From NCBI RefSeq assembly GCF_009730915.1, contig NW_024086423.1, positions 107,525 through 171,524 on the forward strand: a stretch of DNA of 64,000 bases. The letters run 5' to 3'. Within the stretch, counting starts at the first letter, position 1. Every line of letters begins with the position of its first letter. Shown piece by piece: positions 1-64,000 of this stretch. Origin of the DNA: Dioscorea cayenensis subsp. rotundata (Eukaryota; Streptophyta; Magnoliopsida; Dioscoreales; Dioscoreaceae). The position numbers and the translations under genes were made by a program. The notes below the pieces were generated by a model. That model had not been told where the DNA came from and did no database searches. It worked only from the letters and a program-made list of their open reading frames with translations.

Positions 1-2817
1 ATTCACTCCAACAAGCAGATCCAGGGAAACTAGAGCCGGATATAAGAAGGTCCGACATTTCTTTACATGCTATTATGATTAGAAGACAATTTCTTGGTTC
101 ACACATCTCAAACCTTTTGTGAACTTTTGATGCTTGTGTCTCATAATTCTCAATAATATCTAGATTTACAAGCTGCATCTCATTCTGGTTCTTCACGTAG
201 TGTTCTGTTTGTCATCATAGAACGTGTCTCTACCTTCGGCGGTGGAACTAGAACTAAAAGTTAAGGGGTGCTGACTTCAATCCAAAAAATAATATTAAAA
301 AAATATATTCATTTAAAATTGAGATTATAATAATTAATATTTTGAAAAATAGGGAATATGCATAATGACTATTACTATGAGGTAGTAGTTGAATCTTTCA
401 GCTTTGCATATTTTAAAATCCTACCAAAATGAAAACACCTGTTGTTCAATGTAGCATACCATTATATTATTTAACCATTTATCTCCCTTCATCTCCTATC
501 TTATTGTACAATCGAACTCGGTTTTGATAATATTCATTGCTAAAAAGGCCTTTTCAATTGATGCTATTGCCACAAGTAAGATTATAACCTATTCAATAAG
601 GTGATAAACCAGTTGAAAAACCAAATGCTTTCGCTTTCAACTAGTTTCGCATAAAAAATTCAAAACTTCTTCTAACATCATAAATGCGGGTGTAAAATTG
701 TTTGTTTAGAAATTAAAGATTTTATTTAGAAAGAAACATCATAATAAATTTTAACAAGGTGAAGTAGCCTACTATAGTAAAATCTAAAATAAAATAAATC
801 TCACGGTGTGCAAGTCTTAATTAAGACTTGCCCCGCCCCTGTCTGCCTTCGATCCCTTGAGATAAAATGATGGAATCACTTGATGGTGGTTTCTGATTGC
901 CTTTTGATAAATGATGGAATCACTTGATGGTTGTTTCTTATTGTTATTATTTCTATTGTCAGCATTCATTTTGATATTGACTGTTAATCTCTTACATTAT
1001 CCTGCTTAATATGTATTCTCGAAGTTTAATACACTTGTAATCTATCAAGTGTTAATTTTGTTTTGACATAAATGCACCCATGTATTCATATGCTGACAAT
1101 ATGCCGACATGCAAGTCGACGTGATGCAGAACTGCAGAAGTTCCCACGTGTGTAGGCAGACTGGCTAGTTAATTAGTATGTGTAAACTAATTGGTTCATT
1201 ATCACTGAGAAGCCCTCCTTATCTTGTAGGAGATTTAGTAGCACATAAATTAATTAATTTTCAAACACTGACGCAGCTGGAAGGTGGATGCTGTCCGAGT
1301 GATTGCCACTAAGGCTTTAACTGCATTTATAAAGACAAACTTCCTTACTTAGCCCATTTTATTGGTCAATTTATCCTTTTTCATGGTTTTATATCAGATT
1401 TGTGTTGGACATTTATGGAGCGGAGGCAAGAAAAGAGAAGGAAGCTGTTATATCCAAAATTCCTCTGTTTATTCCAAAGGTGACTATTTTCTGCTATATA
1501 TTTCTATATTTAGTGCTGTCTTCTATGAGATGGTGCAAATTTTAAGAATGTTACTTTGATAGGTGCCACAACAGAGAAATGGTGAGGAATGTGGTATCTT
1601 TGTTCTCTACTTCATATATCTGTTTGTCCAGAATGCACCTACGAGTTTCTCTCTGGATGGTTATCCATATTTTGTAAGTTAGTCTCTAATGATGAAGTGC
1701 CTATTTATCATTCTTTAGTTTAAAAATAAATTTATATTGTTAACATTGAATTTTTTTTTCTTTCCTTTTGTTCTGCAGCTCAAGGAAGATTGGTTTGCTC
1801 CAGATGACCTAGAAAGCTTTCGAAAGAAAATCCACTCTTTTGAATGTAGGTTTGAAATTCTTTAGTTACTTTTGTTTATTCTCATCTATGACTTGCATGC
1901 TACTGGTTAAAACATATGACCTACTTTAGTGAAGCAAATAATATGCTGCCACCTTGCAGCATGAAAAAGACAAAGCGAATAATCTTTTGTGACCCTTTCA
2001 ACAAATAATATAAGGCCCACTTAATATTGTTTCAATTTCTGATCGTTTTTTTCCCAAAAATTAATTCCATCAACCCAAAGCTTCAACTTAACAACCATTT
2101 TATCTGTTTCCTCGAAACAGCCCAAATGCAGCCTATCAAGCTCACTCAAACTGATCCTAACTTCGGAATTCTGATACCTTACATAAGAAAATACATATTC
2201 TGCGTTGCAACCAAATGTGTATATACACTTGCACTGTCTTGTTTGGGAACTCGACCTAACATACTTTTTCATGATTATATTTGATGGGCAATCAGGTAGT
2301 AAGAACATTGAATCTGATACTCGTCAGCAAAGGCATTTGGGGGGATCAGATTTATATGGTCTAACCCCTGAATGCAGAGAAGCTGTTTCCTCATCTGAGT
2401 CCCAAAATGTGGTTACAAAAAAAGAATGGGCCTTGGTGCCAGGGTGAGTTTTCTCATTACTAACCTGTTTTTGATTTTCAACATAGAAAATACAGTCAGA
2501 ACATGCTTTTACTTGGCCGTTTTATTTACAGACAAAATTTTTTTGACAATTGTTCATTTATAGTTTCTCGATTAGCTGTCTAAATTACCTGATGTCTATA
2601 ATTTATGTTTCTATGTTATTCTTGCTTCTCTATATAATTTAGATCTACCTGCCAACCTGCCCGTTTATTATGTCAATGCCAAAGCAGCCAAACCATAATG
2701 TCAAATGATAATTTCTATTGATACGAAAAATCAAGTTTATGCCAACACATACCATTCCACTATTAATATTCCTCTTGTTTCTGCAGGAGCAATGGAATGA
2801 TCGTAGACATCCAATGA
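1..2817 (+). CDS. Ulp1-type (C48) SUMO protease-like gene, 3' part (copy 1)
   Basis: The gene enters from the left edge, so its start and catalytic His exon lie outside the window. Exons read as <1-49, 1398-1479, 1563-1673, 1779-1845, 2296-2443 and 2787-2817, all with GT-AG borders and matching phase. The first exon ends in LEPDIRR; the third holds PQQRNGEECGIFVLYF, the catalytic-Cys motif of C48 cysteine proteases that cleave SUMO/ubiquitin-like conjugates; the fourth reads LKEDWFAPDDLESFRKKI. The last two exons add a polar tail of about 60 residues ending VDIQ-stop. The intact relative at 15.6-17.9 kb has the same exon sizes (82, 111 and 67 nt) but a much shorter tail. It resembles the small plant ULP-like proteins rather than the large OTS/ESD4 types. 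Family call is confident; substrate is unknown. Confidence 0.82.
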
Positions 2818-3502
2818 TGCACAGACTAAACTAACCTTTGTCAATATAAGCGGCAAAAGTGACAGGCATTGAATACCCCCCTTCTTGTTCCGACCTAAGT
2901 TCGTTCGTCTCAATTAGTAGACAATCATTCAGCGTATTTGTTCGAGCGGTGAACATCGCCATTCTTTTCATGTTGTTTCCCACTGGAGTTTGTTTGTTTG
3001 TCTACAAGATCACTGATTGAATTACAGTAACAGAAGATTGAATCAACAGATAGAATACGAAACTGCCTATCCTTTTCGTTGTTAAATGTCAAATATTACT
3101 AGTACAGATTAAACATTTCTTACATGTTTGATTAATGGATTTCCAACCAGTTCATGCTGAATACTGTAATACTGTGAGACCCTTGGTTTATTGTACATTG
3201 GTCTGTAATTCCAGGATTTATATCAGAATATATGAAGCAGCACTAGCAATCAACAGCTAACTTCAATTTACATGCCTGTCTTTTGTCTGATGTGATAAAC
3301 TTCAGCAGGAAAAAAGATACTCACAGCCTGTGTTTATCACTGTGACATTTTTTTTTCCAGTGATGAACAAATAAAAAATGGCCTGCTTAATTATTAAATT
3401 AGTAATAATGCTTAATTATTAATCTTGTGTGAAGATGCTAATAATGGTTGTTTATTTTGTTATTTAGGTTAAGTTTGGCTTGATGGGACAGACTATAACC
3501 TG
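2818..3502. other. 3' flank of ULP copy 1
   Basis: No gene is seen here. Around 3015-3060 the sequence resembles one unit of the 195-bp repeat found behind the intact ULP copy (shared word AACAGATAGAAT and similar flanks), so this is likely the single-unit ancestral form of that 3' region. Confidence 0.45.
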
Positions 3503-3577
3503 TGTTGGAAATATAGTGACACATCGGTTATGTGATTGAAGTGTAATGGGTTTATATATAGGTATAGGGTTGAGCTA
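3503..3577 (+). repeat. Truncated LTR fragment related to the solo LTR at 13.9 kb
   Basis: The stretch begins TGTTGGAAATATAGT and continues with ACACATCGGTTATGTGA and ATGGGTTTATATATAG, matching the first ~75 bp of the solo LTR at 13874. It then departs from it and has no matching 3' end, so it is a truncated or diverged copy. Confidence 0.6.
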
Positions 3578-4019
3578 ATGCACAATTAATGCATCATAGT
3601 ACCTAGCACAATGTCTTTATTTAGAAAGGCAAAATGACGTAGAGAGAATCGAGGTAAGTGTCCGTACTCATCTCTGTGATTTTTGGTTTATGTTTCCAAT
3701 TTTCTCCTTTTCTCCTCTAGTGGTTGCATATATGAGTTTATTTACTTTTTTTTTATGTGGATCTTGCAAAACATTTTGATCTTTACTTTTGTATATTGTG
3801 TCTTGTGTTTATTTACTGATCTTCACTTATTTTCCTCTCTTTTTGCATATCAGTTGTGATGTTGTGCTTTAGGGCAGAAACAGAAAAAATGGAAGTGGTT
3901 TGGGCAGTGCTTTTAACTTGAAGTGTGTTTCATTTTGGTTAGAGTGTTTGTTGCTCTGGTTTAGAAGAAATATCAATCTTCTCCATTTAGAATGTTGTAT
4001 AAGCTATGAAGCATCACAG

Positions 4020-4140
4020 ATACTCAACACAACATGACATGAAACGGGCACTGTGACACGCAACACAACATGACATGACACAGGCACTGCGACACGGTAA
4101 TTATTAAAAAATAAAGACATGGGTACGACAAGACACGGCA
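4020..4140. repeat. Short imperfect local repeat (CACAACATGACATGA)
   Basis: CAACACAACATGACATGA occurs twice within about 40 bp, followed both times by a GGCACTG(C/T)GACAC word. It is a small degenerate tandem array in the flank of the broken ULP copy; nothing suggests coding or a regulatory role. Confidence 0.5.
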
Positions 4141-4754
4141 ATAAAAAATATTTTAAATATATATCTATTAAGTAAAATATTTATTGTAAATGCAAATATT
4201 TATATTTTCCATACTTAAGGTTATTTGTTTTATAATTTATTTTGATTTTGATTTTATTATGTATGTTAGAAATCATATATGCTTATTTGATGAGAAGAAA
4301 AATAGACCCATTAGCACAGATCATACATCTGTGTTACAAACAATCAACGGCGAGGATCATCCCGGCTTTTAAAGAAAAAACCCTAGATCTTAAAAAAAAG
4401 CCTTCGGCTCCAAGGTGAGAGCTCGTCTCATAGCCGTCTTCCTTTATTTCCCATAACTATCTTCCTCCGCTCCACCTCTCATCACCTCCCTTCCTCTTTT
4501 TTCTAATCCCCCGCAAGCCTTGGCAAAGCCCACAACCCCTATAGACACAAGCCCAAGACCCAGCTAAGGCCCCAACTTCCTTGATCTTCCAAAAAAGGAG
4601 ATGGTGATGAAGTCAATGAGGGCTTTGACCGCGATGGTGGCAAGAGCGTCGAACTTCATGTCTAGCTGTGTTGACGGCATGCCTGTGTTGGACACCGGCG
4701 CAACACCAGTACGTCTTTGATGTGAGGGAAAATAGATGAGAAGGAAAGAAAATT

Positions 4755-5051
4755 ACTCCATCTGTCCCATTGTAAGTGTCCACTCTTATAAGCTTTTAAT
4801 TTCCCAAATTATCTGTCCACCTAACTAATTTAAGTGCTAATTTCTAAATTTAACTTTACTTATCTATTTAAATATATTGTTTTCTACCACTATTGTTTTA
4901 AATGCACAGTCTTAGTGGATGGAAGCTAAATGATGGGTACAATGGAAAAGTAAGCTAAATGTTTGTGAAATTTTGATTCCGACTACTTTTTTTTACCCTT
5001 TGTGAAATGATTAAGGTGGACACTTATGATGGGATGGACCGACAGAGGGAG
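4755..5051. mobile_element. Stowaway-like MITE
   Basis: The 297-bp element starts CTCCATCTGTCCCATTGTAA and ends ATGGGACGG-like / CGACAGAGGGAG in inverted orientation, flanked on both sides by TA. Subterminal inverted words AAGTGTCCAC and GTGGACACTT pair as well. TA target duplications and CTCCNTC termini are typical of Tc1/mariner-derived Stowaway MITEs. It is non-coding. Confidence 0.8.
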
Positions 5052-5680
5052 TAAAAGATAGAAATTTGATTTAGTGCATTACTTGGGTCAAGACAATAAA
5101 ATTGATAGATAATGCTCATCTTCTTCACCATTGTTCTCTTAACTTTTATTTGGCATCAATCTTCCAAATACTGGGAAACAAACATGGAATGTGGAGTTTT
5201 ATTATTAGTTTAATAAATTTCCTTTTAGGTTATGATTTTTGTAGGCATCTCACCCTTATGATTGTGATGTTTTTCTTGCCATTTTTTCTTTTGTTTAATT
5301 GCATCCAGAGTGTTTACCACAACCTCTTCTATTCTCTTTTTTTTTTTGTGACAATTAAATTAAGGATTTGCACGAGTATAGTGAAGAATGTGAATTATGA
5401 ACAATTTCCCTTTCAAGCAAGGCACAGTACAAGCAATCTACAAGCAATTGAGGCACTTGCCAAGTCTTTTATTTTTTTTATTTTATTTTTTTTTATAGTA
5501 TAGTTACTATTAGGTGTCCTACAAGGAAAGCGGATGAGCAGTTAAGTAACTCTGGAAGTCAAGCCTTTTCCTTCCTTGATTTAGTTCCTTAACACAAGCA
5601 ATCTCAAAGTCTTCAAACTAGCCGACTTTCATGTTCAAATGATCTGGAGAAGCTAAACATCATTATATTTGAGTCCCACT

Positions 5681-5830
5681 TTTGGTATATGGGAAAGTAA
5701 ACTTTGCAGAGAAGTAAAGCTTGTGAAAGACTTTCACAAGTTAGATTTTAATATGAACTATGTAAAGTAATAGTTTTTATGCAATTACTTTCCCTTTGAA
5801 CAGGGAAAATGATTCATAGGGGAGAGGGTG
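5681..5830. mobile_element. Possible hAT-type MITE or end of the inserted block
   Basis: GGGAAAGTAA near 5690 pairs with TTACTTTCCC near 5798, and GTGAAAGACTTTCAC lies between as an internal palindrome. A diverged version of the same words (GGAAAGTAATTG, AAGTCTTTCACTGCAAAG) occurs at 11.03-11.08 kb, at the other edge of the inserted DNA. It may be a small MITE or the left end of a larger element; I could not find a clear target duplication. Confidence 0.35.
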
Positions 5831-6136
5831 TGAAAAGGGTTATATAGTGGCTGTGAAAATGTGAGACAAGTGAAATTCCAATACTACCCCCTTATTTAAG
5901 TAAAAAAAATTTCTTTATCTTTTCTTGTCTTTGAAAACCATAAAGCAAAACTTCTCCGCTTTTCTTTCATTTCCAAAATCTTAGGGCAAGAGGGATCACT
6001 CCTTAGATCTTTTCTTATATTTTTCTTACTTTTTCAATATTTTTTTTTGTGGTGATACTTGTTTTTTGTTATTTTTTTGCCTTTTTGGAATAGGATTTTG
6101 GTTTTATGTATGTTTTTAATGAGTTCATTTAATGTA

Positions 6137-6387
6137 CTTCCTCCATTCCTTTTTATCTGTCATGGTTAACCGAATCTCACTTACCAAGAAATTTAGTTAT
6201 TTCACAAATTTTTATAAAAAATTACTTATCTTTTCAAAATTACCCCTAATTTATATTTTCACATTTCTCTCTTATATTTAATTCCAAGAAGAGAGTTGAA
6301 TATAGTGTTAAGGGTAGTTTTAGAAAAAAAATATTAATAAATGCTTCTTAATGTTAGAAAATGACAGATAAAAAGGAACGGAGGGAG
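6137..6387. mobile_element. Stowaway-like MITE
   Basis: The 251-bp element has termini CTTCCTCCATTCCTTTTTAT and, inverted, CTCCCTCCGTTCCTTTTTAT, continuing into ATCTGTCAT on both sides, with TA flanking each end. No coding capacity. It lies in the DNA that splits the ULP pseudogene. Confidence 0.85.
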
Positions 6388-7119
6388 TACAAGGGTTTGG
6401 TGGTGGGATATTGACTTTTATATGGTTTTTGTTTTTGTTTTAAAATTTTAACTTGAGTGATCAAGGGCAAATTGAGAATGGATATAACTTTACATATAAA
6501 CTTATTCAAACCAAATGAAGGAATTAACTTTACATGCATTTCAAATACAATTTTCATTATACAATTTTCAGCACTAACAAGTTCCAATTTTTTAAATCTA
6601 CTGCCAGGTGAGCCATACAAGGATAGGGAATTTAACTTATGTTGATCTCTGGCTGATCATGATTCACATGCTATGAGGGATATCGACCCAATTGGGCCTT
6701 CTATTTCAGAGGTAGGAACTGGAACATCTTGTGATCCACATACCAGCATCACTATGGAACCAGCGCAGCTGGGCTTACTTATTGGCAAATCAATTTCAGA
6801 GACAATACAGAAATTACAGGAGAATTTTTCTGTTAATTCACCAAACAAACCAATCTAAAATGTATGCCGCTGTGCGGCCATATTTAAATATAATATGTAG
6901 GCTACAATGGTTATTTACAGGATTATGTATTTTACAGTTTATGTAAAAATTTTCAAGGATTTTAATGTATTTGTATGAGTATGTATATATTTTGTTATAG
7001 AGATGTAGTAATCTTTAATTTATTCCTGTTTTTGTATTTGTTTTGTTATATATTTATCTGAATGAATTTTAACAAGAAATACATGCAATGTACATAATTC
7101 AGTTACTTTAAATACATCA
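6388..7119. other. Unassigned DNA with a 61-codon ORF (6673-6858, +)
   Basis: Between the MITE and the virus-like segment there is one ORF with relatively even base composition, MRDIDPIGPSISEVGTG..., 61 codons. I do not recognise it. A 55-bp stretch at 6509-6563 (CCAAATGAAGGAATTAACTT...) recurs as a direct repeat at about 10946-11000 near the other end of the inserted block. The ORF lies where complementary-sense genes would be in a begomovirus-like arrangement, but I see no convincing match to them. Confidence 0.3.
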
Positions 7120-8257
7120 TTACACATAACCAATCCTTGTATTAATACCCAACTGTACAGAAGTGGTTCCTTCACTATACCAAGTACAATACAGAAGCAA
7201 TGCATTCTTCAATGTGTTGGTGTATTGCCCGGTCTTTATTTTAGTTTCATCACGGAACACTGATCATACCGGATACCTAGATGACAATTTAATATACCGC
7301 CGTATGTCTTCAATATACAAGGCACCTGGTTTATTGATTACAATTTTCTTCTTACAGATTAGGGAGTATCTTGATCTTAGGGATGACTTAATTAATGCAT
7401 CTGCTGTGTAGTTTTCACTAACATTAAATATATCCTTAAAATCTGGAAGTGTCATTCCTCGTGGTCTCATGTCTTTCACTACAAATACACTAAGAACGCC
7501 CTGTAGTAAATATCTTGACTTATCATCAACAACCATCATATTTTGTTCTGGCAATTTCATAACTTTAACAGTTCCGGTTAAATACAAGGATCTCAGCATT
7601 ATGATTGATTTCTCCCTCTCGTTATCTTTTATACCAAATGATGGTAAGCTGAGATAGTTTATTGACCTATTACCAGGTTTAACAAGGTTTGCACCGAATT
7701 TAATAGGTTTTGTAATATAATTGATTTTAGATCACAGTAATGGTTTTTTTGTGATGATCCCAGTCAGTAGCCCACGAGAGTGCTGACGTCTGCCGTAGAA
7801 CGGTTGTCTGTATGGATATTTGTTCTTCATATACAGGGTATTATACCAAAGCTAGTATATGGTTGTCTGTTCCTATAATACATATACATGTTAGGGAATG
7901 CCATCTCTGCATGTAATAATAACCGTTGGCTAGTAATTTATATAGGACTTATATAACACTGTTATTTGCGTAAATTATATGCTAAAGGCTAGTATTAATA
8001 GATATTAGTACCTACTATCCTGTACTACTTATTTTAATACAAAACTATTAGTACTAATGATATTTATTTACATAAACCCGGTTTATATGTACTCAAATGA
8101 AAGAGAGATTACTTACATTAGACTGTCGCCTGAGAAATAATTTCTCTATGCATCACGTGGTGGATCCCACAAACACTACGTACACAAGATTGATCCAACT
8201 TTAATTCAAAACTGACCAATCTGGCAATGCCATGTGGCGGTACGGAGCGGCCATCCG
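7120..8257 (-). pseudogene. Endogenous geminivirus-like segment: degraded coat protein and intergenic region
   Basis: The longest open piece (7264-7599, minus strand) reads like the middle of a geminivirus coat protein: VFVVKDMRPRGMTLPDF is followed by an IFNV block and an LRSRYSLI block at the family's spacing. Related residues continue in other frames down to a stop at 7120, and an Arg-rich stretch lies upstream near 7780-7830, also out of frame. Farther up, TGGGATCCAC (8159-8168, minus) is placed where begomovirus V2/pre-coat genes begin. GCGGCCATCCG (8247-8257) equals one arm of the conserved replication-origin hairpin, but the nick nonamer and the other arm are missing. Hairpin, V2-like start and coat protein fall in viral order and spacing. 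Several frame breaks and stops make it inactive. Endogenous geminiviral sequences are known from Nicotiana and Dioscorea. No Rep gene was found beyond the hairpin. Confidence 0.66.
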
Positions 8258-9760
8258 CAGCACACGTATAAAAATTTAAAAATAAAAATAAAATTTACAA
8301 TTATTTCATTTTTCTCTAAAGTAAGAGAAATATGTTGTGTCGACTGCAATTAAAAGGGTAATAATTGTGAATGTTTGTTATAATTTAAGCTATTAATCAT
8401 TCTCTTAATTTTTGTGATAAAAATCATAAATGATATTTATCATATGGAGATTTTAGATAATAATCAAGGTATTTAGGGGATGATTGTATGAAGAATTAAG
8501 GGGTGGATTAAGCCTAGTTTAAAATTTTGACAAATGCTCTTTTTATGGTTTAGTCCCTTTTTTTATATAAATATAGAGGTTAATTTAGATTAAGGTACTC
8601 CCACTACAAGTCTGCAACCTCGAAATAGCTTAATCTAGATTATGAGACATACAAAAATTTTTATCACATTTTTTTTTGTTATTAGAAATTTCAGTTGTTT
8701 CTTTTGCATCCTTAACTCATCACCCTTTTGTGAGCGAGTGCTTGTGGTTTTTTTTTCTTAATCTTTAACCTATTATTTTGTGATTTTTTAGGATAGCGTG
8801 TGTTTTTATAATAATGGAGATAACAATGATACAAATATAATACAAATGTCACCAATTAACTATAGTTAAATAATTTTTATATGTATTATTATTAAAAGTA
8901 TGAATTATCATATATTTTGGTTTGATTCTTGTGTTATTTAATTTTGTTCCAACAGTGTTATTATATTATATTTTATATATTATATTAAGTATTATGCAAT
9001 AGCTGCATTATAAGTTGAAAATGAAATTATATGGCTAATTAAATTAGTTTAAGCAACTGATGTTATTGAAGGCATTGTTGTTTTTTTGCTTTAATTGGCA
9101 AGTTTGGGTGGTCAATCAATTTGTTTTCTACTGGCAAATAAAGGTAGATTTTGGAGAATTAAATAGGCTAATTTAATAAAATATTGTGTTTTTTTAAATT
9201 ATATCCCAAAATACGCATTTCCATAATTATTTATAGAAATGCGCATTTTATATTTTTTTATTATTTTTTTAAATTAGCCGGTCCCATTGTGGTTTTTTAA
9301 TATTTAAATTTATTTTTTAAAAAAACTAAAGGCCTATTATTTTTTTAATATTAAGTTTTTATTTTTTAAAAAACTGCGGCCCGGTAGTTTTTAAATTAAA
9401 AATATTTTACATCCAAACCCTTATAATTTTCATTAATTTTTCTTATAACTTATTTTTTCTCACTTCTACTATATTATTTTTACTTTCACTAATTGTAACC
9501 GGCTGTTAATAATTTAAATAAATAATTTTAATATTTTTTCATTATAAGGGGTTGTTGGGATGAATTATTTGTGGCATATGGCACCTACCCCATTCATGAG
9601 AGCCATTGGATGAAATTGATCTTGGGCATCCATTTGTTAGGTGGAGGCCTATATAAACCCTCAAAGTTCCTTTTCTAAAACACACAAGTATTTCTATAAG
9701 AAAAAAATTATCAATAAAAAAACTACAATGACAAAAATTTTAAAGAAGAGCTTCTCTCTA
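8258..9760. other. AT-rich intergenic DNA
   Basis: About 1.5 kb of very AT-rich sequence with poly-T and poly-A tracts. No ORF, RNA gene or clear transposon end was recognised. Confidence 0.6.
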
Positions 9761-10146
9761 TATTTGGGTACTTATTTTAGAGTATAAAATTATGGCATAA
9801 TATAGGTATTATGGCATAAAAAAATATTCCACTTAGAGTGGAATATTTTCCCATTGCAAAAAGTCTCTCTCTTTTTTAATCCAGCCACCAGTCATCAATC
9901 TACTGACGGTCCGGCCAACCTCCGGCGATCAGCCACCGGTCTGGCCAGCCTCCGGAGACCGGCCACCAGTCCCCCGACGGTCCGGTCGTCGATCACCCAG
10001 TCCCCGTAATGTTTTTTTTTATTTTGTTAACCAAACACTAATTCTGTAAGAATAAAATATGCCATAATTTCTGTAATAATCACTTGCACTTCCTGCATAA
10101 TAAAATTATACCATTTTTTTATTTTACAGCCAAACATGCCCTAAAA
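9761..10146. mobile_element. Candidate MITE with GC-rich core
   Basis: The left flank word TATAAAATTATGGCATAATA and the right flank words ATGCCATAATTT and AATAAAATTATACC form long imperfect inverted repeats. The right end, inverted, reads AGGGCATGTTTGGCTGTAAA, the sort of end seen on hAT MITEs. The middle (about 9890-10005) is GC-rich and built from repeated CGGTCCGGCC / CAACCTCCGGCGA-like words, in sharp contrast to its surroundings. No target duplication was pinned down. Confidence 0.4.
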
Positions 10147-10579
10147 GGAATTAAAACAAAAAATCAAGGCGTTTTAGTGCCTTCCACTCTTAATCCTCCA
10201 TCTAAACACCCTTCAGTAATTTTTTTTTCTAATTAGCGGTTTATATTTACTAATAATAATTAATAATTTTTCAAATATAATCAAGGATTAATATTTCTTC
10301 AACTATTTTCAAATCTTTTAAATACATTAATAATATTAACATTAATTAATGGCCGGATGGGCTTTGAACAAGATTGGGCTTTTTATATTCAACATATTAT
10401 CTTCCTTTGAAATTCCACAAAGACAATCTTTCTGGATGTTCAGAGCAAGAAACAAAATATTTTTTTGCTAAACATGTTGAGAGCAACTCATCTTTCTTCC
10501 TTCTCTTCCCCATCCTTCTTCCTACCCAACCTCAGACTCCCTCCCACTCATCTCCTCCTCTTCTCTCCCCTTCTCTCCT

Positions 10580-10927
10580 TTGAGAGGCCCCTGCTACTCT
10601 TCTCTTCCATTGCTTCACCTCCCTAGACTCTTCACACCCACCTTTTCACCTCCTTCCTCTTGTTCTCTCTTTAGCTGGAATCCATTCATGGGGACTAACC
10701 CCAGACTTTCAGGAAAAGGTTTGCCATCACTTTCTTTTTCTGTTTTTCCATCAAGAAATTCCAAGTTTTGTGCTTTGTTGAACTGTCTTTATGGCTTCTC
10801 TTTTTGCAGTTTGGTTTAGTGCTGGGAATGGTGAGTTGCAGAGTAAAGAGATATTAGTTCAGCACTTGCTTGTTGGTGGAGATGACCTTCAGCTCTTGGT
10901 GGAGCTACAAAAACGGATTTCTGGAGG
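10580..10927 (+). pseudogene. Fragment of a rhodanese/PpiC-domain chloroplast protein gene (first two exons)
   Basis: A Ser/Leu/Pro-rich transit-peptide-like exon (about 10580-10714, ending GTNPRLSGK with a GT donor) is joined in phase to an exon at about 10810-10927 reading WFSAGNGELQSKEILVQHLL and then a DDLQLLVELQKRI block. EILVQHLL and the block after it match the start of the PpiC-type peptidyl-prolyl isomerase domain of plant chloroplast rhodanese/PpiC proteins (Arabidopsis At5g19370 type). The rest of the PpiC domain and the whole rhodanese domain are absent, and the expected start position reads TTG rather than ATG. It is a dead gene fragment inside the DNA that splits the ULP pseudogene, probably carried by a transposon. 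Confidence 0.6.
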
Positions 10928-11097
10928 TATTATTTGGTTGAATTACCAAATGAAGGAATTAACTTTACATGCATTTCAAATACAATTTTCATTATACATA
11001 CCAAATATTATGTTGTTACTTTGTATGGAAAGTAATTGTAGGAAAAGACTTTACTACTGCAAAAGTCTTTCACTGCAAAGCACTAAATGGCCCCTTG

Positions 11098-12150
11098 GAA
11101 TGAGTTACTTGGGTTTGAGCTAGTTATGATGATGTAGCTGTATCGACTTACTGCGATATGAAAATGTATCCTTATTGATCCAGGGATTTGTGGAAGACTA
11201 TATCAGAAGAGAAGAGGCACCCCTTGATTCTTTATGTTTTTCTATGTATATGGGAGGATTCGCAAGAGAGAATGTGCTTAATTGGGTCACAAGAAGCATA
11301 TATGTTTCATGGAAGCATGTTTTGGTTCCCATTGTTTGCTGGTGAGTATCTCTTACAGATAGAAATTCTATTTTTTTCTTGGTGGCTTGACTTAATTGAT
11401 TCAATTAGGCCTTTAAAAAAAAAATTATAGGGACCACGGGAGGCTACTTACCTTTTGTAACTTTGGAGAAACAACACAAACAAACAACAAAAACCTTGCA
11501 TGACACTGCTAGATTCATTCCAATGAGCAGATCCAATGAAGCTGGAGCCCTATATATGAAGGCCTGCAATTGTTTTGCACCTTTCCTTTACATGCTATTA
11601 TAATTAAAACACATAATTCTTTGTTTCACATTTGTCAAAGGCTTTGTTGAACTTTTGGCAACTGTTTCTTACAATTCTCATTAACCTGCCTGATTTATAA
11701 AATGCATATTATCCTGATTCTTCATTTGGTACTATTATTCTGTTGTTTGTCACATAATGTCCCTGTGCCTTCAATCCGTCACTATGAAAGGATGGAATCA
11801 CCCAACAGTAGTTGCTCATTGTTTTGTTTATCTATTGTCATTCATCTTTGGATAATGGATACCTGTCCGAGATCCTATTTTGTTGTACTAATTTGGAAAA
11901 GATGTTCCTTTTAATGATAACTAGAATTGATGAGGCTGAGTAAGAATGCTAATGCATTACTTGGGTGTTGTTAGTATAGTAAAAAATTACTATAGCTCAC
12001 CCCCCAATATCTAAATATGGTTGTGCGTCATCATACCTACCAGCATGCATCCAAAAACATAGAAGATGTTTCTTCCCTCAAGCTATAGATGCTTAAGTTA
12101 CCATAAAGAGAGCAGGCCTTGGTGCAAGGATAGGGTTTCTCATTAATGAT
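11098..12150 (+). pseudogene. Broken ULP-like gene (copy 3, right half)
   Basis: Homology with the intact ULP copy resumes at intron 1 (GAGTTAC..., AGCTAGTTATG). Exon 2 (about 11187-11340) has lost about 10 nt, shifting the frame before the LDSL block. Exon 3 (about 11431-11556) changes the catalytic HW to HG and gains in-frame stops (FQ-stop, YI-stop). After intron 3 the sequence jumps by deletion to a remnant of the tail exon of copy 1 (about 12060-12135; GGCCTTGGTGC shared), losing the exons that would encode the catalytic Cys. At about 12150 it runs into DUF218 pseudogene sequence. Clearly non-functional. Confidence 0.78.
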
Positions 12151-13645
12151 CAGTTAAAATGTGGGAAGATTGATAGCAAAGATTCTTGGTCCTTGGAGTC
12201 ATACCTGAAAGACCCAAGCCAAGCTGCTGCTTTCACACACATCAAAGATGGCGCTGTTGCAAAAGATAAGAGGTCTCCTCTGTTTACTGCTGGGGAAAGT
12301 CCACAAGATGCTGACCTTGGCAAAAGGCTGAAAGTTTTTTGGTTGTTGCTGAGTCAAAAGGAAGGTTTGTTTACTTTTGCCCTTGACCCATCTCCTGAGA
12401 TAATATTTGACATTGGGAAATGTACATCTTTGGTGACTATCATAACTTTCGTGCAATGAAAATTAAATTTTGCATTGTCATATTCCTATTTTTTTGATGC
12501 AGTGTATGGATCTGATCAGTAAAGAAGAACCAAATAGATTTGATGTCTTGAACTGCAGATTGGTTAGTGCAATATCTATATTTTGAATGTGTAAGCTTGA
12601 GTAAAGATTTCCTGCACTATTTGATTGTAGTATCTAGTGGATGGCACGCAATGTGTTAATTTTCAGTGTTGATGAATCTTTGGGTGGGAGGTTAGTTAGA
12701 TATATCTATCTCCACTATCCACACATATTTGCTACATAATTTACCTTTTTTCCCCCTTAAGAAACATATATTTGAAGGAATATTAATTTTGCGATGTATA
12801 TGTTACATCATCAATTTGAGCTCAGAGAAACTTAGAGAAGCAGTTTGTTTGAATGTCTGCCCTTTCTTTTGGTTGTGATGGTAACATACCTAGGGAGAAT
12901 TTTGCTTTTGTAAAATAACTATTTTTAGTTTGAGTTATTGATGTTAATCACTTATAGATATAAGCAACCTAAAAGAATAAATCATTTGCAAAGTCTTTTC
13001 TTGCTTTCTCGTTTGGCACCTTTTGTTTTCTTATTTCAAGTAGAAGATATTAGCACTGCCAATTAGTTTCTGTTGACCACAGCTCATCAATGTGTCCTAT
13101 TGGCCGAGTTGGATAAGTAATGAAGGTTGCCTGCCAAAATTCTTACAACAAAAATTCCACTTGGAGCTGGTTGACAAGGTAGCTCATGTTAGTCCTATTA
13201 TTTCCTTCACATTCATTCATATCTAACATATGGTGTAGCATATCTTCCGATTCTCCATATCCCTACCTTACTTAATGGGTAAAGTTTTTCACTCTTGCTT
13301 GTCGTTTTCTGATTTCTGCTTTCTGTAATGGTTTTCTTGATCATGTCAAATTTGATAGGTTTCTTTGTACCACTGAAATTTTACTGAAATTGTCTTTTTC
13401 CCCCTTCTATTAGTGAGCCTTAGAGGTGGAAAATACGGTGATATGGACTTGTTGTCAATTTAATTGTAGTCTTAGATCTTCTGTGTTAGCTTCAAACTCT
13501 TCCGATTTTCATCCATTAAGCTTTACACTTGATGCTTAACAGGAGGCAAGGGACTGTGAGAAGCAGAGCACCAACAGAAGAGCATGCATGTGACCGCTTC
13601 GAGAATCTTCTACTCTGTGACTGATGGTACAAGAATTTACTGGAA
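12151..13645 (+). pseudogene. DUF218 gene pseudocopy, truncated
   Basis: Positions 12151-12366 match the second half of exon 1 of the intact DUF218 gene (GGGAAGATTGATAGC, AAAGATTCTTGGTCCTTGGAG, CACATCAAAGATGG). They lack the membrane anchor and have small deletions that destroy the FSGGETRKDAG block. The intron is still recognisable (12.37-13.54 kb), and about 13543-13640 matches exon 2 (AGAGCACCAACAGAAGAGCATGC) but ends with a frameshift. Exon 3 is absent. Together with the ULP remnant before it, this is the second copy of a duplicated ULP + DUF218 block. Confidence 0.8.
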
Positions 13646-13873
13646 CTTATCCTTAGAACATCATGTTCAGAATGTTCTTTTCTTTAGCATGTATTTGTAA
13701 TCACACAAGCATGCATTGAGTCTCTATTGTGGTTTAAAGTTGTCAAACTGAATTTCACTTAATTGCAATATTTAATCATGATCACCTAGAAGTCAGCTTT
13801 TGAGTCATACCATATCATAGAGAATTAGCAATCCTGCCTAACTTTTAAACCATTCATTATGAATCATTGGAAT

Positions 13874-14038
13874 TGTTGGAAATATAGTACCACATCGGTT
13901 GTGTGATAGTAGTATAATGGGTTTATATATAGTTATAGGGGTAGAGCCACTAAGTCTTGAGACTTTTTGGTGTAAGATCCCTAAACCCATATAGAGTCCA
14001 TATAGGGCCCACTAGTACCAAAAATATAAAATTTAACA
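13874..14038. mobile_element. Solo LTR (165 bp, TRIM-sized)
   Basis: The element starts TGTTGGAAATATAG and ends ATTTAACA, giving TG...CA termini with TGTT/AACA inverted ends. It is flanked by the 5-bp direct repeat GGAAT on both sides (13869-13873 and 14039-14043), as expected for LTR-retrotransposon integration followed by LTR-LTR recombination. The small size suggests a TRIM-type element. A related truncated copy lies at 3503. Confidence 0.82.
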
Positions 14039-14043
14039 GGAAT

Positions 14044-15564
14044 GATGCAACAAATTATAATTAGGTTTGTTGGAACCTGACCAATAAGTTACACCATATA
14101 TTATAAAGTGTAATATTAATGAACTTCCTAATTTGTTACCCACCTTGGTAAGAACCATATCTGAACACATCAGTAATCAAATAATAAAAAAATTTTAAAA
14201 TTCAAAGTTACAATTATCTATTTTTGGCATAAAAAAAGCCAATAAATTTTTCCCCTAAATCATTAAAACTGCTTGCAATGAATGTGCATTTAATGCATAA
14301 CAAGATAAATGGTACCAAGCTCAAAGTCTTCGATGTCCAATATTTATCTTCTGCACAGCACCAAAAAGGGGTTAAACAAGCCAGCTTTCTCTGTGGCATT
14401 TGGCAACTATGGCTTCAAGTCTGAAGGAGGGTTGTGGTAGGCGTCCATACTTACATCAGTGATTTCTATTCTGTTTTCCATGTTTTTCCCTTCTAAGGGG
14501 GGATATGCTCAATTTGGTTAACTTACTGGCGTTGATGTTATGGAAAGGTTCTAACTTGAGTTTATATTGTGTCATGTTTGTTTACTGATCTTTGTTTGTT
14601 TTCATCTGTCTTTGTGTATTAGTTGCAAGGTTGTGGTGTTAGGGCAGAGAAAGAAGAGTCTGGGAGTTCTTTTGGTTGTGTTTTGTGAATCTATGTGCCT
14701 TGAGGTATGCTTTGTTTTGATTAGAACACTGGTTGCTCTGGTTTATAACGTGTTGGTGTTCTCCATTTGGAATGCTGCACGAAGGGTGTGTTTGACTTGA
14801 GAGAAAACAGAGGAAGGTAAGGGGGAAAAGGAGAAATTTTGTTTCCCTGTGTTTAGTTGAGTGAAGAAAATAAAATTGATGGATGCTTCTTGACTAGGAG
14901 TATGTTTTATTTTGATTAGAATATTGGCCAATCTGCTTTACCACATGTGTTGATGTTTTCCTTTTGTAATGCTGTTGGGTATTTTTTATTTGACAGAAAA
15001 CAGAAGAGAACAAAAAATAAAATAAATGTTTTCTTGTGTTCACTTGACTGAAGAAAATAAAATTGATGGACAATACTGATTTTCCATACTTGTCTTCTGT
15101 TCCCCTTTGCTTCCTCAATTCTCAAGACATTGGAAGAGGAACGTAGAATGCAAGTTTTATTTATAGTTTAATACTTTTCCTTATAATTCACAGGCGGCTC
15201 TACCCAGTGATTGTGATGCTTTTCTTGCTATTTTTTCTTTTGTTTATTACCGCAGGAGTGCCATGTAAGCCGTAAACCCTTTTAAATTGGTTGTCTTCTT
15301 CTATATCATAAGTTGCAATATAAATGCGTCAAATGCATTTGCTTTATAATGGCCACATTTAATCTCTACTTTGCTTGACAGTTAAATTAGGAATGGTTTA
15401 TGAATGTAGTGAAGAGTGTGATATGTGATCATTCCAGCAAGGCACATAGCACAAACATAATCTACAAGCAGTGTCTATTTTAGTATTTCTTCATAGTGAA
15501 GTACAAAGCATCTTTTTTTATTTATTCATCTATTTTTGTAGCTACTAGCAGGAGTCGTATAAAG
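14044..15564. other. Upstream region of the intact ULP gene
   Basis: From about 14570 to 15490 this region parallels the flank of the broken ULP copy at 3.8-5.5 kb, so promoter and leader were part of the duplicated unit. AGAAAACAGA(A/G)GA and AGAAAATAAAATTGATGGA each occur twice about 190 bp apart (14795-14880 and 14995-15070), an internal direct duplication. No other gene was recognised. Confidence 0.5.
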
Positions 15565-17862
15565 ATGGCAGAGGAGCAATCAAGTAACTCTGGAGTTCAC
15601 CTCTCTTCCATTGGTTCTGTTCCTCAAAACAGCCATCCACAAAGGCTTCAGAGTGACAGAGCATTGCATTCAGATAATGAGAACATGATAGACACTGATC
15701 AGTTTGAATATTACTTAGAGTGAGTTACATTGTTTTGAGAGCTAGTTATGTTGATGTAGATATGGCCTTAACTGTCATCTGGCAATGTGTCCTTTTTATT
15801 GATGTAGGCATTTATGGGAAAATATAACAGAAGAGAAAAGGAGTTCCTTTGCATGTCTTGATTCTTTATGGTTTTATATGTACAAGAGAGCAGTGACAAA
15901 GGAAAAGGTGCTCAAGTGGATCAAAAAGAAAAAGATATTTAAAAGGAAATATGTTTTCATTCCAATTGTTTGCTGGTGATCTCTCTTTCATATGAAACTT
16001 TTTTTTTTCTCTAGCTGTGACTTCATTTAATATGTTTTTAAAAAAAATTTACAGGGGACACTGGAGCCTTCTTATCCTTTGCAACTTTGGAGAAAACAGG
16101 CAGCCTGACACTGAGAAGCCCTGCATGTTACTGCTAGATTCGCTCCATAAAGCAGATCCAAAGAGGCTAGAGCCGGATATAAGAAGGCATGCGCTTGTTT
16201 TTTGCCTTTCCTTTGCATGACAATATAATCAAAACACGGAATTCCTTGTTTTACCTATCTAAAAATTTTGTGAACTTTGGTAACTATTTCACATAATTCT
16301 CAATAACCATGTCTATTTGTAAAATGCATCTCATCCTGATTCTGCATGTGATTATATTATTTTGTCGGCTGTTACAGAACATCTCTATGCCTTCAATGCT
16401 CTATTATAAAAGGATGGAAGCACTCGCTTTTCATTGATTTTTGTTTCTTTCGGTGTTATTGCTTGATAATTAATACCTCTCATGATCTTATTTTGCTGTG
16501 ATACAAATTAAAATTTCTATTTATTGGTAACTAGATAACTAGGATGGATGAGGATGACGGCAGAAGGTAGATTTATTATTTTGATGTCGTACCATCCAAC
16601 ATCTAATGGTGTCTTGTGTATTATCAGCCTATTGGCATACATTTAGTGTGAAGAAAATTTATTGCCCTCTTGGTTTTAAATTTCAACTTTAAGATAATGT
16701 CTCTATTATGGTATCCTACTGCATACAATTGTTGCCTCTGGACTGTCAATTGTTTGATATAAATGCACCTATATTGTCGTATGTGGTGATATACAAGCAT
16801 TTATGGCAAACTGCATAGTTATTCTGTTGTATGTGGTAATCACTAGGTATATCACCTCGAAGGAGACCTTATAATATTGATTATCGCTTGCATTTATTAT
16901 TGCCAAACACTAAGGCAACTGGAACAGGAAAGCTGTCTGAGTGGTTGCTTTTTAGCAACATTAATAATGAGAAACTGCATTATGCAGCAACTTTTATTGG
17001 TCAATTTACACATGTTCATGGTTTTAAATAGATTTGTGTTGGACATTTGTCGAACTGAAGCAGGGGATGAGATGAAAGAGGATATATACAAAATTCCTCT
17101 TCTTGTTCCCAAGGTGATCATTCTCTGCCATATATTTCTTTATATATTACTGCATTATTCAATACGATGACGCAACTTTTACAATGTTACTATGATAGGT
17201 TCCACAGCAGAGAAATGGTGTGGATTGTGGTATCTTTGTTCTCTACTACTTACATTTATTTGCCCAAAATGCCCCCGCAATTTTCACTCTGGATGGCTAT
17301 CCATACTTTGTAAGTTAGTCTCTAATGATGAAGTGCCTATTTATATATGCTGGAGTCTAAAAATTAATTTACATAGTGAACATTGAACTTTTTTTATTGT
17401 GTTTTTTCTTCAGCTCAAGGAAGACTGGTTTAGTCCAGATGACCTAGAAAGCTTTCGGAAGGAAATCTATTCTTTTGAATGTAAGTTTGGAATTATTTAC
17501 TTACTGTTTTTTACTTGCATCTGTCACTTTGATGCTGCTGAGAATAAAAGAATCAACAGGTCTAGTTTACTGAAGCTAATAAATGTTAGTGACCAATCAA
17601 TCTTGCGAACCTTTCACCATTAAAATATGATAAAAATTATTTACAGCTCTCAATTCTCTTTGAAATATGGATATCTCACATACAGATAAACATATATATG
17701 AATAAATGTTTGTGTGTTTTTTTTCTTTGCTATCAAACATGTAAATAATAGACGTTTACTCTATTCTTTGTACTTTTATTGTTTGGACAAAGCTCCTAAC
17801 ATAGCTTTCTTGATTACCTTTGGTGATTAGCTCATAAGAAACTGAAACTTAATACTCACTAG
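15565..17862 (+). CDS. Ulp1-type (C48) SUMO protease-like protein, intact copy 2
   Basis: Seven exons (15565-15719, 15808-15975, 16055-16186, 17032-17113, 17199-17309, 17414-17480, 17831-17862) give a 248-residue protein with phase kept at every junction. Catalytic residues are all present: His110 in GHWSLLILCNFGE, Asp136 in CMLLLDSL, and Cys189 in PQQRNGVDCGIFVLYY, with the usual Gln ahead of the Cys. The protein is little more than the protease core plus a polar N-terminus of about 50 residues, so it matches small plant ULP-like proteases; a role in SUMO or ubiquitin-like processing is inferred from family. The start is the ATG in AAGATGGCAGAG. Intron 3 has a GC donor (AAG|GCATGC). The last exon is only SHKKLKLNTH, much shorter than the tail of copy 1, and tandem repeats follow at once. 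Confidence 0.85.
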
Positions 17863-17912
17863 CAAAGGAAGCTGGGATGATTAAGCATTGGCATCAATTT
17901 ATTTGAAGGCTT

Positions 17913-19665
17913 GATACCTCCGCTCAGAGTTCTTTTACATGTAGCCAATCATGCAGTCCTGTTGTTTTCATGCCATGTCCTGCAGGACTATGCCAGCATG
18001 CTTACAGTTACCGGTCAATCACAGTAATCAAATAAACAGATAGAATCCACTAGTGACTATATTTTCTGTTTGTTAATTTCAAAGATTGGCGTAATCCAGT
18101 TGTTTGATACCTCTGCTCGGAGTTCATTTACAAGTGGTGGCCGATCATGCAGTGTTGTTGTTTTCATGCCATTTCCTGCAGGACTATGCCTCCAAGTTAC
18201 AGTTACTGATCAATAACAGTAATCGAATAAACCAATAGAATGCACTAGTGATTATATTTTCTGTTTGTTAATTTCAAAGATTGGTGTAATCCAGTTGTTT
18301 GATACCTCTTCTCAGAGTTCATTTACAAGTGGCAGCCGATCAGGCAGTCCTGTTGTTTTCATGCCATGTCCTGCAGGACTATGCCAGCATGCTTACAGTT
18401 ACCGGTCAATCACAGTAATCAAATAAACAGATAGAATCCACTAGTGACTATATTTTCTGTTTGTTAATTTCAAAGATTGGCGTAATCCAGTTGTTTGATA
18501 CCTCTGCTCGGAGTTCATTTACAAGTGGTGGCCGATCATGCAGTGTTGTTGTTTCATGCCATTTCCTGCAGGACTATGCCTCCAAGTTACAGTTACTGAT
18601 CAATAACAGTAATCGAATAAACCAATAGAATGCACTAGTGATTATATATTCTGTTTGTTAATTTCAAAGATTGGTGTAATCCAGTTGTTTGATACCTCTG
18701 CTCAGAGTTCATTTACAAGTGATAGCCGATCAGGCAGCACCGTTGTTTTCATGCCATTGCCTGCAGGACTAAGCCGCCAAGTTACAATTACTGATCAATT
18801 ACAGTAATCGAACAAACAGATAGAATGTACTAGTGACTATATTTTCTCTTTGTTAATTTCAAAGATTGGTGTAATCCAGTTGTTTGATATCTCTGCTCGG
18901 AGTTCATTTACAAGTGGTGGTCGATCATGCAGCGCTGTTGTTTTCATGCCATTTCCTGCAGGATTATATCGCTAAGTTACAGTTATTGATCAATTACAAT
19001 AATCGAATAAACAGATAGAATGCACTAGTGACTATATTTTCTGTTTGTTAATTTCAAAGATTGGTGTAATCCAGTTGTTTGATATCTCTGCTTGGAGTTC
19101 ATTTACAAGTGGTAGCCGATCAGGCAGCGCCGTTGTTTTCATGTCATTTCCTGCAGGACTATGTCGCCAAGTTACAGTTACTGATCAATAACTGTAATCG
19201 AATAAACCAATAGAATGCACTAGTGATTATATTTTCTGTTTGTTAATTTCAAAGATTGGTGTAATCCAGTTGTTTGATACCTCTTCTCAGAGTTCATTTA
19301 CAAGTGGCGGCCGATCAGGCAGCGCTGTTGTTTTCATGCCATTTCTTGCAGGACTATGTCGCCAAGTTACAGTTACTGATCAATAACAGTAATCGAATAA
19401 ACAGATAGAATGCACTAGTGACTATATTTTCTGTTTGTTAATTTCAAAGATTGGTGTAATCCAGTTGTTTGATATCTCTGCTCGGAGTTCATTTACAAGT
19501 GGTGGCCGATCATGCAGCGCTGTTGTTTTCATGCCATTTCCTGCAGGACTATGTTGCCAAGTTACAATTACCGATCAATAACAGTAATCGAATAAACAGA
19601 TAGAATGTGCTAGTGACTATATTTTCTGTTTGTTAATTGCAAAGATTCGTGTAATGCAATTGTTT
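17913..19665 (+). repeat. Nine tandem copies of a ~195-bp unit behind the ULP gene
   Basis: The word TTGTTTGATA(C/T)CTC recurs with unit starts near 17913, 18106, 18301, 18497, 18691, 18886, 19081, 19276 and 19471, and a decayed start at 19666, a spacing of 193-196 bp. Each unit carries GTTTTCATGCCATTTCCTGC, an AACAGTAATCGAATAAAC(A/C)(A/G)ATAGAATG block, and TTTCTGTTTGTTAATTTCAA. The units are highly similar, so expansion is recent. The array begins 50 bp after the ULP stop codon, probably within the 3' UTR. No long ORF runs through it. Confidence 0.95.
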
Positions 19666-20300
19666 GAGTATGTGTTGTTTTTGTGAATTTCTCACTTATG
19701 AGTTAGACCTCTGGTTTGTTGTATATGAATGTGTAATTCTTAGTTTCATATGAGAATTAACTTCAGCAATGGCAATGAAGAGCAGGTGCTGTTCTCCCTG
19801 TTGAACTTCTATTTTAGTTTTTAGCTTTTAGGGACTTGTCCTCGTATCATGGCCTTTTTGTAGTTCTGAATTAAGTTTTATGAGGAATGTGTAGGGTATT
19901 ATCTCTTAGTTATAAAAAAAATGCTGACAACCTTTTGATCTATTAGCACACAGCCTCTCTTAGGAAGGTTATAATTGCAATTCACATTCACGACATGATT
20001 ATATAAAAACCAAATAAAATTGTATAAAATTACATGTAGTACTGAATCTTTTTTACGTTCTCATCAGTGAGGGTATATGTATTTTTTAGCTTATTTTACA
20101 TCTATTTCTGACACAAGTTTATTGCATTTTGTAAAACATATAATAACAATGAAATAATATGAACAATAATTTACAGGATTTCCAACTTACTTTCTCTGTT
20201 TTAAGTATTTTATGCAATTTTTCATAAACTCAGGCGCTTATATGCAACAAAATTCAGTAATTCGAGATTTTTTGGGGGTTAATTAGAAAACAATTCGTAC
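19666..20300. other. Intergenic spacer between ULP and DUF218 genes
   Basis: AT-rich, with sequence at 19670-19770 resembling the end of the copy 1 flank (3130-3230; CCTCTGGTTTGTTGTA against CCTTGGTTTATTGTA). No gene was seen. Confidence 0.5.
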
Positions 20301-20502
20301 ATAGAGATTAGAGAGACGCCCAGTGAACGGGTTAGCGGATCCGGGTTACAAACCCGAAACCTCGAAGAACCCAGCAAACCCGTTAACCTCTTCGACGCTG
20401 ATCTCTCTTAAGAGATCTTTCGTCGGGTCAAAAGTCAAAACTCTTCTTGATTTCCTTCCAAAATGCCGTAAAATTCCAGATTCGTTTGCTCGTTCCCAGA
20501 AG
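20300..20502 (+). promoter_or_regulatory. Likely promoter-proximal and 5'-UTR exon of the DUF218 gene
   Basis: A GC-richer stretch with AACGGGTTAGCGGATCCGGG precedes a pyrimidine-rich leader that ends CCCAGAAG|GTCTCT, a good splice donor. A possible acceptor is TTCGCAG at 20830. The coding ATG lies 150 bp further on, so a 5'-UTR intron is likely. Inferred from splice signals only. Confidence 0.45.
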
Positions 20503-20981
20503 GTCTCTCTCTTTTTTGCTTTTTCACTGAATTTTCCTCTTTTTTTTTTAATAATTTACATCATATATTGTTCATGCTGTGAATTTTTTTGTTCATGAAC
20601 GATAATTCAGCTGTTCTTTCTGTTTTTCTCTGATTATTGTCTGATTTGATTGTATGTATTAGGTCAAAATCAGATCTTTTCGTGTTTTATCAGGGTGTTA
20701 ATCCCTAGCTCCCCCTTTGGATCTCAATCTCTATCAGTTTGTAGCTCAAATTTGTTACTCTGATCTAAATGTTAGGTTTTTTCAATCTGTATAACTTTGT
20801 ATCTTCTCTTGGGAATGTACTGATTCGCAGCCACTTGCTGAGCGCTTGATTGAATTCCATCTGAGTGTGATCTATTTACTCAAATTTTCAATCTTGTATT
20901 AGTTTCATTTTGCTTTTTGAAGTATTTTTATGGATTTTATGATAGCTCTTGTTTTCTAAATTTGTGAGAGTTCATGTCACC

Positions 20982-22287
20982 ATGAACAATCAGCCTTTTG
21001 GTCCTGGAAGTCCCAAAGCTTTTCATGCTTACCCAAGAGGTGACTTTGACTTAGAATCTGGGACTTTCAGAAAGCATCGGAAACTGAAAAATTCAGATCC
21101 TGGTATCATTAGGATGATGAAATCTTTAGGGAACCGCATCCGTTATTTCTTCAAGCTACACCCTCTTGCCATTTTCCTACTCTCTTTGTGTTTTGGCTTG
21201 ATTGTGTTGGTGGTTCTTTCCATATATGAGGATCGGTTTAGAGCCATGGTTTCACAGAATGGTAAGCTAGGATTAGGTTCGAATTCCTATCCTTTGGCCA
21301 ATCTTCAAAATCTTGTTATGGTTGCGGGGCATTCAATTTACACAAGTGTAAATTGTGGGAGAATTGATAGCGAAGATTCTTGGTTCTTGGAGCCATACCA
21401 GAAACATCCAGGCCAAGCTGCTACATTTGTTACACATATCAAAGATGGGGTGGAGGCTGTAGCAAAAGATGAGAGGGCTCTTCTTTTGTTTAGTGGTGGG
21501 GAAACTCGAAAAGATGCTGGCCCTCTTAGTGAGGCTCAAAGTTATTGGTCTGTTGCAGAATCAAAAGGATGGTTTGGTAATTTGCTTCGCTCTGTGGATT
21601 TGTTTCCCTTTAATTATTTACTTTTGCTTGTGAGCCATTGGCTGATTTAGTGATTTAGTTTGATAGTAAGACATGCTTATTTTGCTGACAAACTTACTTT
21701 TCATGCTATAAAAATTTAATTTCACATTGTTATGTTATATTTTTGGAGACTGTGCGGATTGGATTGGAGGACAAGAACCAAATAGTTTTGATCTTCTCAA
21801 AGTGTAAATTAGTTATTCTAATATTTTGATATTGAATGCCATAAGTGTGAAAGAAATTGTCCTTGTACTATTTGATTGTAGATTAATCTAGTGGATGTTT
21901 CATTGTGTTAGTGTTCAATCTTGATTATCTTCAGGAGAGAAGGGTTTTGTGTTGTGTCAATTAAATAGGCTAGATGTATCTTTATCATGCTGGGAAATCA
22001 TTGACATGGGTTTTGTGTCGTGTCAATTAAATAGGCTAGATGTATCTTTAGCATGCTGGGAAATCATTGACATTATCCTTCAGGTGAAACATATATTTAC
22101 TGCATAACCTTCTACTTTATTTTTACTTACTAGAAACATACAATGGAAGGCATATTGATTTCCAACAGTATATGAATGATACATTAAATTTTAAGCTTAA
22201 AAAAAATTGGAAAAGCTGTTAGTTTAAATGTTTGCTCTTCCTTCTTTTTGGGATGATAACACTGCTAGTGTGGATGTTGGTTTTGTG

Positions 22288-22338
<51 letters not shown>

Positions 22339-23582
22339 TTTGAGTTACTGATGTTAGTCAAGCATCCGGAAAAACAAGCTAAACAAATAAATGGTTGGCA
22401 AATGTCTCTTCTTGATTTGAATTTGATGCTTTTTCCTTTTCATATCTTGAATGACCAAGAATATGAATATTACTTTCTAGTTTCTGATGCTAACACTGTA
22501 TCTGTTGCTGACATTGGATAAGGCAATGAAGATCATCTCTTTCTAAAATTCTCATAATGAAATACATTTGGATTTGGTTGGCAAGGCAGTTTATGTTAGT
22601 TCTATATATTAGCATTAATTCAAGTCTAATATATTAGGTAGCAAGGCACATTATCTAATTTCCATATGCCTATGTCGATTGAGGATTTTGTCTCTTGCTT
22701 ATCATTTTGCTGATTTCTGCTTTTGTAATGGTTTTCTTGGCTGTGTTAAATTTCATATGTTGAAAGCTTGCAAACCGGAACTTCTTAATGTTGTTTTAAC
22801 TTCAAAAATTTAACGGAATGTTGTATTGTATCTTTTCTGTAAACTTAAAACACTTGCTATACATTGTCTATTGAACTTTTCACTTATCGGTTAACAGGGG
22901 AAAAAGAGAATGTGAGAAACAGAGCACTGACTGAGGAACATGCCCGGGACAGCTTTGAGAATCTTCTTTTCAGTGTCTGTCGTTTTCGTGAGCTCACTGG
23001 AAGTTATCCTCAGAATATCACGGTCAGAGTTCTCTTTCATTTCCTTACATTTCCTATATTGTAACATATTAAATATGTTCATAATCAATAATCACAGACA
23101 CAAGTGCATGCACCCTCTATTTTGGTTACAATTATCAGAACTGAACATCATCATTGTGATAATCCGGAAATAATTTCTCTCAGATCAAACTTCATAATTA
23201 GACTTTATCATGCAAACACATGCAACACACACTTACAATGCCCGCATATGCTTGCAATCAGGTCATCAGCTATGATTTTAAGGAGGAGCGGTTTGCTCAC
23301 TTGCACCGTTCAGCGATCGGTTTTCCCGAATCAAGATTTTTCTTCCACGGTACTCCCACCACCGAAGATTCTAAAGAAGCCGCAATGAAAGGTGAAGCAT
23401 TGGTGAGGTCTCAGTCCGAAGAAGACCCTTACGGTTGCCTAAGCTCACTTCATCGAAAGAGACTCAAAAGGGACCCTTTTCACCGGGACATCCCTTATCC
23501 TAATGGATGCCCTGAGCTTAAAGGCTTATTTAGCTACTGTGGTTCTGCTCCTTATCCCGGAACCCTTCCATGGTTATCATAA
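20982..23582 (+). CDS. DUF218 domain membrane-anchored protein
   Basis: Three exons (20982-21576, 22898-23022, 23262-23582) give 346 residues with phase intact. Residues 1-58 are polar and basic; about 60-81 (PLAIFLLSLCFGLIVLVVLS) form one membrane span. The DUF218 (YdcF-like) domain follows, with VMVAGHSIYT near 112, FSGGETRKDAG near 170, RALTEEHARDSFENLLFS in exon 2 and VISYDFKEERF opening exon 3; it ends in GTLPWLS. Plant proteins of this kind are single-pass, probably Golgi or endomembrane; the biochemical role is unknown, though bacterial relatives handle envelope metabolites. The start chosen is CACCATGAAC, the first ATG giving the conserved N-terminus; an in-frame TTG lies 33 bp earlier. 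A pseudocopy lies at 12.15 kb. Confidence 0.88.
22288..22334. repeat. (AT)n microsatellite in intron 1 of the DUF218 gene
   Basis: About 23 uninterrupted AT dinucleotides lie within the first coding intron. The open frame read through it (poly-Ile/Tyr) is an artefact of the repeat. Confidence 0.95.
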
Positions 23583-23994
23583 TAAGTTCCAACTTGAACT
23601 TAATTTTTCAATCTGATCCACTAATTAGTAATTACTCGAGTTGTTTGTAAGATCTGTGAAATTCAGTATATGTTATGAACATCATCTGTAAACGCATGTG
23701 AGACTGGAAGAAGGCATAAAAATCATCTTTGGAATCTCAGGGAATTCCACTTTTCATTGTCTCTAATTTAAATATTTTGCAAGGGTTTTTATGCAAAATA
23801 TATATGATAATAATTATTAAAAAAAATTAGCGTAAGCGGGTTAACGGGTTGGAAAGAGTCGTTAACCCGATCCGTTATTAAGTAAACCCGCTCTCAAAAA
23901 GTCTGGAATCTCGAGCTTTCGCATTTCCAGGGTTTTAGGTCGTGTTCTCCGGCGCCGACGAGAAGAGGTCGGAGAGTGAGGGAGGGATCGAGAG

Positions 23995-26900
23995 ATGTGG
24001 TTCCTTTGCGTCTTCTTCCATAGGTTGCTGGATTACCGGCGTGCGGAGGTTGAGTCTCTTGCGGTTCTCTTTGGATCAGATGGAGATGGGAACCGATCGC
24101 TGGAGTGGAAGCTCCCGGAAGGGCATCATATTGATTCCCCTTTCCATTTTGTTTCCCTTCCCTCCGAGGACATTGCTAGGAAGATTGCAAACCGAAGTGA
24201 GTTTGGTCTTTCATTTGGTCTCTCATTTGAACATCTATTGATGAGTTTCGATTCTTTCGTTTTGTTCTCGTTTCGTTGATAACTGAAAGTGAGCTTGAAA
24301 TGCAAGCTTGGTGCGGGTTTCTGCTTTTTTGGGTTTTTTTTTCTTTTATCAACCAAAGTTGCGATTTTGATACAAAATGATTTGTGAATAACTATTCTAG
24401 TGGGTGCGAATCGAGCTCAAATAGCTAGTTTCCAAGTTGACTTCTTGCATGGTTTTGCGTGTAAAGACCTGAGTTCATCCGTAACGTCTCGACTGTTGAC
24501 CATGGTTGAACCATTAATCCAACAAATTTCACTTCACCTTATTTTCATTTTTTTTTTGTTGCCGTAAATAATATATAGCATTTTCCTTGTTTCCATGCCA
24601 AAGAATAGCTGATTGGAGTACTGAGGCCAGTTTTTCATTGTGGTTGATGCCATGAAAATGCTGATTTACAGGTATACTTGTGAAGGGAATTTATGAAGTT
24701 TGGGGACAAGGTGATAACCATGAAGAATTGGAAGTGGCTATAAGAAAATTTCCAGAAGAACGCATGTCTCCATACTTGACTGAGGACAGCACATTCCGCA
24801 TCATAGTAGACAGTTTTGGGAAGGTGATTAGCTTTCAAGAACAAAATGAGCGGATTGAAGGACTCAGCTATATACCATTCAAGGTGTGTTTGATATTTTC
24901 TTGTCTTGTATCATTTCTTCATACATTCATCATGTCTGGTAATTGCATATACATTATATATTTAATTCTCATTTGCTTGGCTATAACTAAAATTTCTTGT
25001 ATATAGAAGCAATGTTGTCTTTTGCTTAAATATGAAATGCCTTCTATGGCAATCTAAAGTAAACTTTGTATAAGACCCATTCTTTTAGTAAGGAAAATAT
25101 GTGAGAAAAATTTCCTTCTTGGTATTGTTGTGAGTGAATTGTATTGGGACATGCTTTGCTGTAATTCATACATACAAGTTGTGGTTCTGGCCTTCAATTT
25201 CATCAGGTCTTAAATATTGTTGCTCCTTAATAAAGGAACACAGATCCATTCTGCTCATTTAATGGGAGATGGAAGTTTATGGTATATGGTGTTTGAAAAT
25301 GTTGGCTTCTGATGGCATATGGTGTTATATAGCCTTTTAATTCTGTGGTAATACACGTGGCAAGTGATTTACGAACAGCTTAGGTTGAATCTTTAGCCAT
25401 GTCATTAATTATTTGATTCTCCTTGCTGACACTTGTCTGAAATTTGTTTGCCCCTGCTTCAGGGTCGGGTTGATCTACGAAATCCAGATCATAAGTTTTG
25501 GCTCATGGAAACCGATGATTATGGATCAAATAATGGACTTCCGCCAGTTATGAAGAGAAAAATTTTTTTTAGTCGAGAGGTTGGGGCTGCTGATAGGAAG
25601 CTTCTGCCTACATATCAGTTGAAAAGTCGCAAGTACTTGGGCCCAACAGCAATGGATGCTGAGGTGGCTTTTCTTATGGCAAACCAAGGGTTGGCACAAC
25701 CAGGAAAGCTTGTATATGATCCTTTTGTTGGGACTGGGAGTATTCTTGTTGCTGCTGCGCATTTTGGAGCGATGACCATGGTTTGTATTTGTTTGAAGAT
25801 ATTTCTATTTTAGGGCCATGGGCTCAGAGTTGTCTTATACTTTTAAGTAACCTTACTTGTGGGTTAAATTTTGTTTGATTCTTCCAAGGTTCTGATTTAA
25901 TTTTCTCAGGGTGCAGATATTGACATAAGGGTTGTGAGAGATGGGCGTGGTCCAGATTGCAATGTCTGGAGCAATTTTAAGCAGGTAATATGCTTAATCT
26001 TTGTGCTTGGCTTTCTTGAAAAATTTTAATTGGAAATTCTTGTTTTGAAAATAAGCTTAGGATAGACTGCTTAAGGGATTTAATAAGGAAACTGAATTTG
26101 TTTCTTGTGGAAGACCATAGCTTATGCTGATTGTCAGTGATACTTTGAACAATGAACTTTTTATAAAAGATACCTCTTTTCTTCATCCCACATGTGATAC
26201 TCCCATTTGTGTTTGAAAGTCAAAAGCGATAGCACCTTCCTATTACTCATAATTCTTTTGTCTGCAAACCATTAAAGAACAGTACTTGCTGTAATTGCTG
26301 TGTGCACATCTCAGATTGTGGTCAGACTTATTTCATAATTTTAAGACCTTTCTACTTACTTTTACCCTTTTTATATAATTATATCTTTAGAATTGGAGTT
26401 CAAATTACTAATTTAGTTTGTGTATCCTCTGCAGTATGGGTTGCCAATGCCTCTTTCTTTATTGAGAGCAGACAATAACTTACCCCCTTGGCGACCAGGG
26501 CTGAAGGAGGTAGTTTAATGCACTATTCAAATTTTCTACTACTACATGGTTTAAAATTTGTCGAGTCATTGGTTTTTTGTTAGCACAGTTCTGCTGCAGT
26601 TATTATTATTTAGATCACTTTAATTGGCGTATATTATTTTTGCTTCATAGCAGGGGATGTGGCATGTTTATGAATACATGTTTTTGTTAGAACTCATAGC
26701 AGACATCCATACTGTTGCTTGTGTACAATTTTATGCTCGTCTGCCTGATGTATGTAGAATGAACTAGACAAAGATTGAAGTACCTTGTATTACAACCTTT
26801 ATGAGCTGTTAGCACTGAATGCATAAATAACTAGAAGCATGAAGACCTATAAATGGTTGTGAACCACCTGTTTAAGTTATTTCTCACCAAAAGACAGACT

Positions 26901-27829
26901 GACCAGACATGATATCCTCCTGTTTTGTTTCAGGAGAATAAGAGCATTTACCATGCCAACTACTTTTTGAAGTGGCATGTTTATATACAAGTGGTGCATT
27001 GTTGTTTTTCCTAAAGTTGATTTTATCCTTGAAACAGTGATAACTTCTTTATCAATAGCATCATGTAAATTTCACTGATGATACCATGCAGTCTACAATA
27101 TTTATCTGTCATTGCAACCTGACACCTTAAGTATGTGTATCAGGCAAGCAACATCTGCCTTTGGTGTGACCATCAAAAGTTGCCAGTTATTATACACGAG
27201 ATTCGTCTTGTTAAGATTCTAGCACACCTGTACCAATATCATTGATTTTGATATTTCTCTGTTTCTTCATGGATCAGGTGTTTGATGCTATAATTTGTGA
27301 TCCACCGTATGGCGTTCGTGCAGGTGGTCGGAAATCTGGTGGACGGAAATTGTTAAAAGGTGCTATTGATCCTTACACGGTTCCGGAAGAGAAGAAATCT
27401 GATCACATACCCTCAACAGCACCATACAGCCTAGCAGAATGCATGCATGACCTTCTTGACCTTGCAGCCAAAATGCTTGTCATGGGAGGGAGGCTTGTCT
27501 TCTTTTATCCTGTATTACGGGAGGATGGTACGACCAATGCCCAATTCCCAGAGCATCCATGTTTTACTCAAATTGCAGCATGTGAGCAGATCCTCAGCCT
27601 GCGCTACAGCCGGTATTTACTGACCATGGTGAAGACAGGTGCATACACTGAAGAGATCGCCAAATCTGCCAAAAAGATGCACCTGAACTTCAAAGAGAAT
27701 CATCTCAAATGGTTGGAAGAAGGCAATCTTCACTCTGCTGTGTTTAGCCCCGCGGACTCTCAGTCTTTGTCGGGAAACCCCAAGTTCAACAGAGACTCAA
27801 AACCAAAATACCGAGGGAAGAAAGTGTAG
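23995..27829 (+). CDS. TRMT11: tRNA (guanine(10)-N2)-methyltransferase, TRMT11/Trm11 type
   Basis: Six exons (23995-24196, 24672-24883, 25463-25780, 25910-25984, 26435-26509, 27278-27829) encode 477 residues, the normal plant length. The N-terminus MWFLCVFFHRLLDYRRAEVE starts the Trm11 N-domain; SDSTFRI-like residues and FGKVISFQEQNE follow in exon 2. SAM-binding motif I is DPFVGTGSILVAA (about 224) and the catalytic N6/N2-amine motif is DPPYGVRAGG (about 302). The C-terminus is basic (KPKYRGKKV). By family it makes m2G at position 10 of tRNAs in the cytosol, with a Trm112-like partner encoded elsewhere. Start ATG is the first in the exon and agrees with the conserved N-terminus. The gene begins only 412 bp after the DUF218 stop. 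Confidence 0.95.
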
Positions 27830-28115
27830 CACAAGACTCTCAACTAACATTCTATTCCAGGCGATAACTATGAAGTCATTTTGTTAAATTGATGACACTA
27901 GCTGGAGTGAAGCTCCCCTTTTTCGGGCAACTTCACCACCGAAGGTAAAACTCCATGAGATTAAGATTGTACTGTTTTCAACTTAGATTTAGCATTAAGT
28001 ACCTTATGTACTATCAATCAATTTTATTATTCAGACATAAGATAAGGTTACATGACATGCTTATTTATCGCTTGCTTTATTTATTACGGGGTTGCTGAGA
28101 TACAAATTGTAGTAT

Positions 28116-29496
28116 TCAGATGGTTTTCATGAAGGGGCAGCTGGACTGAGCCTTCTCCGAGCTCTCTATTTTAGTGCCTTTGAGAAGACCACCAAGTAGT
28201 TCTCCATGATCATAAAAGAACTCCACCTTCTCTATTTTCAGGTCTTCATCAACCTAGCAATACAAAAATTCTCAACATCAATGCATGTTCATTAGGATCA
28301 AGAATGATGAGAAGTTATACTCATACATGAAATATTCCCATTCCATAGAACTCCACCATGTCTCCAGTTGGTGCATGGCCTTTGAAAGGACCCTCCATGA
28401 AACCCCAGTGCCTGAACTTGTACACTATTGTTGGTGGTCCACTATAGACATGAACTATTTCCAGGGCGAATCCTCGGGGGAATGTCGTCGTAAAGGCCTC
28501 GTGTGAAGCTTGCCCTGTTTGTGCTAATGGATTATATGCTTGAAGTTCTTCCGGCAGTGCAGTTTGCAGCAGAGGATTGTAGCCTCCCAGTTGCATTATT
28601 TCTTGAAGATTCATTGGCTTCCTTCCTGTTATGAAAACATTTGCACTAGATAGTCTTTAATGAGATAAAACCTTTTTTTTTTTCTTTTTACTAATGAATG
28701 TATGTTGCTTCATTGTTCATTTTCATCTATATTTTTAATTTTCAAAATTTGTCTAGGGTTTTATGTGATATATTCAAAATTGCTCTGTTTGGCAAAATTC
28801 AAAGAAGTTATCTGATTTATTAAAAGAAAAAAATGTATAAACATACCATTGAGGCTGACAGTGTAGATATCAGGCTTTAGAGTTTTGAAATCTTGAGGTC
28901 TCTTCTTGTGAAAGATCTCCATTTCCCAGGTTTTTACCATGTTATGCACTTTCTCCTCCAGGGAACCAGGTGCCCATTCCTTCCAAGCACAAACACAAAT
29001 GATTAGAAATCTTAAAAAAACTAAGCTTATATATTCTTACTTATGATTTTTTTTTAAAAAAAATTAATAGATGTGGGACTACTAGTTGCTCTAACACATC
29101 CACATAAACCAAACATATTATCTGTCTTTTTGAAGTAGAGCTACAAACACCAACTCTCAAGGACGTACACAGGAAGGAGAAATACCATACGTCCTCACCT
29201 GCTTGAAACTAGGTAGCACGTTTAAGGAGAATCGAACTCGAATCTCTTCTAAATGAAGGGATCCGGAATTCCGGTGGGCTGCAAGCCCGTTGGTTCTATG
29301 TCCAATTCAATCTAAAAACCGATGCAGGACTACTAATTATTCTAATAATACTCACCTTAGTTTTGCCTTCTTCAAAGAGCTTGTTTACAATATCATAGTT
29401 GGGAGGTGCTCCGTACCTCCATTCAGTATTTTTTTCTCCCTCTCCATAGATATGTGATCTATACTTATCTCCTTTCTCATCCTTGTCAGTTGCCAT
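28116..29496 (-). CDS. Pathogen-related protein (SnoaL/NTF2-like fold family)
   Basis: Four exons on the minus strand (29496-29356, 28979-28847, 28625-28327, 28253-28116) give 236 residues, the length of the barley pathogen-related protein family. Recognisable blocks: DKYRSHIYGEGEKNTEWRYG and APPNYDIVNKLFEEGKTK in exon 1, VKTWEMEIFHK and a P/Q-rich segment in exon 2, FPRGFALEIVHVYSGPP and KFRHWGFMEGPFKGH in exon 3, and VDEDLKIEKVEFFYDHGELL in exon 4. Members are induced on infection or by lipid signals in cereals, but their biochemistry is unsettled. An ATG three codons upstream (29505) is also possible; I chose 29496 by family match. The C-terminus (SSCPFMKTI) looks lineage-specific. A SINE occupies intron 1, and the gene converges on TRMT11. 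Confidence 0.9.
29122..29294 (-). mobile_element. tRNA-derived SINE in intron 1 of the pathogen-related gene
   Basis: Read on the minus strand it begins ACCAACGGGCTTGCAGCCCA, has a good pol III B box GAGTTCGATTC, and ends in an A-rich tail (CTACTTCAAAAAGACAGA). It aligns along its whole length with the SINE at 43137: ACCAA(T/C)GGG head, AGTT(T/C)GATTC box, GTGAGGAC(A/G)T and CCT(T)GAG(G/A)GTT body. Similar 25-bp sequences (GATG..GGACTACTA.TT..TCTAA) lie outside both ends at 29071 and 29318; they may be an old target duplication or a host repeat. Confidence 0.65.
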
Positions 29497-29505
29497 CTTC
29501 TTCAA

Positions 29506-31320
29506 CCTTTCTCTCTATAGATTCTAAACACACACACACCCTTATGCTTATATAGATTTATGTATGGCTAATAAAGTATGAAACTTGTGAAAAATAAGTT
29601 TCCTACTCAGACTTTTCTTTCCAAGTGACCAAGTTGAGTTTAGTTTGTGCTTGTGACAAATATGAACAACACTGTTGTTATCACCCGGACAAAGTTATTT
29701 TTAATTTTAAAAATTTTGCGTTCCTATTTGTATTCTGTAAAATATTCAATATGATTTTTATACAAATTGGTAGAGTTTGTAACCCGAATGCAATTTTATT
29801 TGACCAATAATATCCGATGGTCAAAACCTGTCCAAAGAATTTAAACAATCAAACTAAACTCAAAGAACAGTGGAATCATCACAAGTCAATTTTTATGAGT
29901 AGTTTTTTTTTTAGTAATTTAACTTGTAATCTATATATGATTTTGGTAAAGTGTTTATGGTCATTATTGTACCTAATTTTCAACATAGTCGAATCTTTTT
30001 GACTCTCCAATATTTTTTTTCTTATTTTGAATTTTTTATATAAATCTTTAAGCTATTGTTTGATTTGATTTTACTATCATCATTAGTTATTTTTTTATAT
30101 AAATGCATTTCGAACGACTTAAGATGGCTACCGGCCTACTTACCTTTTTTTTAAAAAAAAAAAATAATATAGTATAATTATTAAAAAAAAATGAAAATAT
30201 AACACCAAGAAAAAACATACTAACTTAGGGAGCTTACAGTGACCAAATCCTTATACAAAACCAACAATAAAAACAAACTCACTAGGGGTGGGAGAACAGC
30301 ACACACCACAACCTATTTACCTCTTAGGTCATTTCTAACCCAAAACTCTATATTTGACACTCCATACACAAAAATACAGCTTTTACGGTGAAAGTTTCTC
30401 TAACCACTATCTCTATTTTAACTTTAAAATAAAATATTTTAAAAATGTTATTCTCCTTTCGCAATTTATGTATTCATACTATTAATAAATTTAATCATCT
30501 TTAATTCTTTCACTTTTAACCATTGAATTTAAATATTATATTATTTAAAATATAAATTTTATTTTATTTTATATTGATTATAAATATTTATTAAATATAA
30601 AATAAAATATGATTGATAAAAAAACATATAAATATAAATGCAAATATTATATTAATTACTTATTGTTATCGATGATAATCTATATTATGATTGTTTTCTA
30701 TGTTTTTATTTTATTATTCATGTAATTTTTATTAATTTTAATGAAGTTATTTCGTGTATTATTTTTGTTAAATTTTTATTTTTTATTAATTGAAAAATAC
30801 AAACTTAAATTATAAGTTATTAATTTGATTAAAATATAAAATTTATAAAAACAAAAAATAGAAAAACAAAAAAAAATTAAAAAAAAAGTGAAAACATAAA
30901 AACTGAAAATTAAAAAAAAATACTAAAAAATATAGCGCTCCTACAGTAGCGCTCAACATCTTGTGTGCGCCTGTTGCAGATGGCCTTAACTTATGATTTA
31001 AATATACACAATAATTTTATTTATTTTTAACAAAATGAAATTTATGCAAAAAAATGATTGAGGGAATAACTAATGCTATACTTGGGTTGACATGTCAAAC
31101 AATATTGAGAAACAATGGAAAAAGCCCATGGTGAACAACTCACTTGGTCTTTTTTTTTTTTTTTAAACCACAAAATTACATATTGTTTAAAAATCAAACA
31201 AAACATTCATGCAAATATGTGGTAATTACATCACAAGTTTATTTAATCAATTAAAGGTTGCTTGTTCGTTAATCAACAAAGAAAGTTACTAGTTTTCATA
31301 GATGGGCGGCTACACTGAAG
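29506..31320. other. AT-rich intergenic DNA
   Basis: Upstream of the pathogen-related gene. From about 30.4 kb it is extremely AT-rich with poly-A runs. A phrase at 30330-30420 and another near 30935 (GCGCTCCTACAGTAGCGCTC) hint at an old degraded element. No gene was recognised. Confidence 0.5.
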
Positions 31321-31324
31321 TTTC

Positions 31325-31423
31325 TTAGAGTTGGTCAAGTTTGTTCTCTTTAAGAAGGCAGCCAAGAAGTTCCCAAGAGACATGGAAAACCTCCACATTT
31401 TCTATTTTCATCTCATCATCAAC
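31325..31423 (-). pseudogene. Orphan last exon of a second pathogen-related gene
   Basis: Read on the minus strand after a good acceptor (GGTTAG|GTTGATGATG) it gives VDDEMKIENVEVFHVSWELL, a short GCLLKENK stretch and a stop. This lines up with exon 4 of the pathogen-related gene at 28.1 kb (VDEDLKIEKVEFFYDHGELL). No trace of exons 1-3 was found in the next several kb upstream, where a LINE-like tail and a MULE lie instead. It is a remnant of a tandem duplicate. Confidence 0.75.
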
Positions 31424-31689
31424 CTAACCACTTAACAAACAATACATTATCAATGCAATGCATAAAATATATTGAAGGAAATAAAGGACATGATAATAAC
31501 AAAAGAAAATAAATCAAAAACACATGGATTTATTAATATATATAAAAACTCAAAATTAATCGGATGTTTATATCTTGGTTCTCAGCAACCGGAGAGAGTT
31601 CCAAACTGAAGCTAGAAGAGTTCATATCTTCCACCCAAGGTAGCTTGGAGTTTTTAAGCCCCAGAGTAGAGGAGTCTAATTGGACTCCA

Positions 31690-31915
31690 ATTTTTGAAGA
31701 GGAATAGGCCCAGCCCACTAGATAGATTTGCAGGTGGAGAGTGGCGGAGAAAACCGGAGTTTTTTCTCCTTATTGTTTTTTACTTGTTTCTACTCATCTT
31801 GTATTTCTCTTGTGAGTTCTATACCACATCTAGTGATATATTATTTTATGTGTTAGTTGTAGTCCAAACTTCTGTTGTAATAAATATGATATATCTATCT
31901 TTTCAAAAAAATTCA
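31690..31915 (+). mobile_element. Possible 5'-truncated LINE 3' end
   Basis: The segment ends in a pyrimidine-rich 3'-UTR-like stretch, TGTAATAAATATGATATATC, and then TTTTCAAAAAAATTC, the usual look of plant L1 3' ends. The 101-codon ORF through it is a hydrophobic by-product. I could not fix a 5' border or a target duplication. Confidence 0.3.
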
Positions 31916-32853
31916 AAATTAAAAAGAATCAAATCAAGAAGAGGAGATGATTCCAGTGGATTGAAAATTGAATATAATAATAGCAGCTCATATTATTAAA
32001 ATGATTTTATTATAATAAAATTTTAATATATATTTAAATAAGTTTTAGAGTGATTATAAGTTAGATCCATTTGGATTCAATTTGTGTTTGAATCAAAGTT
32101 CTTTTAACCTCATCTCTTTGCTTTCACTGCATATCCTAAAAAGAATTATAATTCAAATAACAAGTCGGATCAAATAGTATTTGAGTAACAAACTTTAACA
32201 TACTTGTCAATGTTTTTAAAAACTTGTGTTTTGTGAAGTAAAGCTATCAACCACTAGTAATTCAAATAACACATTGTGTTTATTTTGCTTTTTAACATTG
32301 ACTAATATTTATTTTTTATTTTTAATTAAATATTGTAGATTGCGATTTTCATGGAAACAATTTATTATCATCCAGCCGAGTGTCACATGAACTGAATAAA
32401 AGATTTTTTTTATAATTAAAAATAGGTGTAAATATCAAAATAGTTCCTCAATTTTATGTTTTCCGCTCTTTTAGTCCATCTAATATAAAATCCGTTTTTT
32501 TTGTTCTCGTATTTAAACATTTCTATCTTTTTGCTCTTTCTAATTGACGGATCAGTCTTTTGTTCCTCGCATTTACACATTTTCATCTTTTTTTTGTCCT
32601 TCCAATTCATCGAAAGACCAAAAAGGCAGATTTGCTAATTACAAAGACAGAAAAAAAACAGAAATATAAAAATACGATGACCAAAAAATTAAATTTTATA
32701 TTAAAGGAACTAAAAGGACGAAAAACACAAAATAGAAAAACCATTTTGATATTTTGACCTTAAAATATATAAAATTAATTAGTAACTTATCAAAAATGGT
32801 TTTTTTCCTCTGTCCATTACTTTATATCTATCACAAATTCATATTTCTTTTTA

Positions 32854-34137
32854 GAGTTAATTTTTCAGGAGGCTACTAAACTTTGCTTTTTATTCAATTC
32901 GGTATCCAAACTTTAATTTGAATCAAAAAGGTTACCTAGCTTTAATTCTCTTTCACCGGCAGGTTATCCTAACAAAACCCTAACAAATCCGATTATTCGA
33001 TGCTGATGTGGCGGCTGAGCTTACACAGTCAGCTAGTTTAATCCTCATCAGCGTTCCACATTATCATCATCAACATTACACATAAAAGACTTCCAGATCA
33101 ACGACTGAGATCCTCTTATGTGAAACCCTAAATCTCAATGATCGGACGGTCGAGCTTCACCGTTGCTAGATCCAACCAAAGCCACTCCGCCTTCTCTTCA
33201 ACTTCTTTGACCTCACCATTGACTCCGGCCCAGGTAGCTTCCTCGTCGCGCTTCTCTTCACGTCCTGCCCCGATGGCTCCCCTCCGATCTCCACTAGCAA
33301 AGGTATGGGCATCATGAACTCCATCAATGATATCTTCGAGAAGCTCGCACAGGAGGCATCTCGCTTGGCTCGCGACAAAGACCTCCGTTCGTCTTGTTCT
33401 TCCTGGAGAGCTCGCCAAGAATACCATGTCTGAGGGCACCAAGGCTGTAACCAAGTTTACCAGTTCTTAGATCTAGGGTTTCTTTCTTGATTTCATGTTC
33501 TTGATTTTCTAACATGTAATTTATAGAGTTTGCTAGGTTTTCTTTGATAGTTTGTAGGGATGGATTGTTGAATGAATGAATGAAAAGTTGAAATTCTAAA
33601 CCTATAAATTGTGATGTTTGGCATTATTTTCTTTTTATCTGATTGAACTTATTCTCTCAACTTTGGGAATTTTTTTTTCTGTTTTCAAAGTAATTTCAAC
33701 ATTCTTGTTCTTGATTTTTAGGATCATTCTTTGATGATTTTTACCAGTCTGAACATCTAGTTTTCATTGTTATGCTTGCAATTGATTTTCAAGATCATTC
33801 TTTGATGAGCGCTTGGCGCACCTACGTCGGAAGAGAGACGACCGTCAATTCCACCGGCCGATTACACAATGGAGTAGACGGAGCATGGTGAAGTTCTTGA
33901 CCGTCCGATCGCTCCGAATCTGTAGATTATGTGGAATGTTAATGATGATGATGTGGAACGCTGATGAGGATTAAAATAGCTGAATGAGCATCCATATCAG
34001 CATCGAACGATCGGATTTGTTAGGGTGACCTGCGGTGAAAGAGAATTAAAGTTAGGTAACTTTTTTGATTCAAATTAAAATTCGAATATTGAATTGAATA
34101 AAAAGCAAAGTTTGATAGCCTCATGAAAAATTTACTC
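32854..34137. mobile_element. Non-autonomous Mutator-like element (Pack-MULE)
   Basis: Inverted repeats of about 160 bp: the left end GAGTTAATTTTTCAGGAGGC and the inverted right end GAGTAAATTTTTCATGAGGC continue in parallel through TTTATTCAATTC, TTTAATTTGAATCAAAAA, TTAATTCTCTTTCACCG and GATGCTGATGTGG/ATGG. A 9-10 bp target duplication (TTCTTTTTA) flanks the element. Length is 1284 bp and there is no transposase. Long TIRs and a 9-bp duplication mark the Mutator superfamily. The interior is GC-rich and contains captured gene sequence, so it is a Pack-MULE. Confidence 0.88.
33299..33470 (+). pseudogene. Captured histone H2B gene fragment inside the MULE
   Basis: Translation gives [20 protein letters not shown], matching the H2B alpha-2 region, then after a deletion with frame change [12 protein letters not shown] followed by [13 protein letters not shown] and a TAG stop, the standard plant H2B C-terminus. 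The KPTITSREIQ-like segment between them is lost. Upstream (about 33195-33298) another open stretch (FFDLTIDSGPGSFLVALLF) does not look like H2B and may come from a different gene. A histone fold cannot form from this fragment. Confidence 0.85.
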
Positions 34138-34297
34138 ATTCTTTTTATCTATCATTTTTTAGTGTTTATTATTTTTTAAAATTATTCTTTAATATTTTAT
34201 TCAATTCGACAAATTTAGAGATATAAATTAAAAATAATTTTAAAAAAATAACTAATAATTAAGTTTTTTTATATAAAGAATAGGGAGGGAGTACATA

Positions 34298-35970
34298 AAC
34301 ACCTCAAATTGTTACGAAACAATATTCCAATTTTATATTTTTATTTTCAAGATGATCACTCTCACTTGTCCTGTCCTTAAATGTAATATTAATTATTTTA
34401 AATATATATAATTTTCATTTTTTTAGTTACAAACAAAACCCACCAAAAGTACTTTTTAATTGCAAACTCTTTGTAAAAGATGATTTCAAATTACAAATAA
34501 TAAAAAATAATTTAAAAAAAAGTTTAAAATCAAACATAAAAATAATAAGCAATAAAACACCAAATAGATAAAAAAAAATTAAAAAAAAAAAAAGAAAAAT
34601 AAAAATCCAAGAGAAAAAAACTGAAAAGAACCATCAGAAACCGGTTGGTATCCACAGCGAGCATAACTCAAATGCGGTCCGCATCATGGTCGGTCCGTGA
34701 TCTCACGAACCACATCATTTGGTTTTTCCATAATTTAATTTATCGAACAAAATTAATAGAAATAAAATAAAATAAAATACTTATCACCTCAGATGAACGA
34801 AGAACTAAAATAAATAATATAAATCATATTTTTTTACAAAAAGAAGAGGGCTCAGAGTAGTAATAAGTATAAAAAGGAAGGAAAAGAAAGGAAAGGAAAA
34901 GAAGAGGGGGAGGGCTCAGAGTAGTAATGGGTATAAGAGTGTTATCAGCACAAATGAAAACTTCAGAGTGGTGCATGACTTTCATCTCTTCTCATCACTG
35001 CCCTCTTTTTTTCTTTTTCTCTTTTCAAATCAAAAATCAAACAATCTCAAAACCTAATCTCGATCTGCAGACCAAAAAAGAAGATACAGAAGCAAGAGAA
35101 CATCAAAAATCAGACGGGGAACAAAGAGACTGTTTTGAGAGGTGAGAGTTCTTTGGTAGGGGTTGTGTGTGCATATATATATATAGAGGTGTGATTGACG
35201 GCGGAAACCCTAACCCTAATTCCAGGCAAATTTAATCCGTTGGATGGATCACACCTTGAAATTACGGATATAACCTTTTAATTAAAGGATAAATAGAATA
35301 ATTATATTTCTTTTATTAATTGATATTGAAAAAATATTAATATTAAAATATACCCTTCTGTAATTTAAATATATATATATATATGAATTTTAAAATGTTT
35401 ATATTACTCAACGTTAATTTAACATTGATCTTTACATAAGTAATATTAATATATCACAATGACACAAAATCTGTGAACTTAAAAACCACTTGATGTATAT
35501 AAGTATATAACCAAAAAACCCTCAGTGAATGCATGTAAAATAAGAATTATTCATTAAACAGAGATTATATACTACAAAGTGATCCTGATCACACTTGCAT
35601 ACAAAATAGTAGGTAAGCTAATTAAAAACCAATAATGTACATAGAGCTAAGCCCAGAGTTAAAAGAGAAATAAAAAAATTCCGGTATTATCCAACATTAA
35701 TATCTCTGATTTACACTTCCAGAATCAATTTGAACCAACAATCAAATTTTTGTACAGGAGGTTGTATTCAATCCGTGAATTATGTAAGCATCTCACCACC
35801 ACCATCACCAGATTACTGTTACTAATCATCCTGTAAATGTGGAATGGTAGTGAGAACAATGATCAGATACATATATATATATATATAAAGATAGTTCAAA
35901 AAGCAACAATATTAAGTAACTTACTAGTTACTGATCAATGTAAGAATCTAGCCTTGTAATGAGGATTAGA
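34298..35970. other. Intergenic region with a promoter-like stretch
   Basis: AT-rich. Around 34.85-35.22 kb there is a purine-rich GGAAAGGAAAAG run, a pyrimidine-rich block, and a telo-box-like AAACCCTAACCCTAA beside a TATATATATATA run. On the minus strand this would read as TATA, leader and splice signals, but no coding sequence follows on either strand. It may be an orphan promoter or a non-coding transcript. Confidence 0.35.
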
Positions 35971-35975
35971 AATTT

Positions 35976-37239
35976 TTAACTCCATCTACTGCCGGTGAAC
36001 TCGAAAAAGAGTGGCGAAGACGAATCTGATTTCCTAATAGCTGATGGTATGGTTCTTGTGTTTTGGTATCGCTTCTTGGTTACACCACTGTCACTGATAC
36101 TCCCTTCGGGAAGCTGATCATAAGCCTCTGAGAATTCCTCGCTGCGAGACTCCAAAGGTATAAGAAAACTGTCATCCTTGGCTTTTCTCTTTCGCTTCTC
36201 GAACTGCTTCACATTTGCGGATATCTGATGGAAGGTTTCGTTTATTCTTGCAATCCCTCGCTCCATGGGTTCTACCACATGTGACACAGTGAACTTGACA
36301 TCATCCACCATCTGAGAGCAAATGAGGAAATGCAAAAGAGAAACATGTTGCAATAAATGAAGCTGTTTTAGAAAACGAAAACTACACTCGGTCAATTGAA
36401 CGGAAAAATACTCACAATCTCCCCACTCCCAAACACAACATCACGAACACTTTGTGGGAAGCTCAACCGTTTTTCTCTGTCACCAAACCGATCGACATGC
36501 ATCTTCCATAACCTTGCACTTTCTCTAACCTCTTCGGGATCAGGAGGAGCTCCAAGTGATGCATAGTCAGTCATCACAGCAAAATTACGAACGCATCTCT
36601 CTCCGCGTTGATAAGGTCTCGCTGGGAATACATACAAGTGCACCACAGCAGCAATCCCCATCTGTTGAAGTATATAGATTATATGTCATTCAACTTTCTA
36701 GCTTTTAAGGTGTTGAAACTTCCAGGATTTGACAAGAGAAACAACATTCATGAATATGGCATAAAGTGGGTTCAGGTCCTTGCAGTAGTAATACATTATA
36801 GAATAAAGCTGTCACCTCAGCAAAACACTAAATAATAGGGAAAAATTGAACAGTGAACATTAAATCTAACCTCGATGCAAATTATATAGTCCTGGATGCG
36901 TGTCTTCAGCTCTTTAGCCAAATGACCTTTAAAAATCCCTGTTGAGAAGAGAAATGCCACCGCAACACCTTGCCACCAAGTCACGAACACAATAGACTTG
37001 AACACAAGAAACTTGGCGAGAGGCTTTATGGGTTGCAACTTATCCTTCGTGATAGAATAGAATTTTATAAGGCAATACAATGCCCATGTCTGGCTAAAAT
37101 TCATAACCACAGCCAGATATGGATATCTGCAAACAAAAATTACTTCTGTCATTTGCTTTCCCCATATGCCACATTTTATGTCTAAAAAGACAAGGCTCCT
37201 GCCTGCCAACATCCAAAGTTGTCCACAATCTTAAATTGC

Positions 37240-37273
<34 letters not shown>

Positions 37274-40204
37274 TGAACCCTTCATCCCATTGGCAGCTAT
37301 GGCCTTGTGCACTAGGTTAACCTTCAATCTACATCAAATTCTACTATTGCATAAAATAGAAGAAAGAAAGTCAATCATTTTATAAGCCAGGAAGGATCAA
37401 ATACTTCTTGTTAAATAACTTGCACTCATACACTAAGGTTTATTAGATTTATATCCTGGTATAAGATTGCCATGTGACTATGTGAGAAGGATAGATGAGG
37501 TTAAGAATGATCTTACCCATATCTCCACTCAAACTTCCCTTCTCCATAAACACCAAAAAGTTCAAGAATGATGGCAAAAAGAGCACATATAGTCTTCAAT
37601 ATCATCTGGCAAGAATAAGTTTATTAATCATCATCAGAGACACTATGCAGAATTAAAAAGAGAGATTAAGTTTTAATCTTAAAGGGGAAAAAATGGAAGA
37701 GCATACATATTGAACAATGCCAATTTTTACAGCCTGATAAAAGTCTGAGCCAAGATACCAGTGTCTCAATAAGCAATTCAGTGGGAAAGGGTGTTCAACA
37801 ATTCCGTCAGCATATTCCACTTCCAGAAGAGGAATGCTAGAACTGATTTCAATCTGTGACTCCATAAACTGAATTGTTTTTTCCTCACCACCTTAAAGCA
37901 AAAATAATACCAGTTAAGCATGAGAGCAGTTCGTGAAATTACAATTCAACCAAATGAATCTGACAAAATTGAAATTACTAACATTGAAGCTAAAAAACTA
38001 AAAGCCTTCTTTTATAAGTTAATTTAAGACTAACCGTACACTAAGAGGTAGACTCCTTGCAAGTAGTTTCTTATTATATGGCAGGATTTAAAGTTATGGC
38101 ATTTGCAAAGTACTTAAACAAATGAAATATAAAAATGCTTTTGAATAATTTTTTGTGATTTCATTCCTCAAAAAAGCAATAAATTTAGAGATTTAACCTA
38201 CTTCTAAGGCGATTATGGATGCAGTCATTAATTTTTTTTTCCTTAAAACCTTTCCTCACAGTTGTAGCCTAGAATTTCACAGGAGCTGCAAAGCAATGAT
38301 CATGCAGCTTGACATCTAAGGCTACTGAACATGTAGTGATAGGTTAGGATACAAAAATGACAAACAAAAGAATTAAGGAGATACTTAATATCCTTAGTTC
38401 TCATGGCCCTTATTTCTAACCTATCAAGCTCATTTACATCCTCTCACCCTAACCTCAGAACGTTTCACTAACATGGATCAAATGCTTGCAAAATGAAAAC
38501 TAGACAGCATTTCTCATGTGATTTCCAAATAACAGATATTAATAAGCAGGTCAGATCTATTACACTTTCACCAGTTGTTCATTCTAGGCACAAATATCTT
38601 ACTGTTTTGTGGCTCTGCTTGGGAAGCAAATATTTTAAAATATTTTAAATTTGTTAAGGCATTTCTGACATTGCTTAAACTTGGGATACTTAACAGTTCT
38701 TGTGTTAATTTGTTCAAGGCTCAAGTATTTTATTTGACCTAAAATTTAACAATCATCAATTTGAGATTAGTCATCAATAAAATAAAGAAAAGGTAATAAA
38801 ACACAACAATGGACTACAAAAAATTCAAATAAACATACCTAAACATGCAATCAAGTATCTCTCAAAACAATACATAGCAAATGCTTCATAACAGTCTCGC
38901 ATGATTTCACATACAAATGCAACCTTGGAGTCTAACAGTGACAAAAGCTGCCAAGAGAACATCAGAAACATAAGCATTTAATGGCGACTAGTAATGAGAT
39001 AAAAGTAACAACAGCTTTATTAATTTGAAATAAAATGAGAGAAATGATTTTACATACCGATTCCACAGCATAAACAGGGACCATTAGAATGATACCGATC
39101 AAGAATTTCTGTTCCTGAAATGAAATACATTGACCAAAGTAAAAAAACAATGAATTCATTTAATTTTAAAAACAAAATGCATACTCATAGCAGTGACCAT
39201 TTCTAAGGAAAAAATGTTACCAATCAGTGATACGTCACATTTATCCAAGAGTAGATATCTTTTCTTTAGATACATTGGCGACACATTTGGATCACATGAT
39301 CCACATGTGATGCTAGTTTACTTTAATTTATTTGAAAAAGGAGAGATTTGGTTTCACTTATCTACTTTCTATTACATTCTTCATTTAAAATTTTCCCTTG
39401 TTATTTTAATATCAGTATTTTTATTTATTTATTTCTAATCTTTGAAACTCCATATTTTTTATATATTTTTTTATCTTTATAAATTAATTATTATCTGTAA
39501 AATATTTTTAATAGTAATTTTCATGATTATAAAATTCTAACTTTAAATTAATTTTTATTACGTTTTGAATCTGTTGTCCTAAAATCTGTTTATCTAAGAA
39601 CAATTTGTTTAGCTATAATGTTCTCGACTCTTCTAAGAACAAGGTGGTTCACAGAGTATATATCTACATATACTAAAGACAACTTGTTTCACCACAATAT
39701 TCTTCCCCTCATGTCTACATATATACAAATACCCCAATATACAAGTTGATTTACAACCGTGTCCATGTATTCAGTTTTTATCAAATTCAAGTGTCAAGTA
39801 CTCTCTGATACTTGGATATTATACATTCATATCCATATCATAGTAACACTGTGTCAAATACGTAAATATGTTTCATCCTCGGGTAACAATATGACAAAAT
39901 CAGAAAATAGATCAGACAAAGCTTCTGTGAAGGAATGAACTGTTTGTAAAAATGGAGAGAAACGAAAAATAAAAAGAGACCATTATACCTCAGGCTGACT
40001 GTAAACAGCAAGATGCTCAAAAATCAAGAACATGGAAAGCACAAGTGCAACAAGGACAAAAAAGGCTGCACTCATGATAGGCCAGCTGGGTGAAAACTTT
40101 GAACCTCCTTCTAACTTAAGAGGCCACATATCCAATGATCTGCTTGTTGACTCAACCAGAGAAAAGAGAAGCAACAAGATAAAGCAAACTCTTCTCCAAG
40201 ACAT
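35976..40204 (-). CDS. LAZ1/TMEM184-like (DUF300) multi-pass membrane protein
   Basis: Eight exons on the minus strand (40204-39989, 39114-39058, 38947-38839, 37891-37707, 37605-37517, 37126-36871, 36661-36416, 36311-35976) give 497 residues with phase intact. After a signal-like N-terminus come several membrane spans: SAAFFVLVALVLSMFLIFEH, EQKFLIGIILMVPVYAVES, the exon-3 block DCYEAFAMYCFERYL, MILKTICALFAIILELFGVY, VVMNFSQTWALYCLIKFYSI, and KPLAKFLVFKSIVFVTWWQG. The C-terminal ~190 residues are polar with an ETFHQISANVKQFEKRKRKA-like coiled stretch. This matches Arabidopsis LAZ1 and its homologues, tonoplast or endomembrane proteins tied to vacuole integrity, brassinosteroid signalling and cell death. 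A splice acceptor lies one base before the ATG, so the 5' UTR is interrupted by an intron. Confidence 0.92.
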
Positions 40205-40205
40205 T

Positions 40206-42285
40206 CTAGCAGAAACTCAAATTAAAGCATTTGCTTGAATGGAGCAAATAATTGACCCCTGAATACAGAACTTTGAGCCTGCTGTTGCTGAGCAACTTAC
40301 GATCCCAGAATGATTGTGATAATTTTCAATCACTGTATTCATTATGCATGTAAACACAAAAGCAGATTGTAAGTACAGATTACAGAATATGATACCGTCA
40401 TAGCAGCATAGAAATCAATTAAGAATCCTGCACTCAGATCACTGTCATTTTATCCATGGAAGGAAGGACGATTATTATTGTGTGCGTCTGAAGGCCGTTG
40501 CAATTTTTGTGAAAGCAAATAGTAAAAAAGAACAATTCCTCTGTCAACTAGCAATTGCTTGTCCTCCACATGAAACTAAAATGATGAGTGTTTACAATTC
40601 ATGTGAACAAATGATGACATCTCATATGCAAAATCTCATGCACAAAGGGTTAGACAAAAGTATGCAAAGTGCCCTATCCGAACCAACTAAAATTTACAAT
40701 AATGGGAAATTAAGCTATTAAGGCAGAGCCAACACTCTAATTATATTGAAGACCTCAAATAAGCCTATTCTCCCACAGCCATAGTCCTTCTACAGTGAAA
40801 AACAAAAGCTGCAAAAAATCATTTTCATCATACCAGATTTCTTAGTGGTGAAACAATGTCAGAGAAAACCACAACAATGCAAAATCTTATGAATTTTTAA
40901 AGTTCAATACATGATGTGAATGAATACCTCTCTTCGCAGTCCATCAGAATTTAGCTTTTATGGCACGAGTTTTAAACCATGAATATTGTGAACCTGAGAT
41001 AAGCTGAGAAACTATGTTCACACAATTCAAGAAAAGAAAGTCAAACAGCACTAACAACAAAAGACGGAGTCAATACAGATTGACTTGCCACAGTCATAAT
41101 TTTAAAGGCTCTCTTTTTAAAACGTTCAGCCACTAGTGAGCATAACAGTAAATTGAAGAGGCACCACAACACAAAGAATTAAAAGGAAAATTTACACAAG
41201 AATAATAAATGTTTGCTATACAATCTCATACTCCTGCAACATCAGTTTGGTCTAGAACATGATGAGCCAAAATACCTAAGCTGGCAACTGTTATCAAAGG
41301 ACTCTGGGCCCCAGCCCTACTTGGACATCAGCCAAGCTTGAGCAACCAGAGACCATAACAAATTTTGAGCAGAAGGAAGGCCTCCAAAGAATAATAAGAT
41401 ATCTTAAAAGAGTACCCATCATTTCCTACAACTCAACCCATGCCCTTAATAATAAACCTTAATCTTCATCATACTCTATTGGATGTATCTTCCATTCGTT
41501 CAGGTTGTATGCATATTTCCAATAAGATAATAACACATAAGCTAGTAACGGATATGGCTTGAATGACATTAACGAGTCATCCTTATTTTAAATAATACGC
41601 GGGCCACTAGCTCTTCAAGGGTCTTCCAAAACGAAAACAAAAGCTTTTCAAAGAAGATGAACCATATAAAAATCCGAACTTTAAGGCTTAAAACAAAATC
41701 CAACAACACAACCAAACCCTGAATTATATTTTATCCAGAAATCTGACCTCTTTACCAGCTTCCACTCACGCAACTCTTCCACAAACATTAAAAGTTCAAA
41801 ATCTTACAAGAACTAAATTTTTCATCAGAATTTGTGCATTACTCCATTAGGGCAACAAATAACAATTAATACGTCAATAAAGAACAAGTTCGATCGTTCA
41901 TCCAACAGCATCATCGCTATGCCACCAAGACAAAATCAACAAAAAATTAAATAAAAATTAAAAAAAAAAAAAAAAGAAGCAAATAGAGATGATTCTATGG
42001 ATAGAAAGAAGGGGGAAATTGGAACAAACCGGGGATAATGGTCTTCCTCGTCGAAGCGAGAAGAGAGAAGGGTTTCTCTCCTTGTTAGACGTGGGAAGGG
42101 ATCGAGAAGCAAACCCTAAAATTTTGAGCGGAATCGCCGAAAAAGAAGAAAGAAGGACGTCGTCTCCGAGAAACCACGTCAAGCACCGCTCGGCGAAGGT
42201 CCGCTTTGCAAACCCGTTAAAGATGATAAAACCCGATCCGATACCCAATCGGATCCGAGTCATCCGACCCGAATTCTCCACATAA
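40206..42285 (-). promoter_or_regulatory. 5'-UTR intron and leader exon of the LAZ1-like gene
   Basis: The acceptor TTTCTGCTAG ends one base before the start codon. A GC-richer leader-like block at about 42027-42285 (minus strand: AACGGGTTTGC near its start, later TTCTCTTCTCGCTTCGACG) ends in CCCCG|GTTTGT. The intron would be about 1.8 kb. The 107-codon minus-strand ORF here is probably leader, as it shows no family resemblance. Confidence 0.5.
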
Positions 42286-43136
42286 ATTTAATAAAATATA
42301 TATTAATTTTTAAAAATTTTAAAAATCCAATTCATGAATGATAATTTACGTAGAAATTGTAATATTTAAAATAATGACACATTATTAAGAACATAAAAAT
42401 ATGTGAATTTTAAATTAAAAATGTAAATCCATTCAAATGCAATGCTTGCTTTCAAAATCACTATACTGTCTAGAAAACTTCCGGATTTTGCTCTCAGACA
42501 ATAACAATAACAATAAGTCATTGACTTTAATTATTTGAGGTTCACTATTTTTTAACATTCCGTTCTCAAAAACCAATAAATCGATAAACCAAACTCGGAC
42601 ATATCATTTCATATAGTTTCTACTAAACATATTCTAAGTATACCTTTGGTTTTTATGATCCTCTATAGCTAAAGACCCTTCACATTTTTTATGAGCTTCT
42701 TTTGTTCATGCCATTTTAATTTATTATTTCTTAATTTAATAGTAATATGTTCTACTTTTAATCAATTTTTTTAATAAATCTTTTCTGATAACACATTATA
42801 TCCATTCATACATTATCTCTAATCTAACAATTATTTTATATTTTTTTTTTCAATCCAATATGTATTCTACAATTGTATAAAACCCCCAAAGCTCCACTTT
42901 ATTTTAGCTAACCTGCATTAATCTTATTTATAACATCTTTTACAAGTCCTGATCATCTTGAATTATAAAATATATGTATTGAAATTTTCTATTTCTACCA
43001 ATCTCATATGAATAGCGTAAAAATTTTACTTTAATACCACATCACCTTGATTACTTATTTAATTATAATTAATAAAAACCTTTTTTTTTAAATAGAAATA
43101 TTTCACAATCTTTATATATAATAAATATAATAATTT
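42286..43136. other. AT-rich intergenic DNA
   Basis: No gene, RNA or clear transposon was recognised between the LAZ1-like leader and the SINE. Confidence 0.5.
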
Positions 43137-43316
43137 ACCAATGGGTGAGGAGCCCAACGGTACCCCGGGTCCCCTCGTGTTGGAGAGATGCTAGTTTGAT
43201 TCCCATGAACCGCGCTCCCCGCTTTCCAGAGAGTGAGGACATGTGGGTGATACCCCTGTCCCATATACGCTCCTGAGGGTTAGCACTTGTCGACCTACCT
43301 AAAAAAATAAAATAAT
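43137..43316 (+). mobile_element. tRNA-derived SINE with 13-bp target duplication
   Basis: The element starts ACCAATGGGTGAGGAGCCCA, contains a B-box-like AGTTTGATTCCC, and ends CTACCTAAAAAAATAAAATA. The direct repeat AATATAATAATTT lies immediately before (43124-43136) and after it (43317-43329). The body aligns with the intronic SINE at 29.1-29.3 kb, so both belong to one family. Confidence 0.85.
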
Positions 43317-43329
43317 AATATAATAATTT

Positions 43330-44305
43330 CATTAACAGTATATCAAGTTGACTAGTCAAACTTTGCAATGTTTTGAATGATCACGTACACATTTGATGAT
43401 TTTCAATATATATATATATATATATATGTACGTACTAAAACCCAATAAAGAACTAGCATCCAGTTATTCTCAAGAAGATATGATATGGACCATATGGATC
43501 TTGCTTTGCTTGCATGAAACTTTAAAAAAAAAAATTGATAAAACTTTGTTGGCATTTCTATCCCTTAGAGAAAAGGGTCATTTTACGTAAGTCAGTTGGG
43601 AAGTCATGCATTTAGTTGGTGGAAAGTCGATGAAATCATGAAGTCCAGCTTCGACACGTCTTATGTTTTACATATGAAAATGAACTTCATTTGTCATCTC
43701 AATGATAAGTTTTATCATTTTTGCATTGCTAAGGCACCACAAAAAGCACACCATTGATCTCCTTTTCTTGTGTGGTGGCGGCTTATACACTTATTAACAA
43801 CTATTTTTATATTATATACACTATATATTTTATGGGTATCTAATTAGTTTTTTAAAATCTATAAAGTTTGAATGCATAATTTAATTGTTGTTATTTTGTA
43901 AAAAAAAAAAAATACTGTTAGTTACTGTACTACTAAACAGCTACTATTAACTATTGTAAATATTATTTTGCGAATAAATAGTAATCATTAGATAAAAATC
44001 TAATTACCATTCTTCCAAGGGTGTGCCCTTATATACATACATATTTTTTGAAGTTTTCAATTTGATTTATTTTCAATTTTTGTTGTTTTAATTTTATACC
44101 AAAAATAATATTTAGTAGACAATGATTTTTTGGTTCATTGGTATCAGTTGTCCATGTAAGATATTTGTGTTTTACTAAGTCCATATTTGTAAAAAAAAAA
44201 AAAAATTATAGATGATCTACATTTCATTTTGATTTCTCATTTAAAAATATTTAAGATGATAGAAATGAAAAGATGTGGATATACTGAATATTTGGATTTA
44301 ATATA
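43330..44305. other. AT-rich intergenic DNA
   Basis: Contains a short (AT)n run at about 43410-43428 and poly-A tracts. No gene was recognised. Confidence 0.5.
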
Positions 44306-45189
44306 GTGGAAATTGCCAAAAAAACCCTACAACTTTTGCTTAAATCACAAACAAACCCCCATAGTTTTGAATACCCAAAAACTCCTTCCTTTTCAACTCC
44401 ATGATTTTTGAAAACCCCCAAAAGTACGTAAACTGGCATTAAACGGAGTGTATTTAAAAATTTTATGGACTGAAAATGCCCTTGCACGGAAAGTCGTGGG
44501 TCTGCACCCATTTCACGGTGTGAGAGAAAGTGGGTGGGTTTTTTTCTTAGGCATTACAAACTGCTTGTCTTCTCTCAACTCACGACTCAGCTCAACTCGC
44601 GTCTCCATCTCTTCTCTTCCCACCCAGCACTCTTCCCTTTCCACCGGCGTCTCGAAGAAGAAGTCCCGTGCAAGTATTCGAGCATTTCGTCACTGCGATC
44701 TAAGGTATTCATTATGGTTTTTTTGTTAACTATTCACATTACGAAGAGACATTTTTTTCGGTTTTGGTTTGTGATTTTGTTTTTGTTGGAAGACATCAAG
44801 CTTTCGTGGGGATTAATCGGGTCTGGGGTTTTGTTAGTCTGCAGGGGAGATGTCTCGCTAGGGTTTTTTTGTTTTTGTTTTACATTTTCGCTTTATGTAT
44901 ACTGATCGAAATGGTTTTTCCGATTGTTGTGCTTTTGTGTAATGTTTATAATCTACGCTTTACCCTTTCGCTGATATGGTTGCGATTGTAAAAATGAGGT
45001 CTCCGCTTTAAACAATGAGCTTTTACTGCTTAAGTTAGTTCGTCTCCGCTTAATTATTTGTATCTCTGCTTTAATAGTATACGTCACTACTTAAAAAATG
45101 ATATCAGTGTTTAAGAACTGAGTATTTACCGTTTAACAAATTACATTTCCGCTTAACAATGTGTTGTTATTGTCGCAGGGCTTGTGATT

Positions 45190-45970
45190 ATGGCGGTCAA
45201 TCTAGTTAATGGGCGATGCTACTGACACCCGTGAGTGGAGACCGTGGGTCGAATTGAAAGTTCACATGATCCCTCGACATCGGGAGATCATCCGAAGGAC
45301 ACCGCTCACGACGATTTCATCGAGTTGGAAGTCGTATACCAAGAGCGGGCCCTTCTTGACTCTCATTGCGGAGATACGATAACCGCACTCAATAAATTCG
45401 GGGATCGGGGAAAGCATCGCGACTTTCGAGCCCTCGAAGATGTGGCAATCGTTCTTGGCTGCGTTGCGATGGGGAGGCGATCGTGTTTCGTAAGAAGAAA
45501 ACACGGTCGACTTTTCAAGAGAGGTATTTATCGAAGACGTCACGAGAGACAGAGACTCCATCGAGCACTCTTCAAAGAACTCGCTGGACGGAGGGAGAAG
45601 AGGAGAATTTTGCCAAACCATCGATGGTGTACTTCTCCGGTACAATCCTCTTCCCAAATACCTCCCTCGCTCGGTTCCCTAACCGGATCGCTGATTATGT
45701 CGATGATCTACCGGAATGGGGCGCTACGCACGGGCGCAAGCGACGTACAAGTGGCTTATGGAGGACATACCACAAGCCGCTACCCGAGTCGCAATCTAGA
45801 TGCGCTGGGGAAGAAGACCAACACCGGGTATGTTAAGGGTTGCACGGTGAGCGCTTAACATCCGGGTTTTACTGAGATGACCGGAATCGGAAAGAAAGTC
45901 CGCTTCTAGAAGATCCCAAGGATGCTGTGCTACGGTGAAAAATACTTTACCGAAGCAAGCTGACGATAGA
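45190..45970 (+). pseudogene. Plant-mobile-domain-like protein remnant of the MULE
   Basis: In three alternating frames one can read a block ending EDVAIVLG (about 45435-45460), TRSTFQERYLSK after a frame change, then FPNTSLARFPNRIADYVDDL, YKWLMEDIP-like residues near 45750, GYVKGCTVSA at about 45830, and FRKIPRMLCYGE-like residues before 45940. These are the successive blocks of the domain found at the front of ULP-type MULE proteins. A good 3' acceptor (GTCGCAG) lies at 45179. Single-base shifts interrupt it throughout. Confidence 0.6.
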
Positions 45971-46259
45971 GACGAGTTTGTCATCTCTCGAAGGAAAAGA
46001 GGTAATAATTCAAAAAAATATTTTTGTTTAACTCGTAGACGTTAACGCTTTAACCATATCATTTACCGCTTTAACTTTATTCATCTATCGCTTTAACATT
46101 ATAACTTACCGCTTAACTTTGTTCAACTACCGTTTAAACTTTTTTAGTTTAATGTTTAATTTGTTTGTTTCATCGTTTAACACAATAGGTTATAACGTTT
46201 AAATATACGAAGTTACATGTGTAAATATAGTTTTAATTGTTTAAACTAAATAATTTCGC

Positions 46260-47360
46260 TAAGATTGTTTTGCTTTTACACATGCTAGTTTCTCGAAACT
46301 GGTTCCGTGAATCGTCGATGAAGAAGTATTTGTTCAGCCAACCGTCGGTCGGATGCTATTGCTCCCGGAACCGCTTGCTCAAAGGCAAGATGAGAGGGCA
46401 ACCTCTTCCTTGCGCTACTGGACGCCGCTTCTCCCGCTCGAGCCAAAACGTATTCGCCGAGGCCGGAGAAGCCCTCCCCACCCCGCCCGACCGTGGCTTC
46501 CCCCCCGACCGTGTCAGCCCCCCCGAACGTGGCAGCTCCCCTGCCGGCACTAGGCGAGGATGTCACTGCAACTCTCATGCAGGCTTGCAGATTTTGATGA
46601 CCGAGTTCCCTCGGCTTTGTCGCCGGGTGGAGGCATTGGAAGGCCGATCACGATCACAATCGATCGCGCCTTCCCTTCAAACAAAATGAAGCACCCGGGA
46701 CGGATACGCTGGTCGGAGTTCGACGACGAGGACATCATCGGGGTGGCCCTTCAAAGACGGCCTCATTCAAGAAGCTTGCAAAAAGAGGAAAACAATAATG
46801 CCTCCGTCTCCACCCGCGTCGGGGACCGACGATGAAATAATAGCAAACGACCATCGGCAGCAGCACCATCGGCGGCCGATGTTGTTAACGCTGATGACAT
46901 GCCCATCACGCTGGAGGAGATCGAAGATGGCGCCCGAGTTTGCCGCGGTGGAAAAGATCGTCGACTCGCTGTTGACGACATCATGCATACGGCTGGAACC
47001 CAGGGCGTCCGACATCGCGGCATCAAAGATGGACACAATCCATGAAGAAGAACAACCGGACAACGTCGTGTCTCCCATCGATGCTCGCCGCTGGAACTCA
47101 CGGTTGAGAAGGTCGTTGAGTCTATCCTCAACGAAGTGGAATTCACGGTGGAACCAACGGCTGACCGTGCGCCGCATCGAGCGCGCATACAATCCCACAA
47201 GAACAAGAAGCATGTAAGGGAAGTGTCTCCCGTTGATGCTGCCGTCGTGCCCCCATTAAAGGAAGCCAATAAAAAAGTAGAAGAACTTCGGAAAGTCTTC
47301 ATTCCGAAGAAAAAAAATACGTTGGCTAATCGCGGCTCAATAAGTACGAGCAAGAGTTGA
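46260..47360 (+). pseudogene. Low-complexity linker region of the MULE protein
   Basis: GC-rich, Pro/Arg/Glu-rich readings in all frames of both strands, including long but composition-driven minus-strand ORFs. It ends with KVEELRKVFIPKKKNTLANR before an intron-like AT stretch. It fits the variable linker between the mobile domain and the protease; no domain is recognisable. Confidence 0.45.
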
Positions 47361-47629
47361 TAAGGATCTTCCTCAACTGCCCTATGGACAAGTAAGTTTG
47401 AAGTTTTTTTATGATATTGTTTAAACTGCTTTTAGTTACCATTTAAGTAGGAGCGTTAACGCTTTAAAAATTTACGGATAACATTTAACTTATAAGTGAT
47501 ACCCTTTTAAATATTACCGCTACCGCTTTAAACATTCAATATAGAATTTAAAGTTTATACTTTAACGCTTTAATTTTATACTTACAACATTGTTTACATG
47601 TCTTTGTTCCGCTCAACCACAGAGACTGT

Positions 47630-48380
47630 CGTGTGGAAGAACGACTCTGCCAAGACCACACCCGGGCCAATCTATTCGACTTGCTCGAGGGGAAGGAGAT
47701 GGTCACGCATCGATGTGATGGACGCATTCGTATGTATCTTGCAAAAAGACGATGAGCGTAGTGCCATATCGTTATAAGAGGCGCGCTCCATCACACGGCC
47801 ACTGGCCTTGTTCATGTCAAAGCAGGTGGCGACGACGCACGTGAATCCACGATGGCTATGATTGGAGATGCCGCGCAGAACTTGCATGAAGTGGACATCG
47901 TCATCCTCCCGATAATTATGAGTGGCCACTTCCATGTCGTCGTCCCTCGACAATGAAAAACAAGAATACAGTGCATTATTCTTCATGCCAAAGCGAAGAA
48001 TACGATAAAAACGCGCTAGAAATGGTAAGTGCTTTAATAATTTGTGTTTGTGTAATAGTGTTCGGTAAATAATCGGCGATTCTAATATGAACTTGTATAT
48101 CTCGACACTGGAACCTATTCGACCTCTGTATCGACATGGAGTTAGGGCGAGTCGGCGATCGCAAAGTACCCGCTTGTTCACGACAATCGAAGCCCCCACT
48201 GACGTAAAAAAAGGAAGTGTCGATCGCAGCTGTCTATGTCATGCGGTTTATCGAGCGATTACTCGCGGGTGAGAAGCTACGGGTACCGCAGACTGACGTC
48301 CCTTATCTGCGATTAAGGTATGTTTCCCGCATACTTAGGGAGGGGAGGGCAGCCGGCATCACAGCCAGAGGGGAGTCTTC
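47630..48380 (+). pseudogene. Ulp1-like (C48) protease remnant of the MULE
   Basis: Plus-strand frames show, in order, GKEMVT- and DVMDAFVCILQK-like residues (47690-47750), RPLALFMSKQ-like residues, a block with NLHEVDIVILPIIMSGHFHV (about 47880-47940, the catalytic-His region), VVVLDNEKQEYS (Asp region), then KKGSVD and VYVMRFIERLL around 48215-48260 at the catalytic-Cys site, and VPYLRLRYVSRILREG. At the Cys position the frame is shifted (GATCGCAGCTGTC), so the nucleophile is lost. Upstream and downstream frames differ. Distinct from the cellular ULP cluster at 0-18 kb. Confidence 0.65.
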
Positions 48381-49249
48381 GCAAGCGGGTTCTTAGTCAT
48401 TCTTTCTATATTTGTATACACGATTCTTTCTTTAATAATCCAGATTCATTGTTTAACATACACTTTCAGTGTTTAAGTATATAGTTCATTGTGTAAATAT
48501 CAATGTAATTGTTTAAACTCCGTTTTACTGTGTAAAACGAACCAGAGGGGAGTGTACGCAAGCGGGGTCATAGTCATTGTATAGGTGTAATAGTTTCAAA
48601 TGTAAACCAGTTTAAATTCAATTCATTTTTTCCGAAGAACATGACAAATTTTGTCAATGTAAATGTACATGTATCTAAATTCAATTAAATTCATTCTGTT
48701 TCGTTTTGAGGTTCTGTTCTTGTTGGATGATATTGTAGTCCGCAGGGTACATTATCGGGTAGGGTTCTGTTTCATTTTCATTTTCATTATCGGCTAATAT
48801 CAACATTCATTTTAACTGTATAATGATAACTTTTGCCCTTTAACTTTCGTTTTCTCTGTTTAAGTTTAGGTTTCTCTGTTTAAATTTAATATTTTCTGTT
48901 TAAAATATCCTTATTATTTAATAATATCAATGTAATTACAACAAAAAAATATACTTTAATATTTTTCTGCTTAAAAATATCCTTATTACTTAATGTAATG
49001 TTCCGATTTTTTTATGTGCGACGGGAGTGGAAACGCTGGGGAACCGAGCGTGTATTAGTGCAGCTGGGGAACCGCTAGCACCATCCCGTTAGTACATTTT
49101 AAGCGGATACAAATTTATTTTTAAACGATAAAAAAATAATCAGTTAAACAGTAGAATAAAAATATTTAAAAACGTAAAGAGATATATTTAAATATAAAGT
49201 TCAATATTTAAACAATAATAAGAAGTATATACACAATGCCTAGTGTCGA

Positions 49250-49700
49250 ATGATTCATTCCACGATCTGCGATCGTGACCGAAACGTGGCAATGGCTACA
49301 ACGCAACTTGCGGATCTCGGGACGCCACGACTCGATTCTCTTTCGCCTCAGGGACACCCGAGTTGCCTTCTCGTCACAGAGTGTCGCAAACGCAGTCGCG
49401 ATTTTTCATCCATCGACTCGTCATTGTCCGGTATGGGGAATATAGCTTCCTTATACGCCCATTTTTGAAGTCGAAGCTTCCTTCCACAGATCACCCCGTG
49501 TTTCTCGCTCTTCGAATTTGAAGTCAAAATTCCTTTTGATTGCAAAAATTCCTAAGTGCGTCTCCGAAATGTTCAACGCTTCAAAACATTGTCCAATATC
49601 CAACGACAACACTTCGACTTGATCGGATGAGGAAGGAAGGCATGCCACACCCTCGGGCTCGCCATGATGTGGAACGAAGCTGCCGCCAGATTCAAATTCT
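49250..49700 (-). pseudogene. MuDR-type transposase N-terminal remnant
   Basis: Read on the minus strand, FAIKRNFDFKFEERETRGDL is followed, one frame over, by GVICGRKLRLQKWAYKEAIF, then histidine- and serine-rich sequence. This resembles the N-terminal MuDR DNA-binding block of plant MULE transposases. No catalytic transposase domain was found in the element. Opposite orientation to the ULP-like gene. Confidence 0.5.
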
Positions 49701-50625
49701 CGCCAACACTTTAGTTTAAACGAACACGATCAATATTTAAACAGAGACACAAAATATTTAAACGATAAACATAAATCTTAAACGTTAAAACAAAAAAAGT
49801 TAAATAATAAGTTAATAAGTTAATCGGAGACAATAGTGTTTAAATGGAAACTTGATAAATGTAAACGATGACGTGGGATAATAAACAATAATTAACTTCT
49901 ACAACTATATAAACATAAACGAGAAGAAACTTACAACGAGAAGAACTCGCTTTTCGATGGGATACGATGCCACATCATCTGCTCCCAACAACAAGATCAA
50001 CAACGGAACATTTGAAGATGGAGCTGCACGTGACACATGCTACTGGAAGTCAACCTCGTTTTATATGAGACATACTGCTTTTATGTCCATCGAGTGTGAT
50101 AAACTTCACCCTCGACACGGAAATATTGAGACCCCATCGCTCACATATTTCGACTAACATCGATTCCCAAGAAGTCGGTGCAGTGAACATTAGCACTCGT
50201 CCCCTCCCCGTCAGTATCTAGCAATAGCACAAAAACTCTCCATAATTTAATCGGAAGAGCTAAAATTGAATACACCAAATGAGAAGAAGAAAAAGAAGAA
50301 GAAGAACAAGAACAAGAACAAGAACAAGAACAAGAAGAACAAGATATGAGCCTTCTAAACTTTGTTTGAGAAAAAGCAAGCATGAGGCAAAAAAAAAAAA
50401 AATTTGAAAAACTATGCATAAAGAAAGTTATGATTTTAGCCCTATTTTTTTCCCACCTTTTGCAAGGGCAAAAAAAGGAATTTCATATCGTGGACCCACT
50501 TCAACTTACCCGTAGGGGTTAAAAGGAATGTAAAAATATAACGGAGAGTCGTCCAGGGTGTGCAAAAGTTGGAGGGGGTTTTTGGGAAGTTTTGAAAATT
50601 ACGAGAGGTGAACAGTAATTTTCCC

Positions 50626-52120
50626 TTTAATATATGATGTCTACTATCTATAGTTTATTTATTTATTTATTTATTTATTCACGTTTTAGTTCACATGGAT
50701 GGGCGGCAAGAAGAGTGATGATTGACCCAAGGGTAGTCTAGCTAGTTTATGCCATCCCCTAATGTTTTCTATTGTGAAACAGTGAAAGGGAAAGTCTTTT
50801 AACAAGCAATTAAAAATAAAATAACATATTAAAAGAAACTGCATACAATAATAAGAGTAACATTTTAACTTGAGTAGTAGTGGGTTATAAATAAAATAAA
50901 ATTTAAAAAGTAACAAATATTATTTAAAAAATCAAAGGGGTTGACCAGTAATTTCACTATTTCCCTTTGAAGGCAAGTAGAAATCTATTAACATAATTTT
51001 ATATATTAACGGCCGCAAATTAGAAAAAGAAAGAAAAAAAAAAGTAGACAGAGAAATTAGTATGGAGAGAAAGTGAAGCATGATCATAAACAATACTCAA
51101 ATCATTATATAGGGTTCTGACCGAGGTGAAAGAGTGCTGGGTTTTTTATAAATTTTTGAGAAGAAAAAGAGTGTAATTGAAGTTGAATAGCTCAGATCAA
51201 CCATGCACTTTTGAAATTAATAGTTCGATAGTCAAATACTGTTGATGGTTATATGTGAACATTCATAGATAAAAAATCAATGAACATTCACAGATGATGT
51301 ACCTCATGTATATATTTACAACGCGCAAAGTGTATAATAAAAAATTTAAGGAAAGCATTACAAATTTTACAAGAAAATTATCTATGTACCAATAAAAATA
51401 TAAATAGAATAATGTATATCAACCAGGGTCCAAAACAAATAATTAAATTACATACATACATATACCAATTATTTAAAAATTTACAGTCCAATCAAAATTG
51501 TCCTAAACAACTCAATTTTCTCACCATTCTCATATCTTCCCCCTTTCTTTCTTTATGTTTTTCTGTACAATGTACCCTTAAAATTCATTTTCAGTCCTTG
51601 AAGTTTTATGTTTTGTGTACAAGTCACCCTTAAAATTCACTTTCAGTCCTTGAAGTTTAAAGGACCAAAGTTCAAGTTCTCTACTTTATGCCTCTAATCT
51701 CTTTCTCACCCTCTCTCTTCCCCTTTTTGAAGAGGGTAAAATTATCATTTCATACAATGACAATAATAATAATATTGATTTTGAGCATGTCTCTGCACAA
51801 ATCCAAGTAATTCTGGACATACACAAATCATCCTTATTAAATTTTATATACAGAAGAGGTATAATGCAATTTCTGTTATTTTGGGATTCCCAAATGCACC
51901 TTCTAATTATTTATTATTTATTATTTTATTTTTTTGGTTTTGGTCCAGAGTGAATATAAAATAGCAAAACAAACCTCAGTCAGTATTTGTTCTGTCATGT
52001 TAATTATTATTTGAATGTGGGCCCTACATGTATTCACTGCCACCTGCTTCTTTGTGCCTCCTTCACAAATCATCCCCTTCACCCACTCACTTTCCATTCT
52101 CTACCTCTCTACCCCCAAAA

Positions 52121-52167
<47 letters not shown>

Positions 52168-52540
52168 GACACAAAGCTCAACAGCAATCTACAATCCAAA
52201 GCTCCACCCTCCTGTTTGTCTGGTAATTTTTCCCATTTCCATGCATTTCAAGCACTTGTCATGTTTTTTTTCTACTGCTGAAAGTTCCAAGATTTGCTTT
52301 GCATCTGATTATTATCTGTGTATGTTTTTTATTGTGATTTTGTTGGGTATTTGCTTGATCTGGTTCTTGTTTTTGTTTTTAAAATGTTTTTGTAGTTTTT
52401 TTTTTGCTTTTGGATTTTTCTTGATCTGTCATGTCTCTGTTTCAAGTGGTTTTCATTGTTATGTTTGTGGATCTTGGTTTTGGGATTCTTGTGAAGTGGT
52501 TGTGCAAAATTGCACTGATGTTCTTCTTGGTTTTGGCAGA
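50626..52540. other. Intergenic region and promoter of the GUX-like gene
   Basis: Contains a (TTTA)n run at about 50653-50680 and a near-perfect direct repeat of CCTTAAAATTCA(T/C)TTTCAGTCCTTGAAGTTT at about 51570 and 51629. A (TAAA)n microsatellite lies at 52118-52167, followed by a leader-like stretch with a possible 5'-UTR intron ending TTTGGCAG at 52539. No other gene was seen. Confidence 0.5.
52118..52167. repeat. (AAAT)n microsatellite upstream of the GUX-like gene
   Basis: About twelve AAAT units in a row, some 400 bp before the start codon. Confidence 0.95.
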
Positions 52541-52548
52541 GGAGGAAG

Positions 52549-55339
52549 ATGAGAGGGCTAATGGGTGTGTCTGGTAGGCTTGTGGAAGCCAGGCATAGAT
52601 TAGCTGGAACAACTCAGTGAGTATTGTTTTTTTTTCAGCTTTCTTTTTGATTGCTTTTCTTTTGATGTGTTTGGTTTGCTGTAGTTCTTTTTATTTAGTA
52701 TTCTTCTACATGTCCTTTGCTCAATCTAGTGGTTATTTTTTGTTCAGCTTTCATTTGTGATTGAAGGAGAAGAGGTTGTTAAAAAAAATGGATTCTGTGG
52801 TTCCAATGTAATGTGAAATAGTCCTCATCTTCTTTGTTCTTGAGTTTCTAAAACTTTAGTTTGAAATTCTATTTCTGTGCATTCTGTCAATCTGCATTTC
52901 TATTGATTTTTCTGAGGATTTTACATTGGAATGTTTACTTAAATTTTGTTAGCTGTTTGAACATTGAAGCAACTCATAGTTGTCTGCTTGAATCAGTGTT
53001 GATGCAAGCAAAAGAAGATCGTTTAGGAGCGGTGATTTGAAAGAAACCGACAAGTCTATGGGCTCACCAGAAAGGAGTTCAAGCTGCAAGATTCATTCCT
53101 TAAAGCTTGTTCTAGGAATTATTATATTTGGCACCCTTCTGATGCTTTTTCACTGTCCAGCAGCTTATCATAGCGATAATTCAATGAATGTTGGTTCTCG
53201 GTAAAATCTTTGAGTTTTCCTCATTGTTTGCCCTTTTGGTTCTCATTAGTTGGAATATTAAGTTTTTGTCTCTTGTATGCAGGTCCAAGATTGTAGATGT
53301 TGGATGGATATGGGAGAGAACAACTCCTGATTCAAGATATGTTTCAGATTTAGATATTAATTGGGTTGATATTTCAAAAGTCATCCAGAAACTGGATGGT
53401 AGAAGAGGAAAACTAAAGATTGGCTTACTAAATTTCAATGTAACTGAGGTCAATTACTGGCAGCAACTGTTAACTCGGTCCGAATCTACTATTGTGCATT
53501 TAGACCATGCTAACAGCAGTCTTACATGGGAAGAATTATATCCTGAATGGATTGATGAGGAAGAGGAGTCTGAAGTGCCTACTTGTCCTCATCTTCCGAA
53601 GCCTAAGGTCCCCGGTAGGCCACAATTTGATCTCATTGCTGTTAAGCTTCCTTGTGACAAGTCAGGGAACTGGTCGAGGGATGTTGCTCGGTTACATCTG
53701 CAGCTTGCTACTGCTGAACTTGCCGCAGAATTTGTGAATGTTAAGCGCTCTGTTCATGTGCTACTTGTTACTGATTGTTTTCCGATCCCAAACCTCTTCA
53801 CATGCAAGGACCTTGTCAAGAGGGAAGGAAATGCTTGGCTATACAGGCCTGACACTGGAGTGTTAATGGAGAAGCTTAAGCTTCCAGTTGGATCATGCAA
53901 GCTCTCACTTCCTCTTAAAGCAGAAGGTCGGACTTCGAGCACTTTCTTTATTCTTCCTTAAAAATTTATGATCATGAAATAGGATATTTTGTAGCTGTAT
54001 GGTTTCCAAATCTTTTTCGTTGTATTTTTTCTGTGTTGCCATTTATCTAAAACCAAAACATTCAAAAGTGTTTAACTCTTAAATTTCTTTTAACACGATT
54101 CATCATTCATTCTTTGCTCCTCAGGTTAGATCTACTTACAATGGATATCTGTTCTGTTCATCATGATGAAATAAGCTCACTGTACTTTCTAGACAACCAA
54201 TGTTTGATAAATATTAGTTCTTGATTACAAGATGCATTGATGCAAAATGTTTCACGTACATTGCAATAACACAAGTTGATGATTTTTATCCTTTCATAAG
54301 TTCACTCATGCTTTTTATGCAAGCAGTGCGGCCATACTCTCAGAATGTATACAGAGAAGCTTATGCAACCATACTTCACTCGGCAAATGTGTATGTCTGT
54401 GGAGCCATTACTGCTGCGCAAAGTATTCGGCTATCTGGATCAAAAAGGGACCTTGTAATACTTGTGGATGAAACGATAAGTGAGCATCACAAAGAAGGCC
54501 TTGAAGCTGCAGGGTGGAAGATAAGGACAATCCAGAGGATCCGAAATCCAAAGGCAGAGCGAGACGCATACAATGAGTGGAACTACAGCAAGTTCCGACT
54601 CTGGCAGCTTACCGACTATGATAAGATCATATTCATCGATGCTGATCTTTTGATCTTGAGAAACATAGATTTCCTCTTCACCTTTCCAGAAATTACGGCA
54701 ACAGGCAACAATGGTACTCTATTCAACTCTGGCGTGATGGTCATTGAACCTTCCAATTGCACTTTCCATTTACTAATGGATCATATCAATGAGATCGAGT
54801 CTTACAACGGCGGTGATCAGGGTTACTTGAATGAGATTTTCACATGGTGGCATCGTATTCCCCGGCACATGAACTTTCTAAAGCATTTCTGGATGGGCGA
54901 TGAGCAAGAAATAAAAGATATGAAGACCAAGTTGTTTGGGTCAGAGCCACCGGTCCTCTATGTTCTTCACTACCTCGGCATCAAACCGTGGCTCTGCTAC
55001 CGGGACTACGATTGCAACTGGAATATCGACATCTTACAAGAGTTTGCAAGTGATGTTGCTCACGCAAGATGGTGGAAGGTGCACGACACAATGCCGGAAT
55101 ACTTGCAGAACTTTTGTCTTCTAAGATCGAAACAGAAAGCGCAGTTAGAGTGGGATCGAAGGCAAGCCAAGAAAGCAAACTACACAGACGGTCACTGGAA
55201 GCGCAACATAACCGATCCCCGGCTTTATACTTGTTTCGAAGAGTTCTGTTTCTGGGAGAGCATGTTATGGCATTGGGGTGATCCTAATTGGTCTGATAAT
55301 CAACCTACCAGTAGCACCCCAACTCTTCACCATTTGTGA
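52549..55339 (+). CDS. UDP-glucuronate:xylan alpha-glucuronosyltransferase (GUX-like, GT8)
   Basis: Four exons (52549-52616, 52997-53200, 53283-53926, 54324-55339) give 643 residues with phase intact. Residues about 58-75 (LKLVLGIIIFGTLLMLF) are a signal anchor of a type II Golgi protein. The lumenal part has VGWIWERTTPDSRYVSDLDI, PEWIDEEEESEVPTCP, and then the GT8 domain: REAYATILHSANVYVCGAIT, the metal-binding DAD at about 411-413 (FIDADLLILRN), NSGVMVIEP, GGDQGYLNE and HYLGIKPW. GUX enzymes add (methyl)glucuronic acid side chains to xylan during secondary-wall formation. Alternative 3' acceptors exist for exon 4; 54324 is the one that keeps frame. The ORF run at 54221 includes intron sequence. 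The gene converges on a pectin methylesterase. Confidence 0.94.
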
Positions 55340-55554
55340 ACTCCTGCTTTTTTCATACCCTGTAAAGTTGGAAAATTTTTAATGTTTCACCGGCACATTC
55401 TTTTCAATCAATAGCATATTTCTCTCATTTCTTATAATCCAAACATTTGAAAAAACTTTATAATATTTTTCTTTATACAAATGACCCGAGTACAATGAGG
55501 AATGCAAATTGCGCGCTCTCACCAGATGATATTGGTTTACGAGCTATTTTCAGT

Positions 55555-55810
55555 GCGGTTTCGGGTTTAAACTCCGCATTTTAAAGAGCAACTAAGATCT
55601 ATTCTCATTGCGGGGGTTTAAACCCCGATCATATTATATTCAGCGGGACTTAAACTTAAACTCCAAGTTTAAACTCCGATCATATATTCAGCGGGACTTA
55701 AACTTAAACTCCAACCACATTGCATTCAACGGTACTTAAACTTCGCATTTCAACACTGCATCAACTAACGGGACTCGAACTCCGCATTTCAACACTGTGT
55801 CAACTATTTT
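55555..55810. repeat. Degenerate tandem repeats between two convergent genes
   Basis: GATCATATATTCAGCGGGAC followed by TTAAACTTAAACTCCAA occurs twice in near-identical form, and CTCCGCATTTCAACACTG(C/T)(A/G)TCAAC occurs twice further on. The whole stretch is built from the word TTAAACTCCG. It lies in the 540-bp space between the stop codons of the GUX-like and PME genes. Confidence 0.75.
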
Positions 55811-55880
55811 TGCTGTTTGAATATGGCAAAGATTGGGAAAATATATATATAAAACAAACAAAAGGTTATTATATGATTAA

Positions 55881-57524
55881 TTAGTGAGCATTGAGAGAAG
55901 GAATCCATTCATCTCCTTGAATGAAGTTCTTCACTGAATAAGCGCCGACGTGCTCCGCCGGGATGGCGGTGCTCCATGAGACCCTCGCGGAGGAGTTCGC
56001 ACCCGGGCCTGAGCTCCCGAACTCGCCGTAGAACAGTGTGGCCAAAGCGAAGTCTCCTCTCCATGGTAACCATCCCTCTGGTTTCACGATCTTGGCTAGA
56101 AGACATTGGATGAACACCGTGCGTGCATACTCCTTCCATGGCCGGCCGAGATAGTTCCGGTGAGATCTTGGTTTTTTTTGGTATAATGCTGTGTAGTCAT
56201 CGGTCCCGTTCACTGTGCAGCCGAGGAAGACGAATCCCGTCGGTTGGGATGGGTCGGTGCGGCCTTGCGCGGTGACGGCGTTTGTCTCGCCCTTTTCCGG
56301 TGATCCGAGACGGGGGACTATGAGGATCAAGCAGTCTTGGAAGAGGGAAGCGGAGTTGCCGAAGATGAAGTCGATGGTGCCGGAGATGCGGCAGTTCTTG
56401 TAGAATTGGCGGAGGGATCGGGCGTAGAGGGTGTCTTGATGGCCGATGAACTCCACGGACTCGAGGATTGAGAGATCACTGTCGGAGCGGAACGCGACGG
56501 CTTGATGCGCGTCTACGCCGGCGGTGTTCTGGAATGTGAGATTCGCTGCCATGAATCCGCTGCCGTCGACGCCGACGGTGGCGGTGTCGTAGGTGGTGAC
56601 GCCGGTCGTCTTCTTGCCGACGCTGAGCGAGTTGGTTATCACCGTCTTGCCCATGCCGTCGCCGAGGAGAACCAGATTCGTCTTCTCGAATGGGATCCGA
56701 ACGAGTTCCTCGTAGATCCCCTCGGCGATGTGGATGACAAAGGGATCGGCACTGGTGTTCGGAGCGGCGGAGACAGCGGCCTGGACCGTTTGGTAGTCAC
56801 ACTGGGACGATTTGCAGACAGTGATGCTGGGTTTTAGGGTTCGGGGGATTCCACCAGAGGAGCGGAGGGAGATGGGGCTTTCGGTAGGAGAGGAGGATCC
56901 GTCTTCATAGCGTCCATTTCGCTCGGTTTGGGGCGGGGACCAATGGGAGACGTCGGTGCCGGAGAGGTAGAAGGCGGAGATGAGGGCTAAGGCGTTGCTG
57001 GTGAGGGAGGTGAGGTCGGAGAGGAAGGACATTGTTGAGGAGATCTGGTGGGAGGTGTTAACGTACTTGAGGGCGGACCAGCAGTCGTATTGGTAGAGCA
57101 GGGCTGCGCCGGCGAAGGCGCGGGAGCATGCGGGCTTTCGGGTGAGTGCGGAGGAGGCCTGTGAGAGGCGGATGGAGGAGAATGAGAGATGGGAAATGCA
57201 ATCACGGACGGCGGCGGAGTGGGATGGATCGGAGGAAGGCAAAGATCGGACCTTTGACTGCGCGGTGTCGAGGTTGTTGGAGGAGACGGAAATGGCGGAG
57301 AGGATGAGGTCCATTGAAGTCGGCGGAGAAGGGGGAAGAGTGGAGACACAGAGGGAAGGGAAGCGAGTGGCATTGCAGGCTCGGAGAAGGAGAGAGGATG
57401 GTGAGGAGGAGGAGGAGGGGAGAGGGAGGAGGAGAAGGATAGGGAGAAGGAGAGCGGCCATGGAGAGGATGAAGAGGGAGAAGAGAAGAGAGCGTGCGAT
57501 GAAAGGGAAGGGCTTTGGGCGCAT
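55881..57524 (-). CDS. Pectin methylesterase with PMEI pro-region
   Basis: One intronless frame of 547 residues. Residues 11-36 form a signal anchor (SLLFSLFILSMAALLLPILL). About 45-185 is the invertase/PME-inhibitor pro-domain with Cys50, 59, 109 and 148. About 232-545 is the PME catalytic domain: GIYEE at 269, QAVAFR with Gln341, QDTLY with Gln363 and Asp364, DFIFGNSA with Asp385, LGRPWKEYART with Arg461 and Trp463, and WLPW near 485. All catalytic residues are present. It de-esterifies cell-wall homogalacturonan after secretion. The processing motif before the catalytic domain is not the usual RRLL; IPRTL near 227 is the nearest. Unusually for this family there is no intron, and the gene is GC-rich compared with its surroundings. 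Confidence 0.95.
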   Translation of the reverse strand: MRPKPFPFIARSLLFSLFILSMAALLLPILLLLPLPSSSSSPSSLLLRACNATRFPSLCVSTLPPSPPTSMDLILSAISVSSNNLDTAQSKVRSLPSSDPSHSAAVRDCISHLSFSSIRLSQASSALTRKPACSRAFAGAALLYQYDCWSALKYVNTSHQISSTMSFLSDLTSLTSNALALISAFYLSGTDVSHWSPPQTERNGRYEDGSSSPTESPISLRSSGGIPRTLKPSITVCKSSQCDYQTVQAAVSAAPNTSADPFVIHIAEGIYEELVRIPFEKTNLVLLGDGMGKTVITNSLSVGKKTTGVTTYDTATVGVDGSGFMAANLTFQNTAGVDAHQAVAFRSDSDLSILESVEFIGHQDTLYARSLRQFYKNCRISGTIDFIFGNSASLFQDCLILIVPRLGSPEKGETNAVTAQGRTDPSQPTGFVFLGCTVNGTDDYTALYQKKPRSHRNYLGRPWKEYARTVFIQCLLAKIVKPEGWLPWRGDFALATLFYGEFGSSGPGANSSARVSWSTAIPAEHVGAYSVKNFIQGDEWIPSLNAH

Positions 57525-57665
57525 TTGTAGAGGTGGGGAGGTGCACGGGGAGCACTAAACGACGATGGTGAAGGATCACGGGTTGGGTTGGGGAGGGGGA
57601 TAGTGGGAGAAGAAGACGTGGCCATTCCCCGCCATTAATGGTTATAGTTTTTTTCAAAGAAGCAG

Positions 57666-57845
57666 GAGAGGTTTGGTGGTGTTTCATGCTTTGAGATTCG
57701 TTTTCATGTCTGGTGTTTCTGCTCAGGTTTGGTGGTGTCTCATGCTTTGAGATTCGTTTTCTTGTCTGGTGTTTCTGCAGATTGCTCAGGTTTGGTGGTG
57801 TCTCATGCTTTGAGATTCGTTTTCTTGTCCGGTGTTTCTGCAGAT
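57666..57845. repeat. Three tandem copies of a ~60-bp unit
   Basis: AGGTTTGGTGGTGT(T/C)TCATGC followed by TTTGAGATTCGTTTTC(A/T)TGT and CTGGTGTTTCTGC occurs three times (about 57668, 57726 and 57789). The second and third units include an extra CAGATTG. It lies 140-320 bp upstream of the PME start codon, so in its promoter or 5' UTR, and also upstream of the RimP-like gene on the other strand. Confidence 0.92.
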
Positions 57846-59150
57846 TGGTTCCTTATGTTGACTGTTTTTGTTTTTGATTTTTGCAGGGGATGATGGAGGA
57901 TGATGGGAGCATGGAGGATGACAATGGAGGTGAGCTTCTTTACGTTTGGTTCTAATATATGCTGGAAGTTTGTTTAAGCTGAACTACTACGTTGATGATT
58001 GTTTGTGAATTGCTTGAGTTTGTGTGAAGCTAAACAGCATAAACTAGATGATTAGAGTAAATGGTATTTAATGAGCATGCATTCTATTTAAGTCCGATTT
58101 TTTCTTGTGATCCTTGTAGTAAATGATGAACTTAGTTTGAGGTGACATGATTCTTCAATTGGAATTGGACACTTCACTAAACTAGGTCCTTTCCTTTCCT
58201 ATTGGTGATGATTAGTCTCTGAATTAGCATGTTGTGGAGTAAATGTCGTTCTTTTTTATTAGCCAATTATGGCTTAAGTTTTCCTAGGTGGATGACCCAC
58301 AAAGTGGGCTGAGTTAGTGTAAGCTTTACAAATGAACAGATCTTTTAATTTATTTTTTGTATATTAAAAAAATTTGAAGTTAAAAGCATTTATCTAATGG
58401 ATTAAATTTCTGCTACAGTATTATTTAGACCAATTATAACTGATTAATTATCAATTTGTCAACTATTTTCTGAAAAGCTGGATAAACCATACGATTAAAA
58501 ATAAAAAGAATAGAGATGACAACAAATCTTCCACTAAACGTGGAAACGATCGAACATAAATGGAGGAACAACGGGTCTCCTCCTAACCCGTAAGAAACAC
58601 AATAGTCTACTCCTCCCCACCGTGCCCCGGGTCAACCTCAAGCATGGGGGCGCCCCCTCGAGCGAGGTCCCCATAAACTCTAAGTTGCTACCGATAGAGG
58701 AGATGGAATCAGCAATCTTCTCTAACCCCAATGTGTTCTGCAGAGTATCAAGATAATAACATATGAAAGCGATCTTCATCGAAAGCAAAGAAGAGTGACT
58801 ATCACATTTAGTAGCAAGAGGACTATCACATTTTGTCAACTATTTTCTTGATATTTACTATTAATTATGGTGAAAAATTATCTTTCTTTATATACTAGAT
58901 TTTTTAATTATTGGTTTAAGTCATATTTTTAATTGAATACTTCGTTTTTTACCAAAAGTGTGTGATTTTTTTCTTTATTAAAAGGAAAAAAAAAAAAAAT
59001 CCTTGTTTGAACAAATGTTTCTTTGGTTCGTGTAATTTTTACAGCTACACACCTATCTTATTTATTTATTTATTTATTTAATTTGGGAGGGTTTTTTTCG
59101 CAAAGTTTTTCCTTAACATAGAAAAAAAGATCTCGTGTTCTTCTTCAGCC
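57846..59150. other. Intergenic region upstream of the RimP-like gene
   Basis: A short exon-like piece at about 57888-57930 (after TTTTTGCAG, reading MMEDDGSMEDDNG with a GT donor) could be an upstream leader exon. A GC-richer stretch at 58540-58700 gives a 101-codon minus-strand ORF that I do not recognise; its flanks share CTATCACATTT words. A (TTTA)n run lies at about 59058-59080. Confidence 0.35.
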
Positions 59151-61385
59151 ATGGGCCATGGTTGTCTGGGAATGGATAGGGTGCTGCCGAGGAGGTTCTC
59201 GCCTTCAGTGAGTCCTCTACTGCTCCCAAGGCGTGGTTTTTCCCTGCCTGAAGCTCCACTCTTTACTTTGATTCCCAGGATCAAGGCCTTCCTGTGCCTT
59301 GCCAAGAAGAGTGATTCTCCTCCCTATGGCCAAACAGTTCTCAAACAGAGCATTTTGGATGATGCGAATGGATTTGAAGATGCATCAGAAGAAGTAGCTG
59401 AGAACGATGGTAGTGATGAATTTGAAGAAGAAAGAGGGAGTTTGGAGGAAGAGTTCATTGAGGATTTGGATGATGGTAAGGCTGATTTCTCACATCCTTA
59501 TGAAGCATGTATTTCTTTCTTTATTATTATTATTATTATTTTTTTTTTGCGCTTCTAAGTTCAAAATCCCTGTCTTTTTCACTGTTCTGAAGGCTGGATT
59601 GCATTTTAACATTTGTTGGTAACTTTTTCTGGGTGATTAAATTTTGCCTGTTCTGGTCATAAAGTTTCAGAACAAGAAATCAATGTGTATCTTGTTTTTT
59701 CAATGCAGATATGCTGTCATGGAGTCATGGTTTATCTTTATAAAAAAGGTCTTTTATGTGGTTTTTTGGTAGTTAAGTACACAACTATGGGATGGTTAAG
59801 TGAATGAGATTGAACTTAGTTGTTTCTTCTTCAAATTATGTAGGCAACCATGTTTCATCATTCAAGATACACTTTGGATAATATTGCAGTTAGAGACAAT
59901 TATATTGTTTTATTGAATTTGTTCCCATTGAAGATTGTGTGGAAATCAACCAGTTAAAACCACAAGTGTAAAATGAACACCTTCATGATTTTTGGATTGA
60001 CTGAGCTCTTCACTGGGTTTTATTCATGTAGAGATTTTGATGGAAGATGATGAAGATTTCGAAGATGACTTTGAGGCTGATGTTGACAATGTTAATGTAA
60101 GTATTTGCTTGCTCAGTTCTTCCTCACTAGTGTTATTACTCTTTTTTTTCTTATAATTTGTAAAGACAACATGTGTGCACAAAATTACAGGTTTAATTTC
60201 TTTAGAATTCAAGCTTTTAATTCAACTTGGATCTTCTGAAGGTTGGAGATGGAGTTGGTGGAGGTGGTGTTTCTCTTGCTGGTACATGGTGGGACAAAAA
60301 GGCATTGTCTATTGCAGAAGAGGTCTCGATGTTATTTGACGGTGACTTGAAGCTATATGCTTTCAAAACATCTGCAAATTCCAGTATCCGTGTGCGCATT
60401 GAAAAACTCTCTAATAAGTAAGTGATTTACAATGGTACAAGTTTTTATCAAAATATTTCTGCTTCCCCCATTTCAACCAATTTCTTGTTTACAATTCCTC
60501 ATTTGAAGCTCCAATTCTTTTAGAATGAGACTGCACATGCTACTGATGCATTAGATTTCTAGATGTTTTTTACATGAATCCTGCTGTTCCTGAGATCTTT
60601 CAAAGAATTGTCCAGGTTTTGTATCTAACCAAACATAATTCACAGGTCCAGTTCTCCTAGCATGGCTGATATTCAGGCATTTTCTTCTGAATATCGAGCA
60701 CGTTTGGATGAAGCTGAGCTTGCTGGAACTGTACCGGTAAACATATCATTGGAGGTAATCTTTTAACTTTTTATGAATTATTGTGATCTTATATCTTGCA
60801 ATTTATGGATGTTATGTATGTTATACCAGATATATAATTTGGGCCCAATGCAACCCAAAAGCTTAAGTTTATAAGATGAGAAACTCACACTTAAATATCT
60901 AAGTCCACATTTTCCATACTAACTAATGGAGAACTATTAGTTAGTATGCAAAGCTTTCTGAGAAAAATTGAAGGTTCCACTCTGTTTTTTTCATTGAACA
61001 ATTAATTACTATCTAAATGCTTAAAAAACTAAACAATGCATTGTCCTTGCAAACATTTCATAGTAACATATCCTGCCTGTCATCAATCTAGGTGTCATCT
61101 CCTGGAGTTGAAAGAGTTGTTCGAATTCCTGAAGATCTCGACCGCTTCAAAGACCGTCCCATGTATGTGAAGTACACTGCTGATGGTGATCAAGAATCCG
61201 ATGGTATCTTCAGGCTCATCTCATTTGATCTGGACTTGTGCAATTGCACTTGGGGAATTGCAGATGTGAAGAAGAACAGACAGCAAGCAGGCAAAGGTAG
61301 ACCTTTAAACAATAAACAAAGAGAATGGAGGCTACAAACTTCTTTTGATTCGTTGCGCATTGTTCGATTACATTCAGACTGTTAA
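59151..61385 (+). CDS. Chloroplast RimP-like ribosome maturation factor
   Basis: Five exons (59151-59475, 60032-60096, 60242-60417, 60646-60754, 61092-61385) give 322 residues with phase intact. The first ~60 residues are basic and Ser/Leu/Pro-rich, like a plastid transit peptide (RVLPRRFSPSVSPLLLPRRG). A strongly acidic stretch (EEVAENDGSDEFEEE, then EDDEDFEDDFEAD) follows. The RimP (YhbC/UPF0090) N-terminal domain starts around WWDKKALSIAEE and includes YAFKTSANSSIRVRIEKLSN, MADIQAFSSEYRARLDEAEL and EVSSPGVERVVRIPEDLDRF; the C-terminal part ends LRIVRLHSDC. Bacterial RimP helps mature the 30S subunit, so a role in plastid small-subunit assembly is inferred. The start has good context (AGCCATGGG). 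Confidence 0.9.
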
Positions 61386-62897
61386 TTAAATTAATCCTTG
61401 AGATTATAAACAATCACAAAGTGATAAAGAGTTATCAAACTGTGAGCAATTTCCACATTGCAATGTATTTACAAGCCAACGGTCAGTATCATCAGTGAAT
61501 AACATTTGTGCTTGTCAATAGAATGAATTCACTACCTTGATATATATATATATTCTTTTGATTTAGCCGTAAACGTGTCATTTTGTTGTTTAATGATTAA
61601 ACATCATGCCTAACATTCTTTCACAAGTTATAGTGACTTATTAATCCGGTCAGACAACATACACGTCTACAAGATTAGCATGAATCAAACCGAGGATCTA
61701 TAGCAACTAGAATGGAGAACAATGGACAAATAATATTGTTATAATATCATTATACATGATACAAGGTTTCGAACCTCCGCCTGCTCACCACTACCATGTG
61801 ACTATCCATTGTGTTCCGCAGTGGTTGTATAATGTATCTTTCATATTTAATGATAACATTTTTTATTTCATAAAATAATATGTCCATTTGTGTAATGTAT
61901 CCTAATAGGGAAGGAATTTGGCTCATCTCTCTATCCATATTTTTATATAATTTTATTGGTATGATGGTGATATATTCCAACTTTTGTTTATCCTACTCTG
62001 TTTGGGTGCTTGGTCTTCTAATGCTTTGATTCAGTTCTATAAATTGACAAAGAAAAAGCTGAATGCTAACCCTTTAATGCAAGCTCAGATTGGCCATTAA
62101 AGTCTAATCAAGGTTTTAAACGTGTATAAAGTTAATTTAAATGGTGGTCCTTGTGTGAGAAAAATTTTGTATAAGCTTGTGGTCCTTGGTTTCCTCTGCT
62201 TTTAGAAATATACTTATGCTGTTCGCTTTTAGTGTGAACAGGATTCCATGTGATTATGAAAATTATTTAATTTAATTAATTTTTTAAAAAGCATTTAAAG
62301 CAAAAATATATTTTGAAAGAATTTATTACTTATTAATTTCCTAATAAAAATTTATGTATATGTATTATATAGCCTTCTATACAAAATTCATAAATAAATC
62401 AGCCAAATCAAGCAGAATCATGTAATTTCTGGTATTATATTGGGTGTTAAAATAAATAAATAAATAAAATTATGAGAAGTTGTGGAAAACTTTATATTTA
62501 GTTGAGATATTCAGTTCTGATTTTTGATTCTGAATAATTATAAATTGTTGAATTCTCTCCAACAAATTGTTATTCTTGTTATTCAAATTGTATAAAAGTC
62601 CACTTATCACAAAATTATATTCCAAAGAGTACTGATATTTAAATTGTCATAATTTCAAAACCAAAAATGATATTAAATGAATCAAATTTATGGCATGAAA
62701 CTCAAAATTCAATATTTCAGTTATTCTTTGAAAATATTTATATAGACGGATATATATCTAGGTCATTATAAATATAGTACATATATGTTATATATATATG
62801 TGTATAGTAATATCGTCCGCTGGAGTTCAGTGATCCCACGCCCAAGAATAATTAAACGTCTATAAATTTCTATCTATAATACACAAAAAATGGTTTT

Positions 62898-62937
<40 letters not shown>

Positions 62938-62940
62938 CCT
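61386..62940. other. AT-rich 3' flank and intergenic DNA
   Basis: No gene was seen. (AT)n runs lie at about 61542-61551, 62790-62800 and 62906-62936, and an (AAAT)n run at about 62450-62467. Confidence 0.55.
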
Positions 62941-64000
62941 TCATTTTCATAAACACACAAGCTATACATGCATAGAAAAGGAATGATACAAAGAAGCCTT
63001 TGAAAGTTCAAAAGCCTTGTTACAGCGCCATGCTTTCTTCAGATGTTGTAGAAGCTTGAAGTTGATGTGGAGTTTGTTGATGGCAGGACATCAATGGTAA
63101 AGAGATGTGAAGGGTATTCAGAGGTAAAGACCTGGTAATTAAGCTTCCTGGCCAGCCTCATGTTAGCTTCAAGCAGTAGTTGGTATAAGTTAGATGTAGA
63201 TGAAAAGTGGCTGGAAGAAGCCTTTTACTACTTTGTTGAAGCTCAAGAAACCCTCATCACAAACCCCTCACTTCTAGGCTTTTCCAATGGAGGTTTATTT
63301 CTTTTTTTCTTTGTTTTTTTTTTCAAAATTTAATTTTTTGATGCTATGATGGAAAAAGAAAAGTTTTCACATCTTGTTCTTGGACTGCTTTGATTTCAGT
63401 TATGCCTTTTATTCGTTAATGTTTCTGGTTTGTTGATGATTCATATGATGCTTTCTAATGAGGTTTGCTTTGCAGCCTGTTTTCTATGTGAAATTTGTAT
63501 TATGCTATGATGTAGTAAAAGAAAGTTTCATTCCTTTGTTCTGGACTTTAGAGATTTAGTTTTTGTTTTTATTTGTTTTGTTATGGGTGTTCTTTTCTGG
63601 TATTCTGATTGTATGAAATCTCTAACGAAGGTAAGTTTGTTGCCTGGGTTTTTCTATGGAATTCTGGGTTTTGTTCTTATTTAAATGGTTGATGCTATGG
63701 ATGTGGTAAGAGAGAGTTTTCATCTTATTTATTTGTTATGTTATTGTTCTGTGCTTCCAAAGCATTCTGATTAATATGTAGCTTTGTTGTGTATTAATTT
63801 TTAATTGTTCTCCAAAAGATCTTGTTTCTTGTTTCTTTTCCATCCTTTGTTTCATGTACTTTTCATTCTATTTTTATTAATTTTTCCTCTTGAATTCTTG
63901 TTACGTGAATGATCTTATACAATGAAGTTTCTAGAACAGTACTGTATTTACATTAAAATTACTGACTGGATTCTAACTCTATCAGTCACACTTTTACTTT
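62941..64000 (+). other. Exon-like stretch of unknown nature at 63.0-63.3 kb
   Basis: About 63040-63290 has a more coding-like composition than its surroundings. Two overlapping plus-strand readings look plausible: DVEFVDGRTSMVKRCEGYSE near 63062 and, in another frame, DVDEKWLEEAFYYFVEAQET near 63198, the latter running to GFSNGG before GTTTATT. I recognise neither. A TATA-like (AT)n array precedes it and T-rich, intron-like DNA follows to the window edge. It may be the first exon of a gene that continues beyond the window, or a non-coding transcript. Confidence 0.3.

Follow-up and report, generated by a model that had tools for sequence, protein, structure and literature searches.

A decayed geminiviral insert among plant genes

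The window, i.e., the whole 64,000-nucleotide stretch of Dioscorea cayenensis subsp. rotundata analyzed here, contains a fragment of geminiviral DNA at positions 6567–8260, around which plant genes are present. The virion sense of this insert lies on the minus strand, and the insert keeps the BV1 gene for the nuclear shuttle protein (NSP) and the end of the movement protein gene BC1 (BL1). Read in the virion sense, it begins with the 3′ half of the origin hairpin and the last base of the nonanucleotide TAATATTAC (8247–8260, minus strand), as determined by placing the junctions beside the origin of a related locus, L011. A non-coding motif of the type GTGGGxCCCACCACGTG (8154–8170, minus strand), with similar letters in eight other copies, comes next, followed by the BV1/NSP pseudogene (7123–7904, minus strand) and the BC1 remnant (6568–6714, plus strand), which is convergent with BV1.

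The limits of the insert were obtained with blastn against a sample of relatives, which comprised 32 of the 52 genome regions wanted, namely 31 loci (L009–L039) and the window's own neighborhood. The homology formed a single match of ≥ 1.38 kb with 72–82% identity in 11 of the 31 loci. The alignments begin at 8255–8263, and in the copies that reach that far they stop at 6567; the nick side of the insert is placed at 8260, and the insert is cut at 6567 inside BC1. With viral DNA joined to host DNA and inactivating lesions in the viral part, it is an endogenous geminiviral element, and it is one member of a family of related insertions within the yam genome. We consider it very likely that its source was an old begomovirus-like virus of yams with a bipartite genome, and that it represents a truncated and decayed copy of the movement component, DNA-B. 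The sequence-only reading had proposed an old geminivirus-derived insertion on the minus strand at 7120–8257, which is borne out by the match to the Pfam family PF00844 and by the homology to viral units of 2.49 kb. All three sequence pieces that it cited are present where it placed them. Its location was correct, but its length was not, the true extent (about 6567–8260) being some 550 bases greater.

A self-blast search showed that a block at 5616–11093, which includes the viral insert, is missing from a paralogous host segment, where just 63 bases, between 15650 and 15714, lie opposite it. Colinear self-matches of approximately 71% identity flank the block (5473–5615 with 15513–15650, and 11094–11925 with 15714–16535). 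Therefore, the viral insert sits inside a larger block that is absent from the paralogous segment. The same type of search detected a 54-base direct repeat on the plus strand, with the first copy at 6510–6563, no more than 3 bases from where the insert is cut off, and a second, 100% identical copy at 10945–10998. This repeat may be a target duplication or templated filler. The six frames of 2101–7100 and 8261–13250 contained no protein family at E 1, and no Rep match in particular, in a profile search of limited sensitivity that also missed the BC1 remnant.

Several other features of the window were recorded as separate observations. Within positions 1–17500, part of a host gene is duplicated in tandem or incompletely (1249–1864 and 16892–17499 match at 79%), and nine 195-bp tandem units with 90% matches occupy 17911–19667. 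An element of about 260 bp at 6133–6391 is bounded by inverted repeats of 31 bases (94%), of the type TACTTCCTCCATTCC / GGAACGGAGGGAGTA, and resembles a Stowaway-type MITE. We considered and rejected another origin or tandem copy close to 6880, since the local alignment score was 46 against a shuffle mean of 52.4.

Identity of the virion-sense gene

The virion-sense gene contains a 155-codon open stretch (7267–7731, minus strand), to which the KDMRPRGMTLPDF reading belongs and which matched the Pfam family Gemini_coat (PF00844) with 55.1 bits (E = 9.6e-15; cut-off, 33.9). A piece in the same frame, 7123–7263, matched later profile positions with 22.6 bits (8.3e-05), below the cut-off. The gene has two premature stops and one frameshift near its start, the latter placed by eye from an N-terminal match to the relative P0002, and we therefore regard it as a pseudogene of the coat protein (CP)/NSP family. 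A structure model of its reading had a mean pLDDT of 33, too low to be of use.

Pfam describes PF00844 as coat protein / nuclear export factor BR1, and because the family holds both CP and NSP, the match alone cannot prove a CP. Thus, the profile search by which the sequence-only reading had suggested checking its coat-protein claim did return a significant match, but to a profile that spans both proteins. The only credible matches of the window reading in the PDB were geminivirus capsid chains (6f2s and 6ek5; E = 7e-05 to 1e-04), and in the best stretch 18 of the 50 residues aligned with a solved begomovirus capsid were identical, as counted by eye. Among divergent relatives, pieces of L018 and L020 also matched capsids (E = 3e-07 and 4e-08) in this search, which does not tell CP and NSP apart, and those of L024 and L016 had no PDB match at 0.01. 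Relatives in the protein collection numbered 3 when a single sequence was used, 10 with a profile, and 9 with a wider profile up to E 10. These proteins are unnamed, have 50–77% identity to the window and ≤ 178 residues, and come from contigs of < 1.9 kb. Neither the viral nor the prokaryotic contig collection yielded a relative; the viral one also gave no match to a capsid fragment from a known begomovirus, so the absence of relatives there says little.

It was on gene order that the coat-protein reading was rejected. In a DNA-B component, BV1 faces BC1. The BC1 remnant of the window, identified by tblastn with a BC1 piece of L011 as the query, comprises 49 residues with 73% identity (E = 8.5e-19) and contains one internal stop; the Pfam profile misses it, and it was found solely with this close relative as the query. 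Because BV1 faces BC1 as in DNA-B, the window gene is very probably the BV1/NSP gene of DNA-B and not the CP gene of a DNA-A-like genome. In L011, the complementary-sense open pieces matched the Gemini_BL1 movement protein family (E = 3.4e-59, 3.9e-42, and 1.3e-10). The DNA-B units of this locus are in tandem (offset, 2491 nt; 98.8% identical over 2863 nt), with the nonanucleotide TAATATTAC at 6371 and 8865. BC1 was detected by tblastn in 21 of the 31 sampled loci.

After split matches were merged, the coat/NSP matches in the genome corresponded to 57 loci. A convergent BL1 match lay within 1.5 kb of the 3′ end in 28 of these loci, and any BL1 within 3.5 kb in 33, whereas a BL1 on the same strand within 1.5 kb was found in only two. 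The window's own locus is among the 24 without a BL1 profile match within 3.5 kb because its BC1 remnant is too short for the profile. Given these 24 loci and the two same-strand cases, some of the 60 coat/NSP matches may be of another nature. In the DNA-A position, i.e., within 2.2 kb, a convergent Rep occurred at 0 of the 57 loci, against 140 Rep matches listed.

We weighed these data against the original interpretation, in which the insert is a remnant of the coat protein gene, together with V2, of a DNA-A or monopartite geminivirus. The PF00844 match and the capsid chains in the PDB agree with it, but the convergent BC1 in the window and in its relatives and the lack of a convergent Rep at all 57 loci do not, and even the best of the 60 genome matches reached merely 95.8 bits. 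The letters that had been read as the start of V2 also count against it. TGGGATCCAC occurs exactly once in the window (8160–8169, minus strand), and with one mismatch it has four matches against 2.44 expected, which is not significant alone; it was found in 0 of 32 other loci when both strands were searched, and the piece carrying the V2 reading (8121–8294) matched no protein family. In eight other copies, a motif like GTGGGxCCCACCACGTG is equally far from the nick. The letters are present, but they belong to a non-coding motif and do not mark a V2 gene. This motif looks like a conserved regulatory element and may resemble the begomovirus late element. On these grounds we regard a coat protein remnant as highly improbable and replace that claim with BV1/NSP.

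Copies in the yam genome and the DNA-A partner

The 584-Mb genome contained 60 coat/NSP (Gemini_coat) matches, 52 of them above the cut-off, and none were detected in 14 control genomes. A 25-base primer for sp1, a sex-linked marker of white Guinea yam (PMC5604175), has a single exact match in this genome, on contig C11; the same paper assigns the sex-linked region to pseudo-chromosome 11, which makes D. rotundata or a near relative the most likely host. Stops were present inside 46 of the 60 matches, and the other 14 had no stop in the matched stretch. BL1 matches numbered 63 genome-wide. The Rep-like pieces that the sequence-only reading had recommended seeking elsewhere in the genome are abundant, with at least 140 Rep matches (150 of the 163 candidates were scored). 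A Rep lies within 25 kb of 19 of the 57 NSP loci, a proximity for which chance would allow no more than 1.2% of the genome. As a side observation, the NSP-like piece ends at profile position 160 at two loci on C17 (C17:14341638–14342482 and C17:10510990–10511818), and a Rep starts 54 and 62 nt after it on the same strand, giving a recurrent chimeric junction.

On C18, five Rep matches on one strand lie beside a DNA-B array, and the first four are approximately 2.49 kb apart. The sampled part of this Rep array, L041, is a tandem (93.9% identical over 3154 nt) that encodes Rep (AL1, 1.3e-43) and REn (AL3, 3.8e-31); no CP match was found in the ten pieces of L041 scanned, four of which were virion-sense. 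Between REn and the common region, a stretch of about 790 nt (L041:3910–4697), the usual place of the coat protein, has no Pfam coat match.

A shared common region is the mark of cognate bipartite components. The 187-nt common region around the hairpin is 88.8–90.9% identical between L041 (DNA-A) and L011 (DNA-B), and therefore the genome was entered by both viral components, or by relatives of each. The window retains only the virion-sense end of this region. The two components with their shared common region constitute fossil evidence that the genomes were bipartite when the arrays entered. Adjoining a DNA-B copy, L015:4612–7501 is a tandem of DNA-A derivatives of approximately 843 nt with the full common region (94.7%). 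The AL1 match of their Rep pieces breaks off at position 82 of 113 and continues in AL1_M, indicating an internal deletion, and such short derivatives may have acted as interfering molecules. A bolder suggestion is that the two arrays are the fossil pair of an extinct bipartite lineage in which the coat protein had been lost from DNA-A and both movement genes had been retained on DNA-B. Such a capsid-less replicon would have relied on cell-to-cell and germ-line passage, with insertion repeatedly begun at the Rep nick, but we consider this scenario unlikely.

The window insert belongs to a known kind of sequence, the endogenous geminivirus elements. The Nicotiana GRD sequences derive from a Rep-bearing component, unlike the DNA-B element described here. 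Like the yam copies, they are multicopy nuclear DNA of begomovirus origin (as cited in PMC7758297). Begomovirus DNA-B resembles the yam element in its convergent BV1-like and BC1 genes, its unit of about 2.5 kb, its hairpin with TAATATTAC, and its common region shared with a Rep-bearing component, the unit and hairpin being known here from relatives and the common region from L011 and L041. However, the yam element is chromosomal, truncated, and broken, and the window has just one half-hairpin.

The yam elements EGV1 and EGV2 were described by rep and ren, with no detected coat protein (Filloux et al., 2015; PMC5014472), and the D. rotundata row of a table in that paper has two plus signs, which we take to stand for EGV1 and EGV2. 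They share Dioscorea hosts with the copies reported here, the tandem EGV1 units contain TAATATTAC, and the DNA-A array L041 resembles them in having Rep and REn without a detected CP. In contrast, the window element is the DNA-B side, and the terms "DNA-B" and "bipartite" do not occur in the text of PMC5014472. That the coat protein is missing from endogenous DNA-A, both in L041 and in EGV1 and EGV2 as presented in that text, is a testable question. The nearest prior report that we found is one sentence in PMC7758297 on potential NSPs in D. alata and Camellia sinensis. These are also NSP-like sequences near endogenous Rep genes, but the text of that paper describes for them neither a unit nor its borders, and neither pairing with BC1 nor a matching common region, and the term "DNA-B" does not occur in it. 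This survey, the largest of endogenous geminiviruses that we found, is anchored on Rep according to its text, and therefore loci with no Rep nearby, like the window, would not have been sampled; DNA-B fossils without a nearby Rep are missed by such a design. In the main texts of the open-licence literature searched, we found neither endogenous DNA-B units described, nor a common region shared between endogenous components, nor DNA-B borders at the nick. What looks new is the pairing of DNA-B and DNA-A in one genome through a shared common region, together with the repeated borders at the nick.

Borders at the nick and entry into the genome

We take the position at which Rep nicks the nonanucleotide to be TAATATT^AC. 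The hairpin arm GCGGCCATCCG is exact at 8247–8257, which is its only exact copy in the window, and it sits at the start of the stretch homologous to the 2.49-kb viral units. The sequence-only reading had identified these 11 bases correctly, and its claim that the insert breaks off at the hairpin was confirmed to base level by alignment beside the intact origin of L011. At the nick, this tandem origin reads ...CATATTAATATT | ACTGCGGATGGCC..., and the window border reads ...CGTGTG | CTGCGGATGGCC...; the first base of the window insert is thus the final one of the nonanucleotide TAATATTAC, which puts the border 1 nt from the nick.

Eleven copies, including the window, were inspected because their alignments ended near the nick; one further site, L010a, turned out to have its origin intact. 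The first base of the copy is the A following the nick in L009, L010b, L011, L012, and L018, and the C that ends the nonanucleotide in L014 and the window. L017 starts one base ahead of that A, and the starts of L019, L022, and L025 lie four to five bases in from the nick. These 11 copies, with nick-side borders within 6 nt, represent 8 independent junction classes (the window and seven others): L011, L012, and L018 have a DNA-A flank in common, as L022 and L025 have a flank of 400 nt at 94%, and the remaining nick-side flanks (400 nt each) showed no similarity to one another at E 1e-3. Of the eight classes, at least three, namely L010b, the group of L011, and L017, join viral DNA to viral and not to host DNA, partly head to head with a DNA-A derivative. 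The far side of L009, which ends at TAATATTACT, also lies at the nick, and this copy is therefore a complete unit that was opened there. Not all copies stop near the nick: the end of L015 lies 36 nt in, and that of L013 well inside the unit. Eight nick-side ends among 60 would give p ∼1e-09 if ends were uniform, but the ends were picked by eye and the total was guessed, and we read this value as strong enrichment and not as an exact figure. The eight junction classes within 6 nt of the nick form a natural set for testing how ssDNA viruses enter chromosomes.

We propose that Rep supplied in trans by DNA-A would have nicked DNA-B at TAATATT^AC during rolling-circle replication, and that the resulting linear molecules or multimers, one end of which lay at the nick, would then have been end-joined to chromosomal breaks. 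In an alternative order of events, the nick-ended products would first have been end-joined to other viral molecules. Insertion would have occurred several times, from diverged viruses, and each copy would have decayed afterward. The window copy would have lost its far end inside BC1, beside the 54-base direct repeat, which possibly came from break repair.

A single capture, after which one element spread inside the genome in a transposon-like manner or by segmental duplication, could account for the junctions that some copies have in common (the DNA-A flank of L011, L012, and L018, and the flank of L022 and L025). However, the mutual dissimilarity of the other nick-side flanks argues against it, and so does the codon-position test, which covered 154 codons in 20 NSP copies (190 pairs). 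The differences between loci were mostly at third codon positions, with far fewer at second positions, as expected from selection before insertion. The window differed from L009 at 8 second and 52 third positions (p = 5e-09) and from L019 at 10 and 28 (p = 0.005), and in the six of the 19 window pairs that were tested, all p values were at or near 0.02 or below. Two local duplicate pairs had no such bias, with 5 second- versus 4 third-position differences in L022/L025 and 7 versus 8 in L017a/b; a further local pair, L017a/c, had about 4 versus 7, and L011a and L011b were identical across the 154-codon alignment. A single capture is accordingly an unlikely explanation.

The codon-position bias could also have arisen if NSP/BC1 copies had been kept as working plant genes after insertion. 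The 14 of 60 matches without a stop fit such domestication, and in the text of PMC7758297 the rep genes of yam EGVs are reported to have retained coding potential after integration. On the other hand, the window copy itself is broken by two premature stops and a frameshift, 46 of the 60 matches contain stops, and no such bias is seen within the two local duplicate pairs tested, so we judge domestication to be very unlikely. The simplest reading of the codon pattern is repeated insertion, in which most of the divergence would have arisen in replicating viruses, several diverged viruses would have inserted, and the copies would then have drifted.

The entry of the bipartite arrays is datable through host orthology. 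The divergence between tandem units is 1.2% in L011 and 6.1% in L041, and the median KS between D. alata and D. rotundata is given as 0.064 in the text of PMC9010478. If its units were alike at entry and were not homogenised later, the L041 array would be approximately as old as the split between these two species.
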